In this document: piece after piece, positions 1 to 47,381 of the stretch | Numbering within the stretch: position 1 is the stretch's first letter | Layout: every line of letters starts with the position of its first letter | Source of the DNA: Actinospica acidithermotolerans | GTDB taxonomy: Bacteria; Actinomycetota; Actinomycetes; Streptomycetales; Catenulisporaceae | NCBI RefSeq assembly: GCF_018139625.1 | Contig: NZ_JAGSOH010000052.1 | Location: forward strand, 1-47,381 | DNA: 47,381 nt | Direction: 5' to 3' | Program-made: the position numbers and the translations under genes | Notes under the pieces: model-generated | Told to the model about the DNA's origin: nothing | The model's database searches: none | The model's input: only the letters and a program-made list of their open reading frames with translations

Positions 1-512
1 GTGGTGGTCAGGGCGGCGAGCGGGGTGGGTGAGGGCTCGCGCTCGGGCTCGGCGGCCGCCGCCGGCCGGTCGGCCCACGGGGTGCGGTCCAGCTCGAAGC
101 CGACGGCGAGCCCCGGGTGCCGCTTGGCCAGGTGCCAGCCGATCGGGATCGCGTGCGAATCGCAGATCACCAGCTGCTCGACGGTGCTCCAGTCGAGCCG
201 CTTGACGACCGTGCGGCGCGCCGCGCGCCACATCACGTAGGGGCGCATGAGCCGGTAGACCTTGGCGTAGCCCTTGGTGTACGCGGCTTTCGACAGCTTG
301 CGCACCAGCCCGCCGAGGCGGGAGAGCGGGTGCTTCGCCTCGGCGGCCGCGAGCGTGTGCAGGGTGACCCGCGGGTCGAGGCCCGCCGCCTCCCACGGTC
401 CGGCCTCGACGGTCAGCAGGTCGACGTCGACGCCGCGCGCGAGCAGGTAGTCGGCCGTGTCGGTCACCGCCCGGGACCGCGTCACGCCGATCGCCACCAA
501 CAGAACGCTCAC
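1..512 (-). CDS. Glycosyltransferase-like protein, N-terminal part (cut by window edge)
   Basis: About 170 residues are visible from a GTG start at 510-512. The start is preceded by a GAGGTG-like ribosome binding site on the minus strand, and the frame stays open to the window edge. The N-terminus (MSVLLVAIGVTRSRAVTDTA) reads like the first beta-strand and glycine loop of a GT-B nucleotide-sugar enzyme. There is a basic middle region and a later strand ending in VICDSHAIPIGWHL. It sits 73 bp downstream of two GT4-type genes in the same orientation, so it is probably the third gene of that operon. The catalytic half is outside the window, so the family is inferred from context and the N-terminal fold only. 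Confidence 0.6.
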   Translation of the reverse strand, partial: MSVLLVAIGVTRSRAVTDTADYLLARGVDVDLLTVEAGPWEAAGLDPRVTLHTLAAAEAKHPLSRLGGLVRKLSKAAYTKGYAKVYRLMRPYVMWRAARRTVVKRLDWSTVEQLVICDSHAIPIGWHLAKRHPGLAVGFELDRTPWADRPAAAAEPEREPSPTPLAALTT

Positions 513-585
513 GCGCGCACCTCGCTAGCGCTCGGCACGCCCGCTCGCGGACGCGCTGTGTTTAACGGTTCGCTCGCAAGCCCGC

Positions 586-1800
586 TCACGCCGATCCCTC
601 CACGCCGTAGACCTCGGCGAGCCGTGCCGCCACGGCCCTCGATCCGTACCGGCCGATCAGTTCGGCGCGCGCCCGGGCCGGGTCGAGCTGCGCGGCCTGC
701 GTCGCGAGACGCCGGTATCCGTCGACGATGACCTGCGGGTCCGGGCTGACGTCGATCAGCAGCCCGGCCACGCCGTCCAGCCCGGCGAGCGTCTCCTCGG
801 GCCCGCCGCAGCGGGTGACCAGCACCGGCATTCCGCTGCCGACGGCCTCGACCGTGGTCATGCCGAAGGTCTCCGACTTGCTGGGGTGTACCAGCAGGTC
901 GTGCGCGTGCAGGAATTCGAAGACACGCTGCGGGGGCACCGAGTCGTGGAACGCGATGCGTCCGCTCAGATCCAGCTCGGCGGCGCGCGCCCGCAGCGGC
1001 TCGACCAGGGGGCCGGTGCCGAGGATGGTCAGGCGCAGCTCGGGCTCGTCCTTCGCCGCGATCGCGAAGGCTTCGACGAGTTCGCCGACGCCCTTGGCCG
1101 CGACGACCTTGCCGATGTAGATCCAGCGGTGCAGGGCGGTCACCGGCTCCGGCCGGAACGGCATCGCCTCGATCTCCACCGCGTTCGGCAGCACCTGGAT
1201 CTTCGCGGCGTGGCCGGGGAACGCGCCGAGCAGCTCGTTGCGCAGCTTCTCGCTGACGCAGAGCACGGCGTCGGCGCGGTCCATCACCTCGGCGTACATG
1301 GCGCGGGAGCGCGGCTGGCCGAGGATCTTGCCGAGGAACGAGGCGTGCTCGGTGAACACGACGCGCGCGTCCGGCCGGGCGAAGCGGTGCGCGAGCCAGC
1401 CGCCGTAGATCCCGACGTGGCCGTGCACCACGTCGGCCTCGAACCGGCCGCTCCCGAGGACCGGGCGCAGCACGGACTCGTGCGAGAGCGCCCAATCGGC
1501 GTAGTGCTTCTTCGGGGTGACCGGGGTCGGGATGTCGGTGACCCAGTAGCCTTCGTCGGCCCGGCGCGCCGTCAGGCCGATGCGCGGGGACGGACCCGAG
1601 GTCAGCGCCGCGTAGCCCTTGCGGACCATCCGCGCCTGCACCGGATCGGCCGGGCCGGTCCAGTCCTCGGTGTTGTAGAGGTCGACGCGCGCGAACAGGT
1701 CGCGCACGGCCGTCGTCGTGGCCTGCACGAAGGAGCCCGCGAACGGCCGTTGCAGGGTCGGGTGCCAGGGCGTCGTGACGGCCAGGGTCTTATCTGCCAC
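586..1800 (-). CDS. Glycosyltransferase family 4
   Basis: 404 residues, full length for a GT-B glycosyltransferase. It starts at GTG 1798-1800 and overlaps the end of the upstream glycosyltransferase gene by 11 bp, which implies translational coupling. The N-terminal domain has the acceptor-side segment VVHGHVGIYGGWLAHRFARP. The C-terminal donor domain has an IYIGKVVAAKGVGELVEAF strand and the diagnostic GT4 region PSKSETFGMTTVEAVGSGMP, with two glutamates eight residues apart that bind the nucleotide sugar. It presumably adds a sugar at the cytoplasmic membrane during surface-polysaccharide assembly. The sugar and acceptor cannot be told from sequence. Confidence 0.9.
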   Translation of the reverse strand: MADKTLAVTTPWHPTLQRPFAGSFVQATTTAVRDLFARVDLYNTEDWTGPADPVQARMVRKGYAALTSGPSPRIGLTARRADEGYWVTDIPTPVTPKKHYADWALSHESVLRPVLGSGRFEADVVHGHVGIYGGWLAHRFARPDARVVFTEHASFLGKILGQPRSRAMYAEVMDRADAVLCVSEKLRNELLGAFPGHAAKIQVLPNAVEIEAMPFRPEPVTALHRWIYIGKVVAAKGVGELVEAFAIAAKDEPELRLTILGTGPLVEPLRARAAELDLSGRIAFHDSVPPQRVFEFLHAHDLLVHPSKSETFGMTTVEAVGSGMPVLVTRCGGPEETLAGLDGVAGLLIDVSPDPQVIVDGYRRLATQAAQLDPARARAELIGRYGSRAVAARLAEVYGVEGSA

Positions 1801-3133
1801 GGTTCACCGCGATCTTCCGGAGCTCCTGCTCGAACGGACCGAGCGTGTTGTCGCGCGTGTACCGCTCGGCGTGCGCGAGCGCCGCCTCGAAATCCGTCTC
1901 GGTCAGATCGCGCGAGCGCTTCGCGGCCGAGATCATCGCGTTGGACACGGCCTGCGCGTCGAGCCGGTCGATGCCGAACCAGAGCGGGTGCCCGGTGAGC
2001 ACGTCGACGGCGGCGATGTCCGGCGCGTGCACCGAGACGATCGGCTTGCCGGTGGCCATGTACTCGAAGATCTTGCCGGAGGTCACGTATTTCGCCCCCG
2101 GCACGCAGAACACCAGCGCGTCCAGGCTCCGGTAGGCGTCGCCGACCTCGGTCTTCGCAAGCGGGCCGTGGTAGGTGATGCCGAGGTTCTCGTGCAGCGG
2201 GATCTTGTCGATCAGCGGATCGGCCGACTGCTTGAAGAAGCCGAGGTGCCCGTACAGCTCCAGCGTCGCGTCCGCGAACTCGGGATGTCCTTTCGCCGCG
2301 CGCCAGCCGTCGAACAGCACGTTCAGCGGCATCGCGTCGGTGATCGTGCCGATGTAGCCGAAGCGCAGCGGCCGGCCGTCCGTCGGGCCCTGGTACGTGG
2401 CGCGGCCGAGGATCTCCGGCTCCCAGCCGTTGGGCACGACGGTCATCTGCGGCGCGGACTCCGGGTAGCGCTCGGCGTGCCAGCCGCGCAGGCCCTCGTT
2501 GACGAAGGCGGTCAGCGAGGACTTGGCGAGGGTCTTGCGCTCCCACTCCCAGGCCGGGTGCCCGGCCGGGTACTTGTGCTCCTCGGTGAACTGGTTGAAC
2601 GTCCACGAGTCGCGGTAGTCCAGCGCGTACGGCACGCCGGTCAGCTTGCTGAGCCAGTAGGCGGCGGCGAAGGACGCGAACGGGTTGCCGGTGGCGACGA
2701 TCAGGTCGTAGCGCTTGCGGGCGTGCTCACGCAGGGCGCGCGCCACGACGTGCGGGATCCAGGAGGCGTAGTGCTCCGGGAAGAAGCGCCGCTGGAGGTA
2801 GTTGTAGCCCGCGTTCGCGAGCACCGGCATGTCGGCCCGGAAACGTCCGTAACGCCGAATGTCCCTTTCCCAACGGAAATAGCCCATCGCCGGCCTGCGG
2901 ATCTTGATCCGCTCGTCCACTCCTGCTTCGAGCGATTCGTCCACACTTCCGATGTACCGTGTGAAGAACTCGCGAGGCGCGGTGTGCACGGTCACGTCCC
3001 AGCCCGCGGCGGCGAGGTGGTTCGCCGTCGCTCGCGCCCGGTACACCCCGCTGGACCGGCTCGGCGGGAAGAAGAAGGCCAGGTAAAGCACCCGTGGCGA
3101 CCTGGCGTCGACTGTGGTTCGGTCTTTCATCAT
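1790..3133 (-). CDS. Glycosyltransferase family 4-like protein
   Basis: About 447 residues if translation starts at the tandem ATG-ATG codons near 3128-3133. A TTG 48 bp upstream is also in frame, but the sequence before the ATGs does not look coding. The start region reads RVLYLAFFFPPSRSSGVYRA, typical of GT4-like enzymes annotated as putative glycosyltransferases in actinobacterial polysaccharide clusters. YDLIVATGNPFASFAAAYW and PYALDYRDSW match the acceptor-domain core, and FGYIGTITDAM begins the donor domain. A glycine-proline rich region (ATGKPIVSVHAPD) lies near the usual E-x7-E position, but that motif is weak. It is the first gene of a three-gene run continuing to the window edge. 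Confidence 0.85.
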   Translation of the reverse strand: MMKDRTTVDARSPRVLYLAFFFPPSRSSGVYRARATANHLAAAGWDVTVHTAPREFFTRYIGSVDESLEAGVDERIKIRRPAMGYFRWERDIRRYGRFRADMPVLANAGYNYLQRRFFPEHYASWIPHVVARALREHARKRYDLIVATGNPFASFAAAYWLSKLTGVPYALDYRDSWTFNQFTEEHKYPAGHPAWEWERKTLAKSSLTAFVNEGLRGWHAERYPESAPQMTVVPNGWEPEILGRATYQGPTDGRPLRFGYIGTITDAMPLNVLFDGWRAAKGHPEFADATLELYGHLGFFKQSADPLIDKIPLHENLGITYHGPLAKTEVGDAYRSLDALVFCVPGAKYVTSGKIFEYMATGKPIVSVHAPDIAAVDVLTGHPLWFGIDRLDAQAVSNAMISAAKRSRDLTETDFEAALAHAERYTRDNTLGPFEQELRKIAVNRGR

Positions 3134-3321
3134 CCCAAGTTCGAGATACGGATGTGCGGGGCGGGTGAACGCTCCAACCAAACAAGTGCCGCGTTAACGA
3201 AAGGTAGCCGGAGTTGAATTCGGACCTGTCTTCTGTGCGACGAATCAGGACTTGATCTCAGCGTCAGCTGAACGAAAGGTAAACGAAGGTCAGATACTCT
3301 GGGCGAGTTGGGAATCCGAGG
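3134..3321. promoter_or_regulatory. Intergenic control region with AACGAA direct repeats
   Basis: This relatively AT-rich divergent region between the glycosyltransferase operon and wecB carries AACGAAAGGTA twice, at 3196-3206 and 3271-3281. The second copy is followed by another AACGAA at 3282-3287, so two hexamers lie in direct repeat at 11-bp phase. That helical-turn spacing is typical of OmpR-family regulator sites such as those of PhoP, GlnR or MtrA. Which regulator binds is inference. A similar 11-bp pair is found upstream of the DUF5999 gene near 39976-39992. Confidence 0.45.
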
Positions 3322-4422
3322 ATGATCGTCTCTATGATGCGGCGGGTGAGGATCCTCAGCGTGGTCGGCGCCCGGCCCCAGTTCGTCAAGCTCGCCCCGA
3401 TCGCGGCCGCGGTCACCGCGGCCGGACACGAGCACGTGATCGTGCACACCGGGCAGCACTACGACCCGGAGCTGTCGGACGTCTTCTTCTCCGGCCTCGG
3501 CATTCCGCAGCCGGACGAGCAGCTGCACGTCGGATCCGGCCCGGGCCACGGCGTGCAGACCGGCGCGATGCTCGCGGCGCTCGACCCGATCCTCGCCACG
3601 TACGCGCCGGACTGGGTGCTCGTCTACGGCGACACGAACTCGACGATCGCGGGCGCGCTCAGCGCCGTGAAGCTGCACCTGCCGCTCGCGCACCTCGAGG
3701 CCGGGCTGCGCTCGTTCAACCGGCGGATGCCCGAGGAGCACAACAGGGTACTGACAGACCACGCCGCGGACCTGCTGCTCGCCCCGACCGCGCAGGCCGT
3801 CGAGCACCTGGAGCGCGAGGGCCTGGGCGAGCGGACCGTGCTGGTAGGCGATGTCATGGTCGACGCCTGCCTTCGCGCGCGCGACCTCGCCGCCGGCTCG
3901 CTCGAAGCCCCCGCCCCCGGCGTCGACCCCGCGCGGCCCTACCTGCTCGCCACGATCCACCGCGCCGAGAACACCGACGAACGCGAGCGCCTGACCTCGA
4001 TCATCGACGCACTCGCGGGGCTCCCGATCCCGGTGGCGCTGTTGGCGCACCCGCGGCTGCGCGCCCGGGCCGCCGAGTACGGGATCGAGCTCGACCGCGG
4101 CTCCCTGCGCGCCGGAGCTCCGTTGCCGTACGCGCAGCTGGTCGCCGCGGTCTCGGGATCCGCAGGCGTGGTCACGGATTCCGGCGGCCTGCAGAAGGAG
4201 GCGTACATCCTCGCGCGCCCGTGCACCACGGTGCGCACGGAGACCGAGTGGGTGGAGACCCTGAAAGACGGCTGGAACGTGCTGACCGAACCGACCGCCG
4301 CCGACTTCTCCCGAATCGCGACCCGTCCCGCACCGGCGACGCCGCTCGGCCGGCCCTTCGGCGACGGCGAGGCGGCGACGCGCGTCGTCAGCGAGTTGGA
4401 GCGGGCTGCCCGCTCCCGCTGA
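3322..4422 (+). CDS. wecB: UDP-N-acetylglucosamine 2-epimerase (non-hydrolysing)
   Basis: 366 residues, the normal length for WecB/MnaA. It interconverts UDP-GlcNAc and UDP-ManNAc in the cytoplasm, supplying ManNAc units for wall teichoic acids or other surface glycans. Family hallmarks are visible: VVGARPQFVKLAPI at the N-terminus, HTGQHYDPELSDVFF, VYGDTNSTIAGALSA, HLEAGLRSFNRRMPEEHNR with active-site acidic residues and His, TIHRAENTD, and VTDSGGLQKEAYILARP near the C-terminus. The start may be 3322 or the ATG pair at 3334/3337, because a GAGGA lies at 3318-3322. Its 3' end overlaps the convergent glycosyltransferase gene by 35 bp. The neighbours support a role in cell-surface polysaccharide precursor supply. 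Confidence 0.95.
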   Translation: MIVSMMRRVRILSVVGARPQFVKLAPIAAAVTAAGHEHVIVHTGQHYDPELSDVFFSGLGIPQPDEQLHVGSGPGHGVQTGAMLAALDPILATYAPDWVLVYGDTNSTIAGALSAVKLHLPLAHLEAGLRSFNRRMPEEHNRVLTDHAADLLLAPTAQAVEHLEREGLGERTVLVGDVMVDACLRARDLAAGSLEAPAPGVDPARPYLLATIHRAENTDERERLTSIIDALAGLPIPVALLAHPRLRARAAEYGIELDRGSLRAGAPLPYAQLVAAVSGSAGVVTDSGGLQKEAYILARPCTTVRTETEWVETLKDGWNVLTEPTAADFSRIATRPAPATPLGRPFGDGEAATRVVSELERAARSR

Positions 4423-5920
4423 CCGGCAGCGGCACGAGCTCCAGCTCACCGGCCGGGCGCGCCGCGCCCGGCTCGCGGCCGAGGACCGCGCGGTAGAGCG
4501 CGTCCAGCTTCGCCGCCTGGCCGGCCCACGACGAGCCCGGCCGCGGATCATCCTTGCCCGCGTACACGGCGCGGTACTTCTGCGGCGTCCGCAGCACCTT
4601 GCGCACCATCTCGGCGAGCGAACCCGCGTCGCCGGCCGCGAACACCTCCCCGACGCCGAGCCTGCGCGTCTCCGCCGCCATCTCGCGCACGTCGCTGGTC
4701 ACGATCGGCAGCGCGGCGTGCAGGTACTCGAAGTACTTCGTGATCAGCGACAGCTCGTGATTCGGCAGGTGCAGGATCGGAATCAGGCCGATCGTCGCGG
4801 AGCTGATGTACGGCACGACCTGGTCGACCGGCACGTAGGGAACCACATGCAGCCGGTCCGCGACCTTGCGGTCCTCCGCGCGCCGGCGGAGTGCGGCCAC
4901 GTCCGGGTCGTCTTCGCGAGCGATGAGCGCGAGGTGCACGCCCGGAAGTTCGTCGAGCGCCTCGATCGCCGTCGAGACGCCGCGCCGGGGCGACATCCCG
5001 CCGCTGTAGAGCAGCAGCGGCACCTCTTCGCCGAGCCCGCAGTCGCCCCGCAGAGTCCGCTCTGCCGTCGAGGGCTTGATGACCGGCGCGTTCAGGATCA
5101 CATGCGGACGTGCTCCCAGCCGGTGATCCTCGGCGAGCTTAGACGCGATGCCCTCGGACACGGTGACGACCGCGTCCGCGCGGCCGATGTACTCGCGCTC
5201 GACGCCGATCAGCATCCTGCGGCGCATCTGCAGCCGGACGTCCGTGCGCGCCGGCACCTCGATGCCGCGCAGGTACTCGTGCGCGTCGTAGATCCACCGC
5301 ACCGGCCGCTCCGGCGTGCTGAGCGTCGCCGCGAGCCGTGCGCCGATGCCGACCATGTGGAAGTCGTGCGCGTGGATCAGGTCCGGTTCGAGGCTTGCGA
5401 CGACCGGGGCGAGCGCGAGCTCCAGGTCCGCGAACCACGGATTGAACCAGCGCCAGCCGCCGTACTGGTCGACGAGCCCGAGCGCGTTGCCGACGACCAG
5501 GTGCGCGGCGCCGCCGACCGGGCCGCGCCCGAGCGTCGCCATCAGCTCGTCGGCGGCCGGATTGGCGGCGAGCCAGTGCCGGACCTGGGCCGCGGCCGTG
5601 GACCGCAGTCGTCGAGCCGTCGCCGCGTCGCGCGCCGCCAGACCCGCGCGGGCGTCGCGGTAGCCCGGTCGAAGCCGCTTCGCGCGGTCCCCGCCGCGCA
5701 ACCGCGCACCCTCGTAACCGGACACCGTCTTCGGCACCGGCACGAGCACCACGTCCGCCGCACCGAGCCGGTAACGCACCTGCTCGGTGCCCGGAGCGCG
5801 GCCGACCAGGGTCACGTCGTAGCCCGCCGCGGCCATCGACCAGGCGATCTTCTGCACCCGCGAGTCGCCCGCCACGCCGTTGGCGACGAGCATCGCGACC
5901 CGCGGAGCGGCGCCGCTCAT
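4388..5920 (-). CDS. Glycosyltransferase family 4
   Basis: 510 residues from the ATG whose first base is 5920. This ATG overlaps the stop codon of the upstream gene as ATGA, so the two are translationally coupled. The protein begins MSGAAPRVAMLVANGVAGDS, with the SRVQK motif typical of GT4 enzymes acting on cell-wall glycans. LIHAHDFHMVGIGARLAA and WIYDAHEYLRG are acceptor-side motifs. YSGGMSPRRGVSTAIEAL opens the donor domain, and LPNHELSLITKYFEYLHAAL is the nucleotide-sugar region, with ELS and KYFEY replacing the canonical E-x7-E. An insertion of about 60 basic residues (near 70-130) is longer than usual. The 3' end overlaps wecB on the other strand. Confidence 0.88.
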   Translation of the reverse strand: MSGAAPRVAMLVANGVAGDSRVQKIAWSMAAAGYDVTLVGRAPGTEQVRYRLGAADVVLVPVPKTVSGYEGARLRGGDRAKRLRPGYRDARAGLAARDAATARRLRSTAAAQVRHWLAANPAADELMATLGRGPVGGAAHLVVGNALGLVDQYGGWRWFNPWFADLELALAPVVASLEPDLIHAHDFHMVGIGARLAATLSTPERPVRWIYDAHEYLRGIEVPARTDVRLQMRRRMLIGVEREYIGRADAVVTVSEGIASKLAEDHRLGARPHVILNAPVIKPSTAERTLRGDCGLGEEVPLLLYSGGMSPRRGVSTAIEALDELPGVHLALIAREDDPDVAALRRRAEDRKVADRLHVVPYVPVDQVVPYISSATIGLIPILHLPNHELSLITKYFEYLHAALPIVTSDVREMAAETRRLGVGEVFAAGDAGSLAEMVRKVLRTPQKYRAVYAGKDDPRPGSSWAGQAAKLDALYRAVLGREPGAARPAGELELVPLPVSGSGQPAPTR

Positions 5921-7122
5921 CGAGCGCCCGCCAGCGCCTGGTACACGCGGACCAGCTCCTTCGAGTCCTGATCCCAGTTCAGCTCCTCGCGGGCCTTGGC
6001 CACGTTCGCGCAGAGCGCGGCGTAATCGGCCGTGACCTGCTCCAGCGCCCGCTGCATCGAGGCGGCGTCGCCGGGCCGGTACAGCGCGCCGATCCCGTAC
6101 CCGGTCACCAGCCGCCGCAGCTCCGGCAGATCGGCGGCGACGACCGGGACGCCCGCGCGCACGGCGTGGAAGACCTTGTTCGGCAGGGCCAGCCGGTGGT
6201 TCTCGCAGGTGTCGGTCAGCGTGACGACGGAGATGCCGACCCGGCGCAGCACCTCGTCCACCTCGTCGACCGGGCGCGCGGGTTCGACCCGCACGGTCGC
6301 GTCGGTCATCCGCAGGTGGGGGAGGAACTCGCGGTCGGCGTTGCCCATGAGCAGCGTCTCGAGGTGGAGCGCGGCGGTCGCGACGAGCAGCGTCTCGATG
6401 TCGCGCGCGGCCCCGATCCGGCCCGCGTACACGACGCCCGCCGGACGCTCCGCCAGGGTGCCGGCCGCCGTGCCCTCGGCGATCGGAAAGCTGTTGCGGA
6501 CGACCGCGACCGGCGTGGAGCGCCACTTGCCGAGCCGCTCCGCGATCCCGGCGCTCACGGTCAGCACGGCGTCGGCCTTCGCGACGATCTCCCGCTCGAT
6601 CTTCAGCTCGCGCGCACGCTCCAGCGGCGTCGGACGGCCGTGCCGCTCACGGCCGGACCACCACTCGTGCGAGTCGTACACCAGCTGCGCGCCGCTCTTC
6701 TCGGCGAGCTCGGCGGCGAGGACGAGCACGTTGAAGTCGTGCGCGTGCACGACGTCGTACTTGCGGTCGCCGATCGCCTCGCGAGCCCGCTCGCACCACG
6801 TGCGCCACACCGATTGCCGGTGCTGCGGCAGCAGCGCCCAACGCGCCGCGCTCCGCGCCTGGCCGACGACGCCGCTCCGTGCGGCGCTGCCGCTGCCGGC
6901 GTCGCCACCGCCGCCGGTCGATGCGCCGCCGCCCGGCTTGGCCTTGAGCCCCGTGCCGCCGGAGACCGACTCGACGGTGATCCCCGCCGGCGGCTGCCAC
7001 GTCTGCGGGACGTCCTTGCCGACGATGTGGATCGTGTGCCCCTCGTCGGCCAGCGAGCGGGCCTCGCGCAGCACCCGCGCGTCGTGCGCGACGTTCGACT
7101 GAACGAGCATCAGGACGTTCAT
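5917..7122 (-). CDS. Glycosyltransferase family 4
   Basis: About 401 residues from ATG 7120-7122. A GTG at 7141-7143 overlapping the upstream stop is the alternative start, adding seven residues. The start chosen gives the usual MNVLMLVQSNVAHDARVLRE. YDVVHAHDFNVLVLAAELAE and QLVYDSHEWWSGRER are the acceptor-domain core, and VVYAGRIGAARDIETLLVA begins the donor domain. HRLALPNKVFHAVRAGVPVV is the sugar-nucleotide site. A Gly/Ser-rich low-complexity insert occupies roughly residues 65-90 and probably forms a flexible loop. It is the middle gene of a tightly overlapping three-gene operon (membrane protein, this enzyme, GT4), likely acting together on one surface glycan. Confidence 0.88.
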   Translation of the reverse strand: MNVLMLVQSNVAHDARVLREARSLADEGHTIHIVGKDVPQTWQPPAGITVESVSGGTGLKAKPGGGASTGGGGDAGSGSAARSGVVGQARSAARWALLPQHRQSVWRTWCERAREAIGDRKYDVVHAHDFNVLVLAAELAEKSGAQLVYDSHEWWSGRERHGRPTPLERARELKIEREIVAKADAVLTVSAGIAERLGKWRSTPVAVVRNSFPIAEGTAAGTLAERPAGVVYAGRIGAARDIETLLVATAALHLETLLMGNADREFLPHLRMTDATVRVEPARPVDEVDEVLRRVGISVVTLTDTCENHRLALPNKVFHAVRAGVPVVAADLPELRRLVTGYGIGALYRPGDAASMQRALEQVTADYAALCANVAKAREELNWDQDSKELVRVYQALAGAR

Positions 7123-7139
7123 GTGAATCCGATTCCCTC

Positions 7140-8405
7140 TCACACGGCTTCCGGGGCGAAGGCCGATTCCGGCTCAGGTAGCTGCTCGACCGGCTTCGCC
7201 CGGTCCCGCGCGGTGAACAGCAGCGGCAGGCCGAGGGCCAGCAGCACCCACACCGGCGACATCAGCCGGTCCGCCTGCGAGGCGATCGGGTGCGCGACGA
7301 CGGCGGCGATGCCGGTGGCCGCCACCGCGCTGACGAAGATCCCGTACACGGCGTGCCGCCGAACCAGCGCGGCCGCGATCCCGATCAGCCCGAGCAGCAC
7401 CAGCAGCGCGGTCTGCTCGGAGACCGGGTAGTAGCCCCAGTAGTGCAGGTCCAGCCGCACCAGGCGGCCGACCGGGTTCGAGACGTCCGGCCGGATGAAA
7501 TGCTTGGTGAACGTGTCCTGCAGCGACACGGACAGTCCCGGCCAGCCGAGCAGCGTGCTCGCCAGCTCGGAGACGACGAACCCGCCGCCGGCCGCCACGG
7601 CGACCGCCTTCATCCCGCGCCCCCGCGAGGACGGCACCCACCTGAGGCAGATCAGCGCGGCGACGGCGAGGGCGAGCGCGGCGACCTGCTCGCTCGAATA
7701 CCGCACCAGGAACCCGCTCACCAGCCCCGCTCCGAGCGCCCAGAGTCCGGCCCTCATCCGCCCCTTGACCAGCCAGACCGCACCGAGCAGCGCGAGCAGA
7801 GTGGTCGCGAGCGACGGTCCGTCGGTCAGCATCCGGCTGCCCCAGTACCCGGTCGGCGCCGCCAGGAAGAGCGCCTGTCCACCCAGCGCCGCCCACCGCG
7901 ACGCGCCCGCAGTCCGCAGCAGCACCAGAACAAGCAGGCTGCCGACGACCGTGCACAGCATCGCCGCGAACCAGAGCCCGAACCGCAGCCCGAACACCGC
8001 CGCGAACGGCGCCGCGAGCAGCGGATACCCCGGTCGCGATGTGAAGATCGCAAGATAGCGCGGCGAACTGGGCGTCAGACCATCGCGGTACGTGTGCAGG
8101 CACGCCTCGTACGCCGAGGAGTAGCTCGACGAGCCGCTGCCCGATCCCCCCGCGTAGTTCAGCGTCGAGGTCGTGGCCGCGGAGTTCCCGCTGTCCTGGC
8201 AGTACATCACCACCGCTTCGTGCACCGCCTGCCCGGGGCTGTCGCCGAGGACCCGCAGCGTTTGCTTCGCGTACTGGTACGTGTCGTTCGATGGCACGTT
8301 CTGCCGGTAGTCGACCGCCTGAATCAGCGTGAACAGGGCCGCGACGAGCATCGCCCCGGCAAGCAGGCGCTTGCGAAGGTCGGTCTTTAAGGTGCTGAAG
8401 GCCAC
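7140..8405 (-). CDS. Polytopic membrane protein, possible GT-C-type glycosyltransferase
   Basis: About 421 residues from GTG 8403-8405. The frame is open another 94 codons upstream, but that stretch is not hydrophobic or protein-like and would run into the divergent gene. From residue about 10 it has a first membrane segment, then an extracytoplasmic-looking loop rich in Ser/Gly with cysteines (MYCQDSG, YEACLHTYRDG). Around eight or nine further membrane segments follow. GYWGSRMLTDGPSLATTLLAL resembles the loop-plus-helix pattern of dolichol-phosphate-mannose type (GT-C) integral membrane transferases, but no catalytic Asp motif is certain. Its stop overlaps the start region of the next glycosyltransferase, so it belongs to the same polysaccharide operon. 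Confidence 0.75.
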   Translation of the reverse strand: MAFSTLKTDLRKRLLAGAMLVAALFTLIQAVDYRQNVPSNDTYQYAKQTLRVLGDSPGQAVHEAVVMYCQDSGNSAATTSTLNYAGGSGSGSSSYSSAYEACLHTYRDGLTPSSPRYLAIFTSRPGYPLLAAPFAAVFGLRFGLWFAAMLCTVVGSLLVLVLLRTAGASRWAALGGQALFLAAPTGYWGSRMLTDGPSLATTLLALLGAVWLVKGRMRAGLWALGAGLVSGFLVRYSSEQVAALALAVAALICLRWVPSSRGRGMKAVAVAAGGGFVVSELASTLLGWPGLSVSLQDTFTKHFIRPDVSNPVGRLVRLDLHYWGYYPVSEQTALLVLLGLIGIAAALVRRHAVYGIFVSAVAATGIAAVVAHPIASQADRLMSPVWVLLALGLPLLFTARDRAKPVEQLPEPESAFAPEAV

Positions 8406-8511
8406 CCGCGGACGGTAGCGGAGCCCAGCCAACAGGCGGTGTTCTCGACATGTCCTGCCGGTAACCGGAAAGCGCCCTGCCGTTCTCCTGGCCCGCGTAC
8501 GCTCTCCCCCC

Positions 8512-9231
8512 ATGCACACCGCGCCCCAGCCCCTGTTCAGCCGAGCCCTGCTCGCCCTGACCGCCGCAGCCACCATCGCCGTCGCCCCCCTGGCGGCCGC
8601 GGCGATCGGCCCCGCCGGCAGCGGCCGCAGCGCCCACTCGGTCCCCGTGTACCTGATCTCCCGCATCTCGCACGACGTAGGCCACAACGACTGGGCCTTC
8701 CAGGGCCAGGACGCCGGCCGAGTGAGCTGGGTGGCCGCCTACGTGGGCCTGGCCCTGTTCTGGCCGGCCGTAGCCCTCTGGATCCGCACCCGGTCACGGC
8801 AGATCGAGGCGATGGATGGCCGCCGCCTCCGGCCCTGGTCGCGCGTTCTGCTTGCGGCGTGGGCCGCCGAACTGGTCACCGGGCTGCTGACGCTCGGCGC
8901 CGGGGCCTACGCGGAGTGGACGTCCACGCCCATCGGCGCGGACGTCCTCAAGCTGGCGGACCTCTGCTCGCCCTGGTGGTCCTGCGTCGCGGCCGTGATC
9001 GTCGTCGCCCGGGCCGAGCACTCCACCCTCGCGCTGCGAGCGATCGGGGGCTACGCCGTCCTGCTCGCCGTCGTGCTGCTCGTCCCGCTGCCCGGCCCGG
9101 ATTGGCTGAAGGTCCTGCTGCTCGCGGTTCCCGCCGCCATCCCGGCCGTCCTGACGCCGCGCGAATCCCACAGTTCCGCGGCTCCCGGCATATCAGCCTC
9201 CGACGGTACTTCGTCCGCCGCGGCTGTCTGA
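8512..9231 (+). CDS. Integral membrane protein of unknown function
   Basis: 239 residues starting at ATG 8512, divergent from the polysaccharide operon 106 bp away. I do not recognise the family. Membrane segments are visible near residues 10-32, 75-95, 110-132, 145-165 and 175-203. The first loop (about 35-72) contains SVPVYLISRISHDVGHNDW. The C-terminus after about residue 207 is a Ser/Ala/Gly tail. The hydrophobic pattern and strong GC bias at third codon positions support a real gene. It could be a DUF998-like or other small actinobacterial membrane protein, but nothing diagnostic is visible. It is followed on the other strand by the Tat-exported DMFA2-like gene, 28 bp from stop to stop. 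Confidence 0.75.
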   Translation: MHTAPQPLFSRALLALTAAATIAVAPLAAAAIGPAGSGRSAHSVPVYLISRISHDVGHNDWAFQGQDAGRVSWVAAYVGLALFWPAVALWIRTRSRQIEAMDGRRLRPWSRVLLAAWAAELVTGLLTLGAGAYAEWTSTPIGADVLKLADLCSPWWSCVAAVIVVARAEHSTLALRAIGGYAVLLAVVLLVPLPGPDWLKVLLLAVPAAIPAVLTPRESHSSAAPGISASDGTSSAAAV

Positions 9232-9259
9232 GCCGCTCGCGGCCGTCCGAGCTCTGTGG

Positions 9260-10837
9260 TCAGGCCCGCTTCGAGATGCGTGCGAACAGGTTCGCCGTAG
9301 CGCGTTGTATGCGGGCGTCGACGTAGCCGGCGCGGTTGAGGCCGAAGGACCAGTTGAACGTCGCGGCGGCGAACACCACGGCGCCGCTGTTGGTCTCGTA
9401 GAGGCTCGTGTGCTGGACGCGCGGCCAGTTGGAGCCGCCGAGCGCCATGTAGTGCGAGGCCGAGAGCAGCGTGTGCGAGACGAGGTTTCGGGGCGCGGGC
9501 GAACCGGGGTAGTAGCCGTCCGCCTCGCCGCCGACGATGCCCGGGATCGTCGTGCCGTCGTGCACGCCGGTGCCGTCCCAGAACCAGTGCTGCGGGTTCG
9601 AGACCGACAGCGGCACCTCCTCGCGCGGGATGCCGTTGTACATCACGCCGAGCAGCGACTGCTCAGCCGTCTCCCCGTTCGTCTTCACCTCGCGCCACAG
9701 GCAGGTCGGGCCGCTCTTGTCGGCCGCCGGGTCGGGATCGCTCTTCCAGCAGGCCATGATCGGCGTCTCGCGCCCGTACGGATCCTGCTCGAAGCGCACG
9801 TGCCAGTACACGTTGTTCGCCGCGATGTACGCCAGGTGCGTCCCGCGGTCGACGGCGGCCGACACCGTCTCGCGCATGTCCTGCGACCAGTACTCGTCGT
9901 GGCCGGAGAAGACCAGCGCCGAGTGCTGCGACGCCGTGACCACGCCCTGATGCAGGTCGATGCTCGTCGCGTAGCTCAGGTCGTAGCCCATCCGCTCGGC
10001 CCACTGCAGGAACTCGTAGTCCAGGTCGATGCGCTGCGGAAGCCCGACGCCCGAGTAGGGCCGCGCGAAGCTGACCGTCTTGGCCCGCGCGCCGTAGGAG
10101 ACCGGCTTGCCGTGCACGTCCACGCGGACGTCGCCGCCGTCGGTCTGGTCCTCGCCCGCGTTGCTCTTGTTGCCGTAGCCGTAGTAGAGGCTCTTGCCGG
10201 TCGTGCCGTCCAGCGGCCACTGGTTGTACGCCTGGTACGTGGTGAAGGGCAGCACCACCAGGAAGTCGGACCTCCGTGCGTCGTCCCGCACCACGAACGG
10301 GGTGACGCTGCGGTGCCCGTCCTCCGTGGTGAACGCCGCGAGGTACGCGCCGGAGGTCCAGTTCCCGGGGACGTGCAGCGTCCAGCTGGCCGACCACGGG
10401 CAGTGGATCATCCCGTTGGCCGGATCGGTCACCGGCTCCGGCTGCTTGACGCCGGACAGCGTCGGACTGGCCGTCAGCTGCCGGGCGCCGGCGCCTCCGT
10501 AGTAGCCGAGCCGGTAGATCGCGACCGTGAAGCGCTGCGCCGGCTCGGTCGAGACGTGGAAGTCGATCGAGTCGCCGAGGTTCACGCTGGTCGCCGAGGC
10601 GTACCCGGCGATCTGCCGGCCCAGGTCGTCGGAACCGACCGTGTCCCCGGCGCCGATCCGCCAGTCGGCGCTGCCCGGCAGCCGGTTCTCCGCGCGGACC
10701 GGGTTGTCCGGACCCGCCGCCCGGCCGGCCGGCGCGGGGCCCGCACCGGCCGCGGCGTGCACGGATGCGGCGGCACCGGCGGCGACGGCCCCGGCGCCGA
10801 GAACGGTCAGGACGGAACGACGAGAGATCTCAGGCAC
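9260..10837 (-). CDS. Tat-exported protein with N,N-dimethylformamidase beta-subunit-like fold
   Basis: 525 residues from GTG 10835-10837. The N-terminus SRRSVLTVLGAGAVAAGAAA is a twin-arginine signal peptide with an Ala-rich cleavage zone near residue 30. Residues about 85-170 form a beta-rich domain (GDSIDFHVSTEPAQRFTVAI). From about 190 the protein follows the large subunit of dimethylformamidase (DMFA2-like): LPFTTYQAYNQWPLDG, ALVFSGHDEYWSQDMRETV and YIAANNVYWHVRF. In the enzyme these regions hold the mononuclear iron and active site. No alpha-subunit gene is nearby, so amide hydrolysis is not established, and many secreted actinobacterial relatives have unknown roles. The gene is monocistronic. 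Confidence 0.85.
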   Translation of the reverse strand: MPEISRRSVLTVLGAGAVAAGAAASVHAAAGAGPAPAGRAAGPDNPVRAENRLPGSADWRIGAGDTVGSDDLGRQIAGYASATSVNLGDSIDFHVSTEPAQRFTVAIYRLGYYGGAGARQLTASPTLSGVKQPEPVTDPANGMIHCPWSASWTLHVPGNWTSGAYLAAFTTEDGHRSVTPFVVRDDARRSDFLVVLPFTTYQAYNQWPLDGTTGKSLYYGYGNKSNAGEDQTDGGDVRVDVHGKPVSYGARAKTVSFARPYSGVGLPQRIDLDYEFLQWAERMGYDLSYATSIDLHQGVVTASQHSALVFSGHDEYWSQDMRETVSAAVDRGTHLAYIAANNVYWHVRFEQDPYGRETPIMACWKSDPDPAADKSGPTCLWREVKTNGETAEQSLLGVMYNGIPREEVPLSVSNPQHWFWDGTGVHDGTTIPGIVGGEADGYYPGSPAPRNLVSHTLLSASHYMALGGSNWPRVQHTSLYETNSGAVVFAAATFNWSFGLNRAGYVDARIQRATANLFARISKRA

Positions 10838-11186
10838 GGGCGAACAGCCTAGAAAGTCTGAACGCTGCTCCGGTGAACATCCCGCGATCCGCAGGTAGCT
10901 TAAGCGCTAATGAAGAGAGATCACCGTTGAGCCTTCCGGACTGTCCGGTGCGGGACCGGTTGCGCCGCCGGAGACCGCGCCGCTCCCGTCGTGCTCCTGC
11001 CTGGGTCCGTGCTCGCGCTCGCTTTCGTGCCCATGCCGCCGCCGCGGGCTCTCGCCCTCGATGTCGAGGTTCGGCAGGCGGCGGTCCAGCCGACGCGGCA
11101 GCCACCTTCGCCGCGCTCGAACCGTGACCGAATCGTTCTTAATGAGAATTCATGCCTGCGTCACCGGGCTCTGATCGCGCCGGAGC
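10838..11186. other. 349-bp intergenic stretch, no convincing gene
   Basis: No ORF here shows recognisable protein sequence. The part next to the DMFA2-like gene holds TTAAGCGCTAAT around 10900-10911. It shares the AGCGCT core of the LacI-type operators described below, but only about 9 of 14 positions match the consensus. A short AT-rich patch (TTCTTAATGAGAATTC, near 11135-11150) precedes the small ORF at 11187 and could contain its promoter. Confidence 0.3.
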
Positions 11187-11477
11187 ATGCTCTCTGACAT
11201 GGACACGAAGACGCAGGTGAACGGGTCGGCTGAGCAGGTTCGGGAGACGGGGCGCGAGGCGGGGCGGTTCCGGGCGCTCATGAAGCGGCCGGCCACGATG
11301 GTCAGCACGGCCGTCGTGGTCGGGGCCGCGGTCCTCGGCGTGGTCGTGCTCGGCGATCTGGCCCGCACCGAGACGGCCACGCCGGCCGTCGCCTCCAGCC
11401 GCTCGAACGGCGGCTCGTCGGAAAGCGCCGACCGGCTTCCGAGCGGAAGCGCGCCGTCGACCCTGACGACTACGTGA
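11187..11477 (+). CDS. Short putative single-span membrane protein
   Basis: 96 residues from ATG 11187, or 92 from ATG 11199. A GGAG at about 11181-11184 is rather close to the first ATG and rather far from the second. The protein has a charged N-terminus of about 35 residues, one hydrophobic segment (TAVVVGAAVLGVVVLGDL), and a Ser/Thr/Gly-rich tail of about 35 residues that looks disordered and extracytoplasmic. No family recognised. It is a plausible small membrane protein but has no conserved motif. An operator-like sequence at 11473-11486 overlaps its stop codon. Confidence 0.45.
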   Translation: MLSDMDTKTQVNGSAEQVRETGREAGRFRALMKRPATMVSTAVVVGAAVLGVVVLGDLARTETATPAVASSRSNGGSSESADRLPSGSAPSTLTTT

Positions 11478-11533
11478 CCGATAACAGAGTCCGTGCGCCG
11501 GCCGCTGTCGCGGCAGCGCCGGTGCGCCGGCCG

Positions 11534-12262
11534 CTATCGGGCCCCGGCCGGAGGCCCGAAGCGGACCGGCACGCCGGGCGAGTACAGCACGCTGACAGCG
11601 GGGGCGGCCGGTTCGAAGCCGGCCGCCCCGAGTAGTTCGTCCTCGCAGGCCAGCAGCTCGGCACGATGCAGCGGCCAGCGCGGGTGCGCGTTCGGCAGGT
11701 AAAGCCTGCGCCCGAGCCAGTCGTTGTGCAGCCCCCATCGCGCGGTCACGAAGTGCTCGAGCTCGGTCGGCTCCGCGATCCGCTCGCCGATCCGGATGCT
11801 CAGCCGGCTGCTCGCGCCGCGCGGCCCCGGCCACCTGCGCCTCGCCGTGTACGTCAGCACATCGCCCTCGCGCCGGATCGACATCCGGGACCAGAGGTAC
11901 GGCAGCCGGAACGCGGTGCGGGCGACCACGACCGGCAGCAGCCGCGACGCGTCCAGCGAGCGGAACACGACGCCGCGGCGCCCGTGCTCGTCCACCGAGT
12001 ACAGCCGGACGTTCGTCTCGGGGAAGGTCCCGAAGTACGGCACGCCGGGCAGCCCCAGCCAGCCGATGCGGTGCATCCGGAACGCCACCAGCCCGACGTA
12101 CGTGCGCCCGTCCAGCAGGTCGGGCGCCGTTCCCGCGGGCAGCAGGCGCTGGACGAGCTCCGGATCGGCTTCCCAGTGGACGAAGCCGAGATCCAGCCAG
12201 GACTGCGTCAGCAGGGTCCTGCCGATGTCGGACGGCGGTTCCGGCGAGAGCGGCTCGGTCAT
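11534..12262 (-). CDS. DUF2071 (YqjF-like) family protein
   Basis: About 242 residues starting at ATG 12260-12262 (MTEPLSP). An ATG 12 bp further upstream is also in frame. The sequence WLDLGFVHWEADPELVQRLL, with PDLLDGRTYVGLVAFRM and ETNVRLYSVDEHGRRGVVF, is the characteristic pattern of the DUF2071/YqjF family. These are cytoplasmic proteins of unknown biochemical role, with an acetoacetate-decarboxylase-like fold. GVVFRSLDASRLLPVVVAR marks the core strand and helix. The gene is divergent from the sugar ABC operon, whose promoter starts 30 bp away. No functional link is evident. Confidence 0.85.
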   Translation of the reverse strand: MTEPLSPEPPSDIGRTLLTQSWLDLGFVHWEADPELVQRLLPAGTAPDLLDGRTYVGLVAFRMHRIGWLGLPGVPYFGTFPETNVRLYSVDEHGRRGVVFRSLDASRLLPVVVARTAFRLPYLWSRMSIRREGDVLTYTARRRWPGPRGASSRLSIRIGERIAEPTELEHFVTARWGLHNDWLGRRLYLPNAHPRWPLHRAELLACEDELLGAAGFEPAAPAVSVLYSPGVPVRFGPPAGAR

Positions 12263-12291
12263 GGAAACCAGCATGCCAGTTCCGGGAACCC

Positions 12292-12320
12292 TTGACAGCC
12301 TCGTTGTTACCGATAACTAT
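12292..12320 (+). promoter_or_regulatory. Probable sigma-70-type promoter of the sugar ABC operon
   Basis: TTGACA at 12292-12297 is followed after a 16-17 bp spacer by TAACTAT at 12314-12320. The LacI-type operator at 12305-12318 lies inside the spacer and overlaps the -10 element, an ideal position for repression. The predicted transcript would have a leader of about 110 nt before the GTG start at 12439. Confidence 0.65.
12305..12318 (+). promoter_or_regulatory. LacI-type operator O1
   Basis: TGTTACCGATAACT contains the inverted repeat GTTA/TAAC around a CG-containing centre. It matches the consensus TGTTAnCGCTCACA derived from five sites in this window. It lies between the -35 and -10 elements of the ABC operon promoter. 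Confidence 0.65.
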
Positions 12321-12437
12321 TCATCCAGACGCCGCAGCAGACGCGCACAGCGGCCGAAAACCACCCGGGCACGACGGCCGATCCGGCCTGCCGGTCCACC
12401 CGAACCCCCGTCCCGCGCGCCGTCCTGGAGCTGAGAT

Positions 12438-12451
12438 TGTGAGCGCTAACA
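12438..12451 (+). promoter_or_regulatory. LacI-type operator O2, overlapping a start codon
   Basis: TGTGAGCGCTAACA is a near-perfect palindrome around AGCGCT. Read on the other strand it is TGTTAGCGCTCACA, the best fit to the regulon consensus. It covers the GTG start of the first permease gene, 120 bp downstream of O1. The two sites could therefore act together by looping or as a roadblock. Confidence 0.7.
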
Positions 12452-13380
12452 TAGCCGAGGTGGCAACGAAGCCGCCCGTGGCCGCCGCCGCGCCGCGGCG
12501 CGCCCGGCGCGGACGCACCACCCTCGAGGCCTACCTGCTGATCGGGCCGAGCCTGTTCGGGTTCCTCGCGTTCCTGGTCGCGCCGGTCGTCATCGTGTTC
12601 GTGCTCAGCCTGTTCAGCTGGAACCTGATCACCTCGCCGCAGTTCGTCGGCCTCGCGAACTACCGCAGGATGTTCACCGATTCGCAGTCCTGGCACGCGC
12701 TGCTCAACACCGCGTACTACGTGGTCCTCAACATCCCGCTGCAGACGGTTCTCGCGCTGCTGCTCGCGCTGGCGCTGAACCGGAGGATGCGCGGGACGAG
12801 GTTCTTCCGCGTCGTGTTCGTGCTGCCGTGGATGGCGATGCCGGTGGCCCTCGGCGTGATCTGGAACTGGATCTTCGACCCGCGCTCCGGAATCATCGAC
12901 CACATCATCTCCATGCTCGGATTCACCGGCCCGAACTGGCTGACCTCGAGCACCTGGGCGATGCCGGTCGTCGCGTCCGTCAACGTCTGGCAGTACACCG
13001 GCTACACGATGCTCTTCCTGCTCGCCGGGCTGCAGGCGATACCGCAGCAGGTCTACGAGGCGGCCGCGCTCGACGGCGTCAACGCCTGGCAGCGCTTCTT
13101 CCGGATCACCCTCCCGCTGCTGCGGCCGTCGATGTTCTTCGTGCTCGTCACCAACGTCATCGGCTCGTTCCAGCAGTTCGACACCGTCTTCGTGATGACC
13201 CAGGGCGGCCCGGGCCAGTCCACGACGACTCTGAACTACTACATCTACCAGCAGGCCTTCCAGCTCTTCCACGCCGGCTACGCGGCCACGCTCTCCATCC
13301 TGCTGTTCGCGGTGATCCTCCTCGTGACGATCGTTCAGTTCCGCTACTTCCGCAAGCGCACCATCTACGACTTCAGCTGA
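12439..13380 (+). CDS. Sugar ABC transporter permease, MalF/UgpA type
   Basis: About 313 residues from GTG 12439, chosen because GGAG at 12427-12430 lies eight bases upstream. The longer open frame begins inside the promoter. A basic N-terminal tail (RRARRGRTTLEAYLL) is followed by six membrane segments. The cytoplasmic EAA loop reads QVYEAAALDGVNAWQRFFRI, the contact with the ATPase subunit. AMPVALGVIWNWIFDP and QQFDTVFVMTQGGP are typical of binding-protein-dependent carbohydrate permeases (CUT1). It pairs with the next gene. No ATPase gene is present, so a shared MsiK-type ATPase elsewhere is inferred. Expression is presumably controlled by O1 and O2. Confidence 0.93.
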   Translation: MSANIAEVATKPPVAAAAPRRARRGRTTLEAYLLIGPSLFGFLAFLVAPVVIVFVLSLFSWNLITSPQFVGLANYRRMFTDSQSWHALLNTAYYVVLNIPLQTVLALLLALALNRRMRGTRFFRVVFVLPWMAMPVALGVIWNWIFDPRSGIIDHIISMLGFTGPNWLTSSTWAMPVVASVNVWQYTGYTMLFLLAGLQAIPQQVYEAAALDGVNAWQRFFRITLPLLRPSMFFVLVTNVIGSFQQFDTVFVMTQGGPGQSTTTLNYYIYQQAFQLFHAGYAATLSILLFAVILLVTIVQFRYFRKRTIYDFS

Positions 13381-13393
13381 GGAGGACGACCCG

Positions 13394-14230
13394 ATGGCAA
13401 CGAAGCGAATCGGACAACGCGTCCGCGGCACGACCGTCTACCTGCTGCTCTCGATCGGCGCGCTCCTGTCGGTGGCGCCGTACCTGATGACCCTCAACGC
13501 CGCGTTCAAGCCGCAGTCCACCCTGCTGTCCACGCAGGCCTGGACCCCGGCCGCGCCCGCGACCTGGTCCAACTTCACCGAGCTGTGGCGGCAGTACGAC
13601 ATGTCCGGGTTCATCGTGCACACCACGATCGTGGCCGGCGTGATCACGATCGGGCAGCTGGTCTTCACGACCATGTCCGCGTACGCGTTCGCCCGCCTCG
13701 ACTTCCCCGGCCGCGAACCGCTGTTCTGGGGCTTCATCGCGATGATGATGGTGCCTCAGATCGTCACGCTGATCCCGCTGTTCCTGATCATGAGCCACCT
13801 GCAGCTGATCGACACCTACCGCGCGCTGATCCTGCCCTACGTCTTCGGCACGCCCTACGGGATCTTCCTGGTCAGGCAGTACTTCCAGACCATCCCGGCC
13901 GATCTGGAGGCCGCGGCCAGGATCGACGGCGCCGGGACCTGGACGATCCTGCGGCGGATCATGCTGCCGCTGAGCAAGCCGATCCTGGCCACGCTCGCCA
14001 CGATCACCTTCGTCAACACGTGGAACGGCCTGCTCTGGCCGCTGATGGCCACCAGCAGCGAACGCGACGAGGTGGTCACCGTCGGCATCGCCGCCCTGCA
14101 GGGGCAGTTCGCCTCCGAACTGCACATCCTGCTGCCGGCCGCGGCCGTCGCCCTGCTCCCGCTGGTCGCCATCTTCCTGCTGTTCCAGCGGCACATCGTC
14201 CGGTCGATCGCGCTGACCGGTCTCAAGTAA
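13394..14230 (+). CDS. Sugar ABC transporter permease, MalG type
   Basis: 278 residues. It starts at ATG 13394 behind a strong AGGAGG ribosome binding site, 13 bp after the MalF-like gene. It has six membrane segments, with the EAA loop at residues about 170-190 (DLEAAARIDGAGTWTILRRI), the hallmark of CUT1 inner-membrane components. FVNTWNGLLWPLMATSS and the ending QRHIVRSIALTGLK (final GLK) are typical of MalG homologues. It heterodimerises with the MalF-like protein to form the translocation channel. The gene order permease-permease-binding protein differs from the more common binding-protein-first order. Confidence 0.94.
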   Translation: MATKRIGQRVRGTTVYLLLSIGALLSVAPYLMTLNAAFKPQSTLLSTQAWTPAAPATWSNFTELWRQYDMSGFIVHTTIVAGVITIGQLVFTTMSAYAFARLDFPGREPLFWGFIAMMMVPQIVTLIPLFLIMSHLQLIDTYRALILPYVFGTPYGIFLVRQYFQTIPADLEAAARIDGAGTWTILRRIMLPLSKPILATLATITFVNTWNGLLWPLMATSSERDEVVTVGIAALQGQFASELHILLPAAAVALLPLVAIFLLFQRHIVRSIALTGLK

Positions 14231-14281
14231 CCGCCCGTCCCCATCCGCAAAGCACAGCCACAGAGAAGTGGACTGATTCCG

Positions 14282-15637
14282 ATGTTCCGACGCGCCACCA
14301 GAAAGACACTCGCCCTCGCTGCCGCCGCGGTTTCAGCGGCCGGCCTGACCTCCGCCTGCGGCGGGTCCTCCGGCTCCTCCGGCGGAACGGTGAACCTGAC
14401 CTACATGATCTGGCAGACCAGCGAAGAGGCCGCCTACCAGCAGTCGATCGACGTGTTCGAGAAGGCGCACCCGGACATCCACGTCACCATCGACCTCGTG
14501 CCGTGGGCGCAGTACTGGGCCAAGCTGCAGACCTCGGCGGCCGGGCGCAACATGCCGGACGTGTTCTGGGACCACCTGGAGTACCTGCCCGAGCTCGCGA
14601 AGGAGGGGATCATCACCAACATCGCCCCGGACATCGCGTCCTCGAAGATCGACATGAGCCAGTACAGCTCCAAGCTGGTCGCGCAGTGGTCGAACGGGAG
14701 CACGGTCTACGGCCTGCCGAAGGACTGGGACACCATAGCGACGATCTACAACGCGAAGGACCTGAAGGCGGCGGGCATCACCCCCGCGCAGCTCGGCTCG
14801 CTCAGCTGGAACACGACCGACGGCGGCACGTTCGTGCGGGCCTTGGAAAAGCTCACGGTGGACGTCACAGGCAAGCACCCGAACGAGGCCGGCTTCGAGG
14901 CGAACCACGTCAAGCAGTACGACATCGCGCTCGAGGCGCCGAACGGCCAGCAGGACTGGTGGGACTTCGGCGTGCAGAACGGCTGCGAGCTGCAGAACAA
15001 GCCGTACGGCACCTGGACGGTGAACTCGGCCGCGTGCGTGCAGGCGATGCAGTTCGAGCAGGACCTGATGTACAAGTGGCACGTCGCGGCCCCCGGCACC
15101 GTCACCAACACGCCGAACGCCGCCGCGCTGCCGCAGCTGCTCGCGCAGGACACCGCCGCCATCACCTTCGACGGGGACTGGGACCTGGACACCTACCAGA
15201 GCTCGCTGCCCGCCGGCAGCTGGGGCGTGGCCGCGCTGCCGACCGGCCCGAAGGGCTCCGGCACCGTGTTCAACGGCCTGACCGACGCGATCTACTCCGG
15301 CACCAAGCACCCGGCCGAGGCCTGGGAGCTGGAGGAGTGGCTCGGCTCGGCCGCCTCGGAGAAGATCGTCACCGACTCCGGCACGGTCTGGGCCGCGATC
15401 CCCAGCCTGGACAGCGGGTTCATCGCCGCCTGGAAGGCCAAGGGCATCGACGTCTCGGCGTTCTACACCGGGTCCCAGGGCACGACGATCGGCTATCCGC
15501 TGACCACCTCGGGCACCGCGTTCACCAACGTCGTGCTCAAGGACATGAACCAGGTCTGGCTCGACCAGATGACCCCGCAGGCCGCGGCGAACGACATCAC
15601 CACCACGTCGAACGCGGCCGCCGCCAACGGGGATTAA
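14282..15637 (+). CDS. Extracellular sugar-binding lipoprotein of ABC transporter
   Basis: 451 residues. The signal peptide (residues 1-25) ends in LTSAC with the lipidated Cys at 26, followed by a Gly/Ser linker. The mature part follows the cluster-1 (MalE-type) fold: VNLTYMIWQTSEEAAYQQSI, FEKAHPDIHVTIDLVPWAQYW, PDVFWDHLEYLPELAKEG, GLPKDWDTIATIYNAKDL and AITFDGDWDLDTYQSS. It captures an oligosaccharide at the outer membrane face and delivers it to the two permeases upstream. Neighbouring alpha-galactosidases suggest a galactoside such as melibiose, raffinose or a galactomannan fragment. This specificity is inference. Confidence 0.94.
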   Translation: MFRRATRKTLALAAAAVSAAGLTSACGGSSGSSGGTVNLTYMIWQTSEEAAYQQSIDVFEKAHPDIHVTIDLVPWAQYWAKLQTSAAGRNMPDVFWDHLEYLPELAKEGIITNIAPDIASSKIDMSQYSSKLVAQWSNGSTVYGLPKDWDTIATIYNAKDLKAAGITPAQLGSLSWNTTDGGTFVRALEKLTVDVTGKHPNEAGFEANHVKQYDIALEAPNGQQDWWDFGVQNGCELQNKPYGTWTVNSAACVQAMQFEQDLMYKWHVAAPGTVTNTPNAAALPQLLAQDTAAITFDGDWDLDTYQSSLPAGSWGVAALPTGPKGSGTVFNGLTDAIYSGTKHPAEAWELEEWLGSAASEKIVTDSGTVWAAIPSLDSGFIAAWKAKGIDVSAFYTGSQGTTIGYPLTTSGTAFTNVVLKDMNQVWLDQMTPQAAANDITTTSNAAAANGD

Positions 15638-15658
15638 CGTTTACCCTACGAGGACCGA

Positions 15659-16726
15659 GTGACAGGGAGCGGTAACATCAACACCGACACGCCGACGACT
15701 CCGCCCGAGCGCGGGCAGGGCGCCACCAGCATCTGGGAGGTGGCTCGCGCCGCCGGCGTGTCGCACCAGACCGTCTCCCGGGTGATCAACGGCAAGCCGC
15801 ACGTGCGGCCCGAGACCCGGGCCCTGGTGCTGGCGACCATCGAGGAACTCGGCTTCACCCCGAACCGCGCCGCGCAGGCCCTGGCCGGCGGCCCCGTGCG
15901 CGCCGTGACGGTGCTCACCGCCGACACGGCGGCGTACGGGTACGCCGCGGCCCTGCGCGGCATCGAGGAGGCGGCCCGCGCCGCCCGGTTCACCGTCGGC
16001 ATCAGCGTTCTTGAACCGGACGCGGCGCGCCAGCCGCAGGACGTGATCGAGCGGCTCTCCGCCGGGCGGGCCGCGATCGTGATCGCGTTCGAGGCGGCCG
16101 GCGTGCGCGCGCTGGACGCGCTGCCCGAGAACCTGCCGGTGGTCGGGGTCGTGGAGCGCCCGGCCTCGGGCCACGTCCCGGACGGCCGGCCGCAGGTCTG
16201 GATCGACGACCGCGAGGCCGCCTCGCGCGCGACGCGCCACCTGCTCGGCCTCGGCCACCGCACGGTCCACTACCTGTCCATCCCGTCCTCGACCCAGCGG
16301 CCGAGCCAGCGCATGCAGGGCTGGCAGGACGCGCTGCGCGCGGCGGGAGCCCCGGTCCCGCCGCAGCACCCGGCGGGCTGGACGCCGCGCTCGGGCTATC
16401 GCGCGGCCCGCGGGCTGGTCGCCGACCGCGAGGTCACCGCGATCCTGGCGGGCAACGACGATCTCGCGATCGGCGTGCTGCGCGCGGCCCGGGAGGCGGG
16501 CCGCGACGTGCCCGGCGACCTGAGCGTCATCGGCTTCGACGACGCGCCCCAGTCCGCGTACCTGAATCCGGCGCTGACCAGCGTGCGCCTCGACTTCGAG
16601 GGGCTCGGCCGGGCCGGGTTCGGCCTGCTGCACAACCTGCTCGACCCGAACGCCGCCGCGGCGCCCCCGGTCTGGGACGAGCCCGAGCTGATCCTGCGCG
16701 AGAGCAGCGGCCCCGCGCCGCGCTGA
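15659..16726 (+). CDS. LacI family transcriptional repressor
   Basis: 355 residues from GTG 15659, preceded by GAGGA and 21 bp after the binding-protein gene. The N-terminal helix-turn-helix spans residues about 24-70 (TSIWEVARAAGVSHQTVSRV, NGKPHVRPETR), with the LacI hinge FTPNRAAQALAGG. It continues into a periplasmic-binding-protein-like effector domain: ILAGNDDLAIGVLRA and DLSVIGFDDAPQSAYLNPAL. It lies between the transporter and glycosidase genes. Operators of one family surround it, including one inside its own first codons (15664-15677), so it is the probable regulator of the whole locus and of galM, with autoregulation. The inducer is likely galactose or a galactoside. Confidence 0.93.
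   Translation: MTGSGNINTDTPTTPPERGQGATSIWEVARAAGVSHQTVSRVINGKPHVRPETRALVLATIEELGFTPNRAAQALAGGPVRAVTVLTADTAAYGYAAALRGIEEAARAARFTVGISVLEPDAARQPQDVIERLSAGRAAIVIAFEAAGVRALDALPENLPVVGVVERPASGHVPDGRPQVWIDDREAASRATRHLLGLGHRTVHYLSIPSSTQRPSQRMQGWQDALRAAGAPVPPQHPAGWTPRSGYRAARGLVADREVTAILAGNDDLAIGVLRAAREAGRDVPGDLSVIGFDDAPQSAYLNPALTSVRLDFEGLGRAGFGLLHNLLDPNAAAAPPVWDEPELILRESSGPAPR
15664..15677 (-). promoter_or_regulatory. LacI-type operator O3 inside the 5' end of the lacI-like gene
   Basis: On the minus strand the site reads TGTTACCGCTCCCT, 11 of 14 matches to TGTTAnCGCTCACA excluding the free position. It covers codons 2-7 of the repressor gene, consistent with autoregulation by roadblock. Confidence 0.55.
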
Positions 16727-16827
16727 CCCGGCACCGGCGCCGGCCGGGCCCGCCGAACCGCCGACCCACCGATCCGCCGAACACCGACCCGCCGACCCAC
16801 CAGGCCCGGCCTGTCGCCGGCGGGCCA

Positions 16828-16841
16828 TGTTACCGCTCACG
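16828..16841 (+). promoter_or_regulatory. LacI-type operator O4 upstream of the GH36 gene
   Basis: TGTTACCGCTCACG differs from the regulon consensus only at the last base. It ends two bases before the ATG at 16844, at the head of the GH36 and GH-A hydrolase operon. Confidence 0.65.
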
Positions 16842-16843
16842 GA

Positions 16844-18745
16844 ATGGATCTCGTCATGCCCGCGATCGCGCACTCCCGCGACCACCGACTCTGGGTGCTG
16901 ACCGCCGCAGAGTCCTGCTACGTGCTGCACCTCGACGATGACGACCTCCTCCACGGACTGCACTGGGGGCCGGCGCTGACGCCGGAACAGGCGGTCACCC
17001 TCCTCGACTATCCGCCGCCGCGTCCGCGCAGCTGCGAGGATCCGCGCGACGGCACGCTGGACCTGAGTGCGGCCGGGGGGGCGCGCTATGCCCACGCGGG
17101 CCTCCAGGTCCGCTTCGCCGACGGCACCCGAGACCTGGAGCTCCGGTTCACCGGACACCGGGTCGCCGAGAACGACCTCGTCCTGACCTTCGCGGACAAC
17201 CACTACCCGCTTGCCGTCGAGACCCACTACCGCGTGTGCGCGGGCAGCCCGGCCATCGAGCGCCGTCTGACGGCCCGCCACACCGGTGATCCTTCCGCCG
17301 ACCCGATCCGGATCACCCGTGCCGACTCCGCCACCTGGATCCTCCCGACGCTCGCCGACTACCGGCTCAGCCAGAGCTACGGCCAATGGGCCGCCGAGAA
17401 CCAGGTCTCCCGCAGCACCCTGGCACGCGGCGCCACGGTTCTCGGCAGCGGACGCGGCGTGAGCAGCCATCATGCGAGCCCCTGGGCGATGATCGACGAC
17501 GGTTCCGCGACGGGGGAGCACGGCGCCGTCTACGGAACGACGCTCGCCTGGAGCGGCAACTGGCAGATCATCGCCGACCGCCTGCCGAGCGAGCGCCTTT
17601 CGCTCTCTGTCGGCGCGGCACACGTCCCCGAGACTCGGCTCCTCGAACCGGGGGACGAGCTGAGCACGCCGGTCAGCGTCGGCATGTATACCGAGGGCGG
17701 CTTCGGCGCCGCGAGCCGCGCGTGGCACGACTACATCCGTGCGAACGTCATCCCGCACCCGGACGAGGCGCGCCCGGTGCTCTACAACTCCTGGGAGGCG
17801 ACCGAGTTCGACGTCAGCGTCAAGGCGCAGATGGCGCTGGCGGATCGTGCCGCAGCCCTCGGCGTCGAGCTGTTCGTCATGGACGACGGCTGGTTCGGCC
17901 GCCGCGTCGACGACACCGCGGGCCTCGGCGACTGGACGCCGAACCCGGACCGCTTCCCCGACGGACTCGGCCCGCTGATCGAGCACGTACACGGCCTCGG
18001 CATGAAGTTCGGCCTCTGGGTCGAACCGGAGATGGCGAACCCGGACAGCGACCTCTATCGCGCTCGCCCCGATTGGATCATCTCCCGGCCGCAACGCCAC
18101 CGCACCCGGATACGGGAGCAGCACGTGCTCAACCTCGCGCGTTCGGACGTCGCCGAGTGGGTGCACGCGACGATCGAGCGGCTGCTGAGCGAAAACGCCA
18201 TCGACTTCCTCAAGTGGGACATGAACCGGCCGCTCACCGAGGTCGGTGACGACACGTCGGTGATCGACTACGTCACCAATCTCTACGCGATCCTCGACCG
18301 GCTGCGCGCCGACCACCCCGCGCTGCGTATCGAGAACTGTTCGAGCGGCGGCGGACGCGTCGACCTGGCCGCGTGCCCCGACGCTGAACTCGCGAGGCTC
18401 GGCGAGCTGATCGCCGCGTACAAGTCGGTCCGCCACGTGGTCCAGCTCGGCGTCCAGCACCGGCTCGGCCCATCGCACGCCGTTCAATTCCTGGCGCGTG
18501 ACGGCAGCGAGCTCGTCGTCCTCGCCTTTCACAACTCCAGCCGCTTCGGCCGGCCCGCCGCCGCCCTGCCTTTGCGCGCCCTCGACCCGCAGGCCGTCTA
18601 CCGGGACACCGCCACCGGCGGAGGCGTTCACCACGGCGCCGTCCTGATGACCCGGGGCCTGCCCCTCGACCTACCCGCCGGGGAGTGCGCGAGCACCCTG
18701 ATCCACCTCCGGCGGGTCGGGCTCTCACCACACCGAATGGAGTGA
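16844..18745 (+). CDS. GH36 alpha-galactosidase with internal deletion of the acid/base segment
   Basis: 633 residues; family members are usually about 700-730. It starts at ATG 16844 or 16856; neither has a clear ribosome binding site. The N-terminal beta-supersandwich (1-300) leads into the barrel: VLYNSWEATEFDVSVKAQMA, ELFVMDDGWFGRR and GLWVEPEMANPDSDL. The nucleophile motif FLKWDMNRP puts Asp at 459. After ENCSSGGGRVDLA (497-509) the sequence jumps directly to CPDAELARLGELIAAYKSVR. Relatives carry about 70 more residues here, including the acid/base Asp in a DNTD/DQTD-like motif. The frame is continuous. The enzyme would be cytoplasmic (no signal peptide). Without the acid/base and barrel strands it may be inactive. 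The second GH36 at 21431 retains this part. Confidence 0.85.
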   Translation: MDLVMPAIAHSRDHRLWVLTAAESCYVLHLDDDDLLHGLHWGPALTPEQAVTLLDYPPPRPRSCEDPRDGTLDLSAAGGARYAHAGLQVRFADGTRDLELRFTGHRVAENDLVLTFADNHYPLAVETHYRVCAGSPAIERRLTARHTGDPSADPIRITRADSATWILPTLADYRLSQSYGQWAAENQVSRSTLARGATVLGSGRGVSSHHASPWAMIDDGSATGEHGAVYGTTLAWSGNWQIIADRLPSERLSLSVGAAHVPETRLLEPGDELSTPVSVGMYTEGGFGAASRAWHDYIRANVIPHPDEARPVLYNSWEATEFDVSVKAQMALADRAAALGVELFVMDDGWFGRRVDDTAGLGDWTPNPDRFPDGLGPLIEHVHGLGMKFGLWVEPEMANPDSDLYRARPDWIISRPQRHRTRIREQHVLNLARSDVAEWVHATIERLLSENAIDFLKWDMNRPLTEVGDDTSVIDYVTNLYAILDRLRADHPALRIENCSSGGGRVDLAACPDAELARLGELIAAYKSVRHVVQLGVQHRLGPSHAVQFLARDGSELVVLAFHNSSRFGRPAAALPLRALDPQAVYRDTATGGGVHHGAVLMTRGLPLDLPAGECASTLIHLRRVGLSPHRME

Positions 18746-18755
18746 ATGCACAGCC

Positions 18756-21320
18756 ATGAAACGCATCCGCGCAATGTCGCGCGCCGCGGTCTCGGCGCTG
18801 CTCGTCACCACAGCCGCGAGCGCCGGGGCGATGGCCACCCCGGCGGCCGCCGCCACCTCCACGTTCACCGTCAACCTCGGCACCAGCACCGGCGCCATGA
18901 TGCACGGCGCGAACGGCGCTCTCTACGGCGTGTCCGACGCCGGCGTCCCGTCCGCGAACCTCGTGACGCCCCTCAACGTCACGACGATCGCGCAGGGTCC
19001 GCCCGGGGACACCCAGCACCCGAACGGCGACGCCGGGAAGATCTCGGCGTCCTTCGAGCAGGAGGACAGCAACGGCAAGATCCTGGTGTACCTCCAGGAC
19101 ATCTACTCGTCGTGGCCGTACCCGACCGAGACCGAGTCGGCGTACCTGTCCGAGGTCAACACGATCATGGCGGAGATCTACGCGAGCCCGCAGCGCGCGG
19201 ACTTCGAGATCGTCCCCTACAACGAGCCCGACCAGCAGTGGTTCGACCTCGGCGGAGGCTCGTCCTACTACAGCAACTTCTACACGTGGTGGGACGCGAC
19301 GTACGCCGAGATCGAGTCCGACGATCCGGGCGCGATCGTCGTCGGGCCGAACGAGTCCGGCTTCGACTCCTCGTTCCTCCCGGCGTTCCTCGCGCACGCC
19401 AAGTCCGCCGGCACGCTGCCGAACGTGATCAGCTGGCACGAGCTGTCCGGCACCAGCCTGTCGAACTTCGCCACGCACTACGCGGACTACCGCGCCGACG
19501 AGACCGCCGCGGGGATCACCACCCCGATCCCGATCGACATCGACGAGTACGGCAACCGCTCGGACCTGTCCGTGCCCGGCCAGCTCGTGCAGTGGATCGC
19601 CATGTTCGAGAAGGCCAAGGTCTACGCCGACATGGCCTACTGGGACATCGCCGGCAACTTCGACGACCTGATGACCGGCCAGAACACGCCGACCGGTGCG
19701 TACTGGCTGTACTACTGGTATGCCCGGATGACGGGCAACAGCGTCTCGGTCACGCCGCCGTCCGCCAACACGGTGGACACGCTGCAGGGCGTCGCGTCGT
19801 ACAACACGACCGAGAAGCAGGCCCAGGTCATCCTAGGCGGCTCCTCCGGGGCCGCGAACACGGTGATCAACGGGATCTCGTCGAGCGTGTTCGGCTCCTA
19901 CGTCACGGCGACCGTCGAGGCGACGAACTGGTCCGGTTACTCCGGCGCCGGCACGACGCCGCAGGTGATCTCCCGGACGACGTACTCCACGTCCTCGGGC
20001 TCCATCACGGTCCCGTTGACGAACATGAACTCGATGTCGGCGTACCGGATTGTGCTGACCCCTTCGAACGTCTCCTCCGCGACGACGCCGACGGTCCCGT
20101 CCAGCTCGACGTATTACGCGGCCGCCGCGTCGATCACCGACGCGACGGTCTACGCGCAGGGCTCGGAGAGCAACCCCAGCGGGTATGCCACCGCGGACAC
20201 CGAGGACGTCGGCTCGATCGACAAGTCGGACAGCGCGGTGACGTTCACCGTAACGGCGCCGAGTTCCGGTTCGTACAACCTCGCGATCTACTACGGCAAC
20301 CAGACCGGGACGTACGCGCAACAGGCGTTGAGCATCGACGGAGTGGCCGACGAATTCGTCGACTACCCGGCCACGCTCAACTGGCTGTGGCGCGACTACG
20401 TCACCGTGCCGGTCACGCTGACCGCCGGCACGCACACGATCACGCTCGCGGTCGACAACTCGACGCTCGGCGACTCGATCGGCCAGGTCACGCTGGACCA
20501 GATCGTCCTGACCGCGGCGTCGTCGGCGGCGACCGTGTACGAATCCACGATGGGCCGCACGTCGGGCACGGTTTCGTACGACTACTCCGCCTCCGACGGC
20601 ACCGGCGAGGGCGCGATCGACCTGGCCTCGGGCGCCGGCTCGACCGTCGACGTGTACGCGCCGTCCAACGGCTACTACACGACCGACGTGCGGTACTCCG
20701 CGGCCGCCGGCAGCAGCCTCACGCTCACGGCCAACGGCGAACCCGTCGCCGGTTCCTCGCTCCCGTCCACGTCCGGATCGGTCTCGACGGTCGCCGCCTC
20801 GGTGTACCTGCAGGCCGGGATCAACCCGGTCACCGTCACCGCGAACGGCACCGGAACGGTCCAGGACGTGCAGGTCGCGGCTTCACCGAGCAGCACCGGC
20901 ACGACGTACCAGGCGGAGAGCTCGTCCAACACGCTCGCCGGAACCGCGGCGGTCGAGACGGACACGTGGGCGTCGGGGGGCGAGTACGTCGGCTGGGTCG
21001 GCGACGCCTCGGCCAACACGCTCACGTTCAACAACGTGTACGCAGCGACGGCCGGCACGTACATGCTGGTCATCGCGTACTCGAACGATGACACGTCGGG
21101 CTCCGGCAACTACAACTCCAACATCGAATCGCGCTGGGCCCAGGTGTCGGTGAACGGCGGCGCCGCCACCACGGAAGTGTTCGCCAACACCTACAGCTGG
21201 GACAGCTTCCGCACCGTCGCCATGCCCGTGACCCTCAAGGCCGGCGACAACACGGTCGAGTTCTCGAACTCGACCGGCTACGTCCCGAACCTCGACTACA
21301 TCCAAGTGGCCCAGCTGTAG
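18756..21320 (+). CDS. Secreted clan GH-A glycoside hydrolase with carbohydrate-binding modules
   Basis: 854 residues, starting 10 bp after the GH36 stop codon in the same operon. The signal peptide ends near AAAATS (about residue 33). The catalytic domain (about 35-440) has Glu157 in IVPYNEPDQQW as candidate acid/base and Glu264 in PIDIDEYGNRSD as candidate nucleophile. These NEP and E-Y patterns are those of clan GH-A barrels such as GH39. Residues about 455-590, 590-715 and 720-854 form beta-sandwich modules. The first and last end with LDQIVL or LDYIQVAQL, the signature of CBM6/CBM35 domains. It probably degrades a plant hemicellulose or galactoside polymer outside the cell. The exact family and substrate are uncertain. 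Confidence 0.82.
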   Translation: MKRIRAMSRAAVSALLVTTAASAGAMATPAAAATSTFTVNLGTSTGAMMHGANGALYGVSDAGVPSANLVTPLNVTTIAQGPPGDTQHPNGDAGKISASFEQEDSNGKILVYLQDIYSSWPYPTETESAYLSEVNTIMAEIYASPQRADFEIVPYNEPDQQWFDLGGGSSYYSNFYTWWDATYAEIESDDPGAIVVGPNESGFDSSFLPAFLAHAKSAGTLPNVISWHELSGTSLSNFATHYADYRADETAAGITTPIPIDIDEYGNRSDLSVPGQLVQWIAMFEKAKVYADMAYWDIAGNFDDLMTGQNTPTGAYWLYYWYARMTGNSVSVTPPSANTVDTLQGVASYNTTEKQAQVILGGSSGAANTVINGISSSVFGSYVTATVEATNWSGYSGAGTTPQVISRTTYSTSSGSITVPLTNMNSMSAYRIVLTPSNVSSATTPTVPSSSTYYAAAASITDATVYAQGSESNPSGYATADTEDVGSIDKSDSAVTFTVTAPSSGSYNLAIYYGNQTGTYAQQALSIDGVADEFVDYPATLNWLWRDYVTVPVTLTAGTHTITLAVDNSTLGDSIGQVTLDQIVLTAASSAATVYESTMGRTSGTVSYDYSASDGTGEGAIDLASGAGSTVDVYAPSNGYYTTDVRYSAAAGSSLTLTANGEPVAGSSLPSTSGSVSTVAASVYLQAGINPVTVTANGTGTVQDVQVAASPSSTGTTYQAESSSNTLAGTAAVETDTWASGGEYVGWVGDASANTLTFNNVYAATAGTYMLVIAYSNDDTSGSGNYNSNIESRWAQVSVNGGAATTEVFANTYSWDSFRTVAMPVTLKAGDNTVEFSNSTGYVPNLDYIQVAQL

Positions 21321-21337
21321 TACGGCCGAGCACGGAA

Positions 21338-21375
21338 CCGTTCCCCCGTCCGCCGCAGCGCGGGCGGGGGAACGG
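21338..21375 (+). terminator. Hairpin terminator after the GH-A hydrolase gene
   Basis: CCGTTCCCCCG at 21338-21348 pairs perfectly with CGGGGGAACGG at 21365-21375, giving an 11-bp GC-rich stem 18 bp after the stop codon. There is no U-tract, as is usual for actinomycetes. A second perfect 8-bp hairpin, CTCGGAGG/CCTCCGAG, follows at 21385-21402. Confidence 0.7.
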
Positions 21376-21430
21376 CACTCACCGCTCGGAGGCCCCTCCG
21401 AGTCTCCTCACGAGTTCGAAAGCGACGGAC

Positions 21431-23479
21431 ATGATCATCACCTTCGGGCACGCCCTGGAACTGGACCTCTACTGCGCCGAGGGCGAGCCGCCGCGGCTGG
21501 CCGCGCTCCGGGCCGGCGGTTCCCCGCTCGCGGCCGAGAGCACGGATCCCGCGACGCTCGACATCCTTCCGCTGTCGCACATCGAACTCGCCGGCCACTC
21601 GCGCGAGCACATCAACGGCAAACGCCACATCGGCGGCGCCGTATCCTCCCGCCTCCAGTACGTGCGCCACGACATCACCCGCGCCGGGCAGGCACTGCTG
21701 CTGGAGATCACCTCGCGCGATCCCATCACCGACCTGACCGTCGTCGCCCGAATCGAGCAGCACCCTGACATCGCTGCCATCCGCAGCTCGACCCGGGTCA
21801 CCGCCGGCTCGCACGAGGTCGTGCTGTTGCACGTGGCCTCGCTGGTGATCCCCGGCGTACTTGCGATCGCCGACACGGCCCTTGGCGCGGCCGGCCGCTG
21901 GGAGGACCGCCTCACGGCGTGGACCGCCGCCAATCCGTGGTGCGGCGAAGGCCGCTGGACCTCGGCCACCCTCTCCCAGCGCGGCCTGACCGCGACCGAG
22001 AAGCCCGACGCGCGCAACCGCTTCGCGCTCGCCAGCACCGGATCGTGGTCCTCGTCCGAGCACCTGCCGATGGGCGCGCTCACGGACGAGCACACCGGTC
22101 GCGCCCTCGCCTGGCAGATCGAGCACAACGGCTCGTGGGCCTGGGAGATCGGCGACACCCACGACGCGGTGTACGTCAGCCTGTCCGGCCCCAGCGACGC
22201 CGAAAGCCAGTGGTCGAAGGTCCTCGCCCCCGGCGAGAGCTTCACCACCGTACCCGCGACCCTCGCCGCATCCGCCCACGGCCTCGAGGGCGCGATCGGC
22301 GAGCTCACCAAGCACCGCCGCGTCACCCGCCGCCCGCACGCCGACCTCGAGCGCCTGCCGATCATCTTCAACGACTACATGAACTGCCTCGGCGGCGATC
22401 CGAGCACCGACCGCCTGCTGCCGCTCATCGACGCGGCGGCCCGGGCCGGCGCCGAATACTTCGTCGTCGACGCCGGCTGGTACGACGACACCGACGGCTG
22501 GTGGGACAGCGTCGGCGAATGGCAGCCCTCGACGGTGCGCTTCCCCGGCGGCCTCGACAAGGTGATGGAGCTCGTGCGCGAACGCGGCATGACCCCCGGC
22601 CTCTGGCTGGAGCCGGAGGTGGTCGGCGTACGCAGCCCGATGGCCGGCAGCCTGCCGGACGGGGCCTTCTTCCAGCGAGCGGGCCGACGGCTGACCGAAC
22701 GCGGCCGCCACCAGCTGGACTTCCGCCACCCGGCGTCCCGTGCACACCTCGACGCGACCGTCGACCGCCTCGTGAGCGAGTACGGCATCGGATACTTCAA
22801 GCTCGACTACAACATTGAGGTCGGACCCGGCACCGACCACGCCGCCGACAGCGCCGGCGACGGCCTGCTCGGCCACAACCGCGCGTACCGTGCGTGGATC
22901 GACGGCGTCCTCGACCGCCATCCCGGCCTCGTCATCGAAAGCTGCTCCTCCGGCGGCATGCGAACCGACTACGCGATGCTCGCCGCCACCCAGCTGCACT
23001 CCGTCACCGATCAGACCGACTTCCACCGCCTCCCGGCCATTGCGGCAGCCGCCCCGATGGCCGTGACCCCGGAACAGTCGGCCATGTGGGCGTACCCGGT
23101 CCCCGCGATGACCGACCGCGAGACCGCCTTCAACCTCGCCGGCGCCCTGCTCGGCCGCATCCACCTCAGCGGCCGCCTCGACCTGCTGCGCCCCGAGCAG
23201 GAAGCCCTCGTCCACCAGGCCCTTGCGGCCTACCGCGAGCTGCGCCCCCACCTGCCCGCCGCGCTCCCGCACTGGCCCGTCGGCCTGCCCGCCTGGCGCG
23301 ACGGCTGGGTGGCCCTGGCCCTCGAAACCGACGGGCCCGACCGGGATTCCCCCGTCGCCGGCTACGTCCTGGCCTGGCGTCGCGACGCCGACGACCTCGC
23401 CTGGCACCAGGAGGTCCGCTCCCTCACGGTCCGCCTCCCGGAGTGGTCGGCGGTCCTGGTGCGGCTGACCCGCGTCTGA
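21431..23479 (+). CDS. GH36-type alpha-galactosidase, intact
   Basis: 682 residues from ATG 21431, no signal peptide, so cytoplasmic. The N-terminal beta-sandwich domain (1-300) precedes a TIM barrel: IIFNDYMNCLGGDPSTDRLL, AEYFVVDAGWYDD and PGLWLEPEVVGVRSPM. The nucleophile is Asp459 in YFKLDYNIEVG. SCSSGGMRTDYAML (504-517) is followed by SVTDQTDFHRLP, with Asp527 as candidate acid/base. The conserved catalytic layout matches GH36 of clan GH-D. It would release galactose from oligosaccharides imported by the ABC system. It lies after two hairpins and so probably has its own promoter, but no clear LacI operator was found directly upstream. It supplies the catalytic segment missing from the GH36 at 16844. 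Confidence 0.88.
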   Translation: MIITFGHALELDLYCAEGEPPRLAALRAGGSPLAAESTDPATLDILPLSHIELAGHSREHINGKRHIGGAVSSRLQYVRHDITRAGQALLLEITSRDPITDLTVVARIEQHPDIAAIRSSTRVTAGSHEVVLLHVASLVIPGVLAIADTALGAAGRWEDRLTAWTAANPWCGEGRWTSATLSQRGLTATEKPDARNRFALASTGSWSSSEHLPMGALTDEHTGRALAWQIEHNGSWAWEIGDTHDAVYVSLSGPSDAESQWSKVLAPGESFTTVPATLAASAHGLEGAIGELTKHRRVTRRPHADLERLPIIFNDYMNCLGGDPSTDRLLPLIDAAARAGAEYFVVDAGWYDDTDGWWDSVGEWQPSTVRFPGGLDKVMELVRERGMTPGLWLEPEVVGVRSPMAGSLPDGAFFQRAGRRLTERGRHQLDFRHPASRAHLDATVDRLVSEYGIGYFKLDYNIEVGPGTDHAADSAGDGLLGHNRAYRAWIDGVLDRHPGLVIESCSSGGMRTDYAMLAATQLHSVTDQTDFHRLPAIAAAAPMAVTPEQSAMWAYPVPAMTDRETAFNLAGALLGRIHLSGRLDLLRPEQEALVHQALAAYRELRPHLPAALPHWPVGLPAWRDGWVALALETDGPDRDSPVAGYVLAWRRDADDLAWHQEVRSLTVRLPEWSAVLVRLTRV

Positions 23480-23512
23480 CGCGGGCGCGATCACGGGATC
23501 AGAACGCCGGAA

Positions 23513-23545
23513 TCTCCGCCGGAACGCACCTCCCACCGGCGGAGA
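23513..23545 (+). terminator. Hairpin terminator after the second GH36 gene
   Basis: TCTCCGCCGG at 23513-23522 and CCGGCGGAGA at 23536-23545 form a perfect 10-bp stem with a 13-nt loop, 34 bp after the stop codon. Confidence 0.7.
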
Positions 23546-23671
23546 AACCCGCACCGCCGGTGCCCGATCCGTGTCGTGACTGAGCCGTGACAACCGTCCG
23601 CGCGGTGGACCGTCTTTCACCGCGGAGGCGGGGGATGCCCGCCCTGCGAGGGGAAAGGGACGCGGGGTTTC

Positions 23672-24388
23672 ATGATGAAGAGGTCGAAGACAGGTGTCGG
23701 GGCCGCATCGCTGTTGGGTGCGGTGGTGGCGGCCGGCGTGCTGAGCGGGTGCACGTCGAGCGGGCAGAACGCGGCGGGCGCCGCGAGTGGCGGGTCGTCG
23801 GCGTCGACCTCGGCGACCAGTGCCGTGGGGACCAGTGCTGCGGGGAGCTCGTCGGCGGCGGGCGCCGGGGCAGTGACGTCGGCGACGGGGAACGCGGGCG
23901 CGTCCGGGAACTCGACGTCGGAGGCTGGTGGTTCGGGGGCGGCTGCGTGCACGGGCGCCGAGATCAAGGTGACGACCATCGCGGACGGCGCCGGGGCCGG
24001 GCACGTCGCGTGGATCGTCGTGTTCACCAACGTCGCCTCCGCCTCGTGCTCGATCAAGGGATACCCGGGCGCCGCAGTGACGGACGCACCGGGACAGGTC
24101 GTGCTCAACGCCACGCGGGCGCAGGCCGGCTACATGGGCGGCCAGTATCCGAGCCCGGCGACGATCGTGCTCGCGCCGGGCAAGACCGCGTCGACGGTGC
24201 TCGAGTGGGTCGACTCGCCGGCGAACGGACAGACGCCGGTCGGCGCGAACTGCCCGGGGATGGACGGCGGGAAGGTGCTGATCACGCCGCCGAACACGAC
24301 GCGGTCCACGGCGTTCGCGGCACCGGGCGACCTCTGCTCGCAGTTCGAGGTCCACCCGCTGGTCGTCGGCGGTTCCGGCCGGATGTAG
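23672..24388 (+). CDS. DUF4232 secreted lipoprotein
   Basis: 238 residues from the ATG-ATG at 23672, behind an AAAGGGA ribosome binding site. The signal peptide ends in the lipobox LSGC with Cys27. Residues 28-92 are a Ser/Ala/Gly/Thr spacer of low complexity, as is common in actinomycete surface lipoproteins. The globular domain (93-238) has the DUF4232 pattern: IVVFTNVASASCSIKGYPG, a central APGKTASTVLEW strand and a C-terminal Cys in DLCSQFEVHPLVV. Four cysteines could make two disulfides. Function is unknown, and it sits between the glycosidase locus and the oxidoreductase modules without obvious operon partners. Confidence 0.85.
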   Translation: MMKRSKTGVGAASLLGAVVAAGVLSGCTSSGQNAAGAASGGSSASTSATSAVGTSAAGSSSAAGAGAVTSATGNAGASGNSTSEAGGSGAAACTGAEIKVTTIADGAGAGHVAWIVVFTNVASASCSIKGYPGAAVTDAPGQVVLNATRAQAGYMGGQYPSPATIVLAPGKTASTVLEWVDSPANGQTPVGANCPGMDGGKVLITPPNTTRSTAFAAPGDLCSQFEVHPLVVGGSGRM

Positions 24389-24455
24389 CACTCTTGCATT
24401 GCGGCTACGGCGGCGCAGGCGGCAGAGCGGTTGTCGTAGATGCCTGATCGCCGAC

Positions 24456-24485
24456 GCCCGGCTCCCGATAGTCCGGGGGCCGGGC
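24456..24485. terminator. Bidirectional hairpin between convergent genes
   Basis: GCCCGGC at 24456-24462 pairs with GCCGGGC at 24479-24485, with further pairing of CCCG and CGGG inside. It lies between the convergent DUF4232 and aldo/keto reductase genes and could terminate both. Confidence 0.5.
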
Positions 24486-24504
24486 GCGGTGCGTCAAAGG
24501 CGGC

Positions 24505-25473
24505 TCAGTAGCGTCCGCCGACAGGCGCAGGGAGTGCGTCCAGCTCGGCGATATCGGTGGGGGAGAGCTGCACGTCCGCGGCGGCGACGTTGTCGAGCAG
24601 GTACTTCGGGGTCTTGGTGCCGGGGATCGGGACGACGTACCGGCCCCGCGTCACGACCCAGGCCAGGGCGACCTGCGCGGGGGTCGCGCCGGCCCGCTCG
24701 GCGATTTCGCGGACGCGGGCGACGAGGGCGAGGTTCGCGCTCAGCGCCTCCTGCTGGAAGCGCGGGAGGCTGCGGCGGAAATCCTCCCGCGGCAGCTCGT
24801 CGAAGGACTGGAAGTTGCCGGTCAGGAAGCCGCGGCCGAGCGGGGAGAACGGCAGGAACGCGATGCCGTGCGCCTCGGTGTACGGCAGGACCTCGGCGAG
24901 CGCGTCGCGGGTCCAGAGGGAGAGCTCGGACTGGACCGACGTGACCGGGTGCACGGCCTGAGCGCGCTCGATCTGGTCGACCGTCACCTCCGACAGGCCG
25001 ATCGCGCGGGCCTTGCCCGACTTCACGACCTCGGCCATCGCGCCCCACGTCTCCTCGAGCGGGACGTTCGGGTCGACGCGGTGCAGTTGGTAGAGGTCGA
25101 CGTGGTCGGTGCCGAGCCGGCGCAGGCTCTCGTCGATCGAGGCGCGCACGTGCTCAGGCCGCCCGTTGTTGATCATCTTGATCTCCCGCGGCCGGATCGG
25201 GTCGCGTTCGAGGCCGACCTTCGTCGCGAGGACCGCCTGCTCGCGCCGTGCGCCGGCGAGGGCGCGGCCGACGAGCTCCTCGTTGCTGTGCGGGCCGTAG
25301 ACGTCGGCGGTGTCGATCAGCGTGGCGCCGAGGTCGAGCGCCTGGTGGATGACGGAGATCGATGTCGCCTCGTCCCGCGGCGTCTCCAGGTCGTAGCTGG
25401 CGGTCATGCCCATGCAGCCGAGGCCGATGATGCCGACCTGCGGGCCGGTGGAGCCGAGAGTCGTCGTGCGCAT
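24505..25473 (-). CDS. Aldo/keto reductase
   Basis: 322 residues from ATG 25471-25473, chosen because GGAAGGGA lies upstream. A GTG 30 bp earlier is also open. The start MRTTTLGSTGPQVGIIGLGC and the tetrad regions are visible: Asp and Tyr in DTADVYGPHSNEE, Lys in LATKVGLERD and His in LYQLHRVDPN. The NADPH-binding C-terminal strand reads VVPIPGTKTPKYL. This is the AKR12/13-like group (YajO/IolS type), cytoplasmic reductases of aldehydes and ketones. It is divergent from a MarR gene whose duplicated operator lies 142 bp from its start. This suggests induction by a small electrophile or aromatic compound, but the substrate is unknown. Confidence 0.93.
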   Translation of the reverse strand: MRTTTLGSTGPQVGIIGLGCMGMTASYDLETPRDEATSISVIHQALDLGATLIDTADVYGPHSNEELVGRALAGARREQAVLATKVGLERDPIRPREIKMINNGRPEHVRASIDESLRRLGTDHVDLYQLHRVDPNVPLEETWGAMAEVVKSGKARAIGLSEVTVDQIERAQAVHPVTSVQSELSLWTRDALAEVLPYTEAHGIAFLPFSPLGRGFLTGNFQSFDELPREDFRRSLPRFQQEALSANLALVARVREIAERAGATPAQVALAWVVTRGRYVVPIPGTKTPKYLLDNVAAADVQLSPTDIAELDALPAPVGGRY

Positions 25474-25614
25474 GGCGGCGCGTTCCCTTCCGGAGTACTG
25501 CACGTTCGGGGTATCGCCTCCACCCTCACACGGATCGGCCGGCTGCGGGCGCGGGCGGCGGGGCCCGGTTCTTCCGGGTACCGGCCGTACCCCGCCGCCG
25601 TGCCCCGTCTGCTT

Positions 25615-25663
25615 ACTTGATGCGTCAAGTGAATCGCGATAGGATTCACTTGACGCATCAAGT
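25615..25663. promoter_or_regulatory. Duplicated MarR-type operator with embedded promoter
   Basis: Two 16-bp palindromes, ACTTGATGCGTCAAGT (25615-25630) and ACTTGACGCATCAAGT (25648-25663), are themselves arranged as a perfect 21-bp inverted repeat (arms 25615-25635 and 25643-25663) around a 7-nt centre. TTGATG at 25617-25622 and TAGGAT at 25640-25645 have a 17-bp spacing and make a promoter for the MarR gene. The second operator then abuts the AAAGGAGG ribosome binding site. The operators are centred 33 bp apart, about three helical turns. Confidence 0.8.
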
Positions 25664-25676
25664 AAAGGAGGGGCTC

Positions 25677-26150
25677 GTGGGCGAGGAAACCCCCTGGTTG
25701 GACGAGGAGGAGCAGCAGACCTGGCTCGCCATGGTCAGCATGTTCGTCCGGCTCCCGGCCGCCCTCGACGCCCAGCTGCAGCGCGACTCCGGGATCTCGC
25801 ACTTCGAGTACCAGGTGCTCGCCGGGCTCTCGATGGCTCCCGGGCGCACGATGCGGATGAGCGAGCTGGCCGAGTTCGCCGAGGGCTCGCTCTCCCGGCT
25901 CTCGCACACCACGAGCAGGCTGGCGAAGAAGGGCTGGGTGCGGCGGGCGCCGGACCCGCAGGACGGCCGGTCCACGCTCGCCTGCCTGACGGACGCGGGC
26001 TGGGCGAAGGTCGTGGAGACCGCGCCCGGCCACGTCGCCGAGGTGCGCCGCGTGTTCGTCGAGGCGCTGACCGCGACGCAGCGCAGGCAGCTGCGCGAGA
26101 TCGCGACCCGGGTCAACGGCGCGATCGGCCCCGGCAAGGCGTGTTCCTAG
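25677..26150 (+). CDS. MarR family transcriptional regulator
   Basis: 157 residues from GTG 25677. This start is decided by the AAAGGAGG at 25664-25671. The longer frame would translate through the operator. It has the usual MarR winged-helix architecture: N-terminal dimerisation helix (EEEQQTWLAMVSMFVRLPAA), SHFEYQVLAGLS, the recognition helix region MRMSELAEFAEGSLSRLSHT and the wing RRAPDPQDGRSTLACLTDAG. It is nearly certainly autoregulated through the two palindromes in its promoter. By position it may also control the divergent aldo/keto reductase and the LigB-type dioxygenase gene that follows 73 bp downstream. The ligand is unknown. Confidence 0.93.
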   Translation: MGEETPWLDEEEQQTWLAMVSMFVRLPAALDAQLQRDSGISHFEYQVLAGLSMAPGRTMRMSELAEFAEGSLSRLSHTTSRLAKKGWVRRAPDPQDGRSTLACLTDAGWAKVVETAPGHVAEVRRVFVEALTATQRRQLREIATRVNGAIGPGKACS

Positions 26151-26223
26151 AGCGAGTCCCGCGCGCGCGTCCCGTGTGCGTGTCCCGAGTTCGCATTCAG
26201 CAGTGAGAAGGAAGAAGGACCCA

Positions 26224-27105
26224 GTGACCGACGTCATCAACCCCGCGATACCGGCCGGCGCGTACGACGACTTCCTGCCGGAGGCACTGCCCGGCGCGCG
26301 CTCGCAGCGCGAGTGGACTCCCGCCGACGGTCCGCTGCCCGCGATCTACCTGAGCCACGGCGCGCCGCCGCTGCTCGACGACGGCGCCTGGCTGCGCCAG
26401 CTGTTCGCTTGGGCGCAGGCGCTGCCCAAGCCGAGGGCGATCGTGATCGTCTCCGCGCACTGGGAGGACGCGCCGCTGATGCTCTCCGCGCCCGGTGCGC
26501 ACACGCCGCTGTTCTACGACTTCGGCGGCTTCCACCCGCGCTACTACACGATGAAGTACGACACGCCCGATGCCAGCGCGCTCGCCAAGCGCGTGGCCGC
26601 GATGATGCCGGAGGGCGAGCCGCTGTATCAGCACCCGAAGCGCGGCCTGGACCACGGCGCGTGGATCCCGATGATGGCCATGTACCCGCTCGGCGACGTG
26701 CCGGTGCTGCAGTTGTCGATGCCGACGCAGGACCCGGACGCGCTGCTCAAGCTCGGCCGCCGCCTCGCCCCGCTCCGCGAGGAGGGCGTGCTCATCGTCG
26801 GCTCCGGCTTCATGACGCACGGCCTGCCGTTCCTGACGATGGAGAACATGCGCGGACTCGCGCTCCCCGGCTGGTCGAGCGACTTCGACGCCTGGGTCGC
26901 GGACGCCCTCTCACGCGGCGACGTGGACGAGATCGCCTCGTTCGCGTCGAAGGCGCCGGGCATGCCGTACGCGCACCCGACGGCCGAGCACTTCGTGCCG
27001 GTGTTCGTCGCGCTCGGCGCCGCCGACGACCCTGAGGCTCCCGCCCGCACGGTCATCGACGGCTTCCAGCTCGGACTGGCCAAGCGTTCCTTCGAAGTGC
27101 GCTGA
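26224..27105 (+). CDS. Class III extradiol ring-cleavage dioxygenase (LigB/DODA-like)
   Basis: 293 residues from GTG 26224, preceded by GAAGGAAGAAGGA. It belongs to the DODA/YgiD branch of LigB-type dioxygenases. PAIYLSHGAPPLL supplies the first metal-binding His, IVSAHWED the second, and DHGAWIPMMAMYP and SGFMTHGLPF further conserved active-site histidines. DFGGFHPRYYTMKYD is a family motif. The enzyme would cleave a catechol-type substrate using a non-haem metal (Zn or Fe). The N-terminal extension of about 35 residues before LPAIYLSH is longer than in bacterial YgiD. It probably forms a module with the MarR regulator and aldo/keto reductase for aromatic or quinone detoxification, which is inference from context. 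Confidence 0.9.
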   Translation: MTDVINPAIPAGAYDDFLPEALPGARSQREWTPADGPLPAIYLSHGAPPLLDDGAWLRQLFAWAQALPKPRAIVIVSAHWEDAPLMLSAPGAHTPLFYDFGGFHPRYYTMKYDTPDASALAKRVAAMMPEGEPLYQHPKRGLDHGAWIPMMAMYPLGDVPVLQLSMPTQDPDALLKLGRRLAPLREEGVLIVGSGFMTHGLPFLTMENMRGLALPGWSSDFDAWVADALSRGDVDEIASFASKAPGMPYAHPTAEHFVPVFVALGAADDPEAPARTVIDGFQLGLAKRSFEVR

Positions 27106-27119
27106 CCGTACCCCGGCAG

Positions 27120-27141
27120 GACCGCGGCCCGGTTCGCGGTC
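27120..27141. terminator. Hairpin between convergent genes
   Basis: GACCGCG at 27120-27126 pairs with CGCGGTC at 27135-27141. It lies 15 bp after the dioxygenase stop codon, before the convergent TetR gene. Confidence 0.45.
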
Positions 27142-27199
27142 GTCTACGGGCCGACGGCAGCGGGATCGGGGACGACGACGTTCTCCGGTCGCATCCGGA

Positions 27200-27781
27200 T
27201 CACGTCGTGGCCGTGGCCGTGGCCGTGACCACCGACCGCAGTTCGTCGAGGGAATCGTCCATGAGCGCGCCGAGCGACGTCGGTGCCTCGCGCCGCGTCC
27301 AGCGGCCGAACGCGACGTGGAAGACCGCGACCCCGGCCTGCGCGGCGAGCGCCGCGGCGTGGTCGGAGACGCCGCGCTTCGCGAGCGCGTGCTGGAGCAC
27401 GCCGGTGAGTCTGTGCAGCTTGATCAGCTCACGTTCCTGCAGGTCCGGATTCTCCGCCACGATCCCCGCGCGCAGGCGGGCGAAGGGGTGGCGGTCGGCG
27501 AACAGATCCGAGATCGGGCCGAATCCGGCGGCCACGACCGCCATCGGGTCGGCGTCCTCTGGCGCGGCGTCCATCCCCGCAAGCCAGCAGTTCTCCAGCT
27601 CCTGCGCCCCGCCGAACAGCACCTCGCGCTTGTCCGCGTAGTACCGGAAGAACGTGCGCTTGGTCAGCCCGGCGCGCTCGGCGATCTCGGCGACGGTGGT
27701 CGCCTCGTACCCCTGCTCGGCGAAGAGCTCGATCGCCGCCTTCGCCAGGCGGCCGGCGGCATCGGGTTTCCAGCGCGACAT
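27200..27781 (-). CDS. TetR family transcriptional regulator
   Basis: 193 residues starting at ATG 27779-27781. The N-terminal DNA-binding domain is clear: GRLAKAAIELFAEQGYEATT, then VAEIAERAGLTKRTFFRYYA and DKREVLF. The C-terminal ligand domain is divergent (TetR_C type typical of actinobacteria, HPFARLRAGIVAENPDLQER). The tail VVTATATATT is a short low-complexity run. It is divergent from an NAD(P)-binding oxidoreductase gene 86 bp away. The intervening DNA has a double palindromic operator (27797-27850), so it should control itself and the oxidoreductase. Confidence 0.93.
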   Translation of the reverse strand: MSRWKPDAAGRLAKAAIELFAEQGYEATTVAEIAERAGLTKRTFFRYYADKREVLFGGAQELENCWLAGMDAAPEDADPMAVVAAGFGPISDLFADRHPFARLRAGIVAENPDLQERELIKLHRLTGVLQHALAKRGVSDHAAALAAQAGVAVFHVAFGRWTRREAPTSLGALMDDSLDELRSVVTATATATT

Positions 27782-27796
27782 GGGCCCATTCTAGTT

Positions 27797-27850
27797 GATG
27801 GCACCTGGTGTCATGGGTTGTGCTAGGCTGCATGACACCAAGTGACATCA
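27797..27850. promoter_or_regulatory. Duplicated TetR-type operator in divergent promoter region
   Basis: TGGCACCTGGTGTCA (27799-27813) and TGACACCAAGTGACA (27833-27847) are imperfect palindromes of one 15-bp type. Together they form a larger inverted repeat, 18 of 21 bases matching between arms 27797-27817 and 27830-27850. Centres are 34 bp apart. The site fills the gap between the TetR gene and the divergent SDR gene. Confidence 0.75.
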
Positions 27851-27867
27851 CTTCACGGGAGAAGCTC

Positions 27868-28773
27868 ATGCGCGTCTTCGTCACCGGCGCTTCCGGCCAC
27901 ATCGGCTCCGCCGTCATCCCCGAACTGCTCCGCAACGGCCACCAGGTCCTCGGCCTGGCCCGCTCCGACGCGTCCGCCGCCACGGTCGCCGGGTACGGCG
28001 CCGAGGTGCACCGCGGCGACCTCGGCGACCTCGACGGCCTGCGGTCCGCCGCGGCCTCGGCCGACGGCGTCATCCACCTCGCCTTCGACCACGCCCGGAT
28101 GCGGAGCGGCGAGTTGGCGGCGGCCGCCGAGGGCGAGATGGCCGCCGTCCGCGTCTTCGCCGACGTGCTCGCCGGCACCGGGAAGCCGCTGGTCGCCACC
28201 TCCGGCGTGCTCGGTCTCGCGATGATCGGCCTCGGCGGCCGGCCGGGCACCGAGGCGGACATCGTCCCCGACGGCCCGCGCGCCGACAACGAGAACCTGA
28301 CCATCGGCCTCGCCGAGCGCGGCATCCGCTCCTCGGTCGTCCGCCTGGCGCCGATGGTGCACTCGGAGCTCGACACGCACGGGTTCACCCCGGCGCTGAT
28401 CGGCTTCGCGAAGCAGAACGGCTTCGCCGCGTACATCGGCGACGGCGCGAACCGCTGGACCGCCGCCGACTCGCACGACGTCGCAGTGCTCTACCGCCTC
28501 GCGCTGGAGAAGGCGCCCGCGGGCACCCGCCTGCACGGGGTGGGGGACACCGCCATCACGTTCAAGACGATCGCCGAGACGATCGCCGGCCGGCTCGGCG
28601 TCGAGGCGCGGAGCGTGACCGCTGAGGAGGCGCCGAAGTACCTCGGCTTCCTGGCCGCCTTCGCCGGCCTCGACGTCCCCGTCTCGAACGACGTGACGCG
28701 CGAGGTGCTCGGCTGGGAGCCGACGCACCCGGGCTGGGTCGAGGACGTGAAGTCAGGCCACTACTTCAGCTGA
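27868..28773 (+). CDS. NAD(P)-dependent epimerase/dehydratase family oxidoreductase (SDR)
   Basis: 301 residues from ATG 27868, just after GGGAGAAG. The N-terminal Rossmann motif is VFVTGASGHIGSAVIPELL, followed by LGLARSDASAATVAGYGAEV and RGDLGDLDGL, as in extended or atypical SDRs. The middle part GVIHLAFDH replaces the usual active-site helix, and STSG-like ATSGVLG occupies the Ser position. The canonical YxxxK is not evident, which is normal for atypical SDR5/NmrA-like groups. The C-terminus (VTREVLGWEPTHPGWVEDVK) is shared by actinobacterial 'SDR family oxidoreductase' proteins of unknown substrate. It is controlled by the divergent TetR regulator through the shared double operator. Confidence 0.9.
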   Translation: MRVFVTGASGHIGSAVIPELLRNGHQVLGLARSDASAATVAGYGAEVHRGDLGDLDGLRSAAASADGVIHLAFDHARMRSGELAAAAEGEMAAVRVFADVLAGTGKPLVATSGVLGLAMIGLGGRPGTEADIVPDGPRADNENLTIGLAERGIRSSVVRLAPMVHSELDTHGFTPALIGFAKQNGFAAYIGDGANRWTAADSHDVAVLYRLALEKAPAGTRLHGVGDTAITFKTIAETIAGRLGVEARSVTAEEAPKYLGFLAAFAGLDVPVSNDVTREVLGWEPTHPGWVEDVKSGHYFS

Positions 28774-28787
28774 CGCCCCGCTGAACG

Positions 28788-29276
28788 TCAGCGCCGATGC
28801 CAGGGGAGCGGGTCGGGGTTCACGCCCTGGACGGCGTCGGCGATGGTCCGGCACGCCTCGCCGAACTGCCGCACCTGCTCCCGCGACAGCACGTCGAACA
28901 CGGCCCGGCGGACCGCCTCGACGTGGCCGGGGGCCGCGCGTTCCAGCAGCTCCCGGCCGGCCGGGGTGATCACGGTGATCTGGCCGCGGCGGTCGGCGGG
29001 GTTCTCGTGCCGGGCCGCGTAGCCGGCCTTCTCCAGCCGGGTGACGGCGTGCGTCAGCCGGCTGCGGGTGATCTTCAGGCGCTCCGCGAGCTCTGACATG
29101 CCGAGTCCGCCCGTCGGCGCGTTCTGCAGGAAATTGAGCAGCGCGTAGTCCGGATGGGTGATTCCGGCGTCTCGGCGCAGCTGGCGGTCGAGGTAGTCGT
29201 CCAGCAGCATGCTGAGATCGATGTATGCGAGCCAGGCGCTACGCTCCTCGGCGTCGAGCCAGCGCGGTGTGGTCAT
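28788..29276 (-). CDS. MarR family transcriptional regulator
   Basis: 162 residues from ATG 29274-29276. A MarR fold is clear: TPRWLDAEERSAWLAYIDLS, ITHPDYALLNFLQNAP, the recognition region MSELAERLKITRSRLTHAVT and the wing RHENPADRRGQITVITPAGR. It resembles the MarR protein at 25677 in overall layout, including the opening Trp-Leu-Asp-x-Glu-Glu pattern, so the two are paralogues of one subgroup. It converges on the SDR gene (14 bp between stops) and is divergent from the TIGR01777 gene 107 bp away, its likely target. Confidence 0.93.
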   Translation of the reverse strand: MTTPRWLDAEERSAWLAYIDLSMLLDDYLDRQLRRDAGITHPDYALLNFLQNAPTGGLGMSELAERLKITRSRLTHAVTRLEKAGYAARHENPADRRGQITVITPAGRELLERAAPGHVEAVRRAVFDVLSREQVRQFGEACRTIADAVQGVNPDPLPWHRR

Positions 29277-29350
29277 GGTCGTGTCACCTTAGCGGAGGGA
29301 TCCCGGTTCGCCTTGATGGTGCGAGGGGCGTACGATCGATCGCGGTAATG

Positions 29351-29370
29351 TTTGAAGTATAAAACGTTTC
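29351..29370 (+). promoter_or_regulatory. Candidate promoter/operator of the TIGR01777 gene
   Basis: An AT-rich island holds a TATAAA hexamer at 29358-29363, flanked by the GTTT/AAAC inverted pair (29350-29365) and the palindrome AAACGTTT (29362-29369). It lies 20-30 bp before the GTG start of the oxidoreductase, in the divergent MarR intergenic region. No good -35 was seen. Confidence 0.4.
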
Positions 29371-29383
29371 TCGGGAGGACGCC

Positions 29384-30289
29384 GTGCGCGTCGCGATCAC
29401 CGGATCCACCGGACTCATCGGGTCCGCCCTCACCCGTTCCCTGCTACGCGACGGCCACCAGGTGCTGCGGCTGACCCGGGGCGCCGCGAAGCCCGCGGGC
29501 GACGGCAGCGAGTCGGCGTCCTGGGACCCGAAGGGCGGGACGGTGCAGCCCGGGGCGCTGGAGGGCGTCGACGCGGTCGTGCACCTCGCGGGCGCGGGCA
29601 TCGGCGACAAGCGGTGGAACGACGCGTACAAGAAGGAGCTGCGCGACAGCCGCGTCCTCGGCACGCAGACGATCGCGCGGGCCGTCGCCGGGCTCGACGC
29701 GCAGCCGGGCGTGCTGATCTCGTCCTCGGCGGTCGGCTACTACGGCGAGACCGGCGACCGCGTCGTCGACGAGAGCACCCCGCCCGGCAGCGACTTCCTC
29801 GCAAAGCTCTGCGTCGAGTGGGAGCAGGCCGCCGCGCCCGCCGCGCATGCGGGGATCCGCGTCGTGCACCCGCGCACCGGCCTGGTCGTCTCGGACAAGG
29901 GCGGCGCCTGGGGCCGGCTGTTCCCGCTCTTCCGCGCCGGACTCGGCGGGAAGCTCGGCTCCGGCGACCAGTACTGGCCGTTCATCTCGCTGACCGACCA
30001 CATTCGCGCGCTGCGCTTCGCGATCGAGAACGAGAACGTCGCCGGGCCGCTGAACTTCTCCGCGCCGGAGCCGCTGACGAACAGCGAGATCACCAAGGCG
30101 ATGGGCCGCGCGATGCACCGGCCGACGATCGCCGCCGTGCCCGAGTTCGTGCTCAAGATCGCCGTCGGCGAGTTCGCCTCCGGCATCACCGGCAGCTGCC
30201 GCGCGGTGCCCGCGGGCCTGCTCGCCGCCGGTTTCGAGTTCCAGCTGCCGACGATCGAGCAGTCGCTGGACGCCGTCCTCGCCCAGTAG
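29384..30289 (+). CDS. TIGR01777 family epimerase-like oxidoreductase
   Basis: 301 residues from GTG 29384, preceded by GGGAGGA. This is the YfcH/SDR39U1 group: MRVAITGSTGLIGSALTRSL at the N-terminus, VVHLAGAGIGDKRW, ISSSAVGYYGETGD with the Tyr region, RTGLVVSDKGGAWGRLFPLF and PFISLTDHIRAL. The ending motif LPTIEQSLDAVLAQ is typical. It is a cytoplasmic NAD(P)-dependent protein. Catalytic activity is unproven in the family, although E. coli YfcH binds NADPH. A divergent MarR gene is its likely regulator. The MITE-like element begins 51 bp after its stop. Confidence 0.93.
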   Translation: MRVAITGSTGLIGSALTRSLLRDGHQVLRLTRGAAKPAGDGSESASWDPKGGTVQPGALEGVDAVVHLAGAGIGDKRWNDAYKKELRDSRVLGTQTIARAVAGLDAQPGVLISSSAVGYYGETGDRVVDESTPPGSDFLAKLCVEWEQAAAPAAHAGIRVVHPRTGLVVSDKGGAWGRLFPLFRAGLGGKLGSGDQYWPFISLTDHIRALRFAIENENVAGPLNFSAPEPLTNSEITKAMGRAMHRPTIAAVPEFVLKIAVGEFASGITGSCRAVPAGLLAAGFEFQLPTIEQSLDAVLAQ

Positions 30290-30339
30290 CCGGCGGCCGC
30301 CGAGCGGCCGGACCACCCGAGCGCGCGGCGATCGTGCGT

Positions 30340-30508
30340 CTAGGCCGTGTCTTCAAACTATCGCCGGGTCCGCGACGCCTGCCACGCACGCTCGCGGCGT
30401 TGCAGGGGCGGTTGCAGACGACCGAGTATGCGCCCGCCCCTGCGCCTTGCGAGCGCGCGCGTCAGACGCCGCGGCCTGATCCAACGCAAGTTTGAAGACA
30501 CGGCCTAG
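30340..30508. mobile_element. MITE-like 169-bp palindromic element
   Basis: The 20-bp ends are near-perfect inverted repeats: CTAGGCCGTGTCTTCAAACT at 30340-30359 and its exact complement at 30489-30508. The interior also folds back. For example, GCAGGGGCG near 30401-30409 pairs with CGCCCCTGC near 30448-30456, and the flanking segments are similar as reverse complements. The outermost CTAG may be a target duplication, as in IS5-group elements that favour YTAR. No transposase gene is present, so it would move in trans. It lies between the TIGR01777 gene and the argG promoter. Confidence 0.82.
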
Positions 30509-30592
30509 GGCGCTGCGCGCATCGGCCTGTGCGGCGGCCCGCCGGCCGTCTCCCGTCGCTTCGGCGGCGACACGCCCGGGATCCGGGCCGAC

Positions 30593-32361
<1,769 letters not shown>

Positions 32362-32425
32362 CCTGCGGCCCGTCGCGTCTGAATATGCGGCGGGCCACCG
32401 GTGTTTCGCCCTCGCCCTCGTGTGG

Positions 32426-33142
32426 TCAGGACGGCGTCGAGCCGCCGGTCCACTGGTACAGCTGCTCCGGGCGGCCGGCGCCGCCGTAGATGGGCGTGCG
32501 GGTGGCTAGGCACTGGGTGACGAGGTACTCCAGGTACCGCCTGGCCGTCTGGACGGCGATTCCTACGCCCTGCGATACCTGGGCCGCGGACAGTCCGTCG
32601 CTCGCCTGGAGCATTGTTACGACTGCGCCGAGCGTCGCCTCGGTCAGGCCCTTCGGCAGCATCGGCGCGGGGCTTTCGTGGAGTGCGGCGAGGGCGCGGT
32701 CCACGTCCGTCTGCGCGAGCTGGTGCGGGGCCTGCGCCGCGCGGCGGCGGTATTCGGCGTATGCCTGGAGCTTGTCCTGAAACGAGGCGAAGGCGAAGGG
32801 CTTCAGCAGGTACTGGACCACGCCGAGGGACACCGCGGCTCGGACCGTCGAGAGGTCGCGGGCCGAGGTCACGGCGATGACGTCCACCGCGCTGCCGTGG
32901 GCGCGCAGCGTTCTGCACAACTCGATGCCGTTGATGTCCGGCAGGTTCACGTCGAGCAGCAGCACGTCCACGGGGCGGGTCGCGACGAGGCGCAGTGCGT
33001 CGGTGCCGAGGTGCGCGACGCCCGCGACGGCGAAGCCGGGCACGCGTTCGGTGAACGCGCGATGTGCTTCGGCGAGTATCGGGTCGTCCTCGACGATCAG
33101 CGTATTGATCGGGGGTGTGGGGAGTGATCGGTCGGTGGTCAT
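32426..33142 (-). CDS. Response regulator, CitB/DctR type
   Basis: 238 residues from ATG 33140-33142. The receiver domain (about 12-130) has acidic residues in LIVEDDPILAE, phospho-acceptor Asp64 in LLLDVNLPDINGIEL, Thr in IAVTSARD and Lys114 in QYLLKPFAFASF. The output part contains an HTH-like stretch (LSAAQVSQGVGIAVQTARRY, LEYLVTQCLA), as in CitB/DpiA/DcuR regulators of di- and tricarboxylate use. Its start overlaps the histidine kinase stop by four bases (ATGA). Together they sit divergent to the dctA-like transporter gene, their likely target. Confidence 0.93.
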   Translation of the reverse strand: MTTDRSLPTPPINTLIVEDDPILAEAHRAFTERVPGFAVAGVAHLGTDALRLVATRPVDVLLLDVNLPDINGIELCRTLRAHGSAVDVIAVTSARDLSTVRAAVSLGVVQYLLKPFAFASFQDKLQAYAEYRRRAAQAPHQLAQTDVDRALAALHESPAPMLPKGLTEATLGAVVTMLQASDGLSAAQVSQGVGIAVQTARRYLEYLVTQCLATRTPIYGGAGRPEQLYQWTGGSTPS

Positions 33143-34779
33143 GCCTCGACCCGGACGTTCGAGTTGGGTAGCGTCACGGTGATCACCGCGCCGCCTAGCA
33201 CGGTGTCTGCCGCCACTGCGATCGTGCCGTTGTTCCGCTCGACGCTGTGGCGCACGAGCGCGAGCCCGATGCCGTGGCCCGGCTCCTGCTTCGTGGTCCA
33301 GCCCCGCGTGAAGATCTCGTCCGCGCGGCCGGGGGCGATGCCCGCGCCGCTGTCGGCCACTCGGATCCGCACGTCGGCTTCGCCCGCGCAGAGGCTGACC
33401 GCGACACGATGCGGTGCCTCGGTCGCGGCCGCCGCGTCGACGGCGTTGTCGATGAGGTTACCGAGGATGGTGATCAGGTCCCGGTTCGGCACGGCCAGGT
33501 CCGGCGCGGCGGTGTCCTCGCCGATCGAGATCTCGACGCCGCGCTCGGCCGCCTGCGAGATCTTGCCGAGCAGGAGCGCGGCCACGGCCTCGTCGCCGAC
33601 GGCGGTGAGCAGCCGGTCGATGAGGCCTTGCGACGCGGCGAGCTCCGTCGTCGCGAAGCGGATCGCGTCCCGGGGCCGGTCGAGTTCGATGAGCGTGACC
33701 ACGGCGTGCAGCCGGTTCGCGGCCTCGTGGGCGCTGGCCGAGAGCGCGTCGGCGAAGGCGCGGGCCGAGTCCAGCTCGCCCGCGAGCGCGCGCAATTCGG
33801 TGTGGTCTCGCAGGGTGACGACGGTGCCGAGGTCGCGGCCGTCGCGCAGGGCGCGGGACTGGTTCACCGCCAGCACCCGGGCCCCCGCGAGGTGCGTTTC
33901 GTCGTGCGCGTCGCGTCCCGATGCGAGCAATTCGGCGAGCGCGGGATCGAGGCCCAGGTCGGCGACGGCGCGGCCGCTCAGATCGTCGGCCGCGTCCCGG
34001 TCGAGTAGCCGCAGCGCCTCGTCGTTGGCCAGCAGTACCCTGCGCCGGCGGTCCAGGACGAGCAGGCCCTCGTGCATCGCGTGCAGCACGGCGTCGTGAT
34101 GCTCGTAGAGGCGGGTGATCTCCTGCGGTCCGAGTCCGAGCGTCTGCTTGCTCAGCCGCCGGGACAGCGCCCATGATCCGAGGCCGATCAGCCCGACGAT
34201 CCCGAGTGCGATGGCCAGGATCAGCGGCAGCTGCCGTCCCGTGATCGTCGAGACGCGCTCCAGGGTGATGCCGACCGAGACCAGTCCGACGATCCTGCGG
34301 CCGGCGCCGTAGATCGGCGCGACCGAGCGGACGGAGGGCCCGAGCGTCCCGGTGTAGACCTCGCTGAACGGGTGCCCGGCGAGCGCCTGTGCGGTGTCTC
34401 CCAGGTAGTGCTTGCCGATCTCGTCCGGGTTCGGGTGGGTGTACCGGATGCCGGCCGGGCTCATGATCACGACGAAGTCGACGGACGTGGACCGCTCGAT
34501 GCTCGACGCGATCGGCTGCAGCTCCGTCGTCGGATCGCTGCTCTGCACCGCCGCGGCCGTGCCCGGAGCCGCGGCGACGGTCTCGGCGAGGGCCAGCGTC
34601 TCGGTGCGCGCGTGGTCGAAGTCGGTGCTGCGCGCCTGCTGGACGGCGATCGTGATGCCGACCGCCGTGAGCAGGACCGCGACGGCCAGCTGCAGGATCA
34701 GGACCTGCTTCGAGATGCTCAGCCGCGCGACGCGGCGGCGTATCGGCCGCAGCATTCGTGGGGGAACTGGCTCGCGCAT
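33139..34779 (-). CDS. Sensor histidine kinase, CitA/DcuS type
   Basis: 546 residues from ATG 34777-34779 (MREPVPPRML). An earlier in-frame start would add 16 residues. It has membrane segment one near residues 24-46 and an extracytoplasmic PAS/Cache domain (VDFVVIMSPAGIRYTHPNPD, IGKHYLGDTAQALAG) typical of C4-dicarboxylate and citrate sensors. Segment two is near 185-206, followed by a cytoplasmic PAS (HEGLLVLDRRRRVLLANDEA). The phospho-acceptor motif is SAHEAANRLHAVVTLIEL, the CitA-type H-box. The ATPase domain shows LGNLIDNAVDAA, VADSGAGIAPG and GHGIGLALVRHSV. It would sense external dicarboxylates and control the adjacent dctA-like gene through the coupled regulator. Confidence 0.93.
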   Translation of the reverse strand: MREPVPPRMLRPIRRRVARLSISKQVLILQLAVAVLLTAVGITIAVQQARSTDFDHARTETLALAETVAAAPGTAAAVQSSDPTTELQPIASSIERSTSVDFVVIMSPAGIRYTHPNPDEIGKHYLGDTAQALAGHPFSEVYTGTLGPSVRSVAPIYGAGRRIVGLVSVGITLERVSTITGRQLPLILAIALGIVGLIGLGSWALSRRLSKQTLGLGPQEITRLYEHHDAVLHAMHEGLLVLDRRRRVLLANDEALRLLDRDAADDLSGRAVADLGLDPALAELLASGRDAHDETHLAGARVLAVNQSRALRDGRDLGTVVTLRDHTELRALAGELDSARAFADALSASAHEAANRLHAVVTLIELDRPRDAIRFATTELAASQGLIDRLLTAVGDEAVAALLLGKISQAAERGVEISIGEDTAAPDLAVPNRDLITILGNLIDNAVDAAAATEAPHRVAVSLCAGEADVRIRVADSGAGIAPGRADEIFTRGWTTKQEPGHGIGLALVRHSVERNNGTIAVAADTVLGGAVITVTLPNSNVRVEA

Positions 34780-34943
34780 CCGGACAGTGTGGCACTCATC
34801 GAGGGCGCTGCCCAGCCGCCGCCGCACCCTGCTTGCCAGTCCGTGTGCGTAATGCGCGTAATGCTGACCTGCGGGGCCGCTCTCGACGATGGTCTTGGGG
34901 TCGGGCCACGCTGTGGTGGCCCACCGGTGTTGGGAGTCTTCGC
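34780..34943. promoter_or_regulatory. Divergent control region of kinase and dctA-like genes
   Basis: A perfect 9-bp tandem repeat, GCGTAATGC, at 34847-34855 and 34856-34864 is a candidate binding site for the CitB-type regulator. Nearer the transporter, GGGCCAC (34903-34909) and GTGGCCC (34916-34922) make a 7-bp hairpin that would fall in the dctA leader, just before the GGGAG ribosome binding site. Confidence 0.5.
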
Positions 34944-36293
34944 ATGGCGGCGAGTGCAGCGGCGGTTAGGGCGGTAAGAACCGGGTCGCGGTGGTACCGG
35001 CAGTTGTACGTGTGGGTGCTCGTGGGGATCGTGGCCGGCGCCGCGGTCGGCGCGGCCTGGCCGAAGGCGGGCGCGAACCTCGAGCCGCTCGGCACCGTCT
35101 TCGTCTCCATGATCACGATGGTGGTCGGGCCGATCATCTTCGTGACCGTCGTCGGCGGCATCGCCGGCGTGGACGACCTGCGCAAGGTCGGCCGGATCGG
35201 CGTGAAGTCGCTCATCTACTTCGAGGGGATGACGACCATCGCGCTGGTGCTCGGGCTGGTCGCGATCGACGTGCTGCACCCGGGCAGCTCGATCCACGCC
35301 GACCCGGCCTCGCTCAAGCTCACCGGCAACGCGGCGCAGTACGCGGCCGAGGGCAGGGCGCAGGGCTTCTGGTCGATCCTCACCGAGATCGTGCCGACGA
35401 GCGCGATCGGCGCCTTCACGTCGACCGGCAGCGACCTCCAGGTGGTCTTCTTCGCCGTGCTGTTCGGCGTCGCGATCAAGCTGGTCGGCGAGCCGGCGGC
35501 CGGCGTCGCGGCGGGTGTCGAGAAGCTCGGCAAGGTCTTCTTCGCCGTGCTGCGCATCATCATGTACGCGGCCCCCGTCGGCGCGTTCGGCGCGATGGCG
35601 TTCACCGTCGGCAAGTACGGAGTGCACACGCTCACCAGCCTCGGCTCGCTGATCGGCCTCATGTACGGCACGTGCGCGGTCTTCGTGATCGTCGCGCTCG
35701 GCATCGTCTGCGCGAGCTTCAAGCTCAACGTCCTGTCACTCCTGCGGTACATCAAGGACGAGCTGGTCATCGTGCTCGGCACGTCGTCGAGCGAGACGGT
35801 GCTGCCGCGGCTGATGCGCAAGATCGAGCGCGCGGGCGTGCCCGAGGACGTCGTCGGCCTGACGGTGCCGACCGGCTACTCCTTCAACCTCGACGGCACC
35901 TGCATCTACCTGACGCTCGCGGCGCTGTTCGTCGCGCAGGCCACCGGCACCCACCTCTCCCTCGCCCAGCAGCTCGGCATCCTCGGGATCCTGCTGCTGA
36001 CCTCGAAGGGCGCGGCGGGCGTGACCGGATCCGGGTTCATCGTCCTGGCGGCCACGCTCGCCTCGGTCGGCACGATCCCCGTCGCCGGCATCATGCTGAT
36101 CTTCGGCATCGACCGCTTCATGTCCACGGCGCGCGCGCTCACCAACGCGTGCGGCAACGCGGTCGGCTCCTTCGTCGTCGCCTCGTGGGAGGGCGTCCTC
36201 GACCGCGACCGGGCCCGTGCCGTGCTCTCCGGCGCGCCCGCCGGCGGCGATGAGGGCGAGAGCGAGGAGGTCCTCGCGCCGGCAGTCGCCTGA
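34944..36293 (+). CDS. dctA: Dicarboxylate/amino acid:cation symporter, DctA type
   Basis: 449 residues from ATG 34944, behind GGGAG. About eight membrane helices and two re-entrant loops of the glutamate-aspartate transporter fold are visible. The serine-rich hairpin reads VLGTSSSETVLPRLMRKIER, helix 7 has NLDGTCIYLTLAALFVAQ, and hairpin 2 has LLTSKGAAGVTGSGFIVLAA. The FMSTARALTNACGNAVGSFV ending binds substrate. The Arg in TARALTN and TGSGF point to C4-dicarboxylates rather than glutamate. The acidic C-terminal tail is short. It is divergent from the CitA/CitB-type system, the classic arrangement for inducible uptake of succinate, fumarate or malate. Confidence 0.94.
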   Translation: MAASAAAVRAVRTGSRWYRQLYVWVLVGIVAGAAVGAAWPKAGANLEPLGTVFVSMITMVVGPIIFVTVVGGIAGVDDLRKVGRIGVKSLIYFEGMTTIALVLGLVAIDVLHPGSSIHADPASLKLTGNAAQYAAEGRAQGFWSILTEIVPTSAIGAFTSTGSDLQVVFFAVLFGVAIKLVGEPAAGVAAGVEKLGKVFFAVLRIIMYAAPVGAFGAMAFTVGKYGVHTLTSLGSLIGLMYGTCAVFVIVALGIVCASFKLNVLSLLRYIKDELVIVLGTSSSETVLPRLMRKIERAGVPEDVVGLTVPTGYSFNLDGTCIYLTLAALFVAQATGTHLSLAQQLGILGILLLTSKGAAGVTGSGFIVLAATLASVGTIPVAGIMLIFGIDRFMSTARALTNACGNAVGSFVVASWEGVLDRDRARAVLSGAPAGGDEGESEEVLAPAVA

Positions 36294-36399
36294 CCGGCCG
36301 TGAGATCCGTGTGCCGGTCCCGAAACAGGGACCGGCACACGACACAAAGATCACCACGGATGTCATGGTTCGGAAACATCCCGCCTCTACCTTGCGGAC

Positions 36400-37995
36400 A
36401 TGGCGGATGTGTTCGACGAGTACGCACTGGGCGCGGCCTGGGACGAGATGTTCTCGGCCCCCGGCGCGCCGCGGCCTGCCTACCGGGCCGTGCGCGCGGC
36501 GCTCGACCGTTTCGACCCGGGCGAGCTGCGGCTGCGCGCCGACCAGGTGGCGCGCGCGTTCACCGACCGCGGCGTCACCTTCGCCTTCGACGGCGAGGAG
36601 CGGCCCTTCCCGCTCGACCTCGTGCCCCGGGTGATCGCCGCCGGCGAGTGGGATCTGATCGACCGCGGCGTTCGCCAGCGGGTGCTGGCCCTCGAGGCCT
36701 TCCTCGCCGACGTGTACGGCCCGGCGAACTGCTTCCATGACCGGATCGTTCCGCGCTCGGTCGTGCTCACCGGCAGCGGATTCCACCGCGCGGCGCACGG
36801 CATCGAACCGACGAACGGCGTCCGCGTGCACGTCGCCGGCATCGACCTGGTACGCGACGTGGACGGCCGGTTCCGGGTCCTCGAGGACAACGTGCGGGTG
36901 CCGTCGGGTGTCAGCTATGTGCTGGAGAACCGGCGCATCATGACCCGCACGTTCCCCGGCCTGTTCGCCGAGCAGCGGGTGCGGCCGGTCGACGACTACC
37001 CGGTCCGGCTCCTCAAAGCCCTGCGCGCCGCGTCCCCGCGCGCCGTCGCCGATCCGACCGTCGTCGTGCTCACCCCGGGCGTCGCGAACTCGGCCTACTT
37101 CGAGCACGCGCTGCTCGCCCGGCTGATGGGCGTTCAGCTCGTCGAGGGCCGCGACCTCTTCTGCGTCGGCAACCGGGTCATGATGCGCACGACGGCGGGA
37201 GAGGAGCCCGTGCACGTCATCTACCGGCGCATCGACGACGACTTCATCGACCCGCTGCACTTCCGGCCCGAGTCCGTCATCGGCGTCCCCGGCATCCTGA
37301 ACGCGGCGCGGGCCGGCACCGTCGCGATAGCCAACGCCGTCGGCTGCGGCGCCGCCGACGACAAGCTCATCTACACGTACATCCCCGAGCTGATCAGGTA
37401 CTACCTCGGCGAGGAACCCGTCCTCGAGAATGTCGAGACGCATCGCCTCGAGGACGCCGAACGCCTCGAGTTCGTGCTCGACCACCTCGCCGACCTCGTT
37501 CTCAAGCCGGTCGACGGCGCGGGCGGCAAGGGCATCGTGATCGGCCCGGCCGCCGACGAGCGCACCCTCGACAACCTGCGCGTCCAGGTCTCGAAGAACC
37601 CGCGCGGCTGGATCGCGCAACGCCCCGTCGCGCTCTCCACCTCGCCCACGTTCACCGCCGACCGCTTCGCGCCGCGGCACATCGACCTGCGGCCGTTCGC
37701 GGTCAACGACGGCGAGCGGGTCTGGGTGCTCCCCGGCGGCCTCACCCGCGTCGCGCTGCGCGAAGGGGCGCTGATCGTCAACTCCAGCCAGGGCGGCGGA
37801 TCCAAGGACACCTGGGTGCTCGCGGGCGAGTCCGCGCACGCGGAGGCCGTGAACCCGGCGCAATCCGCCGGTAGCGACGCCGCCGACGGCCAACTCGACC
37901 CCGCGGACGCCGTCGCCGGGCGGCTCGCCGGACCGGGCGCCGACGGCCTCCAGCAGCAACAGCAGCAGCAACAGCAAGCGCAGAAGGACTGCTAG
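36400..37995 (+). CDS. Circularly permuted ATP-grasp protein
   Basis: 531 residues. It matches the circularly permuted ATP-grasp type 2 proteins (formerly DUF404/DUF407): YRAVRAALDRFDPGEL at the N-terminus, RVLEDNVRVPSGVSYVLENR, VVVLTPGVANSAYFEHALLA, NAVGCGAADDKLIYTYIPEL and LVLKPVDGAGGKGIVIGP with its Lys/Gly-rich ATP loop. NSSQGGGSKDTWVL ends the domain. It probably makes peptide-like amide bonds, but the product is unknown. The last 45 residues are acidic and then Gln-rich, with a run of nine Gln encoded by CAG/CAA. The alpha-E gene starts 18 bp downstream and the transglutaminase 21 bp after that, so the three form one operon. Confidence 0.94.
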   Translation: MADVFDEYALGAAWDEMFSAPGAPRPAYRAVRAALDRFDPGELRLRADQVARAFTDRGVTFAFDGEERPFPLDLVPRVIAAGEWDLIDRGVRQRVLALEAFLADVYGPANCFHDRIVPRSVVLTGSGFHRAAHGIEPTNGVRVHVAGIDLVRDVDGRFRVLEDNVRVPSGVSYVLENRRIMTRTFPGLFAEQRVRPVDDYPVRLLKALRAASPRAVADPTVVVLTPGVANSAYFEHALLARLMGVQLVEGRDLFCVGNRVMMRTTAGEEPVHVIYRRIDDDFIDPLHFRPESVIGVPGILNAARAGTVAIANAVGCGAADDKLIYTYIPELIRYYLGEEPVLENVETHRLEDAERLEFVLDHLADLVLKPVDGAGGKGIVIGPAADERTLDNLRVQVSKNPRGWIAQRPVALSTSPTFTADRFAPRHIDLRPFAVNDGERVWVLPGGLTRVALREGALIVNSSQGGGSKDTWVLAGESAHAEAVNPAQSAGSDAADGQLDPADAVAGRLAGPGADGLQQQQQQQQQAQKDC

Positions 37996-38012
37996 GCGAA
38001 GGAGGACGGTTC

Positions 38013-38939
38013 ATGCTCAGCCGGATAGCCGAGTCACTGTTCTGGCTCGGCCGGTACGTCGAGCGCGCCGACGACACGGCACGCATCCTCGACGCCTTCA
38101 TGCATCGGCTGCTCGACGATCCCGCGACCGACGAGCACGCCGCGTGCCGCACTCTCTACGCCATCCTCGGAGTCGAACCCGCCGCCGCGCAGGGAGCACG
38201 GTACGACGCGGTCGGCGTCATGGATCTGCTCGGCTTCGACACGGCCAACCCCAGCGCCGTCGCGGGGGCGTGGTGCGCGGCCCGCGACAACGCGCGCGGG
38301 GTGAGCGAGGTGATCTCGACCGAGGCGTGGGAGTGCCTGAACGCCACGTGGCACGCGCTGCCCGGCCAGCGGAAGGCCGCCGGCCGGATCGGCCCGTACG
38401 CCTATCTCCGGTTCGTGCGCGAGCGTGCGGCGCTGTTCTGCGGGCTCGCCGATTCGACGATGAGCCGCGACGACGGCTGGCTGTTCCTGACCATCGGCCG
38501 CAGCCTGGAACGCGTCGACATGACCGCGCGGCTGCTGTCCGCCAAGGTGGTCGCCTCCCGCAACGCGCCCGACTGGTCGACGCTGCTGCGTGCCGCCGGA
38601 GCCGACGAGCCGCACCGCCGCACGCTCGGCTGGGGCCGCGACCCGCAGTCGGCCGCGCGCTTCCTGCTGCTGGACCAGACGTTCCCCCGGTCGGTCATCC
38701 ACGCCCTCAGCGTCGCCGAGCAGTGCCTCGCCACGCTCGCGGGCGGCCCGCACTCCGCGCGCCGCGACGTGGGCCGGATGCGCACGATGCTCGAATACGC
38801 CGAGGAACGCACGTTCGGAACGCAGCTGACGACGTATCTCAAGGAGCTGCAGGAGGGCTGCGTCACCGCGACGCGGCACATCGCCGACGAGTACTTCCAG
38901 TACAGCGCGCCGCTGGCCTGGCAGCACCGCGAGGACTGA
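38013..38939 (+). CDS. Alpha-E domain-containing protein
   Basis: 308 residues starting at ATG 38013, behind GGAGG. The opening MLSRIAESLFWLGRYVERAD is the signature of the alpha-E superfamily (DUF403), an all-helical protein with a buried Arg/Glu-rich core. LFLTIGRSLERVDMTARLLS repeats the pattern midway. Such genes nearly always accompany circularly permuted ATP-grasp and transglutaminase genes, as here. They have been proposed to act with them in making or processing a peptide-like compound. The biochemical role is unknown. It is cytoplasmic, with no signal peptide or membrane helices. Confidence 0.94.
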   Translation: MLSRIAESLFWLGRYVERADDTARILDAFMHRLLDDPATDEHAACRTLYAILGVEPAAAQGARYDAVGVMDLLGFDTANPSAVAGAWCAARDNARGVSEVISTEAWECLNATWHALPGQRKAAGRIGPYAYLRFVRERAALFCGLADSTMSRDDGWLFLTIGRSLERVDMTARLLSAKVVASRNAPDWSTLLRAAGADEPHRRTLGWGRDPQSAARFLLLDQTFPRSVIHALSVAEQCLATLAGGPHSARRDVGRMRTMLEYAEERTFGTQLTTYLKELQEGCVTATRHIADEYFQYSAPLAWQHRED

Positions 38940-38960
38940 GGGAGAGGGACCCGCAACGCC

Positions 38961-39854
38961 ATGTCGATATTCGAGCCCGAAGACACCTCCCGCGGCCGCT
39001 GGCGGCTGGCGATCCGGCACGAGACCGTGCTGCGCTACGACGGGCCGGTCCGCGCGTCGTACAACGAGCTGCGGATGACCCCGCTCGACACGGCGGCCCA
39101 GACCCGGCTGAGCAGCCGCGTCGAGATCGGCCCGGCGGCCCAGCCGTGGCACTACACCGACTACTGGGGCACCCGGGTGACCAGCTTCGACCTCCAGGAC
39201 CCGCACGAATCGCTCACCATCCGCGCGAGCTCCGTCGTCGAGACCAGCCCCTCGGCCTGGGCCGAGCCGGCGGCCGCCGAGCACCGCGACGAGTCCTGGG
39301 ACGCGATCGAGACCGCCGTGAAATCCGGCGACCTCGCCGAGTTCACCGCGCCCACGGCCCGCACCAAGCTCACCCCGAGGCTCCAGCAGGAGCTCCGCGA
39401 GCGCGTGGACGGCGCCGGGCCGCACACCGCCGCCGAGCGCATCTGCGGCTGGATCCACGAGGCGATGGCCTACGTCCCCGGTGCCACCGGCGTGCACACC
39501 AGCGGCCGCGAGGCCTGGGAGAGCAAGTCGGGCGTCTGCCAGGACTTCTCGCACATCGCCATCGGCATGCTCCGCGCCGCGGGGGTGCCGGCCCGCTACG
39601 TATCAGGCTATTTGTTCCCGCTGAAGGAGTCGACGCCCGGCGTCAGCTGCGAGGGCCAGAGCCACGCCTGGACCGAGTACTGGGCCGGCGACTGGTACGG
39701 CATCGACGCGACCAACAACGTCGCCCCCGGTCTGCGCCACGTCGTCGTCGGCCACGGCCGCGAGTACACCGACGTCGTCCCGCACAAGGGCATCTACCTC
39801 GGCGCGCCGGACAGCACCCTGACGGTCTCGGTGAAGCTGACCCGGCTGGCCTGA
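38961..39854 (+). CDS. Transglutaminase-like cysteine protease family protein
   Basis: 297 residues from ATG 38961, 21 bp after the alpha-E gene. The N-terminal beta domain (RHETVLRYDGPVRASYNELR) is the bacterial transglutaminase-associated domain. The core (about 140-297) has the Cys-His-Asp triad: Cys193 in KSGVCQDFSHIAIGML, His235 in QSHAWTEYW and Asp249 in YGIDATNN. GVPARYVSGYLFP links them. These enzymes are generally thought to be peptidases or amidases rather than true cross-linkers. In this operon it would cleave or transfer the peptide made by the ATP-grasp partner, which is inference. A hairpin terminator follows at 39920. Confidence 0.94.
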   Translation: MSIFEPEDTSRGRWRLAIRHETVLRYDGPVRASYNELRMTPLDTAAQTRLSSRVEIGPAAQPWHYTDYWGTRVTSFDLQDPHESLTIRASSVVETSPSAWAEPAAAEHRDESWDAIETAVKSGDLAEFTAPTARTKLTPRLQQELRERVDGAGPHTAAERICGWIHEAMAYVPGATGVHTSGREAWESKSGVCQDFSHIAIGMLRAAGVPARYVSGYLFPLKESTPGVSCEGQSHAWTEYWAGDWYGIDATNNVAPGLRHVVVGHGREYTDVVPHKGIYLGAPDSTLTVSVKLTRLA

Positions 39855-39919
39855 GAAGGCCGGTCGGACCGCCCCGGACGCCGCGGACGCCGCGGCGGCG
39901 TAGGGTGGGCGGTCGGAGG

Positions 39920-39950
39920 TGGTCGGGCATCGCTCTGAGGTGCCCGACCA
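39920..39950 (+). terminator. Hairpin terminator of the CPATPase/alpha-E/transglutaminase operon
   Basis: TGGTCGGGCA at 39920-39929 and TGCCCGACCA at 39941-39950 form a perfect 10-bp stem with an 11-nt loop, 66 bp after the transglutaminase stop codon. Confidence 0.7.
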
Positions 39951-39975
39951 TCGCCTTCAAACATCCTCTCGCCGG

Positions 39976-39992
39976 TTCGTTATCTTTTCGTT
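39976..39992 (-). promoter_or_regulatory. AACGAA direct repeat upstream of the DUF5999 gene
   Basis: On the minus strand AACGAA occurs twice at 11-bp spacing (plus-strand TTCGTT at 39976-39981 and 39987-39992). It is the same arrangement as at 3271-3287, so both may bind one OmpR-type regulator. Confidence 0.4.
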
Positions 39993-40010
39993 AGCTCCCT
40001 TGTCATCGCG

Positions 40011-40307
40011 GTGCGCAATACTCGGCCTAGCTGCTTACGCAGAAAACCGGACATTTCGGTGGTGATCGTGGTGAACTCCGAACCCTCCCCGGCAGTGGCC
40101 AGGGCGTGCGCGCACTGGCCCGCCTGTCCCGACGCCGACGCTCCCGACCGCGAGGCCGCCGTGCCCGTGGCCACGCACCCCGAGCAGGGCTGGAGCCTGC
40201 TCTGCAACGGCGTCGTGCTCTTCGAGGACACCGGCGAACTGCTGCCGGACGGTCGGATCATCGGCCCGCGGCGCCCCACCGACGTGCGGGTCACGGCCCA
40301 GGCCTGA
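40011..40307 (+). CDS. DUF5999 family small protein
   Basis: Up to 98 residues from GTG 40011, but later GTG codons at 40059, 40062, 40068 and 40071 are equally likely starts, giving about 79-82 residues. The conserved body is ACAHWPACPDADAPDREAA followed by HPEQGWSLLCNGVVLFEDTG and ELLPDGRIIGPRRP. This is a family common in Streptomyces and relatives (DUF5999) with unknown function. Three Cys and two His residues, in CAHWPAC and HPEQGWSLLC, could bind a metal. The last codons and stop form the first unit of the 95-bp tandem array that follows. Confidence 0.85.
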   Translation: MRNTRPSCLRRKPDISVVIVVNSEPSPAVARACAHWPACPDADAPDREAAVPVATHPEQGWSLLCNGVVLFEDTGELLPDGRIIGPRRPTDVRVTAQA

Positions 40308-40665
40308 GCCGCTTCGCGAGGCGAGCGCGAACCCCGAGGGCGGCCCGGGGTGATGGCCTCCATGGCGGCCCGCCGACGCGTGCGGGTCACGGCCCTGGCC
40401 TTAGCCGCTCCGCGTGCCAAGTGCGAACCCCGGGGCAAACCGGGGTGACGGCCTCCATGGCGGCCCGCCGACGCGTGCGGGTCACGGCCCCGGCCTGAGC
40501 CGCTTCGCGAGCCGAGTGCGAACCCCGGGGCGAACCGGGGTGACTGCCTTCGTGGCGCCCCACTGAAGCGTGCGAGTCACGGCTCGGGCCTGAGCTGCTC
40601 CGCGAGCCGAACCCGAAGCCCGGGGGCGATCCGGGATGACCGCCTCGGGCCGTGCGCGGCCGCGG
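40285..40665. repeat. 95-bp tandem repeat array after the DUF5999 gene
   Basis: Four units begin with TGCGGGTCACGG-like sequence at 40285, 40381, 40476 and 40571 (spacings 96, 95 and 95 bp). The first includes the final codons and stop of the DUF5999 gene. Each unit holds a small hairpin of type ACCCCGG-loop-CCGGGGT; units 2 and 3 are best preserved and unit 4 most degenerate. The period is not a multiple of three, and open frames through it look like shadows. The array occupies most of the 445-bp gap before the next gene. Confidence 0.85.
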
Positions 40666-40752
40666 ACGCGCACCGACCTCTCCGGTCCCGCGGGGGCGGG
40701 GCGGATTTCCGCCGGAGCCGGTAGAGCTGACCGATCCGGGTAAAAGTCCTCT

Positions 40753-41100
40753 GTGAATTCCTCGGACCGCCGCGGCACGGACGGTTGGCCCCAGCCGCCG
40801 ATCGGCCCCGACCTGCGCTTCTTCGCGCGTCTGCGGGCCAGGCTGCTGCGTTTGGCCCGGCGCGCCTGGGCGCGCAGCGAGCGCTACGACGCCCCGGTGA
40901 CGCCGCACGCCGCCGCGGGCGGTTCGCCCCAGGATCCTGACGGGCCCAGCGAGCGCATCGCCCTGGCGTACGAGCTGGCACGCCGCCAGGTGCCGGCCAC
41001 CTGGATCGCCGCGCGCTGCGCACTGCCGCACGCGTTCGCCGAGCTGATCGTCGCAGAGGTCGCCGACACGCCGGGTACCACGCCGCGCCGCCGCGACTGA
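40753..41100 (+). CDS. Small basic hypothetical protein
   Basis: 115 residues from GTG 40753. No recognised family and no clear ribosome binding site. The N-terminal 50 residues are Arg-rich (RFFARLRARLLRLARRAWAR), then a disordered Pro/Gly/Ala linker. The C-terminal 45 residues (PSERIALAYELARRQVPATW, AARCALPHAFAELIVAEVAD) look like a small helical domain, perhaps a helix-turn-helix. Third-position GC bias and the downstream strong terminator support it being expressed. It could also be a fortuitous ORF. Confidence 0.5.
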   Translation: MNSSDRRGTDGWPQPPIGPDLRFFARLRARLLRLARRAWARSERYDAPVTPHAAAGGSPQDPDGPSERIALAYELARRQVPATWIAARCALPHAFAELIVAEVADTPGTTPRRRD

Positions 41101-41119
41101 CGGGGGCCGCCCACGATCG

Positions 41120-41163
41120 CCGTCCCCCGCGGCCCGGATCCTCGGGGGACGGCCCTTTTCTTG
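41120..41163 (+). terminator. Intrinsic terminator
   Basis: CCGTCCCCCG at 41120-41129 pairs with CGGGGGACGG at 41143-41152 and is followed by CCCTTTTCTT. It is a 10-bp GC-rich stem with a T-tract, 20 bp after the stop of the small hypothetical gene. It is the only hairpin in the window with a clear T-run. Confidence 0.85.
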
Positions 41164-41204
41164 CACGGCCTTCCGTCGGCCGTGCCTACGCCGCCGGGTC
41201 CTGC

Positions 41205-41371
41205 GTCGCCTGGACCTACGCTGCGCGGTCCATGTCGCCCGGACCCGCGCCGCCCGGTCCCTCGCTGCGTGGTCCTGCGCCGCCCGGTCCCACTTTCCGT
41301 AGTCCTGCGCCGCCCGGTTCCACGCTGCGTGGTCCTGCGCCGCCCGGTCCCACGCCGCCTGCTACGCCTGT
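41205..41371. repeat. 30-bp tandem repeat array at the 3' end of galM
   Basis: The octamer CGCCCGGT recurs at exactly 30-bp steps, at 41251, 41281, 41311 and 41341, within units like CTGCGCCGCCCGGTCCCACG. More degenerate copies extend upstream to about 41205. The array runs from the terminator to the galM stop (41362). In the minus-strand frame offset from galM, the 30-bp period encodes a decapeptide of type VGPGGAGPRS, three to four times before a stop. Confidence 0.8.
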
Positions 41372-42447
41372 TGCGAGTCCGGCGTGAAGTCGAGCACGGT
41401 CGTCGAGCGGTAGACGTCGCCGGGCTTGAGCACCGTGGAGGGGAACTCGGGGCGGTTCGGCGAGTCGGGGTAGTGCTGCGTCTCCAGCGCCACGCCGCCG
41501 TACTTCGGGTACGCGACCCCGCTCGTGCCGACGAGCGTGCCGTCGAAGTGGCTGCAGTTGTAGACCTGGATGCCCGGCTCCGTCGTCTCGAGGCGCATCG
41601 TGCGGCCGCTGCGCGGGTCCTTCAGGGAGGCGACGTTGCGCGGACGCTCGGTGCGGCCCCCGGTCAGCAGGTAGCAGTGGTCGTAGCCGTCGGCGAGCAG
41701 GAACTGCGGGTGCGGGTCGTCCTGCCGCGCGCCGATCGCCCGCGGGGTGCGGAAGTCGAACGGCGTTCCGGCGACGGTGATCGGGCTGTCGAGCGGGATC
41801 AGGGCGGTGTCGACCGGCAGGATCTCCTGCGCGGCGATCGAGAGCTCGTGGTCCAGGATCGAGGTGCCCGAGTCCTCGCCGGCGAGGTTGAAGTGCGCGT
41901 GGTTGGTCAGGTTCACGATCGTCGTCGCGTCGGTCTCGGCCGTGTAGTCGAGCGTGAAGCGGCCGTGCGCGAGCGTGTAGCGGACGGAGACGGTGAGCGT
42001 TCCGGGGAAGCCCTCCTCGCCGTCCGGGCTCACGCGGGTCAGGGTGACGGCGCTGCCGCCCTCGACCTCCTCGGCCGCGGCCGTTTCCCACATCCGCGCT
42101 CCGAAGCCGGGTACGCCGCCGTGCAGCGAGTTGGGACGGTCCTCGTCGTTGAGCTGCAGCTGGTACGCGGTGCCGTCGAGCTCGAACCGGCCCCCGGCGA
42201 TCCGGTTTCCATAGCGGCCGATCAGCGCGCCGAAGAACGGGCTGCGCTCCAGGTAGTCGGCCAGGTTGTCGAAGCCGAGCACGACGTTCGCCGCGCGGCC
42301 GGTCCGGTCCGGCACGCGCAGCGCCTGGATGATCGCGCCGTAGTCGAGGATCGAGGCGCCGGCCCCGGTCGAGTCGGTCAGGGTCCACCGGCTGACCGCG
42401 GTGCCGTCGGGCAGCGAGCCGAAGGAATCGCGGGAGGGGGCTGGCAC
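41362..42447 (-). CDS. galM: Aldose 1-epimerase (galactose mutarotase)
   Basis: 361 residues from GTG 42445-42447, fixed by AGGAGG six bases upstream. The longer open frame runs through the operator. It catalyses interconversion of alpha and beta anomers of galactose and glucose in the cytoplasm, feeding the Leloir pathway. NVVLGFDNLADYLERSPFFG, GRYGNRIAGGRFELDG, NDEDRPNSLHGG and VNLTNHAHFNLAGE (catalytic His) are all present, as is the substrate-binding ADGYDHCYLL region. VALETQHYPDSPNRPEFPS carries the catalytic Glu. Operator O5 directly upstream links it to the LacI-controlled galactoside locus 20-30 kb away. A 30-bp repeat array follows its stop. Confidence 0.95.
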   Translation of the reverse strand: MPAPSRDSFGSLPDGTAVSRWTLTDSTGAGASILDYGAIIQALRVPDRTGRAANVVLGFDNLADYLERSPFFGALIGRYGNRIAGGRFELDGTAYQLQLNDEDRPNSLHGGVPGFGARMWETAAAEEVEGGSAVTLTRVSPDGEEGFPGTLTVSVRYTLAHGRFTLDYTAETDATTIVNLTNHAHFNLAGEDSGTSILDHELSIAAQEILPVDTALIPLDSPITVAGTPFDFRTPRAIGARQDDPHPQFLLADGYDHCYLLTGGRTERPRNVASLKDPRSGRTMRLETTEPGIQVYNCSHFDGTLVGTSGVAYPKYGGVALETQHYPDSPNRPEFPSTVLKPGDVYRSTTVLDFTPDSQQA

Positions 42448-42461
42448 GGAAAGCCTCCTGG

Positions 42462-42475
42462 TGAGAGCGTTAACA
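42462..42475 (-). promoter_or_regulatory. LacI-type operator O5 upstream of galM
   Basis: On the minus strand TGTTAACGCTCTCA matches TGTTAnCGCTCACA at all but one fixed position (C-T-C for C-A-C). It lies 15 bp before the galM start, just ahead of the ribosome binding site. It closely resembles O2 of the ABC operon. Confidence 0.65.
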
Positions 42476-42568
42476 AAGTGTCGGGGTGCAACGGTACCGG
42501 GTGACCGGCGCCCTTGCACCCCGTGCTCACTTTCGCGCTCCCGAGGCCCTTCCTTGCTCTTCCGGGCG

Positions 42569-44437
42569 CTAGCTACAGGTGTTTCCGTCGACCGTGAACG
42601 AGGTCGGCGGGGAGTCGCTGGACGTCCAGGTGCCCTGGAAGCCGAAGCTGGTGCTCGCGCCGGCGGCCAGCGAGCCGTTGTAGCTCGCGTTGGTCGCCGT
42701 GACCGTCTCGCCGGACTGGCTGACGGTGGCGTTCCAGGCGTTGGTGACCTTCTGATCGCCGGGGAACGTGAAGCCGACCGTCCAGCCGTCGAGCGCCGCC
42801 GAGCCGGTGTCGGTGACGGTGACGTTGGCGGTGAAGCCGCCGGTCCACTGGGAGGTGGTCTGGTAGGTCACCGAGCACGTCGCGCCCGCAGTGGCCGAGG
42901 CCGAAGCCGAGGCCGAGGCAGAAGCCGTGGCCGTCGCGGTGGGGCTCGCCGTGGCGGTCGTCGTCGGCGATGCGGACGTGCTGGTGCCGCCGCCCGGCGT
43001 GATGACGAAGGTCTCCAGGGCCCGCGCGGGGACCGTCGCCGTGAACGTCCCGGCGCTGACCGGGACGGCGGACTGCGTCGTCGCGTCCGCGCTGGCGTCG
43101 GTCAGAACCGGCGTGGCCGTGCCGGAGGTGATGCCGGTCCCGGTCAGCGCGTAGTTCACCGTGTCAGCGCTCGAAGCCGTGTTCAGCACGACCACCGCCA
43201 CCGAGCCGTCGGGGTTCTTGTATGCGCTCAGATCCAGCGCGCTGTTCCCGCTCGACGCCGCGATCCGCACCGCGCCCGGCCTGATGTACCGGCTGTAGTT
43301 CGCGAACGCCCACAGTCGGCCGCTGGTGGTGATCGTGCTGCCGTTGAGCAGCAGCAGGCCCTCGTTGTCGCCGTTCTCCGAGGGCGTGGTGCTGCCCCAC
43401 CAGTAGAGGAACGCGCCGAGGTTCGCGCCGGTCAGGCCCTGGTAGATGTGCTGCGCCCACGTGAAGCCGGAGGCGTCGGTGCCGTCGTCCCATGCGGGGT
43501 CCCACGTCTCGAACGTCGACCACTCCGTCTCCCACGCCGGGTTGCTCCAGCCGGAGAGCACCGAGGTGGGTGCCGAGGTGTAGCCGTGGCTCGTGAAGAC
43601 CTTGGTGTACGACGCGGCGGTCGAGTCGGCCTCGATCGCGCTCGCGTACTGCGAGGCGTAGTCCCACCCCTCGGTCGCGCAGCACTCGACCTGCGTGCTC
43701 AGGCCGGAGCTCGCCATCGTCGGGCCGAGCGTGTCAATGAACTGAGCAGTCTGCGCGGGCGTCAGCTGCATGCTGTCGTAGCTGGTCGACAGGTTCGCCT
43801 CGTTCTCCGGCCCGATGTAGGTCAGCGGGTCTCCGGCCGCCGAGTAGTCCGCCGCGTACTGCTTGAGGTAGTTCGCGTACGCCTGGACCCAGCTGCCGCT
43901 GCTGCACGTCGCGCCGGTCAGGCCGCAGACCGCGCCCCCGTTGTCGGTCGCGTCGTTGGTCTTCATGAACGCGGGCGCGCTCCAGGCGTCGGCGAACACG
44001 TTCGTCACGCCGTAGTCCGCCTTGATCTGCTGCGCGAACCACAGCTGGCCGGCGTCCTGGTTGATCGACGAGAGCGGCAGGTAGGCGGGCGTCGCGCTCG
44101 GACTGCTCGGCGCGGTGGGTTCGATCGTGCTGCCGGAGTCCGCGCTGACCTCGTTGCGCAGCATGGTCAGCCCGGCTCCCGTGGTCGGGCTGTAGAGGTC
44201 GGCGAGCACCTGCTGCTGCACGGAGCTCGACGCGTTCATGACGGTCTGGGCCTCGCCGAAGGCCTCGGACGCGCCGAATCCCGAGATGGTCTGGTAGGTC
44301 GTGGAGCCGTTGATCGTGGCGGCGTCGGCGGCGTACGCGGGGTGCGTCATGCCGAGGACGACCATCGACGCGGCGACGAGCGAGACGCCGGCGGAGACCG
44401 CGACGGCTCGTCCGGCCCTGCTACTGGTGGGTGGCAA
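42569..44437 (-). CDS. Secreted GH30 glycoside hydrolase with C-terminal CBM2
   Basis: 622 residues from TTG 44435-44437, chosen because GGAGG lies seven bases upstream. A Sec signal follows (residues about 8-36, ending PAYA-ADA). The catalytic domain (about 37-480) has GFGASEAFGEAQT at its start, Glu213 in YIGPENEANLSTS as acid/base and Glu305 in NPAWETEWSTF as nucleophile, the GH30 clan-A pattern. A beta-domain ends with ALETFVITPG. A Ser/Thr/Ala linker (SASASASA-rich) leads to a CBM2 module (about 517-622), with two Cys at its ends and exposed Trp residues (SQWTGGF, LDGWTVGF). Substrate could be glucuronoxylan or beta-1,6-galactan. A GAAACTTTC motif about 100 bp upstream favours xylan. Confidence 0.87.
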   Translation of the reverse strand: MPPTSSRAGRAVAVSAGVSLVAASMVVLGMTHPAYAADAATINGSTTYQTISGFGASEAFGEAQTVMNASSSVQQQVLADLYSPTTGAGLTMLRNEVSADSGSTIEPTAPSSPSATPAYLPLSSINQDAGQLWFAQQIKADYGVTNVFADAWSAPAFMKTNDATDNGGAVCGLTGATCSSGSWVQAYANYLKQYAADYSAAGDPLTYIGPENEANLSTSYDSMQLTPAQTAQFIDTLGPTMASSGLSTQVECCATEGWDYASQYASAIEADSTAASYTKVFTSHGYTSAPTSVLSGWSNPAWETEWSTFETWDPAWDDGTDASGFTWAQHIYQGLTGANLGAFLYWWGSTTPSENGDNEGLLLLNGSTITTSGRLWAFANYSRYIRPGAVRIAASSGNSALDLSAYKNPDGSVAVVVLNTASSADTVNYALTGTGITSGTATPVLTDASADATTQSAVPVSAGTFTATVPARALETFVITPGGGTSTSASPTTTATASPTATATASASASASASATAGATCSVTYQTTSQWTGGFTANVTVTDTGSAALDGWTVGFTFPGDQKVTNAWNATVSQSGETVTATNASYNGSLAAGASTSFGFQGTWTSSDSPPTSFTVDGNTCS

Positions 44438-44532
44438 TTCCCTTCCTCCAATCGTTTCCCCCGAAGCTAAGGAGCAGGTCCCGGGCCGCAAAGGAAACGG
44501 TGCGGCGCCCGCGGAAAGGCGCGGGTCGGCGG

Positions 44533-44543
44533 AGAAAGTTTCA
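44533..44543 (-). promoter_or_regulatory. Xylanase-type palindrome upstream of the GH30 gene
   Basis: The minus strand reads TGAAACTTTCT. Its core GAAACTTTC matches the CGAAA-N-TTTCG inverted repeat reported before Streptomyces xylanase genes, except for the two outer bases. It lies about 96 bp before the TTG start. Confidence 0.4.
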
Positions 44544-44624
44544 GGCGCGCCGCCGTGGAGCTGCGGCTTCGCCGAGGGGTCTGGGTGTCAGGGCCCCGCC
44601 TCGTCGTCCGGCGGCACGTGGAAG

Positions 44625-44663
44625 CGGCGCTCCCCGGCCCGTGACCCGAGCCGGGGAGCGCCG
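44625..44663 (-). terminator. Strong hairpin terminator of the secreted-protein gene
   Basis: A perfect 14-bp stem, CGGCGCTCCCCGGC (44625-44638) with its complement at 44650-44663, and an 11-nt loop. It lies 20 bp beyond the stop codon of the minus-strand secreted-protein gene. Confidence 0.8.
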
Positions 44664-44682
44664 CGGAGACGAGCCGAGCCGG

Positions 44683-45603
44683 CTACGAGCTCTGCTTGTA
44701 CTGGTAGACCGTCGTGACGACCGCGCACACGCTCGGCTGGATGATCTCCACCCGCAGGATTCCCGTGCTCGGGTCGTAGTCCACGCCCTCGGCCTCGAAG
44801 GTGCCGGAGCAGATGCTCTCCTGCGGGATCGAGCCGAGGTCCACGACGTGCCCGGTCACGCTCGTCCCGCTGAGCGCCGCGGACAGGTCGACCTCCAGCA
44901 GCGGCTTCGCGTTCGAGAACAGCGTCTCGCTGCTGTCGTCCGAGGCGCAGATGAGCTCGGTCGAGGTGACGAAGTCGCAGCCCTGGACGTCGTTGACCTG
45001 GTGGTCCAGCTGGATGTAGCCGGACAGGTCCAGCGAGCCGCCGTCCTGCGAGGTCGTCGGGTTCAGCAGCGGCGTCGGGTAGATCTGCAGGTGGGACATC
45101 GTGCCCCACTCGCCGGAGACCATCCACTGCCGGTCGGGCGAGATCGCGTCGAAGGAGTTGTTGTACAGCTCGCCGGGCACGAGCGTGTGCACATACTGGT
45201 AGGTCGCCCCGGACGGCGTCGTGACCTGGAACATCTTCTCGTTCGAGCTGGAGCTCGAGTTCTGGTACGCGTCGATGATGTAGCCCGAGGCCGAGTCGGG
45301 GTCGCCGACGTGCGTCCAACCCGCGGCGGCCAGGCCGACGGGGACCGAGCCGAGGCCGCGGTAGAGGACGTACGGCGAGCCGCCGGCCGGGTCGACGGTC
45401 GCGACGCCCTCGCCCGCGGTGAGCGTGCTCTGGAGGGACGAGCCGGTCTCGGTCCAGCCCGAGACGCCGGACGCGGCGAGCGGTTTGACGGCGGCGGCCG
45501 CGGCGGCGGTGGTGGACGCCTGAGCAGCCTGGGCGGTGCCGATGGGCACCGCGGACAAGCCGATCACGGCGCACACCGCGAGCGGCACAGTGAATCTGCG
45601 CAT
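44683..45603 (-). CDS. Secreted protein of unknown function
   Basis: 306 residues from ATG 45601-45603. Sec signal MRRFTVPLAVCAVIGLSAVP ending near QAAQA, then an Ala-rich stretch. The mature part is beta-rich with recurring segments: SGYIIDAYQNSSSSSNEKMF, ISPDRQWMVSGEWGTMSHLQ, TELICASDDSSETLFSNAKP and AEGVDYDPSTGILRVEIIQP. The D-R-Q/D-P-S-T pattern suggests a beta-propeller or similar repeat fold. Three to four cysteines may be disulfide-bonded. I do not recognise the family. It is expressed toward the GH30 gene, separated by a strong terminator, so not an operon. Confidence 0.75.
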   Translation of the reverse strand: MRRFTVPLAVCAVIGLSAVPIGTAQAAQASTTAAAAAAVKPLAASGVSGWTETGSSLQSTLTAGEGVATVDPAGGSPYVLYRGLGSVPVGLAAAGWTHVGDPDSASGYIIDAYQNSSSSSNEKMFQVTTPSGATYQYVHTLVPGELYNNSFDAISPDRQWMVSGEWGTMSHLQIYPTPLLNPTTSQDGGSLDLSGYIQLDHQVNDVQGCDFVTSTELICASDDSSETLFSNAKPLLEVDLSAALSGTSVTGHVVDLGSIPQESICSGTFEAEGVDYDPSTGILRVEIIQPSVCAVVTTVYQYKQSS

Positions 45604-45715
45604 TGCGAAGCCTCACAGAATGTAGGGCAGAACGGGACGGAGGTGGGTGGGGCCGGGCGAACCCGGCCTACGTCCGCCGCAGACGATAGCGCGGCCTCGC
45701 GCGTGAGTTCGAGAC

Positions 45716-46240
45716 GTGATGGAGAAACAGTGGGTGAAGCCCTCGCCTGCCGTCGCGAAGAAAAGTACCCTGGCCCCCGACATGACTCTGCATCAACTCA
45801 GCAGCACGGAGTTCGGCACCGTCGCCCCCCACTCCGTGCTGGTGGCCGTGGACCTCTCCCGCACCTCGCTGCGCGCCGTCGACTACGCGGCGGGACTCGC
45901 CCGCCGGTCGGGCGTCTGCGTCGTCGGCGTGTACGTGCGCCACCACAACTCCCTGCTGCTCAGCTCTCCCGGCTTCTCCGCATACGCGCAGGTGGCCGAG
46001 TCCGATCTGGCACGGGAGGCGGGCGGCTACCTGGCCGAGAGCGCCGAGCGGCTGGGCACCGAGCACGCGTTCGCGGTGCTCGACGGCTCGCCGGTGTCCG
46101 CGATCCGCAAGCTGGCCCGCGACCTGCAGGTCTCGGCGCTGGTCGTGGGCGCCTCCGAGCACTGGTCGCACCGCTGCTTCGGCTCGCTCGCGGTGCGGCT
46201 GGCCCGCACCGCGCCGTGCCCGGTCATCATCGTGCCCTGA
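45716..46240 (+). CDS. Universal stress protein (UspA) family
   Basis: 174 residues from GTG/ATG near 45716, or 152 from ATG 45782 (MTLHQLSSTEF). The 22-residue extension is not family-like, so the shorter form is preferred. The UspA fold is clear: SVLVAVDLSRTSLRAVDYAA at the start, VCVVGVYVRHHN, then PVSAIRKLARDLQVSALVVG. The ATP-loop-like GASEHWSHRCFGSLAVRLAR precedes TAPCPVIIVP. The ATP-binding G-2x-G-9x-G motif is altered (G-A-S-E), so nucleotide binding is uncertain. It is monocistronic and convergent with the deacetylase-like gene, 15 bp between stops. Confidence 0.9.
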   Translation: MMEKQWVKPSPAVAKKSTLAPDMTLHQLSSTEFGTVAPHSVLVAVDLSRTSLRAVDYAAGLARRSGVCVVGVYVRHHNSLLLSSPGFSAYAQVAESDLAREAGGYLAESAERLGTEHAFAVLDGSPVSAIRKLARDLQVSALVVGASEHWSHRCFGSLAVRLARTAPCPVIIVP

Positions 46241-46255
46241 CGCCGTCGGCCCCGG

Positions 46256-47381
46256 TCACATCGCGCGCATGTCCGCCATCTCGGACGAGGGCACCGAGTT
46301 CTTCGACGGAGTCGTGTACTCGGCCCACGAGGTCGGCGCCTGGCCCGGGTTGAGCGTGCGCAGCCGGGCGATGACGGCCGGGTCCTGCGCGTCGAGCCAC
46401 TGGGCCATCTGGCGGAAGGACACGAGCCGCACGTCGGGGTACTCGGCGATCTCGCGGAGCGCCTGCTCGACGGACGCCATGTAGATCCCGCCGTTCCACG
46501 ACTCGAAGTGGTTGCCGATGAAGTACGGCGCCCGGTTGGTCGTGTACGCGCGGTTGAAGCCAGCCATGTAGGCGTTCGCCGACTGCCGCTGCCAGTACGG
46601 CCGCATCGACTTCGAGCCGGACGGATTGGCGTTCGACTGATTGGCCATCATGTTGTAGTCCATGGACAGCACCTGGAACCCGGTCCCCGGGAACGGGATG
46701 CACTGCAGCGGGAAGTCCCACACGCCAAGCCGCTTCTCCGGCCAGATCTGCAGACCGCCGGGGTTGCTCGCGTCGTACGTCCAGCCGAGGTCCCGCGCCA
46801 CGGGCAGCAGCTGGTTCTGGCCGAGCAGGCAGGGGGTACGGCCGCCGGTGAGCTCCTTCGAGTAGTCGAACGGGAGCGCGTCGAGGTCGGTGAAGCCCGT
46901 GTTCGTGCGCCACGAGTGCACGAAGCCGATGGCCTGGTCGATCTCGCTGCGCCACTGCGCCGGGCTCCAGGTGCCGACGCCCTGGTCGTCGCAGAAGTGC
47001 CCGTTGAAGTGGGTGCCGATCTCGTGCCCCTCCAGCCAGGCGGCCCCGACCTGCTGGATCGTCGCGCGCACGGAGTCGTCGGAGAGGTAGCCGATCGCCG
47101 AGGCGCCGAGCGGCTTGCCGGGCGGCGCGTAGAGCATCCGCTGGCTTCGCGGCAGCGTGTAGATGCCGCTCAGGAAGAACGTCATCGTGGCCTTGGTCTC
47201 CTGCGCGACCTGCCGGAAGTGCGAGAACAGCCTGCTGTCGTCCTCGCCCGCGCCGTCCCAGGAGAACACCACGAACTGCGGCGGCCGCTCACCCGCGCCG
47301 AGCCGCTCCGGCACCGGCTGACGCGGCTGCGGCCCGGTGTCCGAGGTCGAGCCGTCCCCGATCAGCCGCCCGGCCGGCTTG
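46256..47381 (-). CDS. Polysaccharide deacetylase-like protein (5' end beyond window)
   Basis: At least 375 residues. The frame remains open from 47314 to the window edge (KPAGRLIGDGSTSD and PQPRQPVPERL precede the visible GTG), so the true start and probably a signal peptide lie outside. FVVFSWDGAGEDDSRLFSHF supplies the NodB-type Asp, and GHEIGTHFNGHFCDDQG supplies the two metal-binding histidines. The Trp-rich TWSPAQWRSEIDQAIGFVHS and the C-terminal part NRAPYFIGNHFESWNGGIYM fit a subgroup of secreted, often lipoprotein-anchored deacetylase-like proteins in actinobacteria. It may de-N-acetylate a wall or surface glycan. Activity is not established. Confidence 0.85.
   Translation of the reverse strand, partial: KPAGRLIGDGSTSDTGPQPRQPVPERLGAGERPPQFVVFSWDGAGEDDSRLFSHFRQVAQETKATMTFFLSGIYTLPRSQRMLYAPPGKPLGASAIGYLSDDSVRATIQQVGAAWLEGHEIGTHFNGHFCDDQGVGTWSPAQWRSEIDQAIGFVHSWRTNTGFTDLDALPFDYSKELTGGRTPCLLGQNQLLPVARDLGWTYDASNPGGLQIWPEKRLGVWDFPLQCIPFPGTGFQVLSMDYNMMANQSNANPSGSKSMRPYWQRQSANAYMAGFNRAYTTNRAPYFIGNHFESWNGGIYMASVEQALREIAEYPDVRLVSFRQMAQWLDAQDPAVIARLRTLNPGQAPTSWAEYTTPSKNSVPSSEMADMRAM

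Follow-up and report, generated by a model that had tools for sequence, protein, structure and literature searches.

The question raised by this locus is whether a GH36 gene whose frame is open, but whose product lacks a large part of the catalytic barrel, is a recently inactivated enzyme gene, a fault of the assembly or a protein retained for binding or sensing. These three options were left side by side in the preliminary description of the window (the whole stretch of 47,381 nucleotides analysed). The analysis carried out here indicates that the gene, named GH36a, is most probably an alpha-galactosidase-family gene recently inactivated by a 216-bp deletion between short direct repeats. The features considered are the following:

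12292..15637, + strand: ABC sugar importer, two permeases and a solute-binding protein, intact by comparison with relatives
15659..16726, + strand: LacI-family regulator gene, intact by comparison with relatives
16827..16842, + strand: LacI-type operator-like site ATGTTACCGCTCACGG, directly ahead of GH36a, with a related site at the same place in the genome G001
16844..18745, + strand: GH36a, GH36 gene with a 72-codon internal in-frame deletion (open reading frame, Pfam and relatives), likely start at 16856
18218..18220, + strand: codon of the nucleophile Asp (KWDMN, residue 459), kept (sequence; family role according to PMC7688924)
18338..18352, + strand: CSSGG motif following barrel strand 6, kept (sequence)
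18360..18369, + strand: deletion junction, TCGACCTGG then C; GACCT flanks the corresponding block in G001, G002 and G014
18756..21320, + strand: 854-aa CBM35 protein, intact, its catalytic part resembling solved chains named as family 5/39
21431..23479, + strand: GH36b, second GH36 gene, with barrel and DQTD present and a C-terminal domain that is short near 23390

The GH36a frame (16844-18745, forward strand) encodes 633 amino acids and is open throughout; the ATG at 16856 is its likely start because the nearest relatives begin MPxIAH. The product belongs to GH36 by sequence, with matches of 145.9 bits to Glyco_hydro_36N (positions 3-242 of 253), 284.5 bits to Melibiase and 56.5 bits to Glyco_hydro_36C (positions 3-77 of 77), the Pfam cut-offs for the three domains being 27 bits. 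The Melibiase match covers only positions 3-247 of 347 and leaves the final 100 positions of the catalytic model without a match. The nucleophile Asp of the K-W-D-x-N motif is present at residue 459 (KWDMN), as previously described, and ENCSSGGGR is also kept, followed by an in-frame jump to the helix located after the barrel.

An alignment with full-length relatives has confirmed the earlier claim that about 70 residues are missing in frame. In GH36a the AAY(K/R) helix follows CSSGG after 20 residues, a value that it shares with none of the 91 aligned relatives (91 of 116 loci, read on one strand only with 150 bits required, and including the identical pair L076/L098). The GH36 frames of this pair belong to G007, a genome of the same family as the window, and to Catenulispora pinistramenti NL8. 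Spacings of 88-93 were found in 88 of the 91 (92 in 66, 91 in 14, 88 in four and 93 in four), and the values 63 (L068), 80 (L055) and 103 (L074) occurred once each, the L068 frame extending to the end of its 4041-base contig. Comparison with the commonest spacing of 92 therefore gives 72 codons (216 bp) missing from GH36a. The spacings originally reported for GH36a and GH36b, 31 and 101, have been recounted as 20 and 89, and the difference between them was nearly right (70 reported, 69 counted). In the closest orthologue, the segment without counterpart runs from DLGMLVRTDQVWPSDNTD to GVLGVGL. The acid/base Asp (DNTD) that follows strand 7 is present in the orthologues of the same genus and absent from GH36a, as had been proposed. 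Smaller gaps in GH36a, of 6-7 residues after LTEVG and of five after HRLGPS, were set aside as lesions, loop length being variable among relatives at these places. The third-position GC content of GH36a is 0.90 (0.84 in G002 and 0.91 in G001).

Structure prediction with AlphaFold2 agrees with the alignment. The GH36a model has six barrel strands, the last one at 491-493, and then a helix at 509-531 (numbering from 16856), whereas the model of the full-length relative L009, used as a control (pLDDT 91.4), has the eight strands of a complete (beta/alpha)8 barrel. In the L009 block without counterpart in GH36a (residues 513-584), the model places three strands (519-521, 547-551 and 576-579) and two helices (528-538 and 565-572); the strands at 519-521 and 576-579 are read, on the model, as barrel strands 7 and 8. 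This block also takes in 13 alignment columns that do not vary among 52 relatives (54 chosen from 80 related loci, less two with a stop), the same 52 that served for the structure alignments. The GH36a model reached a pLDDT of 87.9 and a pTM of 0.88, with a dip to 73-74 around the join, values that are driven by the alignment; since AlphaFold2 is no test of stability, the model is not evidence that the protein folds.

In a Foldseek search with the GH36a model, GH36 enzymes still ranked first, with AgaB of Geobacillus stearothermophilus (4fnq, 28% identity) at a TM score of 0.89 by query length and 0.78 by target. AgaB and AgaA (4fnr) of this organism align with the N-terminal domain, the barrel up to strand 6, the nucleophile motif and the C-terminal domain of GH36a, but nothing in GH36a corresponds to AgaB residues 535 to about 600-605. 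The AgaA mutants D478A and D548N are named in PDB titles, and position 548 falls inside the lost block. PMC7688924 gives Asp478 and Asp540 as the catalytic pair of RgAga, and names Trp537 and the acid/base Asp540 within subsite -1. As judged by alignment, the first member of the catalytic pair is kept in GH36a and the second is lost.

The sequence at the join and its distribution bear on how the block was lost. The GH36a join reads CGCGTCGACCTGGCCGCGTGC, and the corresponding sequences in G002 are GTGGACCTGGGG at the left end of the block and CTCGACCTCGCCGCGTGC at the right end. Asp-Leu codons are found in register at both block ends in the relatives, with a shared in-register run of five bases in G002 and six in G001 and G014, and GACCT is present at both ends in these three genomes; the repeat ends are those of the relatives. 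In the background, in-register runs of at least five bases occur at 298 of 5832 positions (about 5%) and runs of at least six at 116, so a deletion by slippage between short repeats fits the ends with moderate support that falls short of strong proof.

The orthologues of G002 and G001, which belong to the same genus, are located directly after a LacI gene, like GH36a, and are 75% and 71% identical to it up to the gap and 55-65% after it; both are full length with DNTD, but GH36a lacks 72 of their residues. A scan with the junction peptide gave matches in 35 of 395 other genomes of the phylum and in 12 of 13 other genomes of the family, and the same join was not found in any other GH36 of these genomes. 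Outside the window the matches stop by residue 38 of the 60-residue query, except in G370, where a match running through the junction was rejected as a chance match because it lies antisense to an unrelated gene. Orthologues of the same short length were found neither among the 91 relatives nor in the scanned genomes. The lesion is therefore private to one lineage within the genomes searched, in which the species is represented by a single strain.

A recent deletion is favoured because none of the other genomes searched shares the loss, which coincides with a putative short direct repeat and takes away core fold as well as the acid/base residue. The Asp-Leu codons at each end would have served as two short direct repeats between which the 216 bp were removed, probably by slipped-strand mispairing in replication, with an in-frame loss of 72 codons. 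The product would be left without barrel strands 7 and 8, the part between them and the acid/base Asp. With these elements lost, the protein should be unable to run the two-step retaining mechanism and would probably form no stable barrel. We infer the slippage origin, the recency of the event and the inactivity and instability of the protein from the observations above; the conservation of both frame and operator and the fair confidence of the GH36a model are points against inactivation.

Bacterial pseudogenes can arise by deletion between short direct repeats. GH36a resembles those that do in that its gap, which may end in a repeat, occurs in one genome only and has left the flanking genes unharmed, and differs from them in keeping its frame. 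Because the frame is kept, an annotation pipeline would probably treat GH36a as an ordinary gene. It would thus be a clean example of a probably dead enzyme that automatic annotation would likely call an alpha-galactosidase. As a process this is well known, and the case is of an ordinary kind, its more notable side being the three parallel lesions described below.

The option that survives best after a recent inactivation is an assembly or consensus artefact, in which the 216 bp exist in the organism but were dropped, likewise the missing part of GH36b; it is considered unlikely, but it retains some weight. The genome is a draft of 422 contigs, and three of its GH36 genes appear damaged. GH36b had been used as the intact yardstick for GH36a, and this holds for its barrel, with DQTD present, but not for its C-terminal domain, in which about 26-33 residues are missing in frame near 23390. 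Only 13 residues separate WRR from the next conserved strand in GH36b, compared with 39-46 in 12 of 13 relatives and 73 in the other one, L144 (13 of 20 loci, after removal of six weaker matches and of the window). A third GH36 gene, on contig C387 (L005, G000:C387; a frame of 746 codons from locus position 1051), contains a premature in-frame TAA, and about 80 further in-frame residues behind it resemble the remainder of the C-terminal domain.

Several observations argue against a fault of the assembly. Both large gaps in the GH36 genes of the window preserve the frame, and the run of 5-6 bases shared at the join in relatives is far below the k-mer length of assemblers, whose k-mers are much longer than that. 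When the missing 72 residues were sought elsewhere in this genome, the only significant matches were to the corresponding parts of the C318 and C33 paralogues. Compared with G001, internal gaps of more than seven residues are absent from the importer, LacI and CBM35 genes, setting aside the upstream run-on of the stop-to-stop frames of G001, and no internal stops are present among the LacI-family matches listed for this genome.

The three lesions suggest, at the level of sequence, a lineage that is losing the GH36 enzyme class, and an assembly fault is a less likely source of this pattern than such a loss. The number of residues following the nucleophile motif is 244 in C318 and 257 in C33, 172, 221 and 177 in the three damaged genes and 251-276 in the eight genes of G001 and G002. 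Short genes thus account for three of the five long GH36 genes of this genome (G000) and none of the eight of G001 and G002, a count that omits the weakest Melibiase matches (two in each genome); a one-sided Fisher test, calculated by hand, gave about 0.035 for this small, after-the-fact comparison. If the three lesions are real, the genome records the loss of an enzyme class while the importer and the regulator are still whole, and it could help to order the steps of sugar-operon decay. As a separate observation, the acid/base pattern was unmatched in the GH36 gene of contig C666 of G001, though its length is normal.

The age of the lesion was considered through rate and selection tests. Relative-rate tests were even, with 46 changes in GH36a to 55 in G002 (chi2 0.80) and 50 to 56 in G001 (chi2 0.34). 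The dN/dS ratio was 0.29 for GH36a and G002, 0.36 for GH36a and G001 and 0.26 for G002 and G001. Polarised amino acid to silent changes were 35:15 in GH36a versus 27:21 in G002, and 37:17 versus 25:17 in G001. In a set of 144 highly conserved columns picked without reference to the window, GH36a and G001 showed 10 departures each and G002 six, 10 being the joint maximum among 70 sequences (the chosen set read on both strands, 70 of 70, less one duplicate). The last three measures lean mildly to relaxed selection and against a very recent event. Long-term relaxed selection is not clearly indicated, the rates being even and no clear long decay being found, though the other measures lean slightly towards it. 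GH36a is probably not long dead, since a long-dead gene should show clearer decay.

Retention of GH36a as a non-catalytic GH36 for sugar binding or sensing would agree with the even rates, with the open frame and with the preservation of the operator, the nucleophile and much of the sugar-binding part. This reading is very improbable, because the loss of two barrel strands, together with part of subsite -1 (Trp537 and Asp540 of RgAga in PMC7688924), means that the pocket is not whole. A second genome with the same state was not found among the 91 relatives or the 395 phylum and 13 family genomes, and this genome has two further GH36 genes with damage of other kinds. It is slightly less probable still that a six-stranded, non-catalytic partner has been kept, e.g. 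for pairing with another GH36 in the oligomer or for holding sugar in the LacI circuit, catalysis having moved to the intact C318 and C33 paralogues. A shortened working enzyme with another acid/base, to which six barrel strands and both terminal domains would remain, is hardly credible given the absence of strands 7 and 8 and of 13 invariant columns, and given that no short relative was found in the same searches.

The operon containing the probably inactivated GH36a consists of the ABC importer, LacI, GH36a, the CBM35 protein and GH36b, an order that is the same in G001. In the stretch examined in G002 the nearest counterpart of the CBM35 protein is 28% identical and GH36b is located elsewhere, and in G014 the CBM35 gene precedes GH36a. 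The clean operator previously noticed ahead of GH36a is substantiated by a search for sites related to ATGTTACCGCTCACGG (16827-16842) with up to three mismatches, which yielded four matches versus 0.58 expected in shuffles. Two others belong to the same operon (12437-12452 and 15663-15678) and one lies elsewhere (39612-39627), and the three operon sites share GTTANCGCTC. One precedes the importer, one overlaps the opening codons of the LacI gene and one precedes GH36a, and the sites are placed likewise in G001; in G002 there is one operator-like site ahead of the importer, but none ahead of the GH36a orthologue. The position of the middle site within the first LacI codons suggests that this gene is autoregulated.

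Among solved chains, the 854-aa CBM35 protein is nearest to 5u22 and 8uwt; 8uwt is named as a possible beta-xylosidase of family 5/39, and no catalytic Pfam match was obtained for the CBM35 protein. GH36b matches the NCBIfam beta-L-arabinopyranosidase model over positions 7-670 of 730 with 534.8 bits, under the cut-off of 1100, which makes arabinopyranosides as plausible a substrate as galactosides.

When positions 12292-18745 were compared with L118 and L119, the importer and regulator genes were nearer to G001 (85-91%) than to G002 (80-87%). GH36a reverses this trend, with 70.5% identity to G001 and 73.9% to G002, and these opposite orders may reflect a replacement of GH36a in one of the lineages.
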